DNA from: Pelosinus propionicus DSM 13327
GTDB taxonomy: Bacteria > Bacillota > Negativicutes > DSM-13327
Assembly (NCBI RefSeq): GCF_900114615.1
Contig: NZ_FOTS01000017.1
Span: forward strand, 1-64,000
DNA length: 64,000 nucleotides
Direction: 5' to 3'
Below the pieces are notes generated by a model that searched no databases, was not told where the DNA came from, and saw only the letters and a program-made list of their open reading frames with translations. Position numbers and translations under genes: made by a program. Each line of letters begins with the position of its first letter. The stretch's first letter is position 1. Shown here piece by piece: positions 1 to 64,000 of the stretch.

Positions 1-406
1 TGCCTATTGTTCATAAAACACTGGAACGGCTACACGAAGCATTAAGTGGCAATCTTCATCCTGAGGTAATCCTTCATTCAGATCAGGGCTTTCACTATAC
101 ACATCCAGACTTTCAACTTTCCTTAAAAGACTTACATATCAAGCAGTCTATGTCCCGAAAGGGAAACTGTTTAGACAATGCATCCATGGAATCTTTCTTT
201 GGTCATATGAAGGATGAAGTCGATATTAAAAGCTGTCAAACTTTTAACGACCTTAAAGAAACCATTTATAATTATATTGAATACTATAACTGTCATCGCT
301 ATCAATGGGGATTAAAAAAAATGACCCCGATTCAATATCGGGATCATCTCATTGTGGCTTAATTTAGGCTTTTTTCTATAATGTCCTATTTCTAGGTACC
401 AGTTCA
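1..406 (+). mobile_element. 3' end of an IS3-family (IS150-like) insertion sequence, cut by the window edge
   Basis: The window opens inside a transposase gene that ends at 362. The probable right terminus is near 406, where the sequence GTACCAGTTCA ends in CA as IS3-family ends do. Read from outside inward this end is TGAACTGGTACC, which resembles IS150-group inverted repeats. The left end and orfA lie outside the window, so completeness and target duplication cannot be judged. Confidence 0.7.
3..362 (+). CDS. IS3-family transposase OrfB, C-terminal part (partial)
   Basis: Reading from base 3 gives an open frame into the DDE integrase core of IS150-type transposases, which performs cut-and-paste or copy-out transposition of its own element. 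Visible signatures are HSDQGFHY, holding the second catalytic aspartate, then QSMSRKGNCLDNA and MESFFG, holding the catalytic glutamate, and the terminal YIEYYNCHR and TPIQYR blocks. The first catalytic aspartate is off the left edge. The ATG at 150 is internal to the protein, not a real start. The C-terminus looks intact and ends in TAA. It differs in sequence from the second IS3 element near 60 kb, so the two are different elements. Confidence 0.85.
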   Translation, partial: PIVHKTLERLHEALSGNLHPEVILHSDQGFHYTHPDFQLSLKDLHIKQSMSRKGNCLDNASMESFFGHMKDEVDIKSCQTFNDLKETIYNYIEYYNCHRYQWGLKKMTPIQYRDHLIVA

Positions 407-604
407 GAATACCAAAAATCATGCTTTTTTATCCAAATGCTTTTCACTGCAATAAAATTTTATAATAATTTATTAATTTTAATACGTCATAATAAATCAT
501 CATAGCAACAAGAAGAACTCGGAGCAAAGATCAATAAAAGATCCGCACTTCAAGTTCTTTTAAAAGAAGCCCTTTATTGTTAACATTCATCTGCTATAAG
601 GAAA

Positions 605-630
605 ACACCCAAAGAATTTTCTTTGGGCGC
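605..630 (-). terminator. Rho-independent terminator after spo0F
   Basis: CCCAAAG (608-614) pairs with CTTTGGG (621-627); on the minus strand the stem is followed by a TGTTTTCC tract. It lies just past the spo0F stop codon. Confidence 0.6.
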
Positions 631-636
631 ATGCTA

Positions 637-1035
637 CTAACCAATTTTCAATTCACATTCTTTATTTCCAGAAATCAACGTAGCAATCATAGAACATAAG
701 TCAATAATATCAAAAGGTTTGGTAATATATGCATAGGCTCCTAACTCCTTGGCGATATTAACCAATTCTAATTCACCATATGCAGTCATCATAATTACTT
801 TATTTGCTTGATTTAATCGTTTGAGCTCACGTAATGTTTCTATTCCGTCCATCCCTGGCATCTTCATGTCCATCAAAATCAAGACAGGTTTGAGATCTTT
901 CACTTTTTGTATGCCTTCATAGCCATTAGCTGCGGTATGAACTGCATACCCTTCTTCGCTTAGAACTTCCATCAGTAATCTTCTAATGCCTGGCTGATCA
1001 TCAATAACCAATACTGTGTGTTTGATATTAGACAT
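637..1035 (-). CDS. spo0F: Sporulation phosphorelay response regulator Spo0F
   Basis: A single-domain receiver of 132 residues with no output domain. In the Bacillus phosphorelay Spo0F takes phosphate from sensor kinases and passes it through Spo0B to Spo0A. Receiver residues are all visible: acidic pair Asp12-Asp13, phospho-acceptor Asp56 (LMDMKMPGMDG), Thr84 in MMTAYGE and Lys106 in TKPFD. The stretch DDQPGIRRLL and the MTAYGEL block follow Bacillus Spo0F closely, which separates it from CheY. It is preceded by a good Shine-Dalgarno (AAGGAGAGG) and a sigma-H-like promoter, as in Bacillus spo0F. It is monocistronic. Many clostridia lack a classical phosphorelay but Negativicutes-type spore formers often keep Spo0F; whether Spo0B exists here cannot be seen. 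Confidence 0.85.
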   Translation of the reverse strand: MSNIKHTVLVIDDQPGIRRLLMEVLSEEGYAVHTAANGYEGIQKVKDLKPVLILMDMKMPGMDGIETLRELKRLNQANKVIMMTAYGELELVNIAKELGAYAYITKPFDIIDLCSMIATLISGNKECELKIG

Positions 1036-1089
1036 TCTTAGCCTCTCCTTATTTACTTTATATCCGTTTATGTTCTATGTTATATATTT

Positions 1090-1114
1090 ATTCGCACAAA
1101 TCCAAAAATATCCT
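1090..1114 (-). promoter_or_regulatory. Sigma-H-like promoter of spo0F
   Basis: On the minus strand AGGATAT (1108-1114) is followed after 14 bases by GAAT (1090-1093). This equals the sigma-H layout AGGAWWW-N11-RNNGAAT, apart from the R position. The gene start is 55 bases downstream. Bacillus spo0F is known to have a sigma-H promoter; the assignment here is inference from pattern. Confidence 0.45.
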
Positions 1115-1142
1115 CCTATATAATGGGAAAAATTACTTTTTG

Positions 1143-3473
1143 TCACTTTTTTTTGAATATTTTTTCATTTAAGGAACGAATTTGCGTTATAAACTTGGCG
1201 GCAAGTTCATTATGATATATTTTTACAGTATATACAGCTGTTTTATCATCTACTGTAAATAATATATCATTAAAAGGAGTCGGCAGACCCCAAGTACTAT
1301 AGATAGTCTTTCCATTCTTTAAAATACTGATTCGATAGGCACTATCGCGTAAATACAGCGGATATTTCATACTTACGCTATGAATATGATTTTCATCAAC
1401 CGGAATATCTCTTCCTAAAATTCGAATATTATACTCAGCCACACCGAAATTATCGGATCGTCTTGCACCATATATCGCCAATAACTGAGGTGTATAATAA
1501 TCCAAATAATCTGCAACCAATTCACTAGCAGTCCCAAATGTTAATAATCCTTTATTGACATAAGATTCTTTTAAATAGGCTAAATGATCATCTAAAGCCT
1601 TAAATTGACCGCCCTCAAGACTTTGCCAATCTCCCTGCCCCATAATAAACATAGCATGTGTGAAACCCACAATAGCGTGTACTCCCGGTTTTATATTGGA
1701 GTCGCCCTCAGTAAAATATTTCATGCCCTGATCTGCTTTACCATTCATGACGGCTGCACTTTGACTATCATATGCAATGGGTTCTTTTGGCGTGGGACGA
1801 AACTCAACTACACCTGTCTTTTGAAGCTCCTTAGCAGGAATATTTATATCATCATCTGCGGCAAGATAAATTTCTTTTCCGTATTCACCAGAAGTGATGC
1901 CGCCTGCATTTCCATCAGCATCACTCGATCCCCATAAACCAACTTTCTTATATGCATTCGTACTCATCGCTTCATCAGTACTGCCATTGCCAAAATCAAA
2001 AGAACCAGCCCGAGCGGTTAATAGTTGCCCTTGGGAAGAATTGGAGGACAATTGATCTAAGATTGCCTGATACTGATATAAGATACCAGTTCGGCTGTTG
2101 TAATCACTAAAATTTCCTTCATGTTCTATCGAATGAGCCCAGCCATGTTTTAAATGATTGGCCCAGAAGCCGTCATCTGCATCATTATAAGACAGTGTAT
2201 TGCCAGGCAGATACGGATCATAATCGGAATGCATATGAATTCCATATTCATGCCCCTTTGCTGCTTCTTGAATAACAGAATTTGTGATTGCAGCAATTAC
2301 TTTAGACCAGTCTTCCAAGGCTGACTGCCCTGCAGCCCATTGAGCTGCTTTAACAGCCGGCCAAGCAATATAATGGGTCCACTTTGCCCCATGCTTTTCG
2401 GCTATTTCATTGATTCTTTCCGCTTTAAAAACCATTTGTCCCAAAAATTCTTGTGGATCGAGCCACCCATTAGCATTCCCCCACGCTTTAGCATAACCAG
2501 CACCATCAATGGGTTCTAAATCCTCAGTCATTACATAAAATACTTTTCCCGGCCTTGTATCTGCTACTGCAACTTGGATTTTTGAAGATAGCAGCACGTC
2601 ATTTACACGAAAGCCAATGGACCAAGGTTTATTTAAGTTTACGCTGTCAGGTCTTTGCGCTTGAACTTGCCAGCTCACGTGCTGCTTTTCCCATGGAGCT
2701 AATCGCTCAATCGTCTTTGTCATCTGCTCTACTGCAACCAGACCGTAGCCAAAAGGCTCCTGTAGACGCACGGACACATTTTCTAGAAGCTCTTGACTTC
2801 TATTTTCCACATCCGCTTCAATTGTAACCATCTCTCCCTGCTTGACTGCATATTGCAGCGTACGAGGAGTCACAGCTACTGCTTTTGCATGATCGTAACC
2901 AGTAGTAAGCTGAGAAATAAGAACATGCTGTCCCTCACTTACTTGTACACTGACACGATAGGCTGCTGCCTCGGGGAAAGCAGCTAGCACTTGGGCAAAA
3001 TAATGATTTTCCTCAATCCAGCCACCTTGATAATTCGTATAATACCGCCTATCCTGCCACTTATCGTGAGCAGTATCAGGCGACAGCTTTCCTGTAAAAA
3101 TAGAACCTGTTTCTCCAAGAAGATTCCCTTTATTATCAAAGGCAGAAAATACAATCCGCCCTCCACCTTGCGTTGACAAAAATTTTAGTCTTAGATTCGC
3201 AAAAATTGCTGCATCAGCTTTCGCTTCCACAAAGTATACTATTTTTCCTTGATTTCCAGCTGCCAACTCCAGCATTGTCCCTTGCCCTTGAGCTGTCATC
3301 ACTCGGTAAGAGTTTCCTGCACCTTCTTGCTGTAATTGCTGAGAAAGTCCCCACTTCATGCTTTCCTCCGGCCCAGCTATGCTAAGAGCAGCAGTTGGTG
3401 CTGGTCTCTGGCTAGCGCATCCTCCAAGCAGGAATGCCAGAACGAGTACTAGAATTGTACTTTTTCCTCTCAT
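1143..3473 (-). CDS. Large secreted lipoprotein with a possible deacetylase-like C-terminal domain
   Basis: 776 residues. A short lipoprotein signal peptide ends in LGGC with Cys19 as the lipid-attachment site, so the protein should be anchored outside the membrane. Residues about 30-300 look like beta-rich adhesive or carbohydrate-binding domains. Residues about 310-680 contain acidic and histidine motifs (GIHMHSDYDPY, SIEHEGN, LTARAGSFDFG, VGFTHAMF) that recall metal-dependent polysaccharide deacetylase or TIM-barrel enzymes, but I do not recognise the exact family. The tail (about 680-770) looks like another beta domain. It has its own RBS (GGTAGGATAAA before ATG) and no operon partner. 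Function in cell-envelope or spore polysaccharide processing is only inference. Confidence 0.6.
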   Translation of the reverse strand: MRGKSTILVLVLAFLLGGCASQRPAPTAALSIAGPEESMKWGLSQQLQQEGAGNSYRVMTAQGQGTMLELAAGNQGKIVYFVEAKADAAIFANLRLKFLSTQGGGRIVFSAFDNKGNLLGETGSIFTGKLSPDTAHDKWQDRRYYTNYQGGWIEENHYFAQVLAAFPEAAAYRVSVQVSEGQHVLISQLTTGYDHAKAVAVTPRTLQYAVKQGEMVTIEADVENRSQELLENVSVRLQEPFGYGLVAVEQMTKTIERLAPWEKQHVSWQVQAQRPDSVNLNKPWSIGFRVNDVLLSSKIQVAVADTRPGKVFYVMTEDLEPIDGAGYAKAWGNANGWLDPQEFLGQMVFKAERINEIAEKHGAKWTHYIAWPAVKAAQWAAGQSALEDWSKVIAAITNSVIQEAAKGHEYGIHMHSDYDPYLPGNTLSYNDADDGFWANHLKHGWAHSIEHEGNFSDYNSRTGILYQYQAILDQLSSNSSQGQLLTARAGSFDFGNGSTDEAMSTNAYKKVGLWGSSDADGNAGGITSGEYGKEIYLAADDDINIPAKELQKTGVVEFRPTPKEPIAYDSQSAAVMNGKADQGMKYFTEGDSNIKPGVHAIVGFTHAMFIMGQGDWQSLEGGQFKALDDHLAYLKESYVNKGLLTFGTASELVADYLDYYTPQLLAIYGARRSDNFGVAEYNIRILGRDIPVDENHIHSVSMKYPLYLRDSAYRISILKNGKTIYSTWGLPTPFNDILFTVDDKTAVYTVKIYHNELAAKFITQIRSLNEKIFKKK

Positions 3474-3575
3474 TTTATCCTACCCTTTTCTATCTATATA
3501 TCAAAATTAATCTCTGCATGCCAAATGCCAGGAATGAAGTCTCTCACATTTCATTCCTGACAACTTTATACCAAT

Positions 3576-4157
3576 TTACAACCACATAGGCATTTGCGTC
3601 ATCGCACTGCCAATAAAAGTAAAAGCAATTGCACCTACCACTAAGATGGCTAATACAGGGGCTATTATGACCAACATCGCTTTTGCCGTGGAAAATTCAT
3701 ACACTTCTTTAATCGCTGTTATTGTCAAGAAAAATGTCCAAGCAAAAATTATCAAAGCAGCGGCCGCCATCATTATACTTTTCAAACTAGCTGGCAATAA
3801 TGCAGCAATTACCCATAATGGAACGATCAATATTTGTGGAAACTGGGCAAATCCCAGTGTAATAAATAACCCTAATCCTGTGCCTCTGCCACCAAGAAAT
3901 TCAGCAATCAAATGCCATACAGCAGCTCCCATAAACCACATGAGCATGCTGCTAATAATTTTAAAGCCGATGATGAAGGGAACCATAGCAGACATGCCAA
4001 CATCCTGCAGACCAAAATACAAGGCCCATAAGGGTATCACAAGGCTAAGAAAAAAGACAATGACTCCTTGTGATATATTTTTCTGCTCGGCAATCATCTT
4101 CATTGCTATTTTAGGTTGAAATAGCACATCATACAAAGCATCGAAGACATTCCCCAT
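3576..4157 (-). CDS. Yip1-domain integral membrane protein
   Basis: 193 residues with about five hydrophobic segments after a short N-terminus containing the phrase FDALYDVLFQPKIAM, which is typical of bacterial Yip1-family (DUF1282-like) proteins. Such proteins have no established reaction. The start codon directly abuts the stop of sppA (no intervening base), with an AGGTGA ribosome site inside the end of sppA, so the two genes are translationally close and form an operon. The link to a membrane protease suggests a role in membrane protein or lipid upkeep, but this is inference. Confidence 0.75.
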   Translation of the reverse strand: MGNVFDALYDVLFQPKIAMKMIAEQKNISQGVIVFFLSLVIPLWALYFGLQDVGMSAMVPFIIGFKIISSMLMWFMGAAVWHLIAEFLGGRGTGLGLFITLGFAQFPQILIVPLWVIAALLPASLKSIMMAAAALIIFAWTFFLTITAIKEVYEFSTAKAMLVIIAPVLAILVVGAIAFTFIGSAMTQMPMWL

Positions 4158-5108
4158 TTATTTCACCTGCCATTTTTCTGGCGTCGCTTCCAATGGAACA
4201 CCTAGATTCATCTGATTTGAAGCCTTTTGAAGTAAAAATTGTTCTAACAGCGTACTAATTTTTTCGCTGGGTCCAAATAACATGTTCCAAGGAGATGTTT
4301 TGCCAAATTCTTTTATGGTTGGCTTTCCTTCAATACCTGCCAATTGGCTGGCACCGTCAATCGCATCATACATATTCCCCAATTCATCTACCAATCCAAG
4401 CTGCTTGGCCTGATTTCCTGTATAAATACGTCCATCGGCCAGTTTTTTCACTTGCTCTTTATCCATTTTGCGTCCTTGTGCTACTACGTCTACAAATTGG
4501 TTATAGATATCATCCACCATAACTTGAATAATCTCTCGTTCTTCATCTGTCATTTGCCGCTCAGGAGACAATATATCCTTGTGGGGTCCACTTTTAATTT
4601 TCTCTTGATAGATACCAACTTTTTTGTATAATTCCTCCCAATTGGCATAAGGCATGTAGACTCCAATACTCCCTGTCATCGTAGTTGGATTTGCATAAAT
4701 TTTATCCGTACATGCTGCCAGCCAATATCCTCCTGAAGCCGCAACATCTCCCATCGAAGTTACTACTACTTTACCTTGAGCCCGCAGCTTCTTTAATTCT
4801 TCTCCTACTTCTTGAGAAGCTGCCGCACTACCGCCTGGACTATTGATTCGCAAAACCACGGCCTTTACCGATCCATCATCTCTAGCCTGATGAATTTGTT
4901 TAATAATTTGATCGGTACCGCCTTGTTCCATCAGCACACTGCTTTGGCCTCGCCCGCCGATAATAACACCATCTACATAGATGATAGCAATCTTATCTGC
5001 TTGGCTGACTTTCCCTTTATTCTTAGCACCGAATCCTTGAAAAGCCAACCCAATTAACGAAAGTGCGATCACAACTCCAATCACAATGATTACTGATTTT
5101 TTATACAT
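4158..5108 (-). CDS. sppA: Signal peptide peptidase SppA, short form
   Basis: 316 residues from the ATG at 5108; a TTG two codons upstream is less likely because GGAGG sits 7 bases before the ATG. SppA degrades leftover signal peptides in the membrane. One N-terminal transmembrane segment (about residues 5-25) is followed by a ClpP-like peptidase_S49 domain. The catalytic dyad is visible: Ser125 in VAASGGYW and Lys177 in GPHKDILSP, matching Bacillus SppA spacing. The oligomer-forming NSPGGS and GSIGVYM motifs are present. Length is that of the Gram-positive half-size enzyme rather than the tandem 600-residue enterobacterial form. It is the first gene of an sppA-yip1 operon. Confidence 0.92.
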   Translation of the reverse strand: MYKKSVIIVIGVVIALSLIGLAFQGFGAKNKGKVSQADKIAIIYVDGVIIGGRGQSSVLMEQGGTDQIIKQIHQARDDGSVKAVVLRINSPGGSAAASQEVGEELKKLRAQGKVVVTSMGDVAASGGYWLAACTDKIYANPTTMTGSIGVYMPYANWEELYKKVGIYQEKIKSGPHKDILSPERQMTDEEREIIQVMVDDIYNQFVDVVAQGRKMDKEQVKKLADGRIYTGNQAKQLGLVDELGNMYDAIDGASQLAGIEGKPTIKEFGKTSPWNMLFGPSEKISTLLEQFLLQKASNQMNLGVPLEATPEKWQVK

Positions 5109-5152
5109 AGACAAACCTCCTTATTATACGAAACCAACAACAAACCTACCTA

Positions 5153-5197
5153 TGCAAAAAGCAACTGCCGGAAATAAGTCCAACAGTTGCTTTTTTA
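5153..5197 (-). terminator. Rho-independent terminator after pyrG
   Basis: AGCAACTG (5160-5167) pairs with CAGTTGCT (5184-5191), with T tracts on both sides, so it can work in both directions. Placed between the pyrG stop and the sppA start, it should end the pyrG transcript. Confidence 0.8.
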
Positions 5198-6841
<1,644 letters not shown>

Positions 6842-6881
6842 TCATTTAGTACGCTACATTTAGTTCAAGTACGCCAATCAT

Positions 6882-6909
6882 TTTATACTTTACTAAAGGG
6901 CAGTGTCAA
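6882..6909 (-). promoter_or_regulatory. Sigma-A promoter of pyrG
   Basis: On the minus strand TTGACA (6904-6909), a 16-base spacer and TATAAA (6882-6887). It starts five bases after the rpoE stop and lies about 80 bases upstream of the pyrG start. Confidence 0.7.
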
Positions 6910-6913
6910 GTAC

Positions 6914-7282
6914 TTATTCTCGTTCACCAGGCTCTGCCGCAGACGCAACATATTCTTGCTGAATTTCCTCAAAAAGTTTTTCACGGCGGGAAGAAAAAGA
7001 ACTCGGTACACTATCAGCATCATCGCCAACAGAATGAGCACTCAGCTGTTGCGGCGACCATTCAACAAGACCCCACATGCCTTTTCCCATATGAACGAAA
7101 CGACTATCCATATTGATTTGTGTATGTACTTCCGACATAGCATGAGCTAAGGAATGAATCCTGCGACCTTTCAGTTCTAATACTTCTGTAATTAACTCTC
7201 TAAAATACATAGAGTGCCCTGTTTTTTGCAAAATTTTATAAGCTAATTCTACTTCTGAAACTTGTTTCATCATATCTGTCAT
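6914..7282 (-). CDS. rpoE: RNA polymerase delta subunit
   Basis: 122 residues. The N-terminal HARE-HTH domain (about 5-75) carries the recognisable SMYFRELITEVLELKGR and FVHMGKGMWGL blocks. Delta binds the Firmicute RNA polymerase core, speeds recycling and makes initiation sensitive to nucleotide levels. The acidic tail that is long in Bacillus is short here (about 45 residues, only moderately acidic), so the effect on polymerase may be weaker. The gene sits between argS and pyrG, the common Firmicute context for rpoE. RBS is AAGGAAT before ATG. Confidence 0.85.
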   Translation of the reverse strand: MTDMMKQVSEVELAYKILQKTGHSMYFRELITEVLELKGRRIHSLAHAMSEVHTQINMDSRFVHMGKGMWGLVEWSPQQLSAHSVGDDADSVPSSFSSRREKLFEEIQQEYVASAAEPGERE

Positions 7283-7418
7283 ATTATTTTATTCCTTCCG
7301 CACGCAGCGTTTAATTTCTCTTACTTCTTAAGCACTAGCTTGAAATCATTTTTGCTGGTAATGATTCACCATATTTAGGAAAATTCCTTTTTTTAGGTAT
7401 GAATTTTTCAGAAAATCC

Positions 7419-9083
7419 CTACATTTTTTCTGGTACACTAATCCCCAGAATACCTAATGCATGCCTAATGGTTGTTTGCACAGCTTTTGCCAGCGCCATG
7501 CGCGCCAATTGCAAATCCTGTTCAACCCCTTTAATGCGGCATTGGTTATAAAAAGTGTGAAACTGCCCTGCCAAATCATGAGCATAGCGGGCAATGCGAT
7601 GAGGTGCTCGTTCCTTCGCAGCATCTGCGATTTCTTCTTGATATTCACCCAGCTTCTTAATTAAATCCACCTCACATTCGCTGGTAAGCAGACTTAATTT
7701 CACAGCATCAAGATCTTCGAGTAAAATCCCATCTTCTGCAGCTTGACGAAAAATACTGGCGATGCGCGCATAAGCATATTGTATATAATACACGGGATTC
7801 TCATTAGATTTTGACTTTGCTAAATCAAGATCAAAATCTAATTGACTATCAAGAGACCGCATAATGAAGAAAAATCTCGCAGCATCTGTACCAACTTCTT
7901 CTATCAATTCTGACAATGTTACACTTTGCCCTGTACGTTTTGACATTTTTACCAATTGGCCGCTTCTATATAAGCTTACCATTTGTACAATCAAAACTTC
8001 TAGTTGTTCAGGGGAATACCCCAAGGAACCAATGGCTGCTTTCACACGGCAAATATACCCATGATGGTCAGCACCCCAAATATTAATTAATTGATCAAAT
8101 CCTCTTTCCAGCTTATTTCGATGATACGCAATATCGGCAGCTAAATAAGTAGGAATTCCATTGTCACGAATCACTACCCGGTCCTTATCATCTCCATAGG
8201 CTGTGGATTTTAACCAAAGAGCTCCTTCTTGTTCATAGATCGATCCATTGTTTTTGAGTACCTGACAGGTCTCCTGCAGCGCACCGCTTTGATGTAATGT
8301 ACACTCGCTAAACCAAACGTCAAATTGCACATTAAATGCAGCAAGATCCTCTTTTAACGCAGCTAGTTTTTCCTGAAGAGCAATTTCTTTAAAAACTGCC
8401 AATCGCTCAGAAACAGGCATAGAAAGGTAACTGTCTCCAGCCTTATCAAGGATACGCTGAGCCGTATCAATAATATCTTGTCCGTGATAGCCATCTTCAG
8501 GAAACTCTATCTTTTGGCCAAGAAGTTCTAAGTAACGGGCATGGACTGATGCTGCCAAGTTATCGATTTGATTGCCCGCATCATTGATATAATATTCACT
8601 AGCCACGTCATAGCCTGCTGCTTTTAATAGATTTACCAAAGCACTTCCTACGGCAGCACCGCGACCGTGACCTACGTGAAGAGGTCCAGTAGGATTGGCA
8701 CTAACATATTCCACCTGTACACGCTCTTTTGCGTCCGTTTTGCTATTGCCATAATTTTCACCTTGAGACAATATATCATTTAACATGGTATATAACCAGT
8801 CAGATTTTAAATAAAAATTAATAAATCCCGGTCCTGCAATCACAGCTTTTTCCAACCATGTTTCTTGCATCCGAGCAACAATTGCTTCAGCAATCACTCT
8901 AGGATTGGTTTTCGCAGCTCTGGCAGCCTGCATCGAAAAGTTCGTAGCAAAATCTCCAAACTCTTTTTTAGGTGGTACTTCTAAGATCACCTGCGGCAAC
9001 TCATGAATGGCAAATACACCCTCAGCAACGGCTGCCTGAGCTGCTTGATAAATTGCTTTATGTAATAACTCTTTAATATCCAC
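7419..9083 (-). CDS. argS: Arginyl-tRNA synthetase
   Basis: 554 residues, a class-I aminoacyl-tRNA synthetase that charges tRNA-Arg. The N-terminal additional domain (about 1-110) is followed by the ANPTGPLHVGHGRG block, which holds the HIGH-type signature, and MSKRTGQ as the KMSK-type loop. The C-terminal anticodon-binding DALR domain ends the protein (HALGILGISVPEKM). The start is GTG at 9083, with GGAGG nine bases upstream. The first 11 bases overlap the 3' end of the DUF1934 gene, implying co-transcription and coupling. Confidence 0.97.
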   Translation of the reverse strand: MDIKELLHKAIYQAAQAAVAEGVFAIHELPQVILEVPPKKEFGDFATNFSMQAARAAKTNPRVIAEAIVARMQETWLEKAVIAGPGFINFYLKSDWLYTMLNDILSQGENYGNSKTDAKERVQVEYVSANPTGPLHVGHGRGAAVGSALVNLLKAAGYDVASEYYINDAGNQIDNLAASVHARYLELLGQKIEFPEDGYHGQDIIDTAQRILDKAGDSYLSMPVSERLAVFKEIALQEKLAALKEDLAAFNVQFDVWFSECTLHQSGALQETCQVLKNNGSIYEQEGALWLKSTAYGDDKDRVVIRDNGIPTYLAADIAYHRNKLERGFDQLINIWGADHHGYICRVKAAIGSLGYSPEQLEVLIVQMVSLYRSGQLVKMSKRTGQSVTLSELIEEVGTDAARFFFIMRSLDSQLDFDLDLAKSKSNENPVYYIQYAYARIASIFRQAAEDGILLEDLDAVKLSLLTSECEVDLIKKLGEYQEEIADAAKERAPHRIARYAHDLAGQFHTFYNQCRIKGVEQDLQLARMALAKAVQTTIRHALGILGISVPEKM

Positions 9084-9507
9084 TTATACTTTCCTCCTGT
9101 ATACTGATCGACAAGGTATTGGCACTTTGCCATTGTCCGTTTATTTCTAATTCATACTCAATCGCAACGGTTCCAGTTGCACTGGTTAAATCTATCCTTA
9201 AGCTGTTTGTCTGAATGTTCATTTGCATAGTACCATAAGGTGTATGGTACGCGCTACAGCTTTTTTGGCCTAAAAGAAATTCTTGTTTATGATCTACGCT
9301 GCCCGTCCGGACCAATGCCACATGCCTATCATGCACTTTCAACATTGTAGTAACGCCATCAAGACCAGAAATTTCACTATCCTTATATACGATATATCGA
9401 ATGTTATTTTTTTCATAATAACGACCTTTGGTAGTGCATTCAATATAGGATTCTTCACCTTTTTCATCTTTTTGAGTACCGACGATTGTAATTACAATAT
9501 CTATCAT
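9073..9507 (-). CDS. DUF1934 (YwiB-like) beta-barrel protein
   Basis: 144 residues, cytoplasmic, calycin-like small beta-barrel. The opening (VITIVGTQKD), the central YKDSEISGLDGVTTMLKV and the late IEYELEINGQ are family hallmarks of DUF1934. No biochemical role is known. Members are typically found right before argS in Firmicutes, and the 11-base overlap with argS here repeats that layout. It is the first gene of a DUF1934-argS unit. Confidence 0.85.
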   Translation of the reverse strand: MIDIVITIVGTQKDEKGEESYIECTTKGRYYEKNNIRYIVYKDSEISGLDGVTTMLKVHDRHVALVRTGSVDHKQEFLLGQKSCSAYHTPYGTMQMNIQTNSLRIDLTSATGTVAIEYELEINGQWQSANTLSISIQEESISGY

Positions 9508-9717
9508 ATTATCTCCTCTATCAACCTGAAATATATTATAGCGTACTCAGCAAATATTGCAAGAAAAGGAAGAAAAATTTGTACATAAAAAAACATAACG
9601 CCTCATGCCTGTGCATAGCAGACAAGCGGCGCATAACAGATCATTCATTATTTATAATATATGAAAAATTTCCAAAAATATATATTTATTTCATTTATTT
9701 TTGATCTCAATCCTCAG

Positions 9718-10590
9718 TTACTGATTCTTATTATTAAATGCTGCTACCAAATCAGCGGATGAGGTCTGAACATCTTGAATCACTTTAATTATATCTTGCA
9801 TCGTCCCGGCTTGTTTATTGGATATTAGCGCGGACTGATTGATGCCATCGATTACTTTTTGTATCGATTCTTGAATTTCTTGTAATATCTTATTAATATT
9901 TTCTGTAGCATCTGCACTATTTTGTGCTAAATTCTGCATTTCTTGTGCAACTACTGCAAAACCTCTGCCATAATTTCCAGCTCTTGCCGCCTCAATGGAA
10001 GCATTCAGGCTCAACAACTTAGTTTGAGTAGCAATTTTACGACTCATGTCAAGAATTTTACCTGTATCTTTAACGCGTCTTACAGAATCATGCGATACAT
10101 TCACGACACTTTCCGTATTGGCAGCCAATTCTTGGGAAGAAGCAGAAATTCCCTCTATTGCAGCAACTGCCTGACTTACATTTTGCGAAACTGCATGGGC
10201 TACCTCTTGAACGATTTCAATTTGTTTAGCCTGTTTTAATCGTGTACTTAATAAGGCTACTACGACCTTAGCAATGGGGCGAACATAATCTAATTGACCT
10301 GCAATAGCAAAAGTACCTACTCTTTGCCCATCTACTTCAATTGGATAATTCTGTCCTTCTTTTAGGGTTGGGTTCTTTGCCACATCAGCTGTTGTTACTA
10401 CATATTCATCTAAGTGGCCACTCAAAATATTTTGTGAACCAAGATGTTTGGTGTTTAGACGCTTACCGCCATCTGAATCTCCTACAATCACAGCGTCTTG
10501 GTTACAGACAATAATATGATAACCAGTATTTTGATAGATAAATCGCGCCAACGAGCCTGCCATTTCTGTAGTAATTGCATACTCTGCCAT
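9718..10590 (-). CDS. Soluble methyl-accepting chemotaxis protein with a sugar-diacid recognition domain
   Basis: 290 residues from the ATG at 10590, chosen because GGGAG lies about nine bases upstream; an ATG 11 codons earlier has no room for an RBS. Residues 1-120 match the putative sugar-diacid recognition domain known from CdaR-type regulators ([20 protein letters not shown], then a [17 protein letters not shown] block). Residues about 130-290 form an MCP signalling helix hairpin with the conserved tip ([31 protein letters not shown]). There are no membrane segments, so it should be a cytoplasmic receptor sensing an internal metabolite and signalling to CheA. The signalling region is short. 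Ligand identity is inferred from the domain only. Confidence 0.82.
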
Positions 10591-10782
10591 ATTCGCCATC
10601 TCCCTTTTGCTGTCGGACTCCATTTGCTCTCAACCTTTTAGTATCCGATTCTTATGCTATATATAAGTTCAATAGCAATACAGTAAATCCTGCAAGAATA
10701 TAACAATAACACCAATACTTTTATTCCATAATCCAACCTTTTATTAATTTTTCTTCTCTTGGCGTATTCAGTAATATCTTTT

Positions 10783-10838
10783 AAAAAAAACCGTAGCGCC
10801 GCAGTCTTATCTTTATACAAAGAGAAAACCACGGCGCC
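10783..10838 (-). terminator. Strong Rho-independent terminator after the SpoIID/LytB gene
   Basis: GCGCCG (10796-10801) pairs with CGGCGC (10832-10837). The inner arms also pair through two wobble pairs, giving a 19-pair stem with a GTAT loop on the minus strand. Eight T residues follow on the minus strand (A run 10783-10790). Confidence 0.85.
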
Positions 10839-10916
10839 TATATGGATGAGGCGTCAAATGACTGCCTCTCCACTACTAGTATATGCAAAATCATCTTAAA
10901 AAATTACTTCGTGCTC

Positions 10917-11936
10917 TTACTGCCAGAGCTTTGTTACCTCAGTACCTACATAATAGGTTTTCACAATATCCTCTGCTTTCTTTCCTTCCTGAGCAAAGGT
11001 ATAAGCCCCCCACTGGCATAATCCTACACCATTGCCCCAACCCATTCCTTTAAAAGTAAAGTTTTCTCCATCATAATTCATCTCTGTAATTAATGTAGAC
11101 TTTAGACGATCATAACCAACTTTTTTTCGAAAATCAGAACCATATATTTTTTTATCTCCTGCACCAATATATAGAATCCGACCTGAAGGACCTTTTTCCA
11201 AGATCCGAATATCTTTCGGGTTACCAGAATAACCAACAGCGGCAGCAACCTCTGCCCCTGGTATTTTAACCGCCCAGGACTGCTCTTTCTCTGGTGCATA
11301 TTGAAAACATCGGTCTGTTATTGGTTGAAAATATGGTGTTGAAGTAGGTATCTCTTCTGGAAAGCTCTCTTCCTTTGTTGCGGCAATTTGCCCGTTGCAA
11401 GAGCTGTAGATCGCATTAATCAACCCTCCCGCATATGTCAGTACTTCTCCTCTGGTACGGCGCACCGCTTCTCTAACATTGTCATTTACCAACTCCGGTG
11501 CATAAGCTTGCAGCTCTTCTTTAGCCGTACTTACGTCAGCATGATGCAGCCTCATAATTGTACCGGCTTCCATCGCATGAAGAGTTAACGTGCGTGAAGT
11601 AATCGCTTGAGCTGCCAAAGCCTCAAGCGGCCAATCGTTATGCATTTCTCTTGCGACAACACCTTCTAAATACTTTTCTAACAACATTCTATCGATATAG
11701 CCTTTATCTGCAATCCATACTGTAATCGTAGGTTCATTTTTGTATTTATTGGTATCCAATGTTTCTACTCCAGGAATAGGCTGAACCGATTCTGGCTCCG
11801 GTACTTCTGAACTAGGTGACTCCACGACCTCAGGATCTGGTTTGGGAGCAGGCGACTGCAAAAAAGAACAAGCTCCTGCCACTGTCAGAATTCCAATTAA
11901 AAGCGTCAAAATTATATATTTATATTTTTTAGCCAT
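10917..11936 (-). CDS. SpoIID/LytB-domain lipoprotein
   Basis: 339 residues. The N-terminal signal peptide ends in VAGAC, a lipobox, followed by a proline/glutamate-rich linker (residues about 28-65), so it is likely tethered outside the membrane. The SpoIID/LytB domain follows (about 70-335): YLEGVVAREMHNDWPLEAL, AQAITSRT, SSCNGQIAATKE and the C-terminal GWGNGVGLCQWGAYTFA signature. SpoIID is a lytic transglycosylase acting on peptidoglycan denuded of stem peptides during engulfment. Relatives such as LytB act in vegetative cells, and the linker and lipobox here are unlike classical SpoIID. It is monocistronic with a strong terminator. Confidence 0.85.
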   Translation of the reverse strand: MAKKYKYIILTLLIGILTVAGACSFLQSPAPKPDPEVVESPSSEVPEPESVQPIPGVETLDTNKYKNEPTITVWIADKGYIDRMLLEKYLEGVVAREMHNDWPLEALAAQAITSRTLTLHAMEAGTIMRLHHADVSTAKEELQAYAPELVNDNVREAVRRTRGEVLTYAGGLINAIYSSCNGQIAATKEESFPEEIPTSTPYFQPITDRCFQYAPEKEQSWAVKIPGAEVAAAVGYSGNPKDIRILEKGPSGRILYIGAGDKKIYGSDFRKKVGYDRLKSTLITEMNYDGENFTFKGMGWGNGVGLCQWGAYTFAQEGKKAEDIVKTYYVGTEVTKLWQ

Positions 11937-12007
11937 TACTCCACCTCAATCATAGTATGGAGTAATAGTTGCCACACTATACTTAAAATACAACAAACAG
12001 CAGATGC

Positions 12008-12038
12008 AAAAAACGAGCCTCCATAAAATGGAGACTCG
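12008..12038 (-). terminator. Rho-independent terminator after larA homologue
   Basis: CGAGCCTCCA (12014-12023) pairs with TGGAGACTCG (12029-12038) through a short loop, and on the minus strand it is followed by six T. It begins six bases past the stop codon. Confidence 0.88.
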
Positions 12039-12043
12039 TAGTC

Positions 12044-13309
12044 TTATTTGGCAACATAAGGGACAACAAGTGGTCCTAATGGCAGTACAGCAACACGTGC
12101 ATCAGAGCCATACTTTTCGATTAACTTTGCTAATGTTTGTTCTATGTTTTCAACAGATTGCAGCATGCAGTCTGCCACTGTTTCTTTATCTAAAGTCGAA
12201 TATAAATAACAATCCGCTTTTACCTGGATCATTGCCAACGCCTGGGCTTCCCACTGATCAAACATAGAGAAGGATGGTTCATTAATCATATCCAACAGCG
12301 CTTGAGGAGTATTGCGCATTTTTAAAATTGGACCAAAATTTCCATGGCTTGGCAGTCCATCTGAACATTCTGCAACGCTGATAATACTGCCCCCCTCTTT
12401 TACTATTTGCGCACCAGCACTCATACCTTTAACTGTTTGGTACAGATTCTGATCTAACGGATAGCCTGCATTAGTTGTAATGACGATATCAAAAGGATGA
12501 TCTACTGCCACCATCGCATGATGTTTTACAAATTCGCAGCCTACTCGATGAGCTTGAATTACATCTCCTGCAAAAACATTCGTTATTTCTTTATCTCCAT
12601 TTAATGTCACATTTAACATAAACTGCGGCTTAGCCATTAAACAATTTTGAGTAGCTGCATCTTGGACACCATTGCCTTCAATTACGCCCCAAGTACTTTT
12701 AGGATTACCGATCATCTCAGCATTATGAAAGTCCTGAATCGTTTTTATGCCGACAATTCCTGGATTTATACCTTTTGGTCCACCAGAAAATCCAGCAAAA
12801 AAGTGTGGCTCGATAAATCCTGTAACAATTTTAAAATCAGCTTCTACATAGGTTTTATTTAAATACACTTCAGATCCATAACTATTTCGACCAACGTGTA
12901 CTAATTCATTATCATCAAAGGCTTCATGATTGATAACTCGAATGGTATCAACTACTTCCTGACCTAACATGCTAATTAATTCTTCTCTCGTATTGTGACG
13001 ATGACTCCCTAACCCATTAATCACCACAAAATTTTCTTTAGGAACATGAGACAGCTCTTCAATGATCCATGGAACTAATTTGTGGTTAGGAGTTGGTCTA
13101 GTTATATCAGAAATTACAATAGCAACCGTATCTGATGCTTTTACCATTTCCTTTAAAGGAGGAGTGCCAGTAGGATGGCGCAGAGCCTGAACAACAGCCC
13201 CCTTCTCATCTGCCAAGCTTTCTATATGCGGCGGTTCTACTATTACTGCGTTATCAGGAACTTCAATACTAATATTTCCTTTGCCATATGCTAATTGTAC
13301 TTTTTTCAT
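12044..13309 (-). CDS. larA: LarA-family nickel-dependent racemase (lactate racemase homologue)
   Basis: 421 residues, the usual LarA length. LarA interconverts L- and D-lactate using a nickel pincer cofactor attached to a lysine. The residues that bind cofactor or act as acid/base in Lactobacillus LarA (His108, His174, Lys184, His200) align at a constant offset of five with His103 (GLGSHRHN), His169 (FIEPHFFAG), Lys179 (GGPKGINPGI) and His195 (QDFHNAE), so an active nickel enzyme is expected. LarA relatives also act on other 2-hydroxy acids, and the substrate cannot be read from sequence. The cofactor genes larB, larC and larE are not in this window. Monocistronic, ended by a good terminator. 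Confidence 0.85.
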   Translation of the reverse strand: MKKVQLAYGKGNISIEVPDNAVIVEPPHIESLADEKGAVVQALRHPTGTPPLKEMVKASDTVAIVISDITRPTPNHKLVPWIIEELSHVPKENFVVINGLGSHRHNTREELISMLGQEVVDTIRVINHEAFDDNELVHVGRNSYGSEVYLNKTYVEADFKIVTGFIEPHFFAGFSGGPKGINPGIVGIKTIQDFHNAEMIGNPKSTWGVIEGNGVQDAATQNCLMAKPQFMLNVTLNGDKEITNVFAGDVIQAHRVGCEFVKHHAMVAVDHPFDIVITTNAGYPLDQNLYQTVKGMSAGAQIVKEGGSIISVAECSDGLPSHGNFGPILKMRNTPQALLDMINEPSFSMFDQWEAQALAMIQVKADCYLYSTLDKETVADCMLQSVENIEQTLAKLIEKYGSDARVAVLPLGPLVVPYVAK

Positions 13310-13620
13310 AGAATCATCTCCTTATTTCTCTTTGCTACCTACTTGTACAAATAGTTGCAATCTTCCTGCTTTTTTAATTATAAATTTTTATACTACTTTT
13401 AATTCCTTTTTACTATAATACCCTGAAAAAGAACCTAGTAGTCCGCCAAAACTAAAGCTATGGGATGAATTGCGCGAGATTTTTCGTCCAGCAAGACGGA
13501 GGCAAAAAGTCCCTGCCACTTACAATCTCTTTGACTGTAAGCAGCAGGGACTTTTGATATAGTAAGTACGGCTACGATTTAGATGGGCCTCACTGTCGAC
13601 CTAAATCATAGTCGTACTTA
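13310..13620. other. 311-bp gap with an unstarted reading frame and two hairpins
   Basis: Between larA and the DUF2156 gene. The plus strand holds an open frame without a start codon, from about 13420 to the TAG at 13560-13562, reading ...LWDELREIFRPARRRQ... and ending KQQGLLI. It looks protein-like and may be a decayed gene end or a dispersed repeat. Its end overlaps the terminator at 13504-13555 and the long palindrome at 13558-13625. Confidence 0.4.
13504..13555 (-). terminator. Rho-independent terminator after the DUF2156 gene
   Basis: AAAAGTCCCTG (13505-13515) pairs with CAGGGACTTTT (13545-13555), the inner ACTTACA and TGTAAG arms also pair, and on the minus strand the stem ends in TTTTTGCC. 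Confidence 0.75.
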
Positions 13621-13625
13621 CTATA
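13558..13625. repeat. 25-bp inverted repeat overlapping a stop codon
   Basis: Arms 13558-13582 and 13601-13625 pair over 25 positions with only two differences, both G-T wobble compatible; the loop is 18 bases. The right arm contains the TAG stop of the DUF2156 gene (13621-13623). It lies directly upstream (in the minus direction) of the separate terminator hairpin, so it is not needed for termination. Confidence 0.7.
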
Positions 13626-14514
13626 GTTTTAATCCTACGTTATATTTTTCTATCATCTTTATCGGCTGGTAAGATTCTTTTGCTTTTCGTAAACCTTCAA
13701 TTCCCATATCTTCCTCCCGATTAATGTAGATTGCCTCTGAGAACGTATGGGAACAGAATTCCTGATTGATAATACTATATACACCATTGATTCCCATGCG
13801 GCCTTTTTCCACGTGAATCACTGCGGTATTGTCATTACCCATTTCTCCATAACTAAAAGCTACCATTTTACCATCAATAAAAATGGCTCCTCCTTGAAAG
13901 CCAAGAACCGTAAAGTTGTTCATCGCTTCTACAATTGCATTTCTTTCACAGTCCAGATCATCACCTTTTACACAGCCTCGTTCATCACACCACTCCTGCA
14001 TAAACTCAATACAGTCTTTCGTCATTTCTTCCGTCATAGGTATATACTCATAATCACTGTATTTTTTTCTAAAACTATTTACATGATTTTTCTTAGTATG
14101 AAATTTACGCCCTTTTAGTTCAATTAAGTCTTTGGCTAAATACACATAATCAAAATTATCACGTACAGCTTTAGATGTAAAGTAACCTGGCTTTGCCTCC
14201 TCCAGCCACTCTATCATAAAAGCTTCTACTCCTTGCAGCGAAAAAGTAAAATTATTCTCTTTCGCATGCTCTATCATTTTGTCCAATACCTCTGGTAGGC
14301 CTTCCTTTGGACCAAAAGGTGGTAAAAAGAATGTTACCCCTTCCCAGCAAGCTTTCACACATAGATAATTACCTTCAACCGTCCACTGTATCTTATAGGC
14401 TTTACGCCACATAAATAAATTAGTGAAATTATAGTGGGCATTTTCATATCGCCGCTCACGAAAGAATCGATCAAATAGCGGCTTATCTTCTAGGGTAAGC
14501 TGTTGAAACTTAAT
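13621..14514 (-). CDS. DUF2156 protein (phosphatidylglycerol lysyltransferase-like domain), AUU start
   Basis: 297 residues. GNAT-fold DUF2156 protein, related to the C-terminal aminoacyl-transfer domain of MprF/LPG synthase and to FemX-like transferases; no reaction is proven for the stand-alone family. Visible blocks: YFTSKAVRDNFDYVYLAKDLIELKGRKFHTKKNHVN (about 111-146), WCDERGC, and GMGIEGLRKAKESYQP near the end. The first ATG (14412) has no RBS and would remove 34 family-like residues (LEDKPLFDRFFRERRYENAH, then YNFTNLF). An in-frame TGA overlaps the RBS GAGGAGGG, and the only near-cognate start between it and the conserved sequence is ATT at 14512-14514, six bases past the RBS. I therefore place the start there. 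Confidence 0.75.
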   Translation of the reverse strand: MKFQQLTLEDKPLFDRFFRERRYENAHYNFTNLFMWRKAYKIQWTVEGNYLCVKACWEGVTFFLPPFGPKEGLPEVLDKMIEHAKENNFTFSLQGVEAFMIEWLEEAKPGYFTSKAVRDNFDYVYLAKDLIELKGRKFHTKKNHVNSFRKKYSDYEYIPMTEEMTKDCIEFMQEWCDERGCVKGDDLDCERNAIVEAMNNFTVLGFQGGAIFIDGKMVAFSYGEMGNDNTAVIHVEKGRMGINGVYSIINQEFCSHTFSEAIYINREEDMGIEGLRKAKESYQPIKMIEKYNVGLKL

Positions 14515-14725
14515 ATTAAACCCTCCTCAAACACAACTTTATTCTTCATTATACATGATTAGAAGAAAAAATATAATGGTATTGGTATAAAAAGCATCTG
14601 CTATTTCGACAGGAATCCTCCTGTTTAAAGACGAACTAAGCATTAAGGATAAAAAGTATCGGCTCCTCTGCAATCTACGAAAGAAGTCGGAACTATAACA
14701 AAAATAATTTTCAGGAGATAATTAC

Positions 14726-16855
14726 ATGTTAACTGCCGCCCTAAATATATTAAAACAGCACTATGGTTATACCACCTTTCGCCCTGGTCAGCAGAAAATC
14801 ATCACCAGCCTATTAAATAATAAGGATACCTTAGCCATTATGCCTACTGGTGCTGGAAAATCCTTGTGTTTCCAAATTCCTGCCCTCTTACTGCCAGGTG
14901 TTACCTTAGTTGTCTCACCCTTGATTTCCTTAATGAAAGACCAAGTTGACGCATTAAACGGCGTGGGAATTCCTGCCACCTTTATTAATAGTTCCCTCAC
15001 CCTCTCCCAGGTCAATGAACGTATTTATAATGCAAAATGCGGTCGCTACAAAATCATCTACATCGCTCCAGAACGTTTAGAATCAGAAAGCTTTCAAGCT
15101 GCTATCAAGGTCCTTACCATCTCTTTATTAGCTATTGATGAAGCCCACTGTGTTTCACAATGGGGGCATGATTTTCGCCCAAGCTATCGGGCTGTGGGGA
15201 CTTTTATCACTTCACTGCCCAACCGTCCCATTATTGGTGCCTTTACAGCCACAGCCACAACGGATGTAACCCAAGACATTATTACTTTATTAACCCTAAG
15301 AAAGCCAGATATTTACATGACTGGTTTTGATCGTGAAAACCTCTCCTTTACTGTTATTCGTGGCGAAAACAAACAAGACTTTACCCTTAAATATATTACC
15401 ACCAACAAAGAACAGTCCGGGATTATTTATGCAGCAACTCGTAAAGAAGTAGATAATCTTTATAGCTTATTATATAAAAAAGGCTACTCTGTAGGCAAGT
15501 ATCATGCTGGGCTCCCCGATAAAGAACGCCAGCACTATCAAGAACAATTCATCTATGACAATATCAGCATTATGGTTGCTACCAATGCCTTTGGCATGGG
15601 GATTGATAAGTCCAATGTACGCTATGTGATTCATTACAATATGCCCAAAAATATGGAAGCCTATTACCAAGAAGCGGGCCGTGCTGGACGAGACGGAGAA
15701 CCAAGCGAATGTATCTTGCTGTTTGGTGCTCAAGATCCACTGTTGCAACGATATCTGATCGAACAAACAACCTTTGATACCGATCGAAAGACCAATGAGA
15801 TTAGCAAGCTGCAAACCATGGTCGATTATTGCCACACCCCAGAGTGCCTGCGAAAATTTATCTTAAGTTATTTTGGTGAGACAAGTGATCTGACCGAATG
15901 CGACAATTGCAGCAATTGTAAGGATGATAATGAACTTACTGATATTACATTGGATGCCCAAAAGATCTTCTCCTGCGTCATGCGGGTTAAAGAACGTTAT
16001 GGCACGACCTTAATTGCCAGCGTATTAAAAGGGTCTAAGGATAAAAAAGTCCTACAGCTGGGTTTTGATAGCTTATCCACTTATGGCTTACTAAAAAACT
16101 ATACCTTACCAGAAATACGAGATGCCATTAATCGGTTAATTGCTACCGACTATCTAATGTTAACAGACAGTGAATATCCGGTAGTGAAACTGGCACCTAA
16201 AGGAGTCGCAGTATTAAAAAATCAAACAAAAGTATGGCAGAAAGTACCAAAACGTACACAGAAAATTACAGTAGACAATTCTCTCTTTAGTTTACTGCGC
16301 AGCTTACGTAAAACCATTGCTGACAGAGAACAAATCCCGCCCTATCTTGTATTTGCCGACAGCACCTTAAAGGAAATGAGCGAGTTTTGCCCAACTACCT
16401 ACGATGCTCTATTGACCATAAAAGGGGTAGGAGAAAGCAAGCGAAAACGTTATGGTGACGAGTTCCTCGAAGTCTTACAACAATATGCATTAGCAAATCA
16501 GATTCAATCCTCTAACCCTTCCAAGGAAAATAAAGAAGTATCTGTAAAAGTCCAAGAAAGTCCCAGTCATGTTGTCAGTCTTGAACTATACCAAAAAGGA
16601 CATTCTCTGGAAGAAATCAGCCAAATGCGTAAACTAAAATCCCTTACAATACAAGATCACTTGGTACGCTGCTACCAAGAGGGACATCCTGTAAACTGGG
16701 ATGCTCTGATCCCGCCTCAATATGAAAAATTAATTCTAAGTAAGATAGCTGAAATAGGTGCTGAAAAACTAAAACCTCTCAAAGACGCCCTGCCAACCGA
16801 CATCGACTACTCTGCCATTAAGGCAGTCTTATGCAAATATAATGTAGGACAATAA
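14726..16855 (+). CDS. recQ: ATP-dependent DNA helicase RecQ
   Basis: 709 residues. RecQ unwinds DNA 3'-5' in recombination and fork repair. Helicase motifs are complete: motif 0 FRPGQQ, Walker A MPTGAGKS (39-46), DEAH (138-141) followed by the RecQ aromatic-rich loop HCVSQWGHDFRP, and motif VI QEAGRAGRDG. Zinc-binding cysteines follow in CHTPECLRKF and CDNCSNC, then the RQC winged helix, an HRDC domain (about 520-600; LLRSLRKTIADREQIPPYLVFAD broken by conserved positions) and an extra C-terminal helical domain (about 620-709) seen in longer Firmicute RecQ. RBS CAGGAGA. It is one of few plus-strand genes here and stands alone. Confidence 0.95.
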   Translation: MLTAALNILKQHYGYTTFRPGQQKIITSLLNNKDTLAIMPTGAGKSLCFQIPALLLPGVTLVVSPLISLMKDQVDALNGVGIPATFINSSLTLSQVNERIYNAKCGRYKIIYIAPERLESESFQAAIKVLTISLLAIDEAHCVSQWGHDFRPSYRAVGTFITSLPNRPIIGAFTATATTDVTQDIITLLTLRKPDIYMTGFDRENLSFTVIRGENKQDFTLKYITTNKEQSGIIYAATRKEVDNLYSLLYKKGYSVGKYHAGLPDKERQHYQEQFIYDNISIMVATNAFGMGIDKSNVRYVIHYNMPKNMEAYYQEAGRAGRDGEPSECILLFGAQDPLLQRYLIEQTTFDTDRKTNEISKLQTMVDYCHTPECLRKFILSYFGETSDLTECDNCSNCKDDNELTDITLDAQKIFSCVMRVKERYGTTLIASVLKGSKDKKVLQLGFDSLSTYGLLKNYTLPEIRDAINRLIATDYLMLTDSEYPVVKLAPKGVAVLKNQTKVWQKVPKRTQKITVDNSLFSLLRSLRKTIADREQIPPYLVFADSTLKEMSEFCPTTYDALLTIKGVGESKRKRYGDEFLEVLQQYALANQIQSSNPSKENKEVSVKVQESPSHVVSLELYQKGHSLEEISQMRKLKSLTIQDHLVRCYQEGHPVNWDALIPPQYEKLILSKIAEIGAEKLKPLKDALPTDIDYSAIKAVLCKYNVGQ

Positions 16856-16890
16856 AGAAGGCTGACGCTTCGTTTTTAAACCTATAAAAC

Positions 16891-16950
16891 GATCGAACCA
16901 CAAAGAACACAAAGGTGTAGAATGCATACATCTTTGTGTTCTTTGCAATT
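16891..16950 (+). terminator. Hairpin of the ACCACAAAG family after recQ
   Basis: CAAAGAACACAAAG (16901-16914) pairs with CTTTGTGTTCTTTG (16932-16945); flanked by GAACCA on the left. It lies between the convergent ends of recQ and the ABC-F gene and may terminate both. The arm sequence recurs at 53.1 and 54.5 kb. Confidence 0.5.
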
Positions 16951-16967
16951 TATTAACATTTTATGTT

Positions 16968-18884
16968 TTATTTATGATTCTCAATCTCTTCAGCTAGCTC
17001 ATTTAGATATGTCCAGCGCTCAAACAAGTCTTCCAATTTTTTTTCAAGCTGCTGCTGCAGCTCTGTCAGCTCTTGCAGCAAAGTGAAATTACTGCCTGAA
17101 GTATTGATGCGCTTATTTACAATTTGAATTTCATTTTCTACGCTAGCAATTACAGCATCAATTTCTTCATACTCTTTTTGCTCTTTAAACGTAAACTTCC
17201 GAGAACGTTCTTTTGGTCTTTCACTTTGCGGCTGCTCACTGCTCGTATCTTTTCCCTGATTCTGACTCTGCTTTTCCGCTTCATTTTCTAATGCCAAGGC
17301 ACTTTGGTAATCTGAATACCCCCCTACATATTGCCGAATGTTCCCATCCTTTTCAAATGCAAAGACTTTTTCTACCACTCGATCCAAGAAATATCGATCA
17401 TGAGAAACGGCAATGACTGCTCCCGGAAAGTCATCCAAATAATCTTCTAATATGGTCAGAGTCTGAATATCCAAATCATTGGTAGGTTCATCCAATAACA
17501 GCACATTCGGCGATCCCATTAAAATACGGAGCAGGTACAAGCGGCGCTTCTCTCCCCCAGACAATTTACGAATCGGTGTCCACTGCATCTCAGGAGAAAA
17601 GAGAAACCGTTCCAACATCTGAGAAGCAGTAATTACTCCCCCATCAGCAGAAGGTATAAAATTGGCCTCTTCTTTTATATACTCAATTACCCGTAAATCT
17701 TCATTCATATCTGTATTTTCTTGAGAGAAATAACCGATTTTAACGGTCTGCCCGATTTCAATCACACCACTATCGGGATTTAACTTTTGGGTTATCAAGT
17801 TCAATAAGGTTGATTTTCCGCTGCCATTGGGCCCTACAATTCCCATTCTGTCGTTTCGAAGCACAATATAACTAAAGTTTTGGATAACAATCCGTTCTCC
17901 AAAAGATTTACATACATTTGTTATTTCAATAATCTTCCGTCCTAAACGACTGGCGCCTGCTGTAATTTCCACTCGATCCTGGCTTAAATCAACCTTCTCA
18001 TCTGATAGCTTCTCAAATCGTTCAATCCGAGCCTTTTGCTTGGTGGTACGAGCTCTGGCTCCTCTTCTCATCCATGCCAGTTCATTACGCAATAAATTCA
18101 GGCGTTTATTTTCACTTGCTTCCTGATCTGCTTCCCGCTGCATTTTCAGCTCCAAGAACAAACTATAATTTCCCGAGTAACTATATAGATTTCCTTTATC
18201 TAGCTCAATAATACGATTCACTACACGATCTAAAAAATAACGATCATGAGTAATCATCAGTAATGCGCCTTTGCGTTTATGTAAGTACTCCTCTAACCAT
18301 GCAACTGTATCATTATCAATATGATTGGTAGGCTCATCTAAAATCAAGAGATCAGCAGGATGAATCAGAGCACTCGCCAAGGCAATCCGCTTACGCTGCC
18401 CGCCAGATAAAGTACCTACCTTTGCTGAAAAGTCGGTTATACCTAATTGCGTTAAAATGATTTTGGCTTCACTTTCAAGCTGCCAGCCATTCATGCCATC
18501 CATTTGCTGGCTGAGTGCAATGAACTGTTTTTGCAAATCTTCATCTCCCGGATTTTCTCCGGCAGCCAGCAGCACCTGTTCGAATTCCCGCAGCAATTTC
18601 ATAATCGGCGAATATCCCTGAAACACCTGATCCAGAACCGTATCAGACGGTTTAAAAGGAGGATTTTGAGCTAGATATTGTACTTCTATGGTGTTCCCAA
18701 TCATCACCTTTCCATCATCCGCTTCTTCCAATCCAGCGATGACTTTTAAGAAAGTGGATTTTCCTGTCCCATTCACACCAATCAAGCCAATTTTATCATT
18801 TTCATCAACACCAAAAGAAATATCACTAAATAAATTCTTCATGCCATAACTTTTGGATAACTTTTCAATCGAAACTATATTCAT
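16968..18884 (-). CDS. ABC-F ATPase, Uup-like
   Basis: 638 residues from the ATG at 18884, preferred over one 7 codons upstream because GAGAGG precedes it. Two ABC ATPase domains with no membrane part: Walker A GVNGTGKST and GPNGSGKST, signatures LSGGQRKR and LSGGEKRR, and a linker (about 245-310) rich in arginine (MRRGARARTTKQKARI). The C-terminus (about 560-638) is a coiled coil as in Uup/CcC-type proteins that bind branched DNA. ABC-F proteins act on the ribosome or, for Uup, affect transposon excision and ribosome assembly. No antibiotic-resistance-type extended linker is visible. Confidence 0.88.
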   Translation of the reverse strand: MNIVSIEKLSKSYGMKNLFSDISFGVDENDKIGLIGVNGTGKSTFLKVIAGLEEADDGKVMIGNTIEVQYLAQNPPFKPSDTVLDQVFQGYSPIMKLLREFEQVLLAAGENPGDEDLQKQFIALSQQMDGMNGWQLESEAKIILTQLGITDFSAKVGTLSGGQRKRIALASALIHPADLLILDEPTNHIDNDTVAWLEEYLHKRKGALLMITHDRYFLDRVVNRIIELDKGNLYSYSGNYSLFLELKMQREADQEASENKRLNLLRNELAWMRRGARARTTKQKARIERFEKLSDEKVDLSQDRVEITAGASRLGRKIIEITNVCKSFGERIVIQNFSYIVLRNDRMGIVGPNGSGKSTLLNLITQKLNPDSGVIEIGQTVKIGYFSQENTDMNEDLRVIEYIKEEANFIPSADGGVITASQMLERFLFSPEMQWTPIRKLSGGEKRRLYLLRILMGSPNVLLLDEPTNDLDIQTLTILEDYLDDFPGAVIAVSHDRYFLDRVVEKVFAFEKDGNIRQYVGGYSDYQSALALENEAEKQSQNQGKDTSSEQPQSERPKERSRKFTFKEQKEYEEIDAVIASVENEIQIVNKRINTSGSNFTLLQELTELQQQLEKKLEDLFERWTYLNELAEEIENHK

Positions 18885-19025
18885 ACTGATACCTCTCACC
18901 AACAAAATCTTACTATCTCTATTATACCTAATGGTGGCAAGTATGCAAAATCAAATGGTGAGTTTGCTACAGTACTCTCTGCAATAATACGCCTACATTC
19001 TCATATTCATTACGTTAGTCAATCC

Positions 19026-20582
19026 TCATATCTTAATCCCCATGATCTCATCTCGAAAGATACGTTCATCCATCATTTTAAGATTAGGCGAAAGAATTGG
19101 TTTGAAATCCATCAACGACAAAATATCTTTATCAATATCTACCCCTGGTGCAATTTCCGTCAGCATTACGCCTTGTGCTGTCAGCTCAAACACTGCACGC
19201 TCAGTAACGTACATGACAGATTGTTGTGTTTTTTGAGCATATACACCACTAAATGTAATTTGCTCAACACAGCTAAGGAATTTCTTAGCCCTACCTTCAT
19301 TAATAATTTGCAATTTTCCATCGGCAACTTTAACCTTCAGCCCACCAGCGGTGAAAGAACCACAAAATACAACACGTTTTGTATTTTGGGTGATATTAAT
19401 AAAACCACCACAACCCGCTACCCGGCCTTTAAATTTACTGACATTAATATTTCCGTATTGATCGGTCTCTGCTAACCCAAGAAATGCTAAATCCAGACCG
19501 CCGCCGTCATAAAAGTCAAATTGATATGGCTGATCTAAAATAGCCTCTGCATTCATGGAAGCACCAAATCCCAAGCCGCCTGCAGGCAGGCCACCGACAG
19601 GACCAGACTCTACAGTAAGCGTCATAGTATCACCAATACCTTCTTCATTTGCTACCATAGCAATGCCTTCAGGAACACCGATTCCCAGATTTACCGCAGC
19701 ATTAGGAATCAGTTCCATAGCTCCTCGACGGGCAATTACTTTACGCTCATCAAGAGCCATAGGACTTGTTGCCGAAAGCGATGCACGCCTCTCCCCGGAA
19801 TATGCAGGATTGTAATTGCATGGTTCCGAATAGATTTGCACGTGATCGTCTGGACTTTCAGCAACGACAATGTAATCAACATTGATACCAGGAACTTTTA
19901 CATTCATGGGATGCATGCTGCCATTTTCAACAATACGTTCCACTTGTACAATCACAATACCACCTGAATTTTTAACAGCTTGAGCAATCGATATAAGCTC
20001 TAACGATACTGCCTCACGTTCAATCGTAATATTCCCTCTCTTATCTGAACTGGTACCACGGAGCAATGCTACATCAACGGAGAAAGGCTTATACCAAAGC
20101 CACTCTTCTCCCCCTAATTCAATTACTTCGACCAAATCTTCCTTCGTGACAGTATTGATTTTACCGCCTTCCACCCGGGGATCTACAAAAGTATTTAAGC
20201 CTACCTTTGCAATAACACCTGGTTTTCGTCCAGCAACATTACGAAACCAATGGGTAAGAGTGCCTTGGGGGAAATTATAGGCTTCAATTTTATTCTCTAC
20301 GGCAAGCTTACCGAGTTTTGGTGCCAAATTCCAGTGTCCGCCAATTACCCGTTTTACTAGCCCTTCATAACCAAAGTGATTTGCGCCTCGATCTTTTCCA
20401 TCCCCCTGCCCGGCACAGTACATTAGCGTAAGATCAATTGGAAGTTTTTCTTTTAAAAATCTTTCTTCAATTGCTCCAGTCAATGCATCTGGATTACCGC
20501 AGCCTACAAAGCCGCTTGTTACGATAGTAGCACCGCTTGCAACCAATTTGGCAGCTTCTTGAGCACTAATAAATTTAGCCAT
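19026..20582 (-). CDS. pct: Acyl-CoA:carboxylate CoA-transferase (propionate/butyrate type, fused subunits)
   Basis: 518 residues from the ATG at 20582 (GAGGTG six bases upstream); the longer frame has no RBS. Family I CoA-transferase with alpha and beta halves fused, as in propionate CoA-transferase and YdiF. It exchanges CoA between short-chain acyl-CoA and free acids such as acetate, propionate, lactate or butyrate. The first half holds SGATIVTSGFVGCGNPDAL; the second holds LGIGVPEGIA and the catalytic glutamate in LTVESGPVGG, followed by GGLGFGA. It is 40 bases behind the GntP permease gene, so the two form a transport-activation unit. Confidence 0.88.
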   Translation of the reverse strand: MAKFISAQEAAKLVASGATIVTSGFVGCGNPDALTGAIEERFLKEKLPIDLTLMYCAGQGDGKDRGANHFGYEGLVKRVIGGHWNLAPKLGKLAVENKIEAYNFPQGTLTHWFRNVAGRKPGVIAKVGLNTFVDPRVEGGKINTVTKEDLVEVIELGGEEWLWYKPFSVDVALLRGTSSDKRGNITIEREAVSLELISIAQAVKNSGGIVIVQVERIVENGSMHPMNVKVPGINVDYIVVAESPDDHVQIYSEPCNYNPAYSGERRASLSATSPMALDERKVIARRGAMELIPNAAVNLGIGVPEGIAMVANEEGIGDTMTLTVESGPVGGLPAGGLGFGASMNAEAILDQPYQFDFYDGGGLDLAFLGLAETDQYGNINVSKFKGRVAGCGGFINITQNTKRVVFCGSFTAGGLKVKVADGKLQIINEGRAKKFLSCVEQITFSGVYAQKTQQSVMYVTERAVFELTAQGVMLTEIAPGVDIDKDILSLMDFKPILSPNLKMMDERIFRDEIMGIKI

Positions 20583-20622
20583 ATCCTTCACCTCATAACG
20601 TGTCTTTCGGCACAAATTTTAA

Positions 20623-22029
20623 TTAATATAAGCCCGTCATTAAGTGGAAAAAGACCACTATAAATGCGACACTCGTTTTCATTAAGGTTAATGCAAAAAT
20701 ATCTTTGTATGCCTGTTTATGCGTCAATCCACAGACAACCAATAACGTAATGATGGCACCATTATGCGGAAGAGTATCCATACCGCCTGACGCCATCGCT
20801 GCAACTCTATGCAGGATTTCAGGAGACATACCGATGGTTTGAGCCCATGCCAGCCAATCTTTTGACATTAAGTCTAATGCAATAGACATGCCTCCCGATG
20901 CTGATCCGGTAACACCCGCAAGAGTAGTAACTGTTACTGCTTCAGAAACTAAAGGTGTCCCCCCAATTTTTATACTCATTAATGCACTTGAAATGTCCTT
21001 AAAACCTGGTAATGTTGCAATAACGTTCCCGTAACCTACCTCAGAAGCAGTGTTCATAATAGCAAGTAATGAACCGATAGCGCCGGCATTCATGGCTTTT
21101 GCCAAGCTGCCTCCTTTTGGTATCGATTTATATCCTAATCCCATGGCAAGTAAAATGCCGATGACCAAAGCAATAATGAGTGACCAAATGCTAATCACAT
21201 TTTTAATATTGGCTGCCACCATTGGTAATTTCATTGCTTGAAATGGTTCAAGCATCACTGGATTCCAGGCAAAGAAGTTAATCATAGCAAAATTAATAGC
21301 AAGAACTGCCAAAAGAGGAATCACTCCAACATACCAAGAAGGCAGTTTCATTTCTGCGCTCATTGACAAGTCAGGTTCATGAATCGTATGATTGCCATAT
21401 CCTTCACCAGCAGTGACAGCCGCTTTATATCGGTGGTTTAAATAGAAAAGTCCCGATCCAATTAAAATCGTACCGCCAAAAATGCCGCATATAGGAGCTG
21501 CATAGATTGTCGTGCCAAAAAAGCTAGTAGGTATAATATTTTGGATTTGAGGAGTGCCAGGAAAAGAATCCATTGTCGCAGTAAATGCACCAAGAACAAT
21601 CGCTGCAGGGATAAGCCGTTTTGGTATATTCGCTTCTCTAAATAGTGCGGCAGCAAAAGGATACACTGCAAATACCACTACAAACATACTTACACCGCCA
21701 TACGTTAAAACTGCTCCAGCTAATGTAACAGCAAGAATAGCACGTTCTCTGCCTAATCCTTTTATAATTGCATGAGCAATACCTTGAGCTAGTCTAGTGT
21801 CCTCCATAATTTTGCCGAAGATAGCCCCCAAGAGAAATACAGGAAAAAAAGACTTTATATAGGTCACACCTTTTGCCATAAAAAGTTCAGTATAAGCTGG
21901 CATAATCGGCAGACTAGACATACTCGCAGCAAGCAAGGCAAATATCGGAGCAAATATAATGACGGAATACCCACGGTAAGCAAAGCAAATTAACAAAACC
22001 AGACTTGCTATAATACTGATCACTTCCAT
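20623..22029 (-). CDS. GntP-family permease
   Basis: 468 residues from the ATG at 22029, with GGAGG about eight bases upstream; the frame stays open 52 codons further but without signal or RBS. About twelve hydrophobic segments. Hallmarks of the GntP/ArsB-NhaD superfamily are GGVSMFVVVFAVYPFAAALF and, near the end, ASGGMDTLPHNGAIITLL. The family imports gluconate, and related members such as Bacillus YxjC sit beside CoA-transferase genes and are thought to import short-chain or hydroxy acids. The pct neighbour supports carboxylate uptake rather than gluconate. Confidence 0.85.
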   Translation of the reverse strand: MEVISIIASLVLLICFAYRGYSVIIFAPIFALLAASMSSLPIMPAYTELFMAKGVTYIKSFFPVFLLGAIFGKIMEDTRLAQGIAHAIIKGLGRERAILAVTLAGAVLTYGGVSMFVVVFAVYPFAAALFREANIPKRLIPAAIVLGAFTATMDSFPGTPQIQNIIPTSFFGTTIYAAPICGIFGGTILIGSGLFYLNHRYKAAVTAGEGYGNHTIHEPDLSMSAEMKLPSWYVGVIPLLAVLAINFAMINFFAWNPVMLEPFQAMKLPMVAANIKNVISIWSLIIALVIGILLAMGLGYKSIPKGGSLAKAMNAGAIGSLLAIMNTASEVGYGNVIATLPGFKDISSALMSIKIGGTPLVSEAVTVTTLAGVTGSASGGMSIALDLMSKDWLAWAQTIGMSPEILHRVAAMASGGMDTLPHNGAIITLLVVCGLTHKQAYKDIFALTLMKTSVAFIVVFFHLMTGLY

Positions 22030-22360
22030 AGCATCAACCTCCAACACTTTTTTACCTGATACCGCAATGCGGCCTAGTAATTGGAATCGCCGATCGCCCC
22101 CCTCCCTTAGTACGAATGCAGCCTTCACTTTTGTATTAGATTGCAAGATGTATGCCAAAGTGAAAATAATAACAAGCATAGACAAATAACAGCCTTTACT
22201 AGAAAGGCTGCATTGATATTGTCTGAAAATACAGACAATACTGTATGGTTTTCAAACACAACAATACAACTCATGGAAACTCCGCTTTGTAATGTTACAT
22301 AGTAACATCAGCGCCAAGTTAACCATGAGTTGGAAATAGTCTATAGCCTCAGTAAACAGA
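22030..22360. promoter_or_regulatory. Regulatory gap before gntP-pct: palindromes and a sigma-54-like promoter
   Basis: On the minus strand TGGCGCTGATGTTAC (22302-22316) has the -24 GG and -12 spacing of sigma-54 promoters, although the -12 GC is AC. Around it are CAACTCATGG (22268-22277) inverted to CCATGAGTTG (22323-22332), TGTTACATAGTAACA (about 22294-22308) and TTGTCTG/CAGACAA (22219-22237). A weak hairpin AGCCTTT/AAAGGCT lies near 22192-22210. The sigma-54 activator gene sits immediately upstream, which suits local control. Confidence 0.5.
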
Positions 22361-24112
22361 TTATCTTTTAACATTTTTTCCAGGAGAGTTATATCCAATC
22401 CCATATTTTTTTAATTTTTCGTAAAAAACAGACCGATTTACGTGCAACAATAGAGCAGCTTTACTTTTATTCCCACCAGTATCCTCTAGGGCTTTTAATA
22501 TTGCATTTTTTTCAGCCTCGTATCGTATTTCAACTAATTCAGCCCTAGTTGACTCCTTTTCACTTAGCTGGGGTTTCAGTATTTTTTTCATGATAGGGGC
22601 TAAATGTTCCGGTAAAATAGAGATTCCGTCTTCCATGATGTTGACAGATCTCTCCAAAATATTCTCCAACTCACGAATGTTGCCTGGCCAAGAATAGGCT
22701 TTAAGCACCTTCATAGCCTCTGGCGAGATACAGTCAACAAAACGTTCTAATTTCAAACTGATCTTTCTGAGCAATACCTCGCACAATAAAGGTATATCCT
22801 CTTTATGATCCCTCAGTGGCGGAATCTGTATGGAAACAATATTTAAACGATAGTACAGATCTTGCCGAAAATGCCCACTAACTGTCAGCACTTCCAAATC
22901 TTTATTTGTGGCAGTAATCACTCTTATATCCAGCTTAATCGTCTTAGTTCCGCCAATTCTTTCAATTTCCCATTCTTGCAGTACACGCAGTAATTTTACT
23001 TGCATACCAAGAGGCATATCACCAACTTCATCCAAGAAGAGCGTTCCTCCGTTGGCCAATTCCATCTTCCCTGGCTTACCACCTTTTCTTGCTCCGGAAA
23101 AAGCGCCTTCTTCATAGCCAAACAACTCTGACTCCAGCAGGTTTTCTGGTATTGCCGCACAATTCACTTTAATAAATGGTCCTTGACAGCGGGAACCGCC
23201 ATTATGAATGGCATGCGCAAAGAGCTCCTTACCTGTGCCGCTTTCTCCCAAAATCAGTACAGTTGAACCGCCTTTAGCCGTTTTTTGAGCAATATGCTTG
23301 ACTTCTTCAATCGTTTTACTTTCCCCAATAATATCTTCAAAGGTATACTTACCGCCTAACGTCTTACGCAATCTTTCTTTATAATATTCCAGCTCATACT
23401 GGAGATGGCTGATTTCATTAGCCAGTCGCTTCAAATCCTTGATATCTTTAAATACGACGTGCCCGACAGCACAGATCACTTCGTCATTTTTCACAATGGG
23501 AATCCGTGAAACAATACAGTTATTCCCATTCATTTTCTGTATTACATTCATTTCCCCTTTTCTATTTTCGATAACCTCATGCAATTGGGTATTGGGAATG
23601 ACATCCGTTACTTTTCTACCGATCACTTCATGGGGCTTTTTATCCAGAACAGCATAATACGCCGGATTCATCATGGTAATAATCCCTTCCTTATCCACCA
23701 CCACAATCCCTTCTTCAATGCTTTCCAAGACATATTGCAGCGTACATTTCAGCTTTGTTACCTCTTCCAGTTCAGCAGCAACTTTACTAAGCTCAGTAAT
23801 TCCCTGAAAGACCGCAATTGCACCGATGATCCTTCTTTCTTTCCATATTGGTGTCCAATTCATCAAGACATGAGTCGCACCGATTTGAAACTGTTGGTTC
23901 AGTTCAGCAGTACCCGTTTCCATTACCCGTATTAATCGATTATCCGGAAGAATCTCATCCGCTATACATCCAATAGCCGCCTTACTTTTAAAACCAATCA
24001 TCATCTCTGCCCATTGATTCATAAAGATTATAATTCCTTTTTGATCCACTACGACGATTCCATTGTTTATCGAATTCAAAGTTGCTTGAAAGTCTTCAAT
24101 CATGAGCTGCAT
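22361..24112 (-). CDS. Sigma-54-dependent transcriptional activator with two PAS domains
   Basis: 583 residues from the ATG at 24112 (GAGAGGAG upstream); an ATG 11 codons earlier lacks spacing. Two PAS domains (about 5-110 and 120-230), then an AAA+ domain with Walker A GESGTGKE, the sigma-54 contact loop as GAFSGA (GAFTGA variant), Walker B GGTLFLDEVGD and arginine-finger region, and a Fis-type helix-turn-helix at the end (NKSAALLLHVNRSVFYEKLK). Such proteins bind upstream and use ATP to open sigma-54 promoters. The PAS domains suggest a small-molecule or redox signal. Probable target is the gntP-pct unit directly downstream. Confidence 0.9.
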   Translation of the reverse strand: MQLMIEDFQATLNSINNGIVVVDQKGIIIFMNQWAEMMIGFKSKAAIGCIADEILPDNRLIRVMETGTAELNQQFQIGATHVLMNWTPIWKERRIIGAIAVFQGITELSKVAAELEEVTKLKCTLQYVLESIEEGIVVVDKEGIITMMNPAYYAVLDKKPHEVIGRKVTDVIPNTQLHEVIENRKGEMNVIQKMNGNNCIVSRIPIVKNDEVICAVGHVVFKDIKDLKRLANEISHLQYELEYYKERLRKTLGGKYTFEDIIGESKTIEEVKHIAQKTAKGGSTVLILGESGTGKELFAHAIHNGGSRCQGPFIKVNCAAIPENLLESELFGYEEGAFSGARKGGKPGKMELANGGTLFLDEVGDMPLGMQVKLLRVLQEWEIERIGGTKTIKLDIRVITATNKDLEVLTVSGHFRQDLYYRLNIVSIQIPPLRDHKEDIPLLCEVLLRKISLKLERFVDCISPEAMKVLKAYSWPGNIRELENILERSVNIMEDGISILPEHLAPIMKKILKPQLSEKESTRAELVEIRYEAEKNAILKALEDTGGNKSKAALLLHVNRSVFYEKLKKYGIGYNSPGKNVKR

Positions 24113-24340
24113 ATTCACACTCCTCTCACCTTTTTCAATTGTCATCCTGCTTTTTTAATATTATGACAATAATTGAAACTCGTAGGGCTTATTTAACATG
24201 CAATTTATGTATACGTAAATTTTTTCACAATAAATAATAATACCATACACGGAAAGGTTTGAAACCATTATAGCAAATTCAACGCAACTGTTCTACGCAG
24301 TTCATGGTTCTATCTACAATGAAATAAAATTGTATACCAA

Positions 24341-24392
24341 TACATAACCCCCTCTAATCCGATATAATATCTAGGATCAGAGGGGGTTATCC
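24341..24392 (-). terminator. Terminator after the NSS transporter gene
   Basis: ATAACCCCCTCTAATCC (24344-24360) pairs with GGATCAGAGGGGGTTAT (24374-24390), two G-A type differences inside; a TTATGTATT tract follows on the minus strand. Confidence 0.75.
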
Positions 24393-24396
24393 AGCA

Positions 24397-25767
24397 TTAA
24401 ACTTTTAGTATCCCAATAGCATTCAAGAAGACTACAATGAGCAATACAGGAGTTATATAGCGAATCAGTAAAAAGTATACATTCACCAATCCAGCAATTT
24501 TTAGCTTTCCATGATTGGATAATTCAGTGACTACCTCTTCACGTTTTATCGAATACCCCATTAACAAAGCAATTAACAAGCCACCTAGCGGCATAAGGAC
24601 ATTAGAAGAAATATAGTCAAATAAATCGAAAAATCCAAGACCAAAAAAAGTAATATGCCCTAGTACACTGCCCTTGTCAACTGACAAAGTCGCTAAAATT
24701 CCTACCACAAACATAATTACTGCAGTCAGAATCGCTGCACCCTTTCGAGACATCCCCTTCTCTTCAGATAAATACGCTACCGGCACTTCTACTAAAGATA
24801 ACATTGCAGTCGTTGCTGCAATAGCCGTTAAAAAGAAAAAAGCAATTAGTAATAAGTTACCAAAAGGCATTTGCGAAAAGACCAAAGGAATAGTCATAAA
24901 CAGCAATCCTGGACCAGCCGTAGGCTCCATACCAAAAGAAAATACCGTTGGGAATATCGCTAAACCTGCTAACATGGATACTAATGTATCAGATAAAGCC
25001 ACTTTCACTGCCATGCTAAACATATTGTTCTCTTCTGTAAAATAACTGCTATAGGTCATCATTGTACCCATACCAAGGGATAATTTAAAGAAGGCCAGTC
25101 CTAAGGCTGCTAATATAGCTGCTCCTGACAATTGTCCAAAATTAACATGAAATAGAAATTGAATCCCCTCTGCAGCTCCCGGAAGAGTCAAAGCACGAAT
25201 ATCACAAATAAGAATCAGAATAAATAATAATGGCATTAATGTCTTGGTAATCTTTTCAATCCCTTTTTTGACACCCATTGTTAAAATACCGGCTACTACG
25301 GCTAATACTATGAACTGCCATAAAATAGGTGATAACGGCCCCATAATCACATCACCAAATTGAGCCTTAGCAACCTCCATAGTAACGCCAACGAAATCTC
25401 CAGCGATTGCTTTAAATAAATAATAATATACCCATCCAGCTACACAGCTGTAAAAAAACATAATCAGACAAGATGACACAACGCCCATAATCCCAATGTT
25501 CTTCCAAGGCGTTCCAGGCTTTAACTCTTCCAAGGCACCTACAGCATTCTTCCTGGTTTTCCGTCCAATGTAAAACTCACTGAGCATGATTGGCAAGCCA
25601 ACAAATAAAATACAGCAAAAATAGACTAATAAAAAAGCACCGCCGCCATTTTGTCCTGTTAAGTACGGAAACTTCCAAATATTACCTAACCCTACTGCTG
25701 ATCCTAATGTTGCAAAAAATACTGCTATCCCTGAAGAAAATGTTTCTCTTTTTTTAACTACACCCAT
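24397..25767 (-). CDS. Sodium-dependent transporter of the neurotransmitter:sodium symporter (NSS) family
   Basis: 456 residues, about 12 predicted membrane segments as in LeuT/TnaT/MhsT. The N-terminal TM1 signature GSAVGLGNIWKFPYLTGQNGG and unwound-helix glycines are present, as is ALGLAFFKLSLGMGTMMTYSSY in TM6. Bacterial NSS proteins co-transport amino acids with sodium; many anaerobe members are unassigned in substrate. The neighbour downstream is the sigma-54 activator, but a terminator separates them. Two TTGTAA-type palindromes lie upstream of the start. Confidence 0.9.
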   Translation of the reverse strand: MGVVKKRETFSSGIAVFFATLGSAVGLGNIWKFPYLTGQNGGGAFLLVYFCCILFVGLPIMLSEFYIGRKTRKNAVGALEELKPGTPWKNIGIMGVVSSCLIMFFYSCVAGWVYYYLFKAIAGDFVGVTMEVAKAQFGDVIMGPLSPILWQFIVLAVVAGILTMGVKKGIEKITKTLMPLLFILILICDIRALTLPGAAEGIQFLFHVNFGQLSGAAILAALGLAFFKLSLGMGTMMTYSSYFTEENNMFSMAVKVALSDTLVSMLAGLAIFPTVFSFGMEPTAGPGLLFMTIPLVFSQMPFGNLLLIAFFFLTAIAATTAMLSLVEVPVAYLSEEKGMSRKGAAILTAVIMFVVGILATLSVDKGSVLGHITFFGLGFFDLFDYISSNVLMPLGGLLIALLMGYSIKREEVVTELSNHGKLKIAGLVNVYFLLIRYITPVLLIVVFLNAIGILKV

Positions 25768-26129
25768 GACTTCACTCCTATTTTTTATTTCTTCTAAACA
25801 TTAGTACTTTCGTTATGACTTGTAAGTTTACAAAACAAGAAAATTTCACACTCATTTCGATTGTTTTTGTAATATTCACACATTACAAACGACACTATTG
25901 CTAAGTCTCTTTGTGTAGTTATCTACGAGCATAACAGTATATATAATAGCATACATTTTTCATTTTGAAACTTACTTTTATTTTAGGTTTTTCACACTAC
26001 TTTAAAGCATTTCTTCCCCTTAGAAGCCTATGCTTTCCATATAAATACAAAAGGGTTAACATATCCCTCTTCTTCACAAAGAATATGTTAACCCAAATGA
26101 GCAGTTTCCCACCGCCCTTTCTTATTCAC
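25768..26129. promoter_or_regulatory. 362-bp gap with two TTGTAA/TTACAA palindromes
   Basis: TTGTAAGTTTACAA at 25820-25833 is a 6-2-6 palindrome, and TTTGTAAT (25866-25873) is inverted as ATTACAAA (25882-25889). Both lie upstream of the NSS gene and share half-sites, so they may be one repressor's operators. Further left the gap carries the next gene's terminator (26053-26094); no gene is seen. Confidence 0.4.
26050..26096 (-). terminator. Terminator after the ABC exporter gene
   Basis: GGGTTAACATAT (26053-26064) pairs exactly with ATATGTTAACCC (26083-26094), followed on the minus strand by TTTTG. Confidence 0.85.
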
Positions 26130-27878
26130 TCATTTGTTTAGATCCTCTAACCCCTCGAACTGCATGTTGTAATACTTCGCATAAAGTCCATTTTGCAGCA
26201 GCAGCGTTTCATGATTTCCCCGTTCTTGGATACTTCGATCATTAATCACAATAATTTCATCCGCATTGCGTATCGTGCTTAATCTGTGAGCAATAACAAT
26301 GGTCGTTCGATCCTTGGAAAGCTGCTCTAATGATGCTTGAATATGACGCTCGCTCTCATTATCTAAGGCAGAGGTCGCCTCATCCAAAATCAAAATTTTA
26401 GGATTCTTTAAAAAGACACGTGCAATCGCCAAGCGCTGTTTCTGTCCGCCAGAAAGACGAACTCCTCTTTCTCCTACATATGTGTCGTATCCATTATCAA
26501 GGCTCATAATAAAATCGTGAATGTTCGCACTCTCGGCTGCTTTAATGATCTCTTCCTCAGAAGCCCCTGGCTTGCCATAAGAAATATTATCACGCACACT
26601 GCCAGCAAACATATACACATCCTGTTGAACAATTCCAATATTACTTCGCAGAGACTTTAGCGTTACATCTCGAACATCCTTACCGTCAATACTCACAGAA
26701 CCCTCTGTCACATCATAAAAGCGGGGCAGCAGCGAGCAGAGGGTTGTCTTACCTCCTCCAGATGGACCTACTAAAGCTACTGTTCTTCCAGCTTCTATGA
26801 ATATTGTTACCTTTTCCAGTACTTCTGTGGTTTTATCATAATAAAAAGAAACATCCTTGAATGCAATCTCTCCCCGTACATTCGTAAGAGGTATCGCATC
26901 CTCTTTATCTACAATTTCCGGCTCGGTTTGCAGCACTTCAACGAAGCGTTTAAATCCAGCATAACCTTTTTGAAACTGTTCTGTAAAATTAATCAGTACA
27001 TCAAGAGGATTAATAAATATGCCAATATATAGAGCATATACAGCCAAATCTGTGAGCTGCATCGTACCATTGGCAATAAAGATGCCCCCAAAGACCAGCA
27101 CTGTCACGTACAGCATCCCTTCAAAAAAATTGTTTCCTGCATGAAAACTTCCCATTATTTTGTAGCCAGTTTCTTTCGAATCTAAAAACTCAACATTGCT
27201 GCTTTTAAACTTTTCGCTTTCGATCTCCTCATTCGCAAAGGATTTGACTACACGAATACCCGAAAGACTATCTTGTACCCGAGAGTTCACATTGGCAATC
27301 TTCCTCCTGTTATCCATAAAAATAGCTTTCAACTTTCGGTTTTGATAAACGCTGAAAGTTACCATGATCATGGTGACACATAACAAAATCAGTGTCATTT
27401 TCACATGAATCAGCATTAGCAGAGCAAAAGAACCGATAATCTTTAATATGGAAATAAATAAGTTTTCCGGTCCATGATGTGCCAGTTCTGAGATATCAAA
27501 CAAATCAGAAACCAGCTTGGACATCATTTCCCCTGTATTGTTTTTATCATAGTAAGAAAACGGTAACCGCTGCAAATGGTCAAATAAATCCTGTCGCATA
27601 TCGCTCTCCATACGAGCTCCCATTACATGCCCCCATGAGGTGATATAATATTGGCAGCCATAGCGAATGAGGTACATTATAATTAAACCTCCACCAATGT
27701 AACCAATACTATGCAAAATCTCAGCTGAGCTTCTCGTAAATAGACCCTTGGTAAGAAGATTTAAAATTTGCGGAAATGCAAGATCAATCACGGACATCGT
27801 TAATGCGCAGACCATATCCGTGTAGAATAATAACTGATAGGGCTTATAATATTGAATAAACTTCTTTAAAATGAACAT
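26130..27878 (-). CDS. ABC-type multidrug/lipid exporter (half transporter, MsbA/BmrA-like)
   Basis: 582 residues. N-terminal six-helix exporter domain (about 15-300) followed by the nucleotide-binding domain (about 335-575) with Walker A GPSGGGKTT, Q-loop VQQDVYMF, signature LSGGQKQR, Walker B ILILDEATSALD and the H-loop IAHRLSTI. A single polypeptide of this type works as a homodimer exporting drugs, lipids or peptides; the substrate is not readable. The Walker A has an extra glycine pattern common in this clade. No regulator is adjacent and no partner half transporter is present. Confidence 0.9.
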   Translation of the reverse strand: MFILKKFIQYYKPYQLLFYTDMVCALTMSVIDLAFPQILNLLTKGLFTRSSAEILHSIGYIGGGLIIMYLIRYGCQYYITSWGHVMGARMESDMRQDLFDHLQRLPFSYYDKNNTGEMMSKLVSDLFDISELAHHGPENLFISILKIIGSFALLMLIHVKMTLILLCVTMIMVTFSVYQNRKLKAIFMDNRRKIANVNSRVQDSLSGIRVVKSFANEEIESEKFKSSNVEFLDSKETGYKIMGSFHAGNNFFEGMLYVTVLVFGGIFIANGTMQLTDLAVYALYIGIFINPLDVLINFTEQFQKGYAGFKRFVEVLQTEPEIVDKEDAIPLTNVRGEIAFKDVSFYYDKTTEVLEKVTIFIEAGRTVALVGPSGGGKTTLCSLLPRFYDVTEGSVSIDGKDVRDVTLKSLRSNIGIVQQDVYMFAGSVRDNISYGKPGASEEEIIKAAESANIHDFIMSLDNGYDTYVGERGVRLSGGQKQRLAIARVFLKNPKILILDEATSALDNESERHIQASLEQLSKDRTTIVIAHRLSTIRNADEIIVINDRSIQERGNHETLLLQNGLYAKYYNMQFEGLEDLNK

Positions 27879-28010
27879 TTGAAATCTCCTTTAGTCGATG
27901 AGGCTGCAATCAAATTGCTATTAGCCCGTTATGCTTCTCTATATAGTATACCATTTTTTAAATTACTCTTTCCAATGAATCCATCCATAAACGTACGATA
28001 TTATAAACAA

Positions 28011-28069
28011 CTCACCCCTAGGCAGGAGTAGTTTAAGTGATTCATAAACTACTCCTGCCTAGGGGTGAG
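28011..28069 (-). terminator. Terminator after the chemoreceptor gene: perfect 25-bp stem
   Basis: Arms 28011-28035 and 28045-28069 are exact reverse complements over 25 bases with a 9-base loop. On the minus strand the stem is followed by TTGTTTATAAT, a moderate T tract. Confidence 0.75.
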
Positions 28070-28109
28070 ACTTCTTTCTCTTAGAATTCTAATATTTTAC
28101 CTACCGGAA

Positions 28110-30143
28110 TTAGACTCGAAACTTCGCAACACCTTCTTGCAAGGTACTAGCCAAAGAGGCTAAACTGTGACTGGCAGAAGCAATTTCCTGCATGGATGCC
28201 GATTGCTCTTCCGTAGCAGCGGAAATAGTCTGGGTTTCTGCGGCATTTTCTTTACTTGCAATTTCAATCTCATGAATAGAATTCACCAATGTCTGGCTGC
28301 CATCAACAATTTGTTGAATCGCCTCTGATATATCTTTAATCTGCTGCGAAAATTGAATAATGGACTCTACTATAAACGTAAACATCTCTCCAGCAGAGTT
28401 TATAACGACAATTCCATCCTTTACTCGTTCCAAACCAGATTGAGATGCAGCAACAGCTTGCTCCATATTAATCTGATTCTTCTCAATCACAGCTCCAATC
28501 TGCTGTGTGGCTTGGTTGGATTGCTCTGCCAGTTTTCGAACCTCTTCTGCCACCACGGCAAAACCTCGACCATGCTCCCCTGCCCTAGCAGCTTCAATCG
28601 CAGCATTTAATGCCAATAAATTCGTTTGGCTGGCTATTGTGGAAATCAGATTCACCATTTCACTAATTTCTTGTGATCCAGTAGCAAGCTCTGTAATTGC
28701 ATTTTGTACCTCTGTCGACCCCTGGCTAATATCGTGCATTTGAACAATTGCTTGCTCTACAGACTCTTTTCCTTTTTTAGCTTCTTGGGATGCATGTATG
28801 GCAATCTCAGATACGCCTTGAGTTGTTGATAATATTTGTTCTGTATTGGTTGACATTTCTCGTGCTACCGCAGCAATACGGTCCGCTGAATTTGCCTGTT
28901 TTTCCGTTCCATGCGCAATATCAGTAATAGAGCCTGCTATTTGATTGGCAGCATCTGCAGAATGATTTGCACTGGCAGTTAGCTCTTCACTGGAAGCAGC
29001 TACATGTTCCGCCTGCGATTTTACATTGGTAACCAAAACACGTAAATTCCCCCGCATGTCTTGAAATCCTTTTGCTAATTGGCCAATTTCATCATGAGAA
29101 AAAACTTGAATTTCCTGCTCGCTAAGATCTCCATCCGTTAATATTAAACATTCATCTCGAATGATCTGAATGGGTTTTGCAAAACGTTTACTCAAAAAGA
29201 TGATAAATAAAATTGCGATAATAATACTTATGATTGAAATAATAATCATCATATGCGCCAATGTGGTAATTTCTTTATTAACTTCTGTCTCTGGAGCGGC
29301 CACTGTCATAATCCATTTGGATCCATCTGGCAATGGAACAGGTGTAAAAACTCCCATCTGTGTAGTACTATCAACAAAACTATACGATCCTTCCATCGGC
29401 TTACCGGTTTCATTTACGATCTTAAACAACAAAATCAAGCGATCATCTAATTCTTTTATCGGCAAATCAAGCTGGGGGTTAATTTGTTTGTCAGTTAACT
29501 TTAGTTTTCCGATCATTTCTGGATTTTTAGGATGTGCAATAACAGTTCCTAAGTGATCTGTCAAAAATCCATAACCCGTCTCTTTAAACTTTATTCCCCC
29601 CACTAACTCTGTAAGTCTGTCTAGTGAATATGTTCCCCCTAGAACGCCTGTCATTTGTCCATTATTAAAAACAGGTATAGCCAAAACAACGGATAGCTGC
29701 CCTGTTGTACGGGATACTAAGGGATCTGAAATAACAGGTTTCTGGCTAGCAAGTATCTTTTGAAAATAATCCCGGTCATTATATTGACCTGTAGAATTGT
29801 CGGAACGAATCCCCGAACCATCTAATGAAATAAAAAATATTGTATCAAAATAACCTATGCGCTTTTGTGTTTCTGCCATCGCTTGAATAATTTCTGCTTT
29901 ATTCGTACCATTCTTAATTCGCTGGATATTCGCAAGATCATCTAAACGAATTATTTTTTCCTGTAAGTCAAATTGTATTTTGTTTGCATAATCCGTTCCA
30001 ATTGAAATTGCAGTTTCATTCACACTATGAATTAGAAATTTATTAGATAAATAATAACTAACACTTGATAATATTCCAAAAGATAAAATAAATAAGGGGA
30101 GTAACATGATTAAAAATCGAGTCTGAATGCTGGTTACTTTCAT
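28110..30143 (-). CDS. Methyl-accepting chemotaxis protein with dCache sensor domain
   Basis: 677 residues. TM1 (about 10-32), a periplasmic-side dCache sensor (about 35-285; motifs [20 protein letters not shown] and [19 protein letters not shown] split at conserved positions), TM2 (about 288-312), HAMP (about 312-365) and a long cytoplasmic MCP coiled coil with the tip [20 protein letters not shown]. The dCache motif around Y-N-D-R-D-Y resembles amino-acid-binding Cache sensors, so an amino acid or related ligand is plausible but unproven. The terminal pentapeptide for CheR/CheB docking is absent. It lies 700 bases from cheX. Confidence 0.93.
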
Positions 30144-30869
30144 AAGATGAGCCTCACTTTATATATGATATTTCATTTCTCAAGTCTTGCTGCATTACCT
30201 AGTCAGTACACCTAGAAATTCCCGCCATTATGCGTCTGCTACATACCTTGATCAATCCTCCATTCATTTACAACGATGAATGCAATAGATAAAAAATAGT
30301 TAGATTTTTGGGGTTGTTATGTATACAAGAAATGATTGCAAAAAGTTTATAAAAAAAGTTGGTAATGTAACATAATAGAATTGTGTTACAACCACTAATA
30401 TAAATACGCTTTTTTCTAGATAAATCCTTTTTTTCTTACAGTTTTTATAATAATTTACAATTTTTTTAAAGAAAATGGAGAATGTTGTAGTCAATAAAAT
30501 CAATTCATTTATTTTAAAGTGTAGAATTGCCATTCGCCAAGGAGAATAATCAAGATTTTTTCCTCTGCATTAAAAAGCAATTTACTAATATTGCTAATAT
30601 TTATTAGATTTACATAAAAGTTGGTAATGTAACACAATTCTATTGTGTTACATCTATAGGTTGCAGCCTATCCTTCTAGGAAATGGCTCTAGTTCCCTTC
30701 TTAGAAAACAAAGAGTAACTAGTAAAATGTCTTAACATAATTAGAAATTTTAAAAATAAAAGAAGCTATTCTTTTCTTTTAAAAGCAATGAACTATGAAG
30801 GTAGTAAATAAAAATTTTGACTACCTTCATAGTTCATTGTTTTTTATTAATGCCTATTTTTCTTTTTTA
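30144..30869. promoter_or_regulatory. 726-bp gene-free gap with two copies of a 23-bp palindrome
   Basis: No credible gene is seen; a 77-codon frame lacks an RBS. Two copies of AAAAGTTGGTAATGTAACA begin at 30354 and 30616, each leading into a palindrome: GTAACATAAT-N3-ATTGTGTTAC (30367-30389) and GTAACACAAT-N3-ATTGTGTTAC (30629-30651). The second is perfect. They are 262 bases apart in direct orientation, upstream of the chemoreceptor. They look like binding sites of an unknown dimeric regulator. Confidence 0.5.
30782..30846 (-). terminator. Terminator after cheX
   Basis: CAATGAACTATGAAGGTAGT (30786-30805) pairs exactly over 20 bases with 30820-30839; T tracts occur on both sides (TTTTTT on plus, TTTTAAAAG on minus). 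It lies just past the cheX stop. Confidence 0.85.
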
Positions 30870-31328
30870 TCAAGCATTAAGACCAATAGCTATTTCTATC
30901 GGACAATTATCTACAATCATTTCAACAGCAATATATGTACTATTACACACTGCAACTTTCCCATTCCCTTGAAGAAATGAGGGGGGATTGATTTTTACAG
31001 TAAATCCAATTTGATTTAAAGAGGTTGATGCATGGGAAACAATCATATTGACTAATTCGCAAATTGCACTTTCAGCCATCTCATCAATTGCATTCTCCCC
31101 TACTCGATTCAACATCACTGAAGAAATGGTATTAGCAGTCTGTTCTGTCATATTAAAAATAATATTTCCATGACTTTGACCACTCATGCCAACTTGTACG
31201 CTAATGCCTAGACTATCAACAACTTGTTCTTTCGTAAAGATCTTACCTCTGACAATGTTCGTAAATCCGACTTTAGGCACCACGCCTATAAAAGCACTTA
31301 AAAAAGGGTTAATAAATTTAGCATCCAA
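30870..31328 (-). CDS. cheX: CheX-type chemotaxis phosphatase
   Basis: 152 residues. CheX/CheC-family proteins remove phosphate from CheY-P and help adaptation. The catalytic pattern with Glu and Asn three residues apart is visible as ESAICELVNMI, preceded by DEMAE, and the N-terminal VNPFLSAF-like opening (INPFLSAFIGVVPKVGF) is typical. Start is TTG at 31328, with GGGAGG eight bases upstream; no in-frame ATG precedes it. It is not next to a che operon but lies near a chemoreceptor. Could also be a stand-alone CheX-like regulator of another receiver. Confidence 0.85.
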   Translation of the reverse strand: MDAKFINPFLSAFIGVVPKVGFTNIVRGKIFTKEQVVDSLGISVQVGMSGQSHGNIIFNMTEQTANTISSVMLNRVGENAIDEMAESAICELVNMIVSHASTSLNQIGFTVKINPPSFLQGNGKVAVCNSTYIAVEMIVDNCPIEIAIGLNA

Positions 31329-31690
31329 ACCACTGTCCTCCCATTATGTAGTACATTTATTTTAAATTTCTCAACTTTATAAATAGCCCTATACTATTTA
31401 CAAGCAAATAGATTAACCTAAAGACTAAGAATAGACGGACAAATATTCATCCTTACTGGTAGAATAACTCATTTGAAAAATTATTGCCTCTTCTAAAAGG
31501 TATAGATATGCAAAATAGGTCAAAGAAATATCAAAAAATAACCGTTTTTACCCATTATTAGGACATTCAGACCGCTATTTTTCAACTCCCTTGCGTAAAA
31601 ATAGTTATATTCTTGGCACTACTATCGTACAATACATTATGCGAATAGAACTATTTTTATTAAAATCCGAATTGATAAGGAGGATTCTAA
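31329..31690. other. 362-bp gap between divergent cheX and the small ORF
   Basis: No gene is seen. The right-hand part carries the sigma-E-like promoter listed separately and an AAGGAGG ribosome site for the ORF at 31691. The left part is AT-rich without a clear signal. Confidence 0.4.
31605..31633 (+). promoter_or_regulatory. Sigma-E-like (mother-cell sporulation) promoter
   Basis: TTATATT (31605-31611), 14 bases, then CGTACAAT (31626-31633), against the sigma-E consensus KMATATW-N14-CATACAMT (13 of 15 positions). About 58 bases upstream of the small ORF. A weaker sigma-A reading (TTGGCA-N16-CATTAT) overlaps it. Confidence 0.35.
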
Positions 31691-31903
31691 ATGCTTAGTG
31701 CTGTCTGTGGTTGTTTGACAAATTCACCAAATACTACGAATACATGCATAGGTCATATCCCTAAGAGTTCTATTTATCTTAGCCGCACATTAAAAGGCCT
31801 AACTCCTGATGGGAGATATATACATCTAATAAAAAACGGCAGAGTCACATACCATCCTGGTTATTACACAATAGACGGAAGATTATTACAACCTCACACA
31901 TAA
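31691..31903 (+). CDS. Small protein of unknown function
   Basis: 70 residues, no family recognised. It has a perfect AAGGAGG eight bases before the ATG, which makes translation likely. Three cysteines lie early (Cys6, Cys8, Cys19), followed by a basic, aromatic-rich C-terminal half with SLYLSRTL-like and GRYIHLIKNGRVTYHPGYY stretches resembling a short beta-hairpin. No signal peptide or membrane segment. The sigma-E-like promoter suggests expression during sporulation, perhaps a coat or mother-cell protein, but this is inference. It is flanked downstream by hairpins at 31982-32010 and 32040-32094. Confidence 0.6.
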   Translation: MLSAVCGCLTNSPNTTNTCIGHIPKSSIYLSRTLKGLTPDGRYIHLIKNGRVTYHPGYYTIDGRLLQPHT

Positions 31904-31981
31904 AAGGGCTGCCGCGCCAAACAAATAATGCATCCGTTCATATAAACGATGACACGACACTGCTCGTTTTTTGATCGCACT

Positions 31982-32094
31982 CTCATATTCAACAAAAACA
32001 GTAATATGAGATAAACGAATTAATGTCTGTTTCTTTCTAAAGAAATCAAAACTGCTTTCAAACCGAGATGGCTTGAAAGCAGTTTTGATTTCTT
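31982..32094. terminator. Two hairpins between the small ORF and the 186-residue gene
   Basis: CTCATATT/AATATGAG (31982-32010) and a perfect 22-bp stem (32040-32061 with 32073-32094). The genes converge here, so the second may terminate both transcripts; its stem ends in a T-rich TTTTGATTTCTT arm rather than a clean T run. Confidence 0.5.
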
Positions 32095-32124
32095 CACGCA
32101 CATTTTTTATGTATAAAAGATCGA

Positions 32125-32685
32125 TTATTTGATTTCATTTAACGTTCTTACCCGCACCGACTGCATCATTTGGCGAGCCACCATCCGCCATTCCTTATAT
32201 TCCCGATAGGGGCAGCTAAATGTCCCCATCATAAGATTCTTGTTGATTTCAACGAAAAACATGAGGTTAAAGAGAGATTCGTCTAGGGTGGGACTTTTGA
32301 ATTCAAAAAAGCCGATGGATTTTTCCTCAATCATTTCTACGCCTTCTTCGTAGAATAGATACGAAGGGTTCAACCTTTTTAGAATGTTCTTAACACCATC
32401 TTTGACTTCCCGTATATGATCATCCCCAATATTATTTTGAATTAGGTTTAAAGTCACAGTGATACTACCCGTATCTTCGGTCTTGATGATTTGCGGACGA
32501 TCACTGGATGGATATTTTATCTTTGCCAAATCTGGTGCCATGTCAAGAAAAGCCGAAGGAAGGCGCATTTTTAATTTATCTTCAAAGAATGTTAATTCCT
32601 GAAACTCATAATATCTGCCATGAATGGTTATACTCTCATAGATATTCTGGCTAGTAATTCTTTCATCTACATATTCCTTGGTCAT
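32125..32685 (-). CDS. Uncharacterised cytoplasmic protein, third gene of the DUF2167 cluster
   Basis: 186 residues, no family firmly recognised. It is soluble, alpha/beta, with the opening YESITIHGRYYEFQELTFFEDKLKM and a late CPYREYKEWRMVARQMMQSVRV block that recalls small PsbP/DUF1795-like proteins. RBS AGGAGG nine bases before ATG. It follows the membrane protein gene by about 47 bases on the same strand and belongs with that gene and the DUF2167 gene in a likely operon. A role in membrane stress or surface assembly is only a guess. Confidence 0.65.
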   Translation of the reverse strand: MTKEYVDERITSQNIYESITIHGRYYEFQELTFFEDKLKMRLPSAFLDMAPDLAKIKYPSSDRPQIIKTEDTGSITVTLNLIQNNIGDDHIREVKDGVKNILKRLNPSYLFYEEGVEMIEEKSIGFFEFKSPTLDESLFNLMFFVEINKNLMMGTFSCPYREYKEWRMVARQMMQSVRVRTLNEIK

Positions 32686-32732
32686 GAACTCTGCCTCCTA
32701 ACTTATATTTTATTTATGAATAGCTTGTTAGC

Positions 32733-33458
32733 TTACAGATCAAGCATAATTTCTGTTGTTCTAGGTTCAACACTCACGTAATCTAGATTAAGAAACAGAA
32801 TAGTTGTAGCAACGGTGTAGAATGCAGCAATGATATCGATCAGGGTATCGGTAATGATACTGATACTGCCAGGCAAAGAGGTGGATAAATAACCGATTCC
32901 AAAGCCAATTCCTCCATTGATTAAGGCAAGGGCAAACACGATGCCAAAGGTTTTCCACCAGCGTCCTTTGACTAATGACTTACTGTAATTAAGAGCTGTT
33001 TTTCCACCTAGTTCACGTAAGGCAACAATTTGTATAATAAAAATATAATATATAGACCAGATTACGCCAGGTATAATCAATAAGAACGTCAGTCCCAAAA
33101 TGATAATTCCGCCTAGAATACTGGTTGTTAAGCAACTGCTCCATCGAGAGAAAGCTTTATTTAAGGCTGCTCCCCAGCTAATCGGCAGATTATCATTGTT
33201 TTGAATCGCATGATCAGCAATTACGGCAATTCCCATCATTGCAATCACACCGAATAATCCTTCCAAGATCTTTATTACATTCATAAAGTCCCGAAAACTA
33301 TTCATGTATCCTGCCACCATATACAGAATGATATTGATAGGAATATACACAATCAGTGTAATCATGACAATGGCTTTGAATTGCTGAGAATAGATTAGCC
33401 ATCCTTTAGATACTACATCACTAAAATTAAACTCTCTTTCCTGTATCGCTTTTAACAT
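32733..33458 (-). CDS. Integral membrane protein (YciC/GDPD membrane-domain-like)
   Basis: 241 residues with about six membrane segments. The opening FNFSDVVSKGWLIYSQQFKAIV and the central LLIIPGVIWSIYYIFIIQIVALRELGGKTAL (listed by its conserved W-S-I-Y-Y and P-G-V) are typical of YciC/UPF0259 and of the membrane domain fused to glycerophosphodiester phosphodiesterases. No catalytic part is present. GAGGTG precedes the ATG. Middle gene of a three-gene cluster with a 186-residue soluble protein after it and a DUF2167 membrane-anchored protein before it. Confidence 0.7.
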   Translation of the reverse strand: MLKAIQEREFNFSDVVSKGWLIYSQQFKAIVMITLIVYIPINIILYMVAGYMNSFRDFMNVIKILEGLFGVIAMMGIAVIADHAIQNNDNLPISWGAALNKAFSRWSSCLTTSILGGIIILGLTFLLIIPGVIWSIYYIFIIQIVALRELGGKTALNYSKSLVKGRWWKTFGIVFALALINGGIGFGIGYLSTSLPGSISIITDTLIDIIAAFYTVATTILFLNLDYVSVEPRTTEIMLDL

Positions 33459-33560
33459 ACAGACACCTCTTTTGGCTTATTTGAATCCGCCAATACTCTC
33501 CCATCTTGCGTTTCTTGCCAAGTGAAAGCCATATCTATATTGATGGATGTCATCACAGAA

Positions 33561-34511
33561 TTATTCTTCCATCGTTCCCGATGCTTCGTTGTCTTTTTTA
33601 TTTTTCTTTCTAAAATATTTCATAACCAATACTCCTAGTGTTCCCACCCCTATTACAATGAGCTTAATAAACTTAGCACCAAAAGCAGCAATCATCGCAA
33701 GTAAACCTAATTTCTTAGCTGCCACACCGGTAATTAAGGCTGCCAAACCGTACTCAGCAATATGATCGGTTACAGAATTAAATTCTTCATACCGTTTTCC
33801 AGGAACAAATTCTGTAGCTGCCAGCAAGTTTTGTGCTACTGATTTCTCTGCTCCAATATTTTTTAAATCCGTAACTAAAGTAAGGGTCACATATCCTTCC
33901 CGACCAAGAGCATAGGTATTGTAATTGATTGTTCTTTCTCTTTCCCCTCTTGCTTTGAGCTCTATCGACCATACAAGATAGTGACGACTGGCATCATATT
34001 GAGGTTTTTCTACCCACCCTATCACAGTCATTTCAGAAAGTCCTTTTTCTTTTCGCTCTTTATTATTTTCTTTCGTTCCTTCTTTAAGGCTGGTTAATAG
34101 TTCTTCTGCATCCCATGCTTTAGCATCATCATCTTTGATATAACCAGACTTTGTATAGTCAATGGTTACAATCCACTCCTCATTTTCTTTATCCGATATG
34201 ATGAACCCAACCATTTCAGGGCAGTCTCCGTTTCCCATACTCTTCATAACTCGACTAGCCTCAGGTTGGGGAACAAATGCATAGTGCTCAGGGATCTGGA
34301 TCTGGGCTTGATCGAGCAAGCCGATCTTCGCAGGTCCTACAATCTGAACCTGCTGAGCTGCTTCCCATGCAGCTTTCTGTTCTTGCTTAGAATTACTGTT
34401 TTGCGCCTCTACAACTACGCTAGTAAAGTTTAGTAAACAAATAATAATAAAAATACTACCTATATATTTCCTCACGTCATTACTCCTCTTCAGCCTTTTT
34501 GGTAGAATCAC
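33561..34511 (-). CDS. DUF2167 membrane-anchored protein
   Basis: 316 residues if started at the GTG at 34511 (GGAGG four bases upstream); a second GTG at 34475 with GAGGAG seven bases upstream would give a shorter, more typical signal peptide and is equally likely. A signal peptide (to about residue 36) is followed by an extracytoplasmic domain with the DUF2167 pattern GPAKIGLLDQAQIQIPEHYAFVP, GFIISDKENEEW and YTKSGYIKDDDAK. One or two C-terminal membrane segments (about 250-300) and a lysine-rich tail anchor it. Function unknown. First gene of the cluster. Confidence 0.82.
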   Translation of the reverse strand: MILPKRLKRSNDVRKYIGSIFIIICLLNFTSVVVEAQNSNSKQEQKAAWEAAQQVQIVGPAKIGLLDQAQIQIPEHYAFVPQPEASRVMKSMGNGDCPEMVGFIISDKENEEWIVTIDYTKSGYIKDDDAKAWDAEELLTSLKEGTKENNKERKEKGLSEMTVIGWVEKPQYDASRHYLVWSIELKARGERERTINYNTYALGREGYVTLTLVTDLKNIGAEKSVAQNLLAATEFVPGKRYEEFNSVTDHIAEYGLAALITGVAAKKLGLLAMIAAFGAKFIKLIVIGVGTLGVLVMKYFRKKNKKDNEASGTMEE

Positions 34512-34681
34512 TTTTCCTCCCTCTTTGAAAATTCCCCCTTATTCCCAATATATTCCTTACCAGATTCAACCATTACCGTTAGGATAATACATTTCAAGAA
34601 TCATTTCCTCTGCTAAAAGGTATATATTTTAACAAATTTTATTAAATATATATATTTTTTTACATAATTGTAATTAAAATA

Positions 34682-34745
34682 GTAAAAAGACTACAATTTT
34701 TGACAAATCCTTCTGGACATCATCAAAAATTGTAGTCTTTTAATT
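34682..34745 (-). terminator. Terminator after purL
   Basis: AAAAGACTACAATTTTTGA (34685-34703) pairs exactly with 34723-34741; the T run on each strand is part of the stem base. It lies about 20 bases past the purL stop. Confidence 0.85.
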
Positions 34746-34758
34746 TTCTTTTTCTATT

Positions 34759-37700
34759 TTATTTAAAGTATCCAATTCCAGCGGCAAATAGCTGTTGATC
34801 TTTGCTGCCAGGGACATTTTTCACTACCTGATTGCCAATTCGTTCCGAATGACCCATTTTTCCTAATATTCTTCCGTCCGGACTGGTAATTCCTTCTACT
34901 GCTTCTACAGATCCGTTAGGATTATAACGGATATCATAGGTAGGCTGTCCTGCTTCATCTACATACTGGGTAGCAATCTGTCCCTTTAGCCTCAAGCTGT
35001 TTAGCACTGCACTGCTGGCAACGAAACGACCTTCACCATGAGATACGGGAATGGTATGAACTTCACCTAATTCTATGTTATTAAACCAGGGTGAAAGTTT
35101 CGACACAAGTTTGGTGTTTGCCATACAAGAGATATGTCTGCCGATTTGATTATAGGTCAACGTAGGGCATTCCGGTGATAAATCAACAATGTCCCCATAA
35201 GGCACTAACCCTAATTTAATAAGAGCCTGGAAACCATTGCAGATTCCCAGCATAAGTCCGTCTTTTTGAGATAAAAATTCCCGCAGGGCTTCTTTGATTT
35301 TGGGATTTCTAAACATGGTGGCAATATATTTACCTGATCCATCTGGCTCATCTCCAGCGCTGAAGCCACCTGGCAGCATAATAATTTGAGATTGATCAAT
35401 AGACTTGACCATTTCTTCTATAGACTCTTCTATTGCTGCAGGAGTAAGATTGCGAATGACCATTGTATCGACAATACCACCTGCCATTTCAAATGCTTTG
35501 GCAGAATCATATTCGCAATTCGTTCCAGGGAAGACCGGAATAAAGATACGAGGTTTGGCAAAAGAATATTTTGCCTTCTTCGGATTACTGGAAAACAGCT
35601 CTTGCTTTGGTTTTTCCTTACTGGTTTCTGTCTGTGTGGCAAAAACCTTAGTTAAAGGCTTTTCCCAGGCAGCTTGTGCCTTTTCAAGATCAATAGAATA
35701 ACCGTTAATATCAATATTTACTTGTTCCTTGGTATGACCTAATACAGAATAATTCATCTCACCTAAAACATCTTTTACAGAAATATCAGAGGGGATCTCC
35801 AATATCAAAGAACCATAATCCGCAGCAAATAAATCTTGGGATGATATAGGAGATGTAAAGGTCATACCGATTTTATTTCCAAAGCTCATCTTACTAATCG
35901 CAGCTGCTAAACCGCCCGTTTTAATTGTATGAGCAGCCAGCACATAACCAGCTTTTATCAATTGAGTAATGTTAGCATAATTCTGACACACCACAGGAAA
36001 ATCAGGCAATTCATATGCATCACGAACTAACGGTATTCGTATGACCTGACTTCCGATCTTTTTAAACTCAGGAGAAATCACCTGATCCGCTTGAACCACA
36101 TTAACGGCGAAAGCCACTAAAGTGGGAGGCACCGTCAACTCTTTAAAGGTCCCAGACATACTATCCTTGCCACCGATAGCAGGGATCGAAAACTGCTCTT
36201 GCGCATGAAGAGCACCTAAGAGAGCACTAAAAGGTTTTCCCCATTTTACAGCATCTTGACCTAATCTTTCGAAATACTCTTGCAAGGTCAGACGGACGGT
36301 GTGATATTCACCACCCATAGCTACAATTTTTGCAACTGCTTCTACAACTGCATATACGGCACCGTGGAATGGACTCCAGGTAGATAGCTGCGGATCATAT
36401 CCATAGGTCATTAACGTAGCTGTATTCGTATTTCCTTTTAGGACAGGAATTTTACTTGCCATCCCTTCTGCCGGTGTGGTTTGAAACTTACCGCCAAAAG
36501 GCATCAATACAGTACTTGCACCAATTGTACTGTCAAACATTTCAACAAGACCTTTTTGGCTGCATACATTGAGATCACGTAAATTATCAAGCCAAGCTAC
36601 CTCTAGATTATCGATTTCACTTGCTTTAGCAGCAAAATAATTTTCAGCTTCTATTGGTGCAGTAACCTGTACATCTACTTTTTGTTTAACACCATTTGTA
36701 TTTAAAAATTCTCGGCTAATATCAACAATAGGAATTCCCCGCCATAACATGACAAGCCGCCCAGTATCCGTTACTTTTGCTACTACCGCCGCTTCCAGAT
36801 TTTCAGCTGCCACATAGGACATGAATTCTTCTAGATGATGAGGTGCTATTACCACAGCCATACGTTCCTGTGATTCGGAAATCGCCAGTTCAGTACCATC
36901 CAGACCTGCATATTTTTTCGGCATCGCATCTAAATCAATAACCAGGCTATCTGTCAACTCTCCAATAGCAACAGATGCTCCACCTGCCCCAAAATCATTA
37001 CAACGTTTTATCATCTGACTTGCTTTGGGATTTCTAAAGAGCCTTTGTATTTTCCGTTCCGTAGGCGGATTTCCTTTTTGTACTTCTGCACTACAGGTTG
37101 CCAGGGATTCTTCCGTATGCTCTTTCGAGGATCCTGTTGCCCCGCCGCAGCCATCCCGGCCAGTTTTTCCACCCAATACAACTACGATATCATCCGCTAC
37201 TGGCCGTTCACGCACTACATTTTCTTTTGGAGCAGCAGCGATCACTGCGCCAATTTCCATTCTTTTTGCAATGAAACCTTCATGATAAATTTCCGCTACC
37301 TGACCTGTGGCTAAGCCAATTTGATTACCATAAGAGCTATACCCTGCTGCTGCTCCCAAGGTTATTTTACGCTGAGGTAATTTTCCGGCTAACGTATCTT
37401 CTACCTTTGTGCGCGGATCACCACTCCCTGTAACACGCATAGCTTGATACACATACGATCTTCCTGATAATGGATCACGAATAGCTCCGCCTAAACAAGT
37501 TGCCGCACCACCAAATGGCTCAATTTCCGTTGGATGATTGTGGGTTTCATTCTTAAACATAACCAGCCATTCTTCTGTGCTGCCATCCACATCCACGGGA
37601 ACAACAATGCTGCAGGCATTAATTTCTTCCGAGTCATCTAGATCCGTGAGTTTGCCTTGCAAGCGCAATTCCTTCATTCCCATAACAGCGATATCCATTA

Positions 37701-38523
37701 AACAGATATCTTTTTGCCGATCTTGATATACAAGAGACCGGGCCTTACGATACTGATCATATGCTTTAGCAATCGGCACTGAAAAATGACCTGTCCCTAT
37801 ATTTACATTTTCAATTGTAGTGAAAAAAGTTGTGTGACGGCAATGATCTGACCAATAGGTATCCAACACTCTGATTTCTGTGATGGTCGGGTTGCGTTTT
37901 TCTACATCACGAAAATATTGTTGGCAAAATGCAATATCCCCTAGTCCCATGGCCAGTCCCATATCTTTTAATAGCAATTCTAGTTCTTCTGCTGATTGGG
38001 TAATAAAACCGGGAATCGTCTTTACATCAGCAGGTTTTTCCACTGTTAGTTCAAGACTACGAGGTTTTTCTAAAGAAGCTTCCCGCGCTTCTACCGGATT
38101 AATACTATATTCTTTTATTTTCTTAAACTCATCTTCTGTAATATTGCCTTGTAATACAATTACTTTGGCAGTACGAATGGATAAGGTTTCTGTTTTAGTT
38201 AATATTTGCACACATTGCGCCGCCCAATGCGCTCGCTGATCATATTGACCTGGCAGATATTCTACTGCAAATATTTTATTTTCTGGATCTACGGCAAGTA
38301 TTTCATCATAAACATCATCAACAGTTGGTTCGGAGAAAATACTCCGTTTTGCTTCTGCAAACTCTTCCTGACTAATTCCCGATATATCATAACGATTGAC
38401 AAGGCGTACATGTTTTAAGCCTGTAATGCCAAGATTCTGGGTAAGATCAGCATACATCCCCTTAGCCTCTACCGCAAAATCCTGTTTCTTTTCTACGAAA
38501 ATTCGTTTGACTTCATATGGCAT
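34759..38523 (-). CDS. purL: Phosphoribosylformylglycinamidine synthase, fused PurL-PurQ
   Basis: 1254 residues from the ATG at 38523 (GGAGG eight bases upstream); the 17 extra codons upstream are not family-like. It makes FGAM from FGAR, glutamine and ATP, the fourth purine step. The order is N-terminal domain, two synthase halves (ETHNHPTEIEPFGGAATCLGG, DFGAGGASVAIGEL, GGKDSMSGTF) and a C-terminal amidotransferase (FPGTNCEYDSAKA, LPGGFSAGDEPDGSGK, nucleophile Cys in GICNGFQALIKLG, HGEGRF). The fused form is common in clostridia and Negativicutes, replacing separate PurS, PurQ and PurL. It stands apart from other pur genes and is divergent from a LysR regulator. Confidence 0.95.
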   Translation of the reverse strand: MPYEVKRIFVEKKQDFAVEAKGMYADLTQNLGITGLKHVRLVNRYDISGISQEEFAEAKRSIFSEPTVDDVYDEILAVDPENKIFAVEYLPGQYDQRAHWAAQCVQILTKTETLSIRTAKVIVLQGNITEDEFKKIKEYSINPVEAREASLEKPRSLELTVEKPADVKTIPGFITQSAEELELLLKDMGLAMGLGDIAFCQQYFRDVEKRNPTITEIRVLDTYWSDHCRHTTFFTTIENVNIGTGHFSVPIAKAYDQYRKARSLVYQDRQKDICLMDIAVMGMKELRLQGKLTDLDDSEEINACSIVVPVDVDGSTEEWLVMFKNETHNHPTEIEPFGGAATCLGGAIRDPLSGRSYVYQAMRVTGSGDPRTKVEDTLAGKLPQRKITLGAAAGYSSYGNQIGLATGQVAEIYHEGFIAKRMEIGAVIAAAPKENVVRERPVADDIVVVLGGKTGRDGCGGATGSSKEHTEESLATCSAEVQKGNPPTERKIQRLFRNPKASQMIKRCNDFGAGGASVAIGELTDSLVIDLDAMPKKYAGLDGTELAISESQERMAVVIAPHHLEEFMSYVAAENLEAAVVAKVTDTGRLVMLWRGIPIVDISREFLNTNGVKQKVDVQVTAPIEAENYFAAKASEIDNLEVAWLDNLRDLNVCSQKGLVEMFDSTIGASTVLMPFGGKFQTTPAEGMASKIPVLKGNTNTATLMTYGYDPQLSTWSPFHGAVYAVVEAVAKIVAMGGEYHTVRLTLQEYFERLGQDAVKWGKPFSALLGALHAQEQFSIPAIGGKDSMSGTFKELTVPPTLVAFAVNVVQADQVISPEFKKIGSQVIRIPLVRDAYELPDFPVVCQNYANITQLIKAGYVLAAHTIKTGGLAAAISKMSFGNKIGMTFTSPISSQDLFAADYGSLILEIPSDISVKDVLGEMNYSVLGHTKEQVNIDINGYSIDLEKAQAAWEKPLTKVFATQTETSKEKPKQELFSSNPKKAKYSFAKPRIFIPVFPGTNCEYDSAKAFEMAGGIVDTMVIRNLTPAAIEESIEEMVKSIDQSQIIMLPGGFSAGDEPDGSGKYIATMFRNPKIKEALREFLSQKDGLMLGICNGFQALIKLGLVPYGDIVDLSPECPTLTYNQIGRHISCMANTKLVSKLSPWFNNIELGEVHTIPVSHGEGRFVASSAVLNSLRLKGQIATQYVDEAGQPTYDIRYNPNGSVEAVEGITSPDGRILGKMGHSERIGNQVVKNVPGSKDQQLFAAGIGYFK

Positions 38524-38624
38524 ATTTCTACCTCCTAGTATCGTCTTGCTAATGTTATTGTAATATATTATCATTAATTATAATAATTAATAGTATTAAT
38601 AAAACTCATAAGGAGTATTTATAT

Positions 38625-39506
38625 ATGGACGTTAATTTTGAGTTGTATAAAGTGTTTTTTTATGTTGCCAAATATTTAAGCTTCTCAGCAGCTGCCAATG
38701 AATTATATATCTCCCAGTCAGCTGTCAGCCAAGCTATAAAACAATTAGAGGAAAAGTTGAATACAAAACTTTTTTTTCGCAGTACCAAACACGTGCAATT
38801 ATCAGAAGCAGGTACTCTTTTATTTACCCATGTAGAGCAAGCCTTTCACTTTTTAAAGACAGGCGAACGCAGCATCAATGAATTGCATTCTTTAGATCAA
38901 GGAGAGCTGAAAATAGGTGCCAGCGATACCATTTGCAAATACTACTTGCTTCCTTATTTTAAACAATTTAACCTTCTATATCCTAAAATCAAGCTCAATA
39001 TTACCAATCGCCCATCACCTGTTTGTGTAGATTTATTGAAAAAAGGCTTGGTGGATATTAGTGTGGTTAATCTTGCCGCTGAAAAACTGTATCCGGGTAT
39101 GACCATCAGCAAATGTAAACTGCTGCATGATGTCTTTGTCGCCAGTCCTGCTTTTGCTCATCTGCAAAGTCTCCGTCTGGTTCTGAAAGACATTGCCGCT
39201 TTACCTATTCTCACATTAGAGAAGAATACAACCACAAGAACCTTCTTGGATTCTATGTTCTCCCAGCACAATCTTCCTTTTGAGCCTGAAATTCAATTGG
39301 GCAGTGTAGACTTAATGATTGAACTGACAAAAATAGGACTGGGAATTTCATTTATCAGCAAAGAATATATACAAAAAGAACTGGCCGACAATCAGTTATT
39401 TACCCTCCCCCTCACCACTGATATACCTCCGCGGGAGTTAGGGATTATGACTCATGATTATCTGCCAGTTCCACTTGCAGCACAGAAATTTATTGAATTG
39501 TTATAG
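38625..39506 (+). CDS. LysR-family transcriptional regulator
   Basis: 293 residues. N-terminal winged helix-turn-helix (about 1-60: FYVAKYLSFSAAANELYISQSAVSQAIKQLEEKL, given by its conserved S-A-A and S-Q-S-A-V-S-Q) and a C-terminal substrate-binding co-inducer domain (about 90-290). The signal and target are unknown. It is divergent from purL with about 100 bases between starts, the usual place for LysR control of a neighbour or of itself, but no purine link is established. Confidence 0.88.
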   Translation: MDVNFELYKVFFYVAKYLSFSAAANELYISQSAVSQAIKQLEEKLNTKLFFRSTKHVQLSEAGTLLFTHVEQAFHFLKTGERSINELHSLDQGELKIGASDTICKYYLLPYFKQFNLLYPKIKLNITNRPSPVCVDLLKKGLVDISVVNLAAEKLYPGMTISKCKLLHDVFVASPAFAHLQSLRLVLKDIAALPILTLEKNTTTRTFLDSMFSQHNLPFEPEIQLGSVDLMIELTKIGLGISFISKEYIQKELADNQLFTLPLTTDIPPRELGIMTHDYLPVPLAAQKFIELL

Positions 39507-39580
39507 TGAAATAGCAACCACTAAAGATTTGCACCTTGAATAGGTCACGATAAAGTTTCTTTAATGGATCATAGATAACT

Positions 39581-40393
39581 TCACTTCACCTTAGGAATAT
39601 TACGGCCAGCATAGATTTCTGACATTTCTTTCTTCAAACGCTGTTTGATTTTTTTCTTCTCCCCAGGCAAAAGTTCCCCTTTGGCTGTGCCAAATAGATA
39701 ATTATCCAAATCAAATTCTTTTAAAATCATTTTTGTATGAAAGATATTTTCCTGATAGATATTCACATCAAGCATCTGATATAACTCACGAGTATCGTGT
39801 GCAATGTAATTTTGAATTGAATTAATTTTATGGTCGATATAAAACTTTTTCCCGGTAACATCGCGGGTAAATCCTCTTACTCGATAATCAATAATTGCAA
39901 TATCAGAGCTGAAGCTGTTAATTAGATAATTCAAAGCTTTTAGTGGTGAAATCTCTCCACAGGTAGAAACATCGATATCAGCACGAAATGTACTAATCCC
40001 CTTATCAGGGTGACTTTCCGGATAGGTATGCACAGTAATATGACTTTTATCTAAATGAGCTACCACAGCATCGGACTTAATTTCCTGGAGATCAATCAGC
40101 TCTGGTGCCTCAACTGCCATTTTTCCTTCTGAAATCAGCATGGTTACACTAGAACCTTGGGGGTCATAGTCTTGCTTTGCAATGTTTAAAATGTTCGCAC
40201 CAATCATACTTGCCACTTCTGTTAATATATTTGTCAGTCGTTCTGCATTGTATTCTTCATCAATGTATTCAATGTAGGCTTGACGATGTTCCGGACTTTT
40301 CGCATAACATATATCATACATGTTAAAGCTAAGTGTCTTTGTCAGGTTGTTAAAACCATATAATTTTAATTTTTTAATTGACTTTATTTCCAT
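39581..40393 (-). CDS. speD: S-adenosylmethionine decarboxylase proenzyme (Escherichia type)
   Basis: 270 residues, class 1A bacterial AdoMetDC, longer than the 120-residue Bacillus type. The proenzyme self-cleaves to give a pyruvoyl group; the site is Lys116-Ser117 in [14 protein letters not shown], matching Escherichia Ser112. It provides decarboxylated AdoMet for spermidine synthesis. Other signatures: [16 protein letters not shown] at the start and [17 protein letters not shown]. speE is not adjacent, so either spermidine synthase lies elsewhere or another polyamine route is used. RBS GTAAGGAG. The 450-bp gap upstream is listed separately. Confidence 0.92.
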
Positions 40394-40780
40394 ATTTATT
40401 CTCCTTACTTGTTGTACAATTTCAAAGTCATGCCCTGAATCAGTACGGTATCATCGTCTGCTAGGAGCTTTATTTCTTTGACACTTACCATGCTAAAAAA
40501 TACTCAGTTGAGATAGAGTTCCCCTCACCTAATCTCAGTTCCACTTATCCGTCAAACTTAGCCCCTCTTAACTCCCATCTACTTAAAAGAGGAGTCGTAG
40601 AGCGGCTTATTCATCAAATTAAATGTACTTCTAGTACTAAATAATAGCCTACTTTTTTAACGCTGTAAATAGTATTTTTTTGAATCTGTCTACACTGAAA
40701 AAATAAAGGCAGAAGGATGCTTCTCTCCTATCCTTAGTATAGTATTTTGTTAATAAAGTATTCTTAATTACTAAAAAAAG
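40394..40780 (-). other. Gene-free leader region upstream of speD with predicted hairpins
   Basis: No gene is seen. On the minus strand the block 40500-40610 holds CCTCTTTTAA pairing with TTAAGAGGGG, and CTGAGAT pairing with ATCTCAA, in a purine-rich stretch (GGTGAGGGGAACT). It could be an untranslated leader or a small RNA. I cannot match it to a known riboswitch. The right end holds the yhcH terminator. Confidence 0.35.
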
Positions 40781-40818
40781 ACTCTAGCGACTATTTTAGT
40801 CTGCTAGAGTTCTTTTTT
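40775..40818 (-). terminator. Bidirectional terminator after the YhcH-family gene
   Basis: ACTCTAGC (40781-40788) pairs with GCTAGAGT (40803-40810); T runs follow on both strands (seven T on the minus strand). Confidence 0.85.
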
Positions 40819-40841
40819 CAAAGACGATTCGAATTTAATTA

Positions 40842-41312
40842 TTACAAAGCAGATACGGCTATCTTCAGCACTACTTTTTTTACTTTTGTCGCCGAATGCA
40901 GCGTGCAGTTGGGTCGATGAACATCATTAGGAAAAAGAATAGTATATATCCCAGGTTTTAACAGTAATTCTACCTCTTGCTGTACTCCTTGATAAAAAAT
41001 CAAATCTCTTAATGCCAGTTCATCCTGAAGAACCTCATACTCTGGAGATAACGGACAACATCCAATCATTTCTTCTCCTGAAACCACATACTGTATATCA
41101 ATATACTTCTGATGAGCCTCTGGTCTTCTTTTCTCCTTCGGCTCTGTTTCATATTCTGAAACAGATGCAAATATAGTATCGCCTTCGATATCATGTCGGC
41201 CAACTGGCAAACTAGACAAATCAGTATTGATTAAATACAGCAAACCTTTTTGCAAGGCAGGAGACAAAGCAGCTTTTTCCTGTTCAAAATTTTTTAACTG
41301 TCCATAAATCAT
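40842..41312 (-). CDS. YhcH/YjgK/YiaL-family cupin-like protein
   Basis: 156 residues. Family DUF386, a beta-sandwich related to the beta subunit of evolved beta-galactosidase, with conserved EAHQKYIDIQYVVSGEE, LFPNDVHRPNC and C-terminal VKKVVLKIAV. The His/Glu set in HQKYID and PNDVHRP probably binds a metal or sugar. Homologues act on sugar acid or sialic acid metabolism in gut bacteria, and the substrate here is unknown. RBS AAGGAGG. Single-gene transcript with its own terminator. Confidence 0.88.
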   Translation of the reverse strand: MIYGQLKNFEQEKAALSPALQKGLLYLINTDLSSLPVGRHDIEGDTIFASVSEYETEPKEKRRPEAHQKYIDIQYVVSGEEMIGCCPLSPEYEVLQDELALRDLIFYQGVQQEVELLLKPGIYTILFPNDVHRPNCTLHSATKVKKVVLKIAVSAL

Positions 41313-41438
41313 GTTAGCATCCTCCTTTTAATTTATTTATATTCTTTATGTATTCTGGATTGATGACGGTCTTTCCTCTCTTACTGATTTTTTTTAGAAA
41401 AGCACTGAAAATTTAGTAAAATAGGCCCATTATAGCAT

Positions 41439-41478
41439 AAAAACAAGAGGCAGTTTTACATTACCTCTTGTAACTGTT
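41439..41478 (-). terminator. Terminator after the pantothenate operon
   Basis: ACAAGAGG (41443-41450) pairs with CCTCTTGT (41464-41471), followed on the minus strand by TTTTATGC. Confidence 0.82.
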
Positions 41479-41483
41479 TTTTC

Positions 41484-41870
41484 TTAGTTAGCAATTTCTC
41501 CATGAATTTCTTTGCCGCGAATTTCTTTAACTTTATTATTTTCACCCACCATCACTACAGTAGGAGTAAATTCTCTTGCTTCCTCTTGAGTCATCATCGC
41601 ATAGGAGATAATAATCACCTTATCATCAGGCTGTACTAAACGAGCTGCGGCTCCATTCAAACAAATAATACCCGAATCTTTCTCTCCAACGATCACATAT
41701 GTCTCAAACCGATTACCATTATTATTATTTACAATTTGCACTTTTTCATTAGGCTGAATTCCTGAAGCGGTTAATAAGCTTTCATCGATGGTGATACTTC
41801 CCATATAATTAAGATTTGCCTCCGTCACCGTGGCACAATGAAGTTTTGCCTTTAAGCATGTAATAAACAT
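41484..41870 (-). CDS. panD: Aspartate 1-decarboxylase proenzyme
   Basis: 128 residues from the ATG at 41870, with GGAGGG nine bases upstream; the longer frame has no RBS. It makes beta-alanine from aspartate using a pyruvoyl group formed by self-cleavage between Gly24 and Ser25 (NYMGSITID). Helper features [11 protein letters not shown] and the N-terminal [16 protein letters not shown] are conserved. Some clostridia need PanM/PanZ-like maturation, but Bacillus-type PanD matures alone. It starts four bases beyond the panC stop, so its RBS lies inside panC and translation is coupled. Last gene of the pan operon. Confidence 0.94.
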
Positions 41871-41874
41871 AGAA

Positions 41875-42720
41875 TTATCCCTCCAATATGATATTATCAA
41901 TTAAACGAGTCTTGCCAATACGCACGGCTAAAGCTAAAAGAGCTTTCCCAATCATCTTGTCCATAGTTTCTAATAATGGGTAGCTGTATATCTCTACATA
42001 ATCAATTTGCGCCATTTCTTCCAATTGGATGTTCGCTACCACCTGCTGTCTGATGTCTTCTACCTTTACATCACCCCTAGCAACAAGCTGCTTGGCTAGC
42101 TGCAAACTGCGAAACAGCACTAATGCCGCGCTGCGCTCTTCAGCAGATAAAAAAGCATTACGAGAACTCATGGCGAGCCCATCTTTTTCCCGCACAATTG
42201 GTACAATCTCGATAACTACATTTATATTTAAATCAGAAACCATACGCTTCAGCACTAAGACCTGCTGCGCATCTTTTTGACCAAAGAAAGCTATGTCAGG
42301 CTGAATAATATTAAATAACTTAGTCACAACTGTAGCGACTCCACGAAAATGACCTGGCCGAGATAAACCGCATAGTTTTTGGGTAATACCATCAATTTCT
42401 ATAAAACTGCTGTATCCCTTAGGATACATCTCCTGAGCTTGAGGATGAAAAATGACATCCACTCCAGCAGTACCTGCTTGTACACTATCACCACTTAAAT
42501 CTCTCGGATATTTTGCATAATCTTCATTAGGGCCAAATTGAGTAGGATTCACAAAAATACTCACCACAACGATATCACTTTGTTTTTTTGCTTGACGCAT
42601 TAATGTAAGATGTCCTTCGTGCAAAGAACCCATAGTCGGTACTAATCCGACTGACAAACCCTTTGCTTTTGCCTGTTTAATGAAAATCTTCATTTCCTCT
42701 ATGGTTTCAATAATTCTCAT
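41875..42720 (-). CDS. panC: Pantoate-beta-alanine ligase (pantothenate synthetase)
   Basis: 281 residues. It joins pantoate and beta-alanine with ATP to give pantothenate. HIGH-type nucleotidyl transferase signatures are [35 protein letters not shown] and the KMSKS-like loop DGLAMSSRN. Third gene of the operon, between panB and panD, spaced about 89 bases after panB's end (with a start RBS AAAGGAGA). Length and order fit the Firmicute enzyme. Confidence 0.96.
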
Positions 42721-42809
42721 GATTGTATCTCCTTTCTTCCTAAGCCGTCTTACTACCTCATCTCATTAAAAATTCTGCTGCTATAGAGTGCTTTAACGTA
42801 GATGATGTA

Positions 42810-43649
42810 CTAGTATAATTTTTCTAAAATTCCATCAGATATTTTAAAACTATGTTCCGCCGAAGGAAATATTTTGCCTGTCACTTCTTTTTTATAGTCA
42901 GCTACTGCTTGCGCTATTGCTACATGCAAGGTAGCATATTGTTTTACAAATTTGGGAGTAAATCCAGGATATAAACCGAGCAGATCATTTATGACCAATA
43001 CCTGCCCATCACAGTCCGCACCAGCGCCGATGCCAATGGTTGGTATATTGAGCTGCTGCGTTACTTTTTGCGCCAGTAAAGCCGGTACGCATTCTAGAAC
43101 AACAGCAAAAGCACCGTTTTCTTCTAGAATCTTAGCATCATTAAGCAATTTTTGAGCCCCTATTTCCTCTTTTCCCTGTACTTTAAAACCACCCAGACTA
43201 TGAACTGACTGAGGTGTTAACCCCAAATGTCCCACTACAGGAATCCCAGCCGCCACTATTTTTTTTACAGCTCCAGCAATTTCACTGCCGCCTTCGAGTT
43301 TAACAGCCTGAGCCCCTGTTTCTTTCATAATCCTTCCTGCGTTGGCTACCGCCTGCTCCGCGGAAACCTGATAAGACATAAAGGGCATATCTACAACTAC
43401 CATTGCTTTTTTTGCCCCCCGGCATACTGCTTTACCATGATGGATCATATCCTCCATGGTAACTGGCAGAGTTGAATCATATCCCAATATCACATTTCCT
43501 AAGGAATCACCTACTAAAAGCATATCAATATGGGCATCATCAAGAAACTTTGCCGTAGAAAAATCATATGCTGTTAGCATGGTAATGGCTTTTCCCTCTA
43601 TTTTTCGTTGCTGAATCACTGTCGTTGTAATCTTTTCATTGCTACTCAT
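42810..43649 (-). CDS. panB: Ketopantoate hydroxymethyltransferase
   Basis: 279 residues. It makes ketopantoate from 2-oxoisovalerate and methylene-tetrahydrofolate with a magnesium ion. Motifs LLVGDSLGNVILGYDSTLPVT, EGGSEIAGAVKKIV, GHLGLTPQSVHSLGG and GIGAGADCDGQVLV are present. Starts two bases after the DUF2520 gene stop, implying coupling. Its folate need links it to one-carbon metabolism. The product needs reduction by a ketopantoate reductase, for which the upstream gene is a candidate. Confidence 0.96.
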   Translation of the reverse strand: MSSNEKITTTVIQQRKIEGKAITMLTAYDFSTAKFLDDAHIDMLLVGDSLGNVILGYDSTLPVTMEDMIHHGKAVCRGAKKAMVVVDMPFMSYQVSAEQAVANAGRIMKETGAQAVKLEGGSEIAGAVKKIVAAGIPVVGHLGLTPQSVHSLGGFKVQGKEEIGAQKLLNDAKILEENGAFAVVLECVPALLAQKVTQQLNIPTIGIGAGADCDGQVLVINDLLGLYPGFTPKFVKQYATLHVAIAQAVADYKKEVTGKIFPSAEHSFKISDGILEKLY

Positions 43650-43651
43650 AA

Positions 43652-44539
43652 TTATTTCCCCCTATTATCAATTCCTAGTATTTCTTCTATGCCCGCAGCT
43701 TGCTCCTGACTAACCGTACCTTTCTGTAAGGCAATCCCCAAAGTATACATTCCAAGCTCACTATATAAGCTTTTGTCTGCTTCATTTTCAAATGTCTCCA
43801 AGTGCGCCTTTACCGTAATGCCATCCCCACGACTAATAGGACCAGTCAGCCCTTGAACCGTTCCCATTTCCTTTATATTCTGCAGAGTTCCCTCCAGCAG
43901 CGGCAGCAATGCAGCTAACGCTTCTTCAGAAGATAAACCAAATTTTCCATACAGTCGACTTGCCCAATGCATCAAGGAAACCGTGTAGTTCGATACAATG
44001 CAAGCAGCCCCGTGATAAAGAGGCTTATCTGCATCTACAATATGAAAACTGGTTCCTCCTAAATCATTCACAATTTTTTCGGCTTGCTGTATAACCTCCA
44101 TCTGTCCGCTTAAAGCAAAATAGATACCTTCTAATCTTTCACTCGTTTGTTCTTTATTGGCAAAGGATTGCAGGGGATGCATACAGCCAATCCATGCTCC
44201 TTGCTCCTTTGCAGGCATGAGCACTTCCGCTGGCAGACATCCTGAGGTATGAAGTACCATTTGCCCTCTTTTAAAACCATTTTCGCTGGCTATTTGGGCT
44301 GCCACCTCCCCGATGTGCCGATCAGGTGTTGTAATGAATAGTATATCTGTATCATGCATTAATTCGACTGCTCTTATCTTCGCGTCTATTCCCAATTCCC
44401 CAGCCAGCTGACTTGCTGATGTTAGAGTACGGCCAACAATTCCAGTTAAAGAATACCCCCTGTCAAATAATCCTCGTGCTAATACACTACCTACTTTTCC
44501 AGCTCCTACAATACCTACTCTCGGCTTTTGTACATCCAT
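43652..44539 (-). CDS. Rossmann-fold DUF2520 protein, candidate ketopantoate reductase (PanG-like)
   Basis: 295 residues. The N-terminal NAD(P)-binding fold shows RVGIVGAGKVGSVLARGL, with the GxGxxG pattern, and the C-terminal half is the DUF2520 domain (LYHGAACIVSNYTVSLMHWA given by its conserved H-G-A-A and S-N-Y). It heads the operon with panB, panC and panD and is tightly spaced with panB. A ketopantoate reductase of the same general type, named PanG, has been described in Francisella and Enterococcus, which supports that role; family membership here is my inference. Neither panE nor ilvC is seen in the window. Confidence 0.75.
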   Translation of the reverse strand: MDVQKPRVGIVGAGKVGSVLARGLFDRGYSLTGIVGRTLTSASQLAGELGIDAKIRAVELMHDTDILFITTPDRHIGEVAAQIASENGFKRGQMVLHTSGCLPAEVLMPAKEQGAWIGCMHPLQSFANKEQTSERLEGIYFALSGQMEVIQQAEKIVNDLGGTSFHIVDADKPLYHGAACIVSNYTVSLMHWASRLYGKFGLSSEEALAALLPLLEGTLQNIKEMGTVQGLTGPISRGDGITVKAHLETFENEADKSLYSELGMYTLGIALQKGTVSQEQAAGIEEILGIDNRGK

Positions 44540-44582
44540 AATTCCTCCATTTACCTAATAGTATTGCTTCGTTATAGCCGTA

Positions 44583-44640
44583 AAAGAATGACATCACTAC
44601 AGCCTAGTTTAGTGAGTACAGATTTTAATGCTCATTCTTT
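44583..44640 (-). promoter_or_regulatory. Hairpin in the 5' leader of the pan operon
   Basis: AAAGAATGA (44583-44591) pairs with TCATTCTTT (44632-44640); inside, CACTA and TAGTG pair around a short loop, leaving an asymmetric internal loop. It lies about 45 bases upstream of the first gene. It may be a cis-regulatory element such as the known pan RNA motif; I cannot confirm this. Confidence 0.3.
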
Positions 44641-44682
44641 GAAATCCTAAATAAAACTTTTCAAGTGGCAGCTCAAGAAAAA

Positions 44683-44878
44683 ACACAAAAAAGCCTTTCG
44701 GAGCTTGTCCGAAAGGCATACTTTTCCCATGCAACCTCCCGTCTCAGTCCATTAAAAGATCTAAGCGGCTATAATTCGATATGAAACTGTGGAATACTAT
44801 AGCAACAAGTTCTTGTTTACAGTATGGTTCATAGCTGATACCACCTAAAGAACACTTCGCTATTTTAACTACAAAACG
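44683..44878 (-). ncRNA. Candidate leader or small RNA ending in an orphan terminator before the pan operon
   Basis: A strong terminator, GCCTTTCGGA (44693-44702) with TCCGAAAGGC (44708-44717) and six T on the minus strand, has no minus-strand gene before it. A possible promoter (TTGTCT-N18-TATTAT on the minus strand, near 44880-44910) and a foldable region between (AACAAG/CTTGTT, ATACT/AGTAT, TATGAA/TTCATA arms at 44770-44835) suggest a transcript of about 190 bases that stops here or reads into the pan genes. It matches no riboswitch I recognise. Confidence 0.45.
44693..44717 (-). terminator. Orphan terminator between pan leader and upstream gap
   Basis: Ten-base perfect stem with a five-base loop and TTTTTTG after it on the minus strand. 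No protein gene ends nearby on that strand, so it belongs to a leader or small RNA. Confidence 0.8.
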
Positions 44879-45033
44879 ATAATATCATAATCCATAATAA
44901 AAAGACAAGAGTTTTATATAGCAAATCATTGCTTTTATCTTATATGATGATGTTTAATATATAACTGAAAGTCTCTGAATTAAGATATACAAACGATCAA
45001 ACCTACTATAAAATATATTTAGGAGGTGCTCTT

Positions 45034-45384
45034 ATGAATGAAATAACAGGAGAACAAAAACTCTTGGCTATTTTAGCCCATATATCCTATTTTCTAGGAG
45101 GATTGGGGTTTATTATCGCACCATTAGTCATCTTCTTATTAAAAAAAGACGACTCCTTTGTCTATCATCATGCCAAACAGGCTCTCGTTGCCCATTTGAG
45201 CATACTGGTTGCGTCCTTCATTGTTAGTTCCTTATGCATATTGGTGATTGGTGTCTTTCTGCTTCCTATCGTAGGTCTTTTGTGGCTCATTCTGCTCATA
45301 ACATCTATTATTGCAGCAAGTAAAGCCTTTTATGGTGAAACCTATCAATACCCTTTTATCCAAAAACTGATGAATACGTTTTAG
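45034..45384 (+). CDS. DUF4870 small membrane protein
   Basis: 116 residues with about three membrane segments. The opening LLAILAHISYFLGGLGFIIAPLVIFLLKKD (conserved I-S-Y-F and P-L-V-I-F-L) and VYHHAKQALV are the DUF4870/TM2-like family pattern. Function unknown. RBS TTTAGGAGG. It is 42 bases ahead of the YitT-family gene on the same strand, so both are probably one operon. Confidence 0.85.
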   Translation: MNEITGEQKLLAILAHISYFLGGLGFIIAPLVIFLLKKDDSFVYHHAKQALVAHLSILVASFIVSSLCILVIGVFLLPIVGLLWLILLITSIIAASKAFYGETYQYPFIQKLMNTF

Positions 45385-45426
45385 TATTAAACGTTGTGCC
45401 TTTGATTTTACATTAGGAGGAACTAT

Positions 45427-46278
45427 ATGCGTTATAAAATTTATCAATATCTTTCTGTTGGCATTGGCTGCCTGGTAAGCGCTGTTGCAATCAATAGTTT
45501 TCTTGTACCTCATCACTTGCTAAGCGGCGGAGTAAGCGGGTTAGCCATAATCTTTTATTATCTAGTGGGCTGGCCTATTGGTTTGCAAATCTTTGCAATG
45601 AATCTCCCTCTCTTCTATGCCGCTTATCGGCTCATTGGAAAGGAATATTTTTTAAAAACCATTTATGGAGCTGTTCTTTTTTCCTTCTTCGTAGATGCAA
45701 CAGGCTATTTGTCCAATTTTATGGTCGTGGACGATCCCATTCTTTCTGCCATTACGGGCGGAATTGTAACAGGTATTGGCTCAGGTCTTATCTTTAAGGC
45801 CAATGGCAGCGGCGGAGGGCTTGATGTCGTTTCCAGCATTCTCAAAAAATATTATTCTCTTAATGTAGGTATTGCCTCTTTTTCGGTAAATTGTGTGATT
45901 ATGGTGATTGCCGCTCTTCTCTTCGGCATTAAACTAGCCATACTAACCCTTATCTCCATGTTTATTGCAGCTAATATTACGGATAATGTCGTGGAAGGAT
46001 TTAACCGTAAAAAAACCGTGCATATCGTCTCTTATAAAACCGATGAGATTATTAAAGTCATCTTAAAAGAGGTAGGACGAGGCGCAACCATCCTTCATGG
46101 TGAAGGTGCTTTTACCCGCCAAGAAAAACAAATGATTTTTGTTGTTGTAAGTTTGACCCAAATTGGTCAGATTAAACTTCTCATCCAAGATGTAGATCCC
46201 AATGCCTTTATGATTGTCCAAGATGCTGTAGAAGTTCTAGGAAGAGGTTTCACACTGCCTGGAACAAAACAGCTATAA
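45427..46278 (+). CDS. YitT-family membrane protein
   Basis: 283 residues: an N-terminal membrane domain (DUF161, about five to six segments, residues 10-190) with LVPHHLLSGGVSGLAI and KANGSGGGLDVV, and a C-terminal cytoplasmic DUF2179 domain (about 200-280: IVSYKTDEI, GATILHGEGAF). Some homologues are linked to regulation or transport, but no activity is fixed. RBS AGGAGG. Followed directly by a terminator. Confidence 0.9.
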   Translation: MRYKIYQYLSVGIGCLVSAVAINSFLVPHHLLSGGVSGLAIIFYYLVGWPIGLQIFAMNLPLFYAAYRLIGKEYFLKTIYGAVLFSFFVDATGYLSNFMVVDDPILSAITGGIVTGIGSGLIFKANGSGGGLDVVSSILKKYYSLNVGIASFSVNCVIMVIAALLFGIKLAILTLISMFIAANITDNVVEGFNRKKTVHIVSYKTDEIIKVILKEVGRGATILHGEGAFTRQEKQMIFVVVSLTQIGQIKLLIQDVDPNAFMIVQDAVEVLGRGFTLPGTKQL

Positions 46279-46316
46279 AAGCGAATTGATGACGCCGAGG
46301 TTATCCAAGGGATATG

Positions 46317-46353
46317 AAAAGGCTGCTCTGTACTGACAGAGCAGCCTTTTCGT
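46317..46353 (+). terminator. Bidirectional terminator between yitT and ribU
   Basis: AAAAGGCTGCTCTGT (46317-46331) and ACAGAGCAGCCTTTT (46336-46350) pair exactly over 15 bases. The genes on either side converge, so it can end both transcripts. Confidence 0.9.
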
Positions 46354-46380
46354 ATCCTTATTTTGTGATGTAACCCATGC

Positions 46381-46968
46381 TTATCTCTCGCACAGCACAG
46401 GGAAAAGCTTCTTGTAAATCATCAATGTAAGTAGAGACATCACAATTCCTTTTATCAAATTAAAAGGTGCAATCCCTAAAGCAATGAAGGATTTCAAATC
46501 AATAATCTTGGGATTTGCGATTGTTCCTAAATTAATAATTTGTTCTAAGGGGAAATGCAGGACAGCTTGATATAAGGGTAATAGAATAAAATAATTCAGC
46601 AAAGACGCAGAAACCATCATAGAGAAGGTTCCAACGAGAAGAGAAATCACGGCACTCTGAAGACTCGTATGGCGCCGATATAAATAGCTTGCTGGCAGAA
46701 TAAAAGCAATTCCCACCAAAAAATTAGCAACTTCGCCAATTCCCATTGTCTGTGTATTCGCAGCATGCAAAACATTTTTTATTAATTCAATAGCAACACC
46801 CGCCATAGGCCCAAGTACAAAAGCACCAATAATCACAGGCAGTTCACTAGCGTCTAATTTTAAAAAACTCGGCATCATCGGCAACGGCACTTCAAAAAAC
46901 ATCAAAATTACAGCAATCGCTGATAATATTCCAATTTTAGTAATATATCGCGTATTGGCAGAAATCAT
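46381..46968 (-). CDS. ribU: ECF transporter riboflavin-binding S component RibU
   Basis: 195 residues from the ATG at 46968 (GGGGGA six bases upstream). The longer frame of 37 extra codons runs through the terminator of the riboswitch and is not translated. About five to six membrane segments with VPLPMMPSFLKLDASELPVIIGAFVLGP (conserved K-L-D-S and E-L-P) and the C-terminal GIAPFNLIKGIVMS, typical of RibU. It pairs with the shared EcfA-A'-T energising module coded elsewhere. An FMN riboswitch and terminator precede it, giving shut-off at high flavin. Confidence 0.93.
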   Translation of the reverse strand: MISANTRYITKIGILSAIAVILMFFEVPLPMMPSFLKLDASELPVIIGAFVLGPMAGVAIELIKNVLHAANTQTMGIGEVANFLVGIAFILPASYLYRRHTSLQSAVISLLVGTFSMMVSASLLNYFILLPLYQAVLHFPLEQIINLGTIANPKIIDLKSFIALGIAPFNLIKGIVMSLLTLMIYKKLFPVLCER

Positions 46969-47021
46969 ATCAAATCCCCCTATTAAAGTAATCCCTATCA
47001 ACTTATATTTTCTCATCACAG

Positions 47022-47060
47022 AGCACAAAAAAATTCCCGAAATCTCTTCGGGAATTTTAA
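47022..47060 (-). terminator. Expression-platform terminator of the FMN riboswitch
   Basis: AATTCCCGAA and TTCGGGAATT (about 47032-47056) form the stem, with seven T on the minus strand (A run 47027-47033). Its position between aptamer and ribU start fits ligand-dependent termination. Confidence 0.85.
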
Positions 47061-47160
47061 TTACTACACGCAAACACATCTTTCATGTCGGCTTACTAAG
47101 CCCATACACTGATGTATCTCCAGAAAGTTAAACTTTCTATTAAATACATAATGCGCTGCT

Positions 47161-47280
47161 TTCTCTTCTTACATCCAGACTATACTGTCGGCTTTGGAAT
47201 TACACCAAATCTGCCTTGCGGCTCGTGGGCTTGCAGAATCTGCTTACCACCGGTCGGGAATTGAACCCTGCCCTGAAGAT
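47161..47280 (-). promoter_or_regulatory. FMN riboswitch (RFN element)
   Basis: On the minus strand the element opens with ATCTTCAGGGCAGGG, continues with AATTCCCGACCGG and AGCCCACGAGC, and closes with CCGACAGTATAGTCTGGATG followed by AAGAAGA that pairs with the opening. These are the invariant RFN blocks that fold into a six-stem junction binding FMN. It controls ribU through the terminator at 47022-47060. Confidence 0.95.
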
Positions 47281-47308
47281 ATTTCAATTTATTTAATTTT
47301 AGCCCCAG

Positions 47309-47323
47309 AGATAATCATTATCA
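47309..47323 (-). promoter_or_regulatory. Fur-type box in the ribU promoter region
   Basis: AGATAATCATTATCA differs from the 7-1-7 Fur/PerR consensus TGATAATNATTATCA at one position and is almost a perfect palindrome. It lies about 30 bases upstream of the riboswitch start, where a promoter would be. A TAAAAT sequence (minus strand) follows as a possible -10. Confidence 0.5.
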
Positions 47324-47396
47324 CCGAGTGATGATGATGGGTTCATTGTAGCAAATTTTCGGCACCTTTGCAAGGATAATAAACTGAGAAAAATAC

Positions 47397-47430
47397 TGCG
47401 GTTCTTAAAGAATCCCCCCATTAAACCGCA
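47397..47430 (-). terminator. Possible terminator after the Nramp gene
   Basis: TGCGGTT (47397-47403) pairs with AACCGCA (47424-47430); on the minus strand it is followed by GTATTTTTCTC. It lies about 130 bases past the Nramp stop; a second 8-bp stem (GTGAAGCA/TGCTTCAC, 47477-47513) lies between. Confidence 0.5.
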
Positions 47431-47561
47431 AGATACGTTAAATACTTCTCTTTGTTTTGTAGTATTACGAGAATTAGTGAAGCATTCTCTTAAGAAACAG
47501 GGCATTGCTTCACTAACCCGAATGGCATATCACTAGCATTCTAAGAAAATGCCTTACAACA

Positions 47562-48824
47562 TTACTTAATAAAATCCCACAGCAGCATCATATTTAATCC
47601 GGAAACAATAAGACCGATCCCCCATAACACGATTTGCTGCAAACCAGTATTTGCATATTTCCCCATAACCTTTGTTGAAGATGTCAAATAAATCTGCAAG
47701 AATATTGTCCAAGGCAATTGAATACTAAGGAACATTTGAGAATATACCAGCCCTTGAAATGGACTTTCTATGAAGAAGATAGCCACGACTGCCAGCCCGT
47801 AAGTTATCGCTACCCCCATCCATGAATGACGGTCTTTAATATCATATGGTTCTCTAAAGATACCTGCAAAGATACTACCACCAGCCATGCCTGCAGTAAC
47901 AGTAGAAGAAATGCCTGCGAATAAAAGGGCAATTGCAAAAACAACAGCTGCAGCATTCCCCAATAAAGGACGCAGCATAATTTCTGCTTGCTCTAATTCA
48001 TCAACAGATACCTGATTGCTAAAAAATACGGCAGCAGCAACCAATATCATAGCACTATTAATGGCCCAGCCAATACACATAGAAAATAAAGTATCTGCAA
48101 ACTCATACTTTAACTGCCGCTTTATCACAGCATCATCTTCCAAATTCCATTGCCGGCTTTGAATGACTTCAGAATGCAGAAATAAATTGTGAGGCATGAC
48201 CACTGCTCCAAGCACACTCATTACCACCAGCATAGCTCCATCAGGAATAACAGGTGTTACCCATCCAATAGCAGCTTCAGACCATTCAATATTAACCAAG
48301 CTTAGTTCAAATAGGAACGCTACACCAATGATTGAAACAAAGCCCATAATCCATTTTTCTAACCGTTTATAAGAATTCGCCCATAACATCCAGCCGCAGC
48401 CAATACCTGTTAATAAGGCTCCAAGTTTTAGAGGAATATGAAACAGCATATGCAGAGCAATCGCAGCACCCAATATTTCAGCCATACCAGTGGCCACTGC
48501 TGCCGTTATTGCCGAAAGCAATACCGTTCTTGATACTAAGGGACGCAGATATTCAGTAGCTGCTTCCGATAAGCATCGCCCTGTAACAATTCCTAAATGA
48601 GCTACATTATGCTGCAAGATGATCAGCATAATGGTAGATAAAGTTACCATCCATAGCAGTTTATAACCATAATCTGCTCCTGCAGCTAAATTGGCCGCCC
48701 AATTCCCAGGATCGATAAATCCAACAGTTACCAGTATACCAGGTCCAATGTATCGCAAAATCTCCCTGGCCCTTAGATTCAGCCCATGCTCTTCCTGAAA
48801 AAAGCCCTTCACTCCTTTGAGCAT
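47562..48824 (-). CDS. Nramp-family divalent metal (Mn/Fe) transporter
   Basis: 420 residues from the ATG at 48824 (AAGGAG about eight bases upstream); a TTG 11 codons earlier is the alternative. About 11 membrane segments. The metal-site motif in TM1 is FIDPGNWAANL (DPGN) and in TM6 VMPHNLFLHS, where the usual Met of the A-x-x-M-P-H site is present (GAVVMPHN). Proton-coupled uptake of manganese or iron is the known role. Starts divergently from the sporulation kinase gene with 265 bases between; the gap carries Spo0A boxes. Confidence 0.9.
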   Translation of the reverse strand: MLKGVKGFFQEEHGLNLRAREILRYIGPGILVTVGFIDPGNWAANLAAGADYGYKLLWMVTLSTIMLIILQHNVAHLGIVTGRCLSEAATEYLRPLVSRTVLLSAITAAVATGMAEILGAAIALHMLFHIPLKLGALLTGIGCGWMLWANSYKRLEKWIMGFVSIIGVAFLFELSLVNIEWSEAAIGWVTPVIPDGAMLVVMSVLGAVVMPHNLFLHSEVIQSRQWNLEDDAVIKRQLKYEFADTLFSMCIGWAINSAMILVAAAVFFSNQVSVDELEQAEIMLRPLLGNAAAVVFAIALLFAGISSTVTAGMAGGSIFAGIFREPYDIKDRHSWMGVAITYGLAVVAIFFIESPFQGLVYSQMFLSIQLPWTIFLQIYLTSSTKVMGKYANTGLQQIVLWGIGLIVSGLNMMLLWDFIK

Positions 48825-48979
48825 AAACAGATTCTCCTTTATATTGTAATTACGCAAATGTACTGTTTTCTTTTATTATTTATTCTTTATTCTTTAATTT
48901 ATCCCTCTTTAAAATATAGAAAAACGATTATTATAGAATATAATATTTTAATTAATATAAGCTTCATGATAATTAAAAA

Positions 48980-49021
48980 TTCGACAAAATCTCCGAAGGA
49001 AAAATATACCTCTCTGTCGAA
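48980..49021. promoter_or_regulatory. Two Spo0A boxes upstream of the sporulation kinase gene
   Basis: TTCGACA (48980-48986; reverse complement TGTCGAA, in the context ATTTTGTCGAAT) and TGTCGAA (49015-49021) match the 0A-box consensus. They are inverted to each other, 28 bases apart, and lie 70-110 bases before the kinase start, in the divergent gap with the Nramp gene. Confidence 0.6.
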
Positions 49022-49089
49022 CATAGCAAACATTTCCATCGTTTCAAATAAATTTAAAATCTATCTTTATTTGGGAGGTATAAGTTTAT

Positions 49090-50547
49090 ATGAAAAGTCA
49101 TTTAAAACAAAAAGAATCTTTTCTTTCTAACCCCATAAACCTAAGGCCATATGAAGATAAGTTTAAATCTCTAGCTGATAACTCCCCTGATATAATTATC
49201 CGCTTTGATAGATACTTAAAATTTATTTATGCGAATCCTGCTTTAAAAACTGCTACAGGTATTTTACCTGACCAGATCGTTGGTACAAAGTTACGTGACT
49301 TTTCACTTTCACCTCATGATTATCAATTTTGGAAAAGTAAAATTTCCAAAGTTTTTGAAACAAAAAAGAGCGTAACCTTTCAGTCTAAATTTAGAACCTT
49401 TCACAATGACCCTTTTTATTATCATGCTCATTTGGTGCCTGAGCTTAGTTCTAGCGGTTCCATTCAATCTGTATTATGCACGTTGCGCAATATTACAGAT
49501 TTAAAACATGCAGAACAAGATCTGAGAAGACACCAGGAACGAACGCAAAACTTACTCAATGCTATTCCTGATACGTTATTTATTTTAGATAAAGATGGGA
49601 CAATCCTTGATTATCAAGCCTCTCAAAACCTTTTTACCCGCATTTCTACTACCTCTTTTAAAAATAAAAATATTGCGGATCTGCTTCCTCACGCAGCACC
49701 CCAAATTATGTATTACTTTGGAAAAGCTTTGACTCATAACAACATGCAATTCTTTCAGTTTCAAGATACAGTCAACACAAAGGTTTATTATTATGAAGGA
49801 CGAATTACTGCGAACAATAAAAATGATTTTTTCTTAATTATTCGCGATATTAGTTCCTTAAAACAAATGCAGCAGCATTTAACACGCTTTGATCGTCTGC
49901 ACCTAGTTGGCGAAATGGCTGTCAGCATAGGTCATGAAATCCGAAATCCGATGACAACTGTCCGTGGCTTTTTGCAAATGTTCTTTCAAAAAGATATCTT
50001 TCAAAACTATAAAGATCTTTTGGATCTTATGATAACAGAGATTGACCACGCTAACACGATTATGAGCGAATTTATTTCGTTGGCCAAAAATAAGGCTCTA
50101 ACATTAGAACCACAAAATTTAAATACGCTTATTCGCTCTCTCCATCCTTTAATACAGGCTGATGCAATGATTACAAATAAAATAATCTCTCTCCACTTAG
50201 AGCCTATTCCTGATTTTCCGATTGATGATAAGGAAATTAGTCAACTCATACTCCATCTTGCCCGTAATGGCCTGGAAGCTATGCCGCCCCGCTCCATATT
50301 ATACATTTATACCTTCCTTGAGGCCGGAAAGGTGGTTTTAGCGATTAAAGATCAGGGTTCAGGCATAGCACCTGAGCATGAAGAGAAATTAGTAACTCCT
50401 TTTTTTAGTACCAAAGAAAATCAACTGGGTCTAGGACTGGCAATTAGCTATAATATTGCCGCTAGGCATAATGCAGAAATCATGTTCGATACAAGCCCTT
50501 TAGGCACTACATTTTATGTAAGATTTAACATGCCGCCATGTGAATGA
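49090..50547 (+). CDS. PAS-domain histidine kinase of the sporulation (KinA/KinE) type
   Basis: 485 residues, soluble (no membrane segment). Two PAS domains (about 20-145 and 150-265), a HisKA dimerisation domain with the phospho-acceptor His in SIGHEIRNPMTTVRGFLQ, and an HATPase_c domain with N-box HLARNGLEAMP, G1 KDQGSGIAPEH, F box TPFFSTKE and G2 GLGLAIS. The HEIRNPMT sequence is typical of kinases that feed Spo0F. RBS GGGAGGT. The Spo0A boxes upstream and spo0F at the left of the window support a phosphorelay role, but partner choice is inference. Confidence 0.88.
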   Translation: MKSHLKQKESFLSNPINLRPYEDKFKSLADNSPDIIIRFDRYLKFIYANPALKTATGILPDQIVGTKLRDFSLSPHDYQFWKSKISKVFETKKSVTFQSKFRTFHNDPFYYHAHLVPELSSSGSIQSVLCTLRNITDLKHAEQDLRRHQERTQNLLNAIPDTLFILDKDGTILDYQASQNLFTRISTTSFKNKNIADLLPHAAPQIMYYFGKALTHNNMQFFQFQDTVNTKVYYYEGRITANNKNDFFLIIRDISSLKQMQQHLTRFDRLHLVGEMAVSIGHEIRNPMTTVRGFLQMFFQKDIFQNYKDLLDLMITEIDHANTIMSEFISLAKNKALTLEPQNLNTLIRSLHPLIQADAMITNKIISLHLEPIPDFPIDDKEISQLILHLARNGLEAMPPRSILYIYTFLEAGKVVLAIKDQGSGIAPEHEEKLVTPFFSTKENQLGLGLAISYNIAARHNAEIMFDTSPLGTTFYVRFNMPPCE

Positions 50548-50588
50548 TCTATCGTAATTTTACCAGATTAATATCTTAATAATTTCTA

Positions 50589-50617
50589 TTGACAAGACCT
50601 TAAGAAAACGATAAAAT
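50589..50617 (+). promoter_or_regulatory. Sigma-A promoter of the pfl operon
   Basis: TTGACA (50589-50594), a 17-base spacer and TAAAAT (50612-50617). The riboswitch begins about 30 bases downstream. Confidence 0.82.
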
Positions 50618-50649
50618 TTGTTCCATAAGAATCACTTACATTTCATAAA

Positions 50650-50757
50650 AGCAGATACAGAACTGGCGGATCGTGGAATAACCACAAGGGACTGTATTTT
50701 GAATTAGCCGACCGCCTGGGCATAACTTATTTAGTTGTGTTCAGGCGGTTTTTTTTA
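50650..50757 (+). promoter_or_regulatory. ZTP/ZMP riboswitch (pfl motif) with terminator
   Basis: The aptamer (about 50650-50722) shows ACTGGCGG, GTGGAATAACCAC, GGGACTG and the hallmark CCGACCGCCTGGGC. The terminator is CCGCCTG (50712-50718) with CAGGCGG (50742-50748) and eight T. The overlap of the 3' aptamer arm with the terminator arm fits the known mechanism: bound ZMP/ZTP, which builds up when 10-formyl-tetrahydrofolate is short, stabilises the aptamer and lets transcription proceed. The motif got its name from pfl genes, and pflB follows here. Confidence 0.93.
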
Positions 50758-50778
50758 TTTAGTATATGATTTATATCA

Positions 50779-50831
50779 TAGGCAAAACATGATAATAAGG
50801 ATATAATAAAGTTAATTGATAACAATTATCA
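50779..50831 (+). promoter_or_regulatory. Second pflB promoter with an overlapping Fur-type box
   Basis: TAGGCA (50779-50784), 17 bases, TATAAT (50802-50807) form a possible promoter downstream of the riboswitch. TGATAACAATTATCA (50817-50831) matches TGATAATNATTATCA at all but one position and would cover the transcription start. This could allow expression that bypasses the riboswitch, repressible by an iron regulator. Confidence 0.45.
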
Positions 50832-50852
50832 ATACTAGGGAGGAATCATAAT

Positions 50853-53084
50853 ATGAAACAAGCATGGAAAGAATTTAAACCGGGTAAATGGCAAACCTCA
50901 ATTAATGTACGCGATTTTATTCAAAATAACTATGCCCCCTATGAAGGCAATAGTGATTTTTTAGCTCCCGTAACGCCTCGCACTAAGAAGCTATGGGATA
51001 AGTGCAGCTTATTACTGTCTCAAGAGCGAGAAAAGCAAGGTGTATTAGATGTTGATCCTAATGTTGTTTCCACTATCACTTCTCACCAGCCAGGGTATAT
51101 TGAAAAAGAATTAGAGATTATTGTTGGCTTGCAAACAGATGCTCCTCTTAAGAGAAGTGTTATTGCTAACGGAGGCGTTCGAATGGCTGAACAAGCTTGC
51201 GAGGCCTATGGATATAAACTGAACCCTGCTATAAGTGATATTTATCATAATCATGTGACCACACATAATACTGCTGTATTTAATATGTACACTGATGAAA
51301 TGAAAAAAGCCCGCAAATTAGGGATTATTACAGGTCTGCCAGACGGCTATGGTCGAGGACGTATTATTGGCGATTATCGCCGCATAGCACTCTATGGAGT
51401 TAATCATTTATTAGAAGCTAAAAGAAATGACTTGCAAGGTCTTGCCAATCAACCAATGGATGAAAAAACGCTGTGTTTGCGTGAAGAAGTCTCAGCACAA
51501 ATTGCAGCTCTTAACGATATAATACTTATGGGAAACTCTTATGGTTTTGACATTAGCCGGCCGGCTGAAAATGCGCAAGAAGCCGTTCAGTGGTTATATC
51601 TCGGCTACCTCGCCTCCATTAAAGAACAAAATGGTGCTGCTATGTCTATTGGTCGTGTATCCACCTTCCTTGATATCTATCTTGCCAGAGATTTATCCAA
51701 TAATACACTGACAGAAAGTGCTGCTCAAGAACTGATTGATCAAATGGTCATTAAGCTACGATTAGCCCGTCATTTGCGTACACCTGATTATAACGAGTTA
51801 TTTGCTGGTGATCCATTATGGGTCACTGAAGCAATTGGAGGTACAGGACTGGATGGCCGCACTTTAGTAACCCGTACCTCTTATCGAATCTTACACACTT
51901 TATATAATTTAGGTCCTGCTCCTGAACCGAATTTAACTATTTTATGGTCGGTAGATCTGCCAGCTGCTTTTAAAAAATTCTGCGCAAAAGTTTCTTTAGA
52001 CACCAGTGCAATTCAATATGAAAATGATGACATTATGAGACCTGTATATGGCGATGATTATGCAATTGCCTGCTGCGTATCAGCAATGCGTGTTGGTGAA
52101 CAGATGCAGCTTTTTGGCGCCAGAGCCAATTTAGCAAAAGCCTTGCTATTAGCAATTAACGGCGGCCGGGATGAAAATAGCGGTGAACAATTGGCACCTG
52201 TTATGCCGATCCCAACCGGAGAGTATTTGGATTACGAGATTGTTAGGAATAACTTATCAAAAGTTCTTAGCTGGCTGACTGGCTTGTATGTAAACACGAT
52301 GAATCTGATTCACTTTAGCCATGATAAATATGCTTACGAACGCGCGCAAATGGCGCTGCACGATACCGATGTAAAACGCATCATGGCTTTTGGCGTAGCT
52401 GGCTTATCAGTAGCTACCGATTCTTTAAGCGCCATCCGCTATGGAAAGGTAAAGCCGCTGCGTGATGAAACAGGCCTTGCCAAAGACTTTGTTATTGATG
52501 GAGAGTTTCCATTCTACGGCAACGATGATGACCAGGTTGATACCTTGGCTATAGAATTAAGCCAAGAATTTAGCCAAAAGTTAAAAGAACACGCCGCTTA
52601 TCGTGATGCAGAACATACACTATCTATACTTACTATTACCTCTAATGTTATGTATGGCAAAAAGACAGGCGCAACTCCTGACGGACGTAAAGCAGGTCAA
52701 GCTTTTGCCCCGGGTGCCAACCCAATGCACGGTCGAGATAAAAAAGGTGCACTCGCCGCTATGCAGTCTATCTGCAAACTATCTTATGATGATTGTCGTG
52801 ATGGAATTTCATATACCTTCTCTATTCTTCCTGCTACCTTAGGAAAAACAGCAGAAGCCAGAATACAGAATTTAGCAGGCATATTGGACGGCTATGCAGC
52901 AAGCCAAGGACATCACATTAATGTAAATGCCTTAGATCGCAGCATTTTGGAAGATGCAAGAAAGCATCCTGAAAAATACCCTCAGCTTACCATTCGAGTA
53001 TCAGGTTATGCCGTTAACTTCATTAAGCTCACTCCTGCTCAACAAGCAGAAGTAATTGAACGCACATTTTACGAGTCATTGTAA
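50853..53084 (+). CDS. pflB: Pyruvate formate-lyase (formate C-acetyltransferase)
   Basis: 743 residues, the normal length. It cleaves pyruvate with CoA to acetyl-CoA and formate by a glycyl-radical mechanism in anaerobes. The adjacent active-site cysteines are seen in [13 protein letters not shown], and the glycyl-radical loop near the C-terminus is [14 protein letters not shown] with the radical Gly in [21 protein letters not shown] near residue 170 is typical of PflB. RBS AGGGAGG. Followed by pflA after an ACCACAAAG-type hairpin. Control by the ZTP riboswitch ties formate production to folate one-carbon demand. Confidence 0.96.
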
Positions 53085-53117
53085 GAAAATATTAAAATAC
53101 AATTAAAAAGATAATCC

Positions 53118-53216
53118 GAACCACAAAGACACTCACAACACAAAGATATTTCACAAAGGGTCTATCAAAATAGTCTTTTGTAGTCCTCTTTGTGTACGAC
53201 AGAGCCTTTGTGGTTC
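53118..53216. repeat. ACCACAAAG-family long hairpin between pflB and pflA
   Basis: GAACCACAAAG (53118-53128) pairs with CTTTGTGGTTC (53206-53216) and ACACAAAGA (53138-53146) pairs with TCTTTGTGT (53187-53195), giving a nested stem about 99 bases long. The outer arm is the same sequence as at 16.9 and 54.55 kb. Confidence 0.65.
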
Positions 53217-53247
53217 AATTATTTTTTAGCGCTAGGAGATGTTCACT

Positions 53248-53967
53248 ATGCAAGGGTATTATCATTCTATAGAACACTTTGGGACTGTTGATGGACAAGG
53301 TATTCGTTATGTACTATTTTTGTCCGGCTGTCAATTGCGTTGCCGCTTCTGTCACAATCCTGATACTTGGCAGCAAAACTGCCAAACCATTACCACAGAA
53401 AAAATTTTAAAAGACCTGCTACATTATCGACACTTTTATGATGCTTCCAACGGAGGAATTACAGCAAGCGGTGGTGAACCATTGCTTCAGTCTCAATTTC
53501 TTGCCGAGCTGTTCCTTGCCTGTCAAAGCCATAATATCCATACTACCATTGATACTGCTGGATATTATGATCCAAAGCACCTCACTACTGTTTTACCCTA
53601 CACCAATGCAGCATTATTTAGCATAAAGGCTGTAGATCCCCAAAAGCACCGTTGGTTGGCAGGGTTTGATAATCAGCAGATTCTTGAAAATTTAAACTAT
53701 GTAGCCCAGTCAATTCCCATGACGTTACGCTATGTAATCATCCCGGGGCTCACCAATTCATTAGAAGATTTACAGGCACTTGCTGGTCTTGTTCATACTC
53801 TGCCGGCTTTAGTCCCAATTGAAGTACTGCCCTATCACTCTTTAGGACGGCACAAATGGAAAACACTGAATATGAAATATACCTTAGATGATATTCCTGA
53901 TGCTACTACCCAAGATATAGCAACTGCCTCTAATATCCTAAAATCGGAAGGTATTACTATCGTATAA
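53248..53967 (+). CDS. pflA: Pyruvate formate-lyase activating enzyme
   Basis: 239 residues from the ATG at 53248 (GGAG nine bases upstream; the ATG at 53239 has no spacing). A radical-SAM enzyme that makes the glycyl radical on PflB. The cluster motif CxxxCxxC is CQLRCRFC, in GCQLRCRFCHNPDTW; ASGGEPLLQ and VIIPGLTN follow as SAM and substrate motifs. Part of the pflB-pflA operon under the upstream ZTP riboswitch. Confidence 0.95.
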   Translation: MQGYYHSIEHFGTVDGQGIRYVLFLSGCQLRCRFCHNPDTWQQNCQTITTEKILKDLLHYRHFYDASNGGITASGGEPLLQSQFLAELFLACQSHNIHTTIDTAGYYDPKHLTTVLPYTNAALFSIKAVDPQKHRWLAGFDNQQILENLNYVAQSIPMTLRYVIIPGLTNSLEDLQALAGLVHTLPALVPIEVLPYHSLGRHKWKTLNMKYTLDDIPDATTQDIATASNILKSEGITIV

Positions 53968-53992
53968 GAACACTGACGGGCAAAATAGAAGC

Positions 53993-54067
53993 GAACCGCA
54001 GATTTGCAGAGAACACATAGAAAAGATAGATGGGATTTTTTTTGCACTCTCTGTTCCTCTGCGATTC
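53993..54067. repeat. Related hairpin after pflA (GAACCGCAGA variant)
   Basis: GAACCGCAGA (53993-54002) pairs with TCTGCGATTC (54058-54067) at nine of ten positions; inside, GCAGAGAACA and a TCTCTGTTC arm pair too, and a run of eight T lies in the loop side (54036-54043). It resembles the ACCACAAAG family in layout. Confidence 0.45.
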
Positions 54068-54130
54068 CGTCATTCTTTTTTTTTGTTTGTGTGTGTTCCA
54101 TCTAAGGGTGAATGCTTGGCGGCAACTTAG

Positions 54131-54334
54131 TTATATCAAAGTTTTGAGCAACGTCAAAACTGCGATTGTACCTCCAGTCCATATGATCCATTTAGAAACA
54201 TTCCATCTCCCTGCTGCTGCCTCTACTTGATCATCTATAATTGTCCCTACTTCTTTTATTTTCACTTCTGCATCTTTGATGAGCTGTTCTACGTCCTTAC
54301 TGCTTTTTTCAAAATCATTTCTCATATTTTTCAT
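54131..54334 (-). CDS. Small protein with coiled-coil and one C-terminal membrane segment
   Basis: 67 residues. Residues 1-45 are charged and helical (SSKDVEQLIKDAEVKIKEVG), residues about 48-66 are hydrophobic (WIIWTGGTIAVLTLLKTL), so a tail-anchored or YtxH-like stress-type protein is plausible. AGGGGTGA lies eight bases before the ATG. Single gene, no recognised family, opposite strand to pflA. Confidence 0.6.
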   Translation of the reverse strand: MKNMRNDFEKSSKDVEQLIKDAEVKIKEVGTIIDDQVEAAAGRWNVSKWIIWTGGTIAVLTLLKTLI

Positions 54335-54546
54335 CTTGTCACCCCTTTTCTATAAGATTAATAAAACAAGTTACTTACCATACTATATGCATTATGTATA
54401 GTAGATGTTCTTATTGTAAAGCTCAGGAAAAAAATACATAAAGCAGTCTTTAAACAATTACAGGATTGATTCGCTATGCTCACAATGAATGATAGCTAGA
54501 TACTCTAAAGAACGCTACGCGTCCTTACAAATTTACAAAACAAATT

Positions 54547-54600
54547 GAACCACAAAGATGCAATGCTGCAACATAGGCATTGCGTCTTTGTGGTTCATGA
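54547..54600 (-). terminator. ACCACAAAG-family hairpin after pepT
   Basis: GAACCACAAAGATGCAATG (54547-54565) pairs with 54578-54596 over 19 positions with one wobble. It probably ends the pepT transcript, though no strong T run follows. Confidence 0.6.
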
Positions 54601-54622
54601 AATCTTACATATCTCTATTAAT

Positions 54623-55864
54623 TTATTTCATTTTTCCCACTTTCCGAATAATCTCAACTACAGTCTCAGCCGATTTCATTAAAGATGCTACTGGCAGAAA
54701 TTCATATTTACCATGAAAATTATGTCCGCCAGTAAATAAATTGGGGCAAGGTAAGCCCATAAAAGATAAGCGGGCCCCGTCTGTACCACCTCGAATTGGG
54801 TTTATATTCGGCTTTACACCGACTGTTTCCATAGCTTCACATGCTAAATCAATAATATATTTAACAGGCTCAATTTTCTCTCTCATATTATAATAAGAGT
54901 CCTTAATCTCGATTGTCGCAGTCCCTGCACCGTATTTCACATTTAAGAGTGCTACCATTGATTTCAGCAGCGATTTACGGTTTTCAAATTTTTGCCGGTC
55001 ATGATCTCGTATCAATAAATGTAAGGAAGCCGCCTCTACAGCACCGCTAAGTTTATGGGCATGAAAAAAGCCTTCATAACCATCAGTATATTCTGGACTC
55101 TGCCCTGCTGGCAGCATCTGCTGATATTCAGCAGCTATCGATAGTGCATTGACCATTTTCCCTTTAGCAGTCCCAGGATGAACACTTCTGCCTTGGATAA
55201 AGACGGTTGCATTGGCAGCGTTAAAATTCTCATATTCGATCGCTCCAAGCTCCCCACCATCAACGGTATAAGCAAATTCTGCGCCAAAAGCTGCTACGTC
55301 AAATAAATCAGCTCCCCGCCCAATCTCTTCATCAGGTGTAAAGCCAATGCGGACCTTGCCATGAGGAATTTCCGGATGACTTAATAAATACTCTACAGCA
55401 CTGACAATAGCACACATACCAGCCTTATCATCAGCTCCTAATAATGTCAATCCGTCCGTAACCAATAATTCTTGTCCAATATAGTTCGCAAGTTCAGGAA
55501 AATCTTTTGGAGAAAGCAGGATCGACTTCTCGGTATGAAGTACAATGTCTCCTCCATCATAATTTTGCACCAAACGAGGTTTGACTGGACCGCCAGCCAT
55601 ATCGGGACTCGTATCTACATGAGCAATGAAGCCAACTACTGAAGCCTCTTGACAGCCATTGGCTAATAATGTGGCTGTTACATATCCATTTTGATCCACC
55701 TGCACTTCAACTAACCCCAAATTCCTTAACTCTTCTGCCACATGTTGAGATAAATCCATCTGTCCCCTTGTACTGGGACACTGAGTGTTCTCTCCATCGG
55801 ATTGGGTATTAAAACCAGCATACTTAATAAATCGTTGGACTACCTTCTCTTTATTTGATTCCAT
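54623..55864 (-). CDS. pepT: Peptidase T (tripeptide aminopeptidase)
   Basis: 413 residues from the ATG at 55864 (AGGGAAGG upstream); the ORF continues 22 codons further without RBS. M20-type di-zinc aminopeptidase removing the N-terminal residue from tripeptides. Metal and catalytic motifs are GFIAHVDTSPDMAG, LLGADDKAGMCAI, TPDEEIGRGAD and NPIRGGTDGARLSFMG. Single gene, cytoplasmic. Confidence 0.94.
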   Translation of the reverse strand: MESNKEKVVQRFIKYAGFNTQSDGENTQCPSTRGQMDLSQHVAEELRNLGLVEVQVDQNGYVTATLLANGCQEASVVGFIAHVDTSPDMAGGPVKPRLVQNYDGGDIVLHTEKSILLSPKDFPELANYIGQELLVTDGLTLLGADDKAGMCAIVSAVEYLLSHPEIPHGKVRIGFTPDEEIGRGADLFDVAAFGAEFAYTVDGGELGAIEYENFNAANATVFIQGRSVHPGTAKGKMVNALSIAAEYQQMLPAGQSPEYTDGYEGFFHAHKLSGAVEAASLHLLIRDHDRQKFENRKSLLKSMVALLNVKYGAGTATIEIKDSYYNMREKIEPVKYIIDLACEAMETVGVKPNINPIRGGTDGARLSFMGLPCPNLFTGGHNFHGKYEFLPVASLMKSAETVVEIIRKVGKMK

Positions 55865-55987
55865 TTCATACGCCTTCCCTTCTATAATTATACTTCCATT
55901 AAAATAATGTTTTTTTATGGCATCCATCACCCAATGACTATTCTTTTATTCTATTAGTGGCAGAGACTGTCAATCTATATATAGTTT

Positions 55988-56878
55988 TCAATGCATTATA
56001 TATTCAAAATTTCTTACAAGCAATTTTCTGCCTCGCCAGCTAAATGCCCTATCTTTGTATCTTCTGCTAAACTCTTTGTTTGATATGCTTATCAATTCTT
56101 CATAACGTAGTTGCTGCACAAGATTCTCCTGAAATTCCCTTATATTAGAAAAGACGATTTTAGAATTATGAGGACACACATCTTGGCAGCTATCACAGCC
56201 AAAAACTAGATTCGTCTTTTTTATAATTTGGATTTCTTCTACTGTCAATTCCCCTTTTTTTTGCGTCAAATACGATTTACATCGTCTTGGATCAATAGCA
56301 AAGTTCCCTAAGATAATCTCTCCCGGACATGCTTTACTGCATTGACCACATTGCATACAAGTACGCTGTAATGGTTTATCAACTTTAAAAGGATAATTGG
56401 TAAGAATATAACCGATTGCTATATAGGAACCATATTTCTCAGTAATTATATGACTATTTATTCCATAAAACCCAAGTCCAGCTAAATATGCTAAATACCG
56501 ATCAACTAAAGGTCCATTATCAACAAAAGCCTTATATTCAAATGCTGGCATCTGTTTCTTTAAATAGATTCCTATTGTCTCTAATTTGTCTTTTATAATG
56601 CTATGATAATCCAGTCCATATGTATATTTAGCAATATTTGCTTCTGCCTGTTCTCCAGCATAATAAGGAAATATGCATACAATAATTGACTGTACATTTT
56701 CCATTGTTGTTTTAGGATCAGTTCTTTTTTTAAGATCTTTTTCCTCAAATTCCGTAAACTGCCCTTTATCAATACGTTCTTTTAAAATTCTTTCTAATTC
56801 CCAATAAGGTCCAATGCCTGCTATGCCCATGCATTCAATATGAATTGAGTTGCAAAAATTTCTTAAAGTCTCTTTCAT
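55988..56878 (-). CDS. Epoxyqueuosine reductase QueG-like iron-sulfur protein (short form)
   Basis: 296 residues from the ATG at 56878 (GGAG nine bases upstream); ATGs at 56887 and 56893 have no spacing. QueG reduces epoxyqueuosine to queuosine in tRNA using cobalamin and two [4Fe-4S] clusters. The cobalamin/substrate domain has KAFVDNGPLVDRYLAYLAGLGFYGINS, where the usual GKN is GIN. Two cluster motifs follow: CMQCGQCSKACP and CDSCQDVCPHN. The C-terminal HEAT-like repeats of full QueG are missing. It could be a true short QueG or a paralogous reductase. No other que gene is near. Confidence 0.75.
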   Translation of the reverse strand: MKETLRNFCNSIHIECMGIAGIGPYWELERILKERIDKGQFTEFEEKDLKKRTDPKTTMENVQSIIVCIFPYYAGEQAEANIAKYTYGLDYHSIIKDKLETIGIYLKKQMPAFEYKAFVDNGPLVDRYLAYLAGLGFYGINSHIITEKYGSYIAIGYILTNYPFKVDKPLQRTCMQCGQCSKACPGEIILGNFAIDPRRCKSYLTQKKGELTVEEIQIIKKTNLVFGCDSCQDVCPHNSKIVFSNIREFQENLVQQLRYEELISISNKEFSRRYKDRAFSWRGRKLLVRNFEYIMH

Positions 56879-56969
56879 CTGGTGCATCTCCATTTGCTGA
56901 TTACAATATCGTCTTCTCTATTATAATACTAAAAGGACTTTCATATTTGCTTTTTATTTATGTATTACA

Positions 56970-57010
56970 TTAAAAATGGATCTCCAGCGAAAACTGTAGA
57001 TCCATTTAAT
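56970..57010 (-). terminator. Terminator after the diguanylate cyclase gene
   Basis: AAATGGATCTCCAG (56974-56987) pairs with CTGTAGATCCATTT (56994-57007) with one mismatch; a TTAATG tract follows on the minus strand. Confidence 0.7.
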
Positions 57011-57029
57011 GAAAAAATGCTGGAAGAAA

Positions 57030-58340
57030 TTATGTCTGTTCGGAAAATCGATAGGCATTTTTCCCTGATGCTTTGGCTTGATACATCGCATTATCTGCCT
57101 TTTTGACCAAGCTGTCAACATCCTCTCCATCCGTAGGATAAAAACTGATTCCAATGCTGCTGGAAATGGTCACGGTATATCCTAATAACTCAAAGGTCTG
57201 ATTTAATTGCTTCTTTATTTTTGCAGCAACGATTTCAACGTCTGCACTTTTTGTTACTTCTGGCAGAATCAAGGTGAATTCATCACCACCCATCCGAGCA
57301 ACAATATCACTTTCCCTTACGCATTCTTTTAAGCGCTCAGCAACTGCCTTTAGCAGCAAATCGCCTTTGTCATGCCCTAAGTTATCATTTACATGTTTAA
57401 AACCGTCAAGATCAACGTACATCACAGCCATCATATGGTGATAACGTTTCGCCAAGGCAAGGCATTGATTGATCTTTTCATAAAATAATATACGATTGGG
57501 CAACCCAGTCAAACCATCGTGATAGGCATGAAATCGAATCTTTTCCTCATATTTCATACGCTCTGATAAATCCCTAAAGATCCCACAGTACATGGTGGTC
57601 TTACCTAATTCATTCTTAACGGCATCAATTACTACCCATTCAGAATAATGTTCACCATTTTTCCGTTTATTTATAATCTCGCCTCTCCACTGTCCATCGG
57701 TAAGTAACGAGTTCCAGATATCTTGATAGAATTCTGTTTGATGCCTGCCTGATTTTAATATTCCAGGCGTTTTGCCTACGATCTCATCCATGGAATATCC
57801 GCTATGCTTTGCAAAAGCGGGATTCACATATTGGATAATCCCTTTTATGTCAGTCACTAAAATACCATCGCTAGCATGTTCAAATACTTGTGAGGCCAGC
57901 TGCAAGCGATTGCGCATTTGCTGCAATTCTGTTACATCCTTTAATGTAATCATTAAATATTTTTCACTATCACGTTGGGCTACTTTAAAGGAGCTGCCAA
58001 AATAGAGTATCTGTCCATCTTTACACCAATATTGACGCAAATCAATTTCCAGCAGCCCATGATTTAAAATTTTATTGATATTAGAATTTACCTCTTCCAC
58101 TTCAGCACCAATGATATCATATATAGAAAAATTGCCTAAATCTTCAACATCATACTTTAATAATTTTAAAAAAGCATGCGTAGCATCAACAACAATTTTC
58201 GTATCCATATGAATCATATATGTGATTTCAAGGCTATCTTTTTCTAAAGAACAACAATAATACTTCTTCCCAGGAAGGTGCTGTATATTACGACTAGTTC
58301 TACATAAAAATGCTTTTTGAAAGTTTAATGTTTTCAACAT
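57030..58340 (-). CDS. PAS-PAS diguanylate cyclase (GGDEF domain)
   Basis: 436 residues from the ATG at 58340, which has AGGAGG only three bases away; a TTG one codon later would have better spacing. Two PAS domains (about 40-140 and 155-265) precede a GGDEF domain (about 275-435) with intact active motif MGGDEF. The inhibitory I-site RxxD (RESD) lies five residues before it, so product inhibition by c-di-GMP is expected. No EAL domain. It should make the second messenger c-di-GMP in response to a PAS-sensed signal. Single gene. Confidence 0.9.
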   Translation of the reverse strand: MLKTLNFQKAFLCRTSRNIQHLPGKKYYCCSLEKDSLEITYMIHMDTKIVVDATHAFLKLLKYDVEDLGNFSIYDIIGAEVEEVNSNINKILNHGLLEIDLRQYWCKDGQILYFGSSFKVAQRDSEKYLMITLKDVTELQQMRNRLQLASQVFEHASDGILVTDIKGIIQYVNPAFAKHSGYSMDEIVGKTPGILKSGRHQTEFYQDIWNSLLTDGQWRGEIINKRKNGEHYSEWVVIDAVKNELGKTTMYCGIFRDLSERMKYEEKIRFHAYHDGLTGLPNRILFYEKINQCLALAKRYHHMMAVMYVDLDGFKHVNDNLGHDKGDLLLKAVAERLKECVRESDIVARMGGDEFTLILPEVTKSADVEIVAAKIKKQLNQTFELLGYTVTISSSIGISFYPTDGEDVDSLVKKADNAMYQAKASGKNAYRFSEQT

Positions 58341-58453
58341 ATGCCTCCTGTGTTCTTTTCTAGGATCAGCACTTTGCATAATCTTGTATATAATTTCGCC
58401 TAATTATGAGCAACACCTTCTAGTCTTTATGCTGTATATCAACTTTTTATCAG

Positions 58454-59083
58454 CTAAGAGCGTAGTGGAACTGGCAGAATATAAAAAAATACGGCAATAA
58501 AATGTGATATGCTCCCTGCTAGAACAAATAAGTGCCAGATCGCATGATTATAAGGTATCTTTTTCCACAGATAAAAAATGCTTCCTAATGTGTAGAATAA
58601 ACCACCTACCAGCAGCCACGTCATCCCTAAGGCAGGGACTGTTTCAATCAAAGGTTTAATCGCAAAAACGATAAACCATCCCATACCAAGATAACATAAG
58701 GTAGAGATAATATTAAATCGCCCAGCAAAAAATATTTTTAAAACAATTCCAATCATAGCAAGCCCCCAAACAACGCCAAAAACAGTCCACCCCAGTACAC
58801 CATGGAGAGGTACTAAGGTAAAGGGAGTATAAGTCCCTGCAATAAGCAAATAAATTGCAGAATGATCCAGTATCTTAAAGATTCTCTTTATTTTTTCATT
58901 CGTAAAGCTATGATAAAGGGTCGAAGCTAAATACAGCAACACTAATGTTGTGCCATAAATACTGAAACTAACAATATGCCAGATATCTCCATGCAAATAA
59001 GCCAATACCGTTAACAATACTAATCCTGCAACTGCTAATAAAGTACCAATACCGTGAGTAACCGCATTCATAACTTCTTCCAT
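58454..59083 (-). CDS. Hemolysin III-family (TrhA/YqfA, PAQR-like) membrane protein
   Basis: 209 residues with seven membrane segments. Motifs STLYHS, FKILDHSAIYLLIAGTYTPF and the C-terminal IWHLFVLAGSISHF carry the Ser/His/Asp metal-binding set of the PAQR fold. Despite the name, the bacterial role is in membrane lipid balance rather than a proven toxin. RBS AGGAGG. Single gene. Confidence 0.9.
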   Translation of the reverse strand: MEEVMNAVTHGIGTLLAVAGLVLLTVLAYLHGDIWHIVSFSIYGTTLVLLYLASTLYHSFTNEKIKRIFKILDHSAIYLLIAGTYTPFTLVPLHGVLGWTVFGVVWGLAMIGIVLKIFFAGRFNIISTLCYLGMGWFIVFAIKPLIETVPALGMTWLLVGGLFYTLGSIFYLWKKIPYNHAIWHLFVLAGSISHFIAVFFYILPVPLRS

Positions 59084-59286
59084 GTCAACCTCCTAAAAGC
59101 TAGATTTCGATCTATTATTTAATAATAACTATTATTTAATCCTTACTAATAAATTATATCATATTTAGGAAGACCATACATATAAGAATAGTTCTCAATT
59201 TAAAATAATCTTCCTTTTTTGCGCAGGAGTGCATTGAATCTTGTCGTATCTATACTATAAAATATTATGACAAAGAGGTGTTTTAT

Positions 59287-59838
59287 ATGAAGCCGGCTCT
59301 TTTAGTAATCGATGTGCAAAAGGCATTCTTCAAAAACCCCGAAACCAGTCAATCTCTCAATCAGGCAATTGCCCAAATTAATATGGGCATTGAATTATTT
59401 AGAGAAAAGAAACTGCCCATAATTTGTATCCAGCATATGGTGAAAGAAAATGGATTGCTTCCGGGTACAGAAGGATTTGATCTGCCAGATTCTCTTATGA
59501 TTCTGCCTACAGACCCACACATCCATAAGACCTATGGAAACGCTTTTAATAAAACCTCCTTAGAGGTATTATTGCGCGAATTGCATGTTGATACTCTCAT
59601 TATTACAGGATATTGCGCGGAATATTGTGTCCTATCTACTTATCGTGGTGCCCTTGATCTTGATTTTACCCCTGTCCTATTGCGTGGTGCTATCGCCAGC
59701 CGCAATCCAGCTAACATTCCTTTTGTTGAAAATGTTAATGATATCATTTCTTATGGTATTTTAAAAAAGCTTGTAACGCCCTTTAAAACAAACCCAGATA
59801 CTAATCCAGAATATTATAATCTGAAAAAAATGTTATAA
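59287..59838 (+). CDS. Isochorismatase-family cysteine hydrolase
   Basis: 183 residues from the ATG at 59287 (GAGGTG six bases upstream; a GTG three codons earlier is the open-frame start). The catalytic triad pattern is visible: Asp in LLVIDVQKAFF, a Lys near HIHKTYGNAF and the nucleophilic Cys in TGYCAEYCVLST. Family members hydrolyse nicotinamide, isochorismate or related amides; no pyridine-specific zinc motif of PncA is seen, so the substrate is unknown. It ends just before an insertion sequence. Confidence 0.85.
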   Translation: MKPALLVIDVQKAFFKNPETSQSLNQAIAQINMGIELFREKKLPIICIQHMVKENGLLPGTEGFDLPDSLMILPTDPHIHKTYGNAFNKTSLEVLLRELHVDTLIITGYCAEYCVLSTYRGALDLDFTPVLLRGAIASRNPANIPFVENVNDIISYGILKKLVTPFKTNPDTNPEYYNLKKML

Positions 59839-59924
59839 AAAATAGACTGCCCAATTTTGAACAGTGAACAGAACCCCAAGGAACGTACACGAAATAAATA
59901 GCCCTATCGTAGAATATCTTTAAG

Positions 59925-60613
59925 TTACGCTGGCTGGCATCTTTTTTCATAGGGTGTCAGCCGCGTTTTTAGCTGAATGCGTTCAAAATTGTAAAAGTAG
60001 ATATATTCATCAATGATCTGACGAGCTTCATCAAACGTCTTTATCCTATGCCTATGTATGCATTCTGCTTTGAGAATACCAAAGAAATTTTCTGCCATAG
60101 CATTGTCATAACAGTTTCCGCGCCTTGACATAGAAGGCGTAATGCCATATTCTTTTGTTAGGTTGAAATATCCTGTGGAAGTGTATTGAAACCCTTGGTC
60201 ACTGTGGAGTTGCAGCTCTGGAGTGACCCTTTCCTTTTGTTTAGCCTCTTTAATAGTGTTTAGAACCAGATTGACCGTTTGTGTGGTGCTCATCTTATGT
60301 GCCACAATACTACCATCGAATAGGTCACGAATTATGGACAAATAGATAATACCTTGTCCCGTGTGAATGTAGGAAATATCCGTGACCCATTTTTGATTGA
60401 TTGCTTCTGCATGGAAGTCCCTATTGAGTAAATTCGAATATTTATGTAGATGTTCTCCCATACGCTTATACTTTTTGCTACGTCGAATCTCTGCGAGTAA
60501 ACCGTACTGGTTCATTATCCACTGCGTGACACAAAAAAAAATTGACACATGACTTTAATACTGTATTTAGCTCTATGCCGATAAATTGCTAAATACTTTA
60601 CCGTTTTTTTCAC
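59925..60613 (-). pseudogene. IS3 transposase OrfB, disrupted by an internal deletion
   Basis: Reading from the GTG at 60613, which overlaps the orfA stop, gives VKKTVKYLAIYRHRAKYSIK, then ...FFVSRSG and TAA at 60515-60517, 32 codons. The integrase core then resumes in another frame from MNQYGLLAEIRRSKKYKR to the end, with DFHAEAINQKWVTD, HSDQGFQYTS and DNAMAENFFGILK, all catalytic residues present. The residues that normally lie between RSG and RIM (the rest of the N-terminal HTH region, roughly 50-70 codons) are missing, so a deletion joined the two parts out of frame. This copy cannot make full OrfB. Confidence 0.8.
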
Positions 60614-60924
60614 CTCCTTCCACCGAGTTGAAGAAAAGAGCGTAACAATTCATTTTCCATCTTCAAACGCTTAATTTCATTATCTTTTTCATCTTCAGTG
60701 ATTTGATAACCTTTAGCTGTTCTGCCTCGCCTCTTGGGTGAAATCCCTGCTGCTAAAGCACGTTGCTTTTGATTATAAAGTTGGACGATGTTTTTTACTG
60801 TTTTGATATTCGCAAGTCCAAAGAGCTCTACTATTTCCTTATTGGTTTTTCCTTCGGATTTTAGTTTTATAATATCATCAATAATTACCGAGCTACAATG
60901 CTTCATTCCCTTTTTACCAGACAT
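60610..60924 (-). CDS. IS3-family transposase OrfA
   Basis: 104 residues from the ATG at 60924 (GGAGG seven bases upstream). A helix-turn-helix protein (KLKSEGKTNKEIVELFGL) with a leucine-zipper-like C-terminal helix (DEKDNEIKRLKMENELLRSFL), as in OrfA of IS3 elements, which binds the terminal repeats. It ends in TGA at the start of an A-rich tract (GTGAAAAAAACGG), the place where programmed frameshifting into orfB is usual. Confidence 0.85.
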   Translation of the reverse strand: MSGKKGMKHCSSVIIDDIIKLKSEGKTNKEIVELFGLANIKTVKNIVQLYNQKQRALAAGISPKRRGRTAKGYQITEDEKDNEIKRLKMENELLRSFLQLGGRR

Positions 60925-61082
60925 GATAAAACCTCCTATCGTAGATGATAAAATTCTACAATAGGAGGTCTTTTTCTTCAATGTCCGTATTTTCGGGTTC
61001 TGTTCATTTCGTGGCAGTCTATTTTTACGTTATTACATAATCACTTTTCTACAAGAAACCTTACACATTTGAAAAGGTCTGA

Positions 61083-62483
61083 CTACCAGTATCCAAGAAC
61101 TTTCCACCAGACACCTCCAACACCAACCCAAATAACAATGTGCATCAAAGATACGATAAATCCTAATTTCCACCAAGTTTTTTGATCTACATAACCAGCA
61201 CCAAAATAGACAGGTGACGGCCCAGAGCCAAAATGCGTTAAACAACCGCAAATATTAGAAGCCAGAGCTACAACAAATGCCGATATAAATGGTGGTGCCC
61301 CTGAGGCAACACCTAAAGTAATTAAAGCTCCATACATAGATGTAATATGAGCTGACATACTCGCAAAGAAATAATGGCTGTATAGGTAAATCACAAAAGA
61401 TAGTATAACAGCTGTAAGCATGCTGACTCCTACCATTTGATTTTCCAGGATTTTAGCAAACCAAGGGATAAATCCTGTTTTATTTAAGTAATCCGACATT
61501 AAAATAACACTGCCTACCCACACAAGAGTATCCCATGCTTTTGTTTCTTTAATTACATGATCCCATGTAAGAACTTTCGTAAGTAAAAGAACACATAAGC
61601 CCATAAAAGCAATTAACGTGCCATTCAGCTTCGTAAATTCTGCTGTTGCCCATAGAATCAATAAACCAATAAATACAGCCATCATGATCTTCTCGCCTCT
61701 CGAAATAGGCCCCATCTCTTGCAATACTTTATTAGCCATTTCTTTTGCTTCCGGTGTCTTTTTAATTTCAGGCGGATAAATTTTAAACAGAACATAAGGA
61801 ATGGCAATGAGCGCTACAACACCTGGAACAACAGCTGCAATAAACCAGCTCATCCAAGTAATATCCACATTCAAAATCTTTTTTGCCAGTTCCGCAGCAA
61901 TTGGGTTACCAACCATAGCTGTTAAGAACATAGCAGAAACAACAAAATCAATATGAAATACCGATGTCATTAAAAATGCACCAATTTTCCTGGAAGACTC
62001 CCCTGGATGAGAATCAAAAGCCTGGCATAAGCTAGCTACAATAGGAAATACAAGTCCACCAGATCTAGCAGAGTTAGAAGGAATTGCCGGCCCTATAATT
62101 ACATCACTAATCACTAGAGAATACACTAATTTCAGACTGCTATCACCAAAAGACCGCATTACCAAATAAGCGATACGACGCCCAAGCCCTGTAATAATAA
62201 ATGCTCTTGCTAGAATAAATGCAGAAACAATAAGCCATACCGTAGATCCACTAAAAGCAGTTAATACTTCTGTAAACTTTATCGTATTCGTCAATGCCAC
62301 CATCACCATGGCAACTAAAGCTACAGATCCCGCTTCAATAGGCTGTAGGATAAAACCAATCACAGTACCCATAAAAATCGCAAATAAATGCCAAGCTTGA
62401 GGTTTCAACCCTTCTGGAACTGGCATAAACCATAAGATTGCGACAAGCCCGACCGTCAGCAGCGCTGCAATGCTCTTGTTCAT
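61083..62483 (-). CDS. DASS-family (SLC13-type) anion:sodium symporter
   Basis: 466 residues from the ATG at 62483 (GGAAGTG upstream); an ATG nine codons earlier has no RBS. About 12 membrane segments. The two family motifs are PSNSARSGG and SNICGCLTHFGSGPSPVYFG, typical of the CitT/YflS subgroup that exchange or import di- and tricarboxylates such as citrate, malate, succinate, 2-oxoglutarate or tartrate. Substrate not readable. The nearby degenerate IS sits downstream, in the convergent gap with the cysteine hydrolase gene. Confidence 0.88.
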   Translation of the reverse strand: MNKSIAALLTVGLVAILWFMPVPEGLKPQAWHLFAIFMGTVIGFILQPIEAGSVALVAMVMVALTNTIKFTEVLTAFSGSTVWLIVSAFILARAFIITGLGRRIAYLVMRSFGDSSLKLVYSLVISDVIIGPAIPSNSARSGGLVFPIVASLCQAFDSHPGESSRKIGAFLMTSVFHIDFVVSAMFLTAMVGNPIAAELAKKILNVDITWMSWFIAAVVPGVVALIAIPYVLFKIYPPEIKKTPEAKEMANKVLQEMGPISRGEKIMMAVFIGLLILWATAEFTKLNGTLIAFMGLCVLLLTKVLTWDHVIKETKAWDTLVWVGSVILMSDYLNKTGFIPWFAKILENQMVGVSMLTAVILSFVIYLYSHYFFASMSAHITSMYGALITLGVASGAPPFISAFVVALASNICGCLTHFGSGPSPVYFGAGYVDQKTWWKLGFIVSLMHIVIWVGVGGVWWKVLGYW

Positions 62484-62620
62484 AAAAAACACACTTCCTA
62501 TCAATTTCATATTATTTGAAAATTCCTATTTTATACTAACATGAAACAAAGAGAGGAAGAATGTTTTGTTCATTAAGTTCATAATGGCACAAAGAAGTCT
62601 ATATTAAATCATACACTTTT

Positions 62621-64000
62621 CTAGGAATGAGGACGAACCCGATGGGTTGGCATGGCTTTAAGAGGATCATCCGGCCAATAATGCTTTGGATAACGTCCCA
62701 TAAGATCTTTCTTCACTTGAAAGTATGTATTGTCCCAAAAACTAGCAATGTCTTTGGTTACCTGGACCAAGCGATGAGCTGGAGATAAAAGATGAAGAGT
62801 CATTGCAACCTTTCCCTGCCCAATTTTAGGTGTTTCTTTTAAACCGAACATTTCCTGCAGCTTTACTGCCAGTACAGGTACAGCTGCATCACTATAATCA
62901 ATAGGTATACGCTGTCCACTAGGAACAAGAATATGGGTTGGTGCCCATTCGTTTAATTTTTGCCCTTGTTCCCAACTAAGCATTCCCCCAAGTATGGCTG
63001 TCAAGTTTAGCCGCTGCAGGTGATCACAATTAATCATGCCATATAGATAGGGAGCTAACCACTCTTCCAATGTTATTTTCAAGAAGTCATCTGACACATT
63101 TGGCCAATCAGGATCGATTTTATGCATAAACATAAGCCGCTGACGAAATTGACATGCACTTTTTGTCCAGGGCAGAATATGCAGTCCTTCCTCTTTAATT
63201 CCTTCAAGGAGAGCAAAGAGGACATCTTCTTTATTACAATTTGCCAAAGGCATACTTTCTAAAAGCAAAGCATCAAATTTTTCAATTCTTCGTGCCCGTA
63301 CAGCTTTTGCTTCATGATCCCAGACAATACGCTCCTGCACGCTGATCTGTTCATCAAAATGCTCTTTTATCATATATAAGTGAACGGGCGCTGCTAAAAA
63401 AATACGCTTTTCGCCTTGCTGATCTCCCCCTAACTCAGCGGCGACCAGATAGGGTTCCATCGCCAGCAATTGAGGTTCTTTAAACACTGCACCATGACCA
63501 TTACGCAGCAAAAAACGTCCATCTCCCCGCCCTTGACCGATCCGCTCCGGATAAGCAAATGCCAGCAGTAAGCCACAGGCTTCCAAATTATCACTTCCCC
63601 CCTGAGGCACTGCAAAAATCTGTTTCCAATAACGAATTTCCGTTTCGATAGTGTGATAGCCGCCTTTACGTACCAGCTCAATGCGTAATCGCAAATCAAC
63701 ATCAGACAATCCTTGAAAAAGCTCTCGATGATTCAGTATAGCTGCCATTTCACAAGCTAGTTTACCATATCCTAGCCTTAAACCCTGAAATACCATATGT
63801 GCAATGCGAGGATGAAGACCGATTTTTATCAACTGCTGACCATGAGAAGTAATGCGACCGTCACAGGATAACGCTCCCAGTTGAAAAAGCAATTGTCTTG
63901 CTTGAAGAAAGGCAGGCTCAGGCGGCAGATCAAGCCACTGTAATTCACCTGGATTGTGTATCCCCCAAGCAGCTAATTCTAATACCAAGGAGGTCAAATC
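62621..64000 (-). CDS. hrpB: ATP-dependent helicase HrpB, C-terminal part (partial)
   Basis: At least 459 residues, open to the right window edge (the frame continues past 64000, so the TTG near the edge is not a start). It contains the HA2-type domain (ALSCDGRITSHGQQLIKIGLHPRIAHMV given by conserved L-H-P-R) and the HrpB C-terminal domain ending in DPLKAMPTHRVRPHS, the family's signature end. The helicase motor part is outside. HrpB is a DEAH-box RNA helicase-like protein; its role in bacteria is not settled. Confidence 0.92.
   Translation of the reverse strand, partial: DLTSLVLELAAWGIHNPGELQWLDLPPEPAFLQARQLLFQLGALSCDGRITSHGQQLIKIGLHPRIAHMVFQGLRLGYGKLACEMAAILNHRELFQGLSDVDLRLRIELVRKGGYHTIETEIRYWKQIFAVPQGGSDNLEACGLLLAFAYPERIGQGRGDGRFLLRNGHGAVFKEPQLLAMEPYLVAAELGGDQQGEKRIFLAAPVHLYMIKEHFDEQISVQERIVWDHEAKAVRARRIEKFDALLLESMPLANCNKEDVLFALLEGIKEEGLHILPWTKSACQFRQRLMFMHKIDPDWPNVSDDFLKITLEEWLAPYLYGMINCDHLQRLNLTAILGGMLSWEQGQKLNEWAPTHILVPSGQRIPIDYSDAAVPVLAVKLQEMFGLKETPKIGQGKVAMTLHLLSPAHRLVQVTKDIASFWDNTYFQVKKDLMGRYPKHYWPDDPLKAMPTHRVRPHS

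Follow-up and report, generated by a model that had tools for sequence, protein, structure and literature searches.

The pantothenate operon of Pelosinus propionicus DSM 13327, a member of the Sporomusaceae within the Negativicutes, is preceded by a strong intrinsic terminator that has no gene in front of it, which raises the question of what this terminator ends and how the genes behind it are read. We analyzed this question in a window of 64,000 nucleotides (positions 1 to 64,000 of contig NZ_FOTS01000017.1), in which the operon and its leader lie on the same strand. In the order of transcription, the operon contains the following genes:

43652-44539, minus strand: first gene, encoding a Rossmann-like protein with a DUF2520 domain (Pfam PF10727, PF10728)
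42810-43649, minus strand: panB (TIGR00222)
41875-42720, minus strand: panC (TIGR00018)
41484-41870, minus strand: panD (TIGR00223)

A complete pan RNA upstream of the operon

A first-pass annotation had noted several foldable arms between a possible promoter and the terminator, and had mentioned the pan motif without being able to match it. The Rfam check places pan well above the cut-off: cmscan matched RF01749 at 44735-44847 on the minus strand with 52.1 bits, against a gathering score of 36.2, and with E-values of 3.5e-6 and 2.9e-8 when the whole window and the intergenic stretch, respectively, were searched. The model is covered completely (positions 1-92), and the foldable arms turn out to be its two stems, P1 and P2, aligned in tandem:

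44735-44847, minus strand: pan motif RNA RF01749 (Rfam model match)
44820-44847, minus strand: pan hairpin P1, with bulged A44839 and A44823 (Rfam model alignment, all pairs standard)
44739-44768, minus strand: pan hairpin P2, with bulged A44760 and A44742 (Rfam model alignment; covariation in relatives)
44768-44739, 44767-44740 and 44766-44741, minus strand: basal pairs of P2 (Rfam model alignment)

Both hairpins are built alike: above three basal pairs, an A bulges from the 3' strand; five pairs further on, another A bulges from the 5' strand, and at least two more pairs lead up to the loop. Across our survey set of 133 Bacillota loci with pan, the bulged A is 100% conserved on the 3' side of P2 and 96% conserved on the 5' side of P1. 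In the study by Weinberg et al. 2010 (PMC2864571), pan RNAs are described from three phyla, mostly as tandem stems with bulged As. The RNA studied here is like them in having two bulged As per stem, tandem stems, a full model match scoring above the gathering threshold, and a location upstream of panB, panC and panD. Its identity as a pan RNA is nearly certain, and it is a fresh member of a known family in its customary place; a search of the genome found no further copy.

RNA-seq studies have placed pan ahead of the panB operon in Bacillus methanolicus (PMC4342826) and Paenibacillus riograndensis (PMC5670726), and among the 5'-UTR elements of B. amyloliquefaciens (PMC4634765), while a paper on CoA in B. 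subtilis (PMC11487621) does not mention a riboswitch. Our literature search, confined largely to main texts outside the subscription journals, found nothing on a ligand, protein or expression platform of pan beyond the 2010 description and the RNA-seq sightings.

The 6S RNA, which had been suggested for checking, gave no Rfam match in the window or in the intergenic stretch. Other RNA families did not match either, and we attribute the sub-threshold snoRNA and microRNA matches in the stretch to chance. Elsewhere in the window, an FMN riboswitch (47159-47284, minus strand, 120.1 bits) lies upstream of an ECF transporter S-component gene (46381-47079, minus strand) that probably encodes a riboflavin transporter, and a ZMP/ZTP riboswitch (61.4 bits) is located at 50649-50728 on the plus strand.

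Promoter and terminator of the leader

The pan RNA is flanked by the following elements:

44879-44908, minus strand: promoter, TTGTCT and TATTAT spaced by 18 nt, with TG ahead of the -10 box (consensus scan; conserved in 12 loci)
44687-44717, minus strand: intrinsic terminator, hairpin 44717-44693 plus U tract (fold test; covariation in relatives)

The promoter scan by itself performs at chance level (2 sites found, 2.7 expected). The promoter, including the TG ahead of the -10 box, is nevertheless kept in an alignment of 12 loci from Pelosinus and the same family, in which alignment is poor further upstream. This conservation supports the promoter that had been placed about 170 nt upstream of the terminator, now located at 44908-44879, and transcription would start near 44872.

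The terminator is a perfect 10-bp hairpin followed by a U tract, and starts 18 nt past the end of the pan match. Its predicted folding energy of -16.8 kcal/mol (z -4.95) was equaled by none of 200 shuffled sequences, in agreement with the strong minus-strand terminator of the first-pass annotation at 44693-44717. It is also true that no gene precedes it, as there is no open reading frame of at least 60 amino acids just before it on the same strand. The label "orphan", however, is wrong, because the terminator is part of the pan leader. The presence of a pan motif and a terminator ahead of the operon supports the proposal of an attenuated leader, and a stand-alone short RNA need not be invoked, since the attenuated transcript would itself be about 185 nt long. 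A second hairpin, proposed at 44583-44640, did not hold up: its z-score is -0.17, 86 of 200 shuffled sequences fold equally well or better, and the stretch fails to align even between close relatives.

The terminator is conserved downstream of pan

Among 120 relatives, 84 carry pan; of the 77 with panB, 72 do so. A broader sample of the whole phylum gave 30 genomes with pan out of 61. An intrinsic terminator follows within 130 nt of pan in 121 of the 133 surveyed loci; the 130 nt preceding pan contain one in 16 loci, and the opposite strand of the region downstream in seven. In a separate count covering the region from pan to the first gene, terminators were found in 89 of 94 cases, against a mean of 20.5 and a maximum of 27 in dinucleotide shuffles. 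In a covariation analysis of 46 sequences, with each genus represented roughly once, 96.8% of the cells in the P2 and terminator pairs are paired, and 13 of the 19 pairs have changed on both sides. None of 500 shuffles reached this level, and slid controls gave 31-53%.

A putative antiterminator formed by the 3' end of pan

In most loci, the 3' end of pan (ACGGxAGG), comprising the 3' side of the P2 base plus the tail that the Rfam model leaves unpaired, is complementary to the 5' arm of the terminator. For P. propionicus the two strands are:

44734-44741, minus strand: antiterminator 5' strand CGGGAGGU, P2 base plus pan tail (duplex energy, state energies, cross-locus tests)
44710-44717, minus strand: antiterminator 3' strand GCCUUUCG, identical to the terminator 5' arm (duplex energy, state energies, cross-locus tests)

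The duplex of CGGGAGGU (44741-44734) with GCCUUUCG (44717-44710) has a calculated energy of -11.1 kcal/mol, and such a helix would exclude both the P2 base and the terminator. For the RNA up to the terminator loop, the state with intact P2 (-37.8 kcal/mol) and the antiterminator state (-37.3 kcal/mol) are balanced, with a gap of 0.5 kcal/mol. Once the full terminator has been transcribed, the terminator state wins by 11 kcal/mol; therefore, we infer that the decision must fall during transcription.

Comparisons between loci bear on whether this complementarity is specific. In 81 of 115 loci, no segment of the upstream leader pairs better with the terminator arm than the pan end does; in the Negativicutes this share is 0.71, versus 0.38 with shuffled arms. 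Native arms pair better than arms taken from other loci, with z-scores of 4.6 for all loci and 3.3 for one locus per family (9 of 10,000); in the held-out set outside the Negativicutes, which was read only after the hypothesis had been formed, the effect is modest (z 2.0; 271 of 10,000). In a fixed alignment, 75.5% of the antiterminator cells are paired (4 of 500 shuffles as high; slid controls 40-64%), and double-sided changes are few, the five cells observed not exceeding the shuffles (152 of 500). A terminator located between sensor and gene is accompanied here by a competing antiterminator that is weak on covariation. In our view, the antiterminator is supported, being well placed and better than chance, with covariation that falls short of proof. 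Three loci (L092, L093 and L099) have little complementarity at the pan end. In about 20 loci of the Negativicutes, the best upstream partner of the terminator arm lies near P1 instead of at the pan end, which may reflect chance or an alternative antiterminator.

Genes downstream of pan and a variant in transporter loci

The first recognized gene behind pan encodes a DUF2520 protein in 59 of the 133 loci, PanC in 39, a PanS-type transporter in 13, PanB in nine, an ECF S component in four, BirA in three and PanD in two; PanF, another sodium/solute symporter, a lipoprotein e(P4) phosphatase and an unassigned product account for one locus each. The DUF2520 gene occupies the slot expected of a ketopantoate reductase gene. 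In P. propionicus its product, for which a protein search returned Pelosinus records at 76-86% identity, matched PF10728, PF10727 and, more weakly, Rossmann-fold models, and none of the ketopantoate reductase models in Pfam and NCBIfam. From its position we consider it likely that the DUF2520 protein is the ketopantoate reductase.

With few exceptions, the genes behind pan serve the synthesis, uptake or use of pantothenate; what unites them is pantothenate and CoA supply. The gene set spans synthesis, uptake and a kinase, which suggests that the signal is an end product of the pathway. Several individual loci deserve mention. At L045, pan is followed by birA and then by coaX, encoding type III pantothenate kinase, which may explain the presence of birA; at L120, it precedes birA and then an ECF S component. 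The e(P4)-family 5'-nucleotidase gene at L014 (genome G079; TIGR01533) encodes a protein that might remove phosphate from an extracellular CoA precursor ahead of uptake. At L129 (genome G125), a BioY-family gene (PF02632) is preceded by a pan whose P1 is degenerate; possibly, this pan copy has decayed or the gene has its own promoter.

Three loci (L046, L067 and L125) contain an ECF transporter S-component gene and no terminator. Their pan tail reads CGGAGG and is followed within a few bases by a start codon, and because of this the tail is read as a Shine-Dalgarno sequence. Judged from these sequence features, the three loci represent a variant in which the pan platform acts on translation, and locking the P2 base would hide part of the Shine-Dalgarno sequence. 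The two platforms would share the same sign, bound pan meaning OFF, as expected for end-product repression.

Proposed switch and alternative explanations

Taken together, we consider it probable that the leader of the DUF2520-panB-panC-panD operon is a pan RNA combined with a terminator/antiterminator switch that is OFF when a factor is bound. Transcription would start near the position given above, and P1 and P2 would fold. With nothing bound, the P2 base (CGG) and the tail (GAGGU) would base-pair with the 5' terminator arm, and the resulting antiterminator would allow the operon to be read. A factor reporting sufficient pantothenate or CoA would bind both hairpins and keep the P2 base shut, so that no antiterminator could form and transcription would stop at the terminator. 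The direction of the switch is inferred, as are the presence of a bound factor and its kind, protein or metabolite.

This arrangement can be compared with known systems. The main text of Weinberg et al. 2010 describes no expression platform. Our comparisons yielded both the terminator/antiterminator model and the variant with a Shine-Dalgarno tail; we do not claim priority for the switch model. The model resembles terminator-type riboswitches, such as the FMN element, in that the base of the sensor stem, the antiterminator and the terminator compete for one strand, and that the bound state is OFF. As pan has no known ligand, we do not claim that it is a riboswitch. PyrR-type attenuators, in which a protein stabilizes an RNA element that excludes the antiterminator, would give the same logic. 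Unlike them, pan has no known protein partner, and the Rfam scan, by which the two were compared, gave no match to a PyrR site.

Two explanations dispense with a switch. Pan and the terminator might act independently, the terminator being a constitutive attenuator and the complementarity arising incidentally from GG- and CC-rich sequence that both contain. The weak double-sided covariation of the antiterminator and the fact that arms swapped between loci still pair well are consistent with this idea; however, native arms beat swapped ones, their best partner is localized to the pan end, the terminator is almost always present and the state energies are matched, and we therefore regard it as quite unlikely. 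Alternatively, the promoter and terminator, which enclose a short unit, might produce a trans-acting small RNA, with the operon having its own promoter further down. It is hard to reconcile this with a complete pan motif that stands ahead of pan genes in nearly all relatives, with start codons close behind the terminator in some loci, and with the stretch between terminator and gene, which has no conserved sequence in the aligned loci of the family, and we consider it very improbable.

Within the favored switch model, the factor may be a dimeric RNA-binding protein that contacts both bulged-A hairpins, making pan a protein-binding attenuator. We lean slightly towards this possibility: the tandem hairpins share one plan and are simple stems with bulged As, and a dimeric protein-binding motif was suggested by Weinberg et al. 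2010, but no protein partner has been reported, and no regulator gene is consistently found beside pan in the 133 loci. On the other hand, the factor may be a small molecule (pantothenate, a phosphorylated precursor or CoA), with pan acting as a metabolite riboswitch and the terminator as its expression platform. The end-product signal suggested by the gene set would fit, as would the high conservation of P2 bases even within helices; yet the hairpins are simple, with no known junction or pseudoknot, and CoA is listed as a cofactor without any riboswitch in a 2022 review (PMC9971707), which leaves this a tentative and less probable option. Still more doubtful is a protein-free riboswitch for one of these compounds that would combine two matching hairpins with a shared 3' tail, used mostly as an antiterminator and, in some transporter loci, as a Shine-Dalgarno sequence.

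Since 2010, pan has been known as a regulatory RNA, with neither a ligand nor a protein assigned to it. What the present analysis adds is a testable switch model for such a regulator: with the bases named, the pattern seen in more than 100 loci and a translational variant for comparison, the direction of the switch, its ligand and its dependence on a protein become directly testable.
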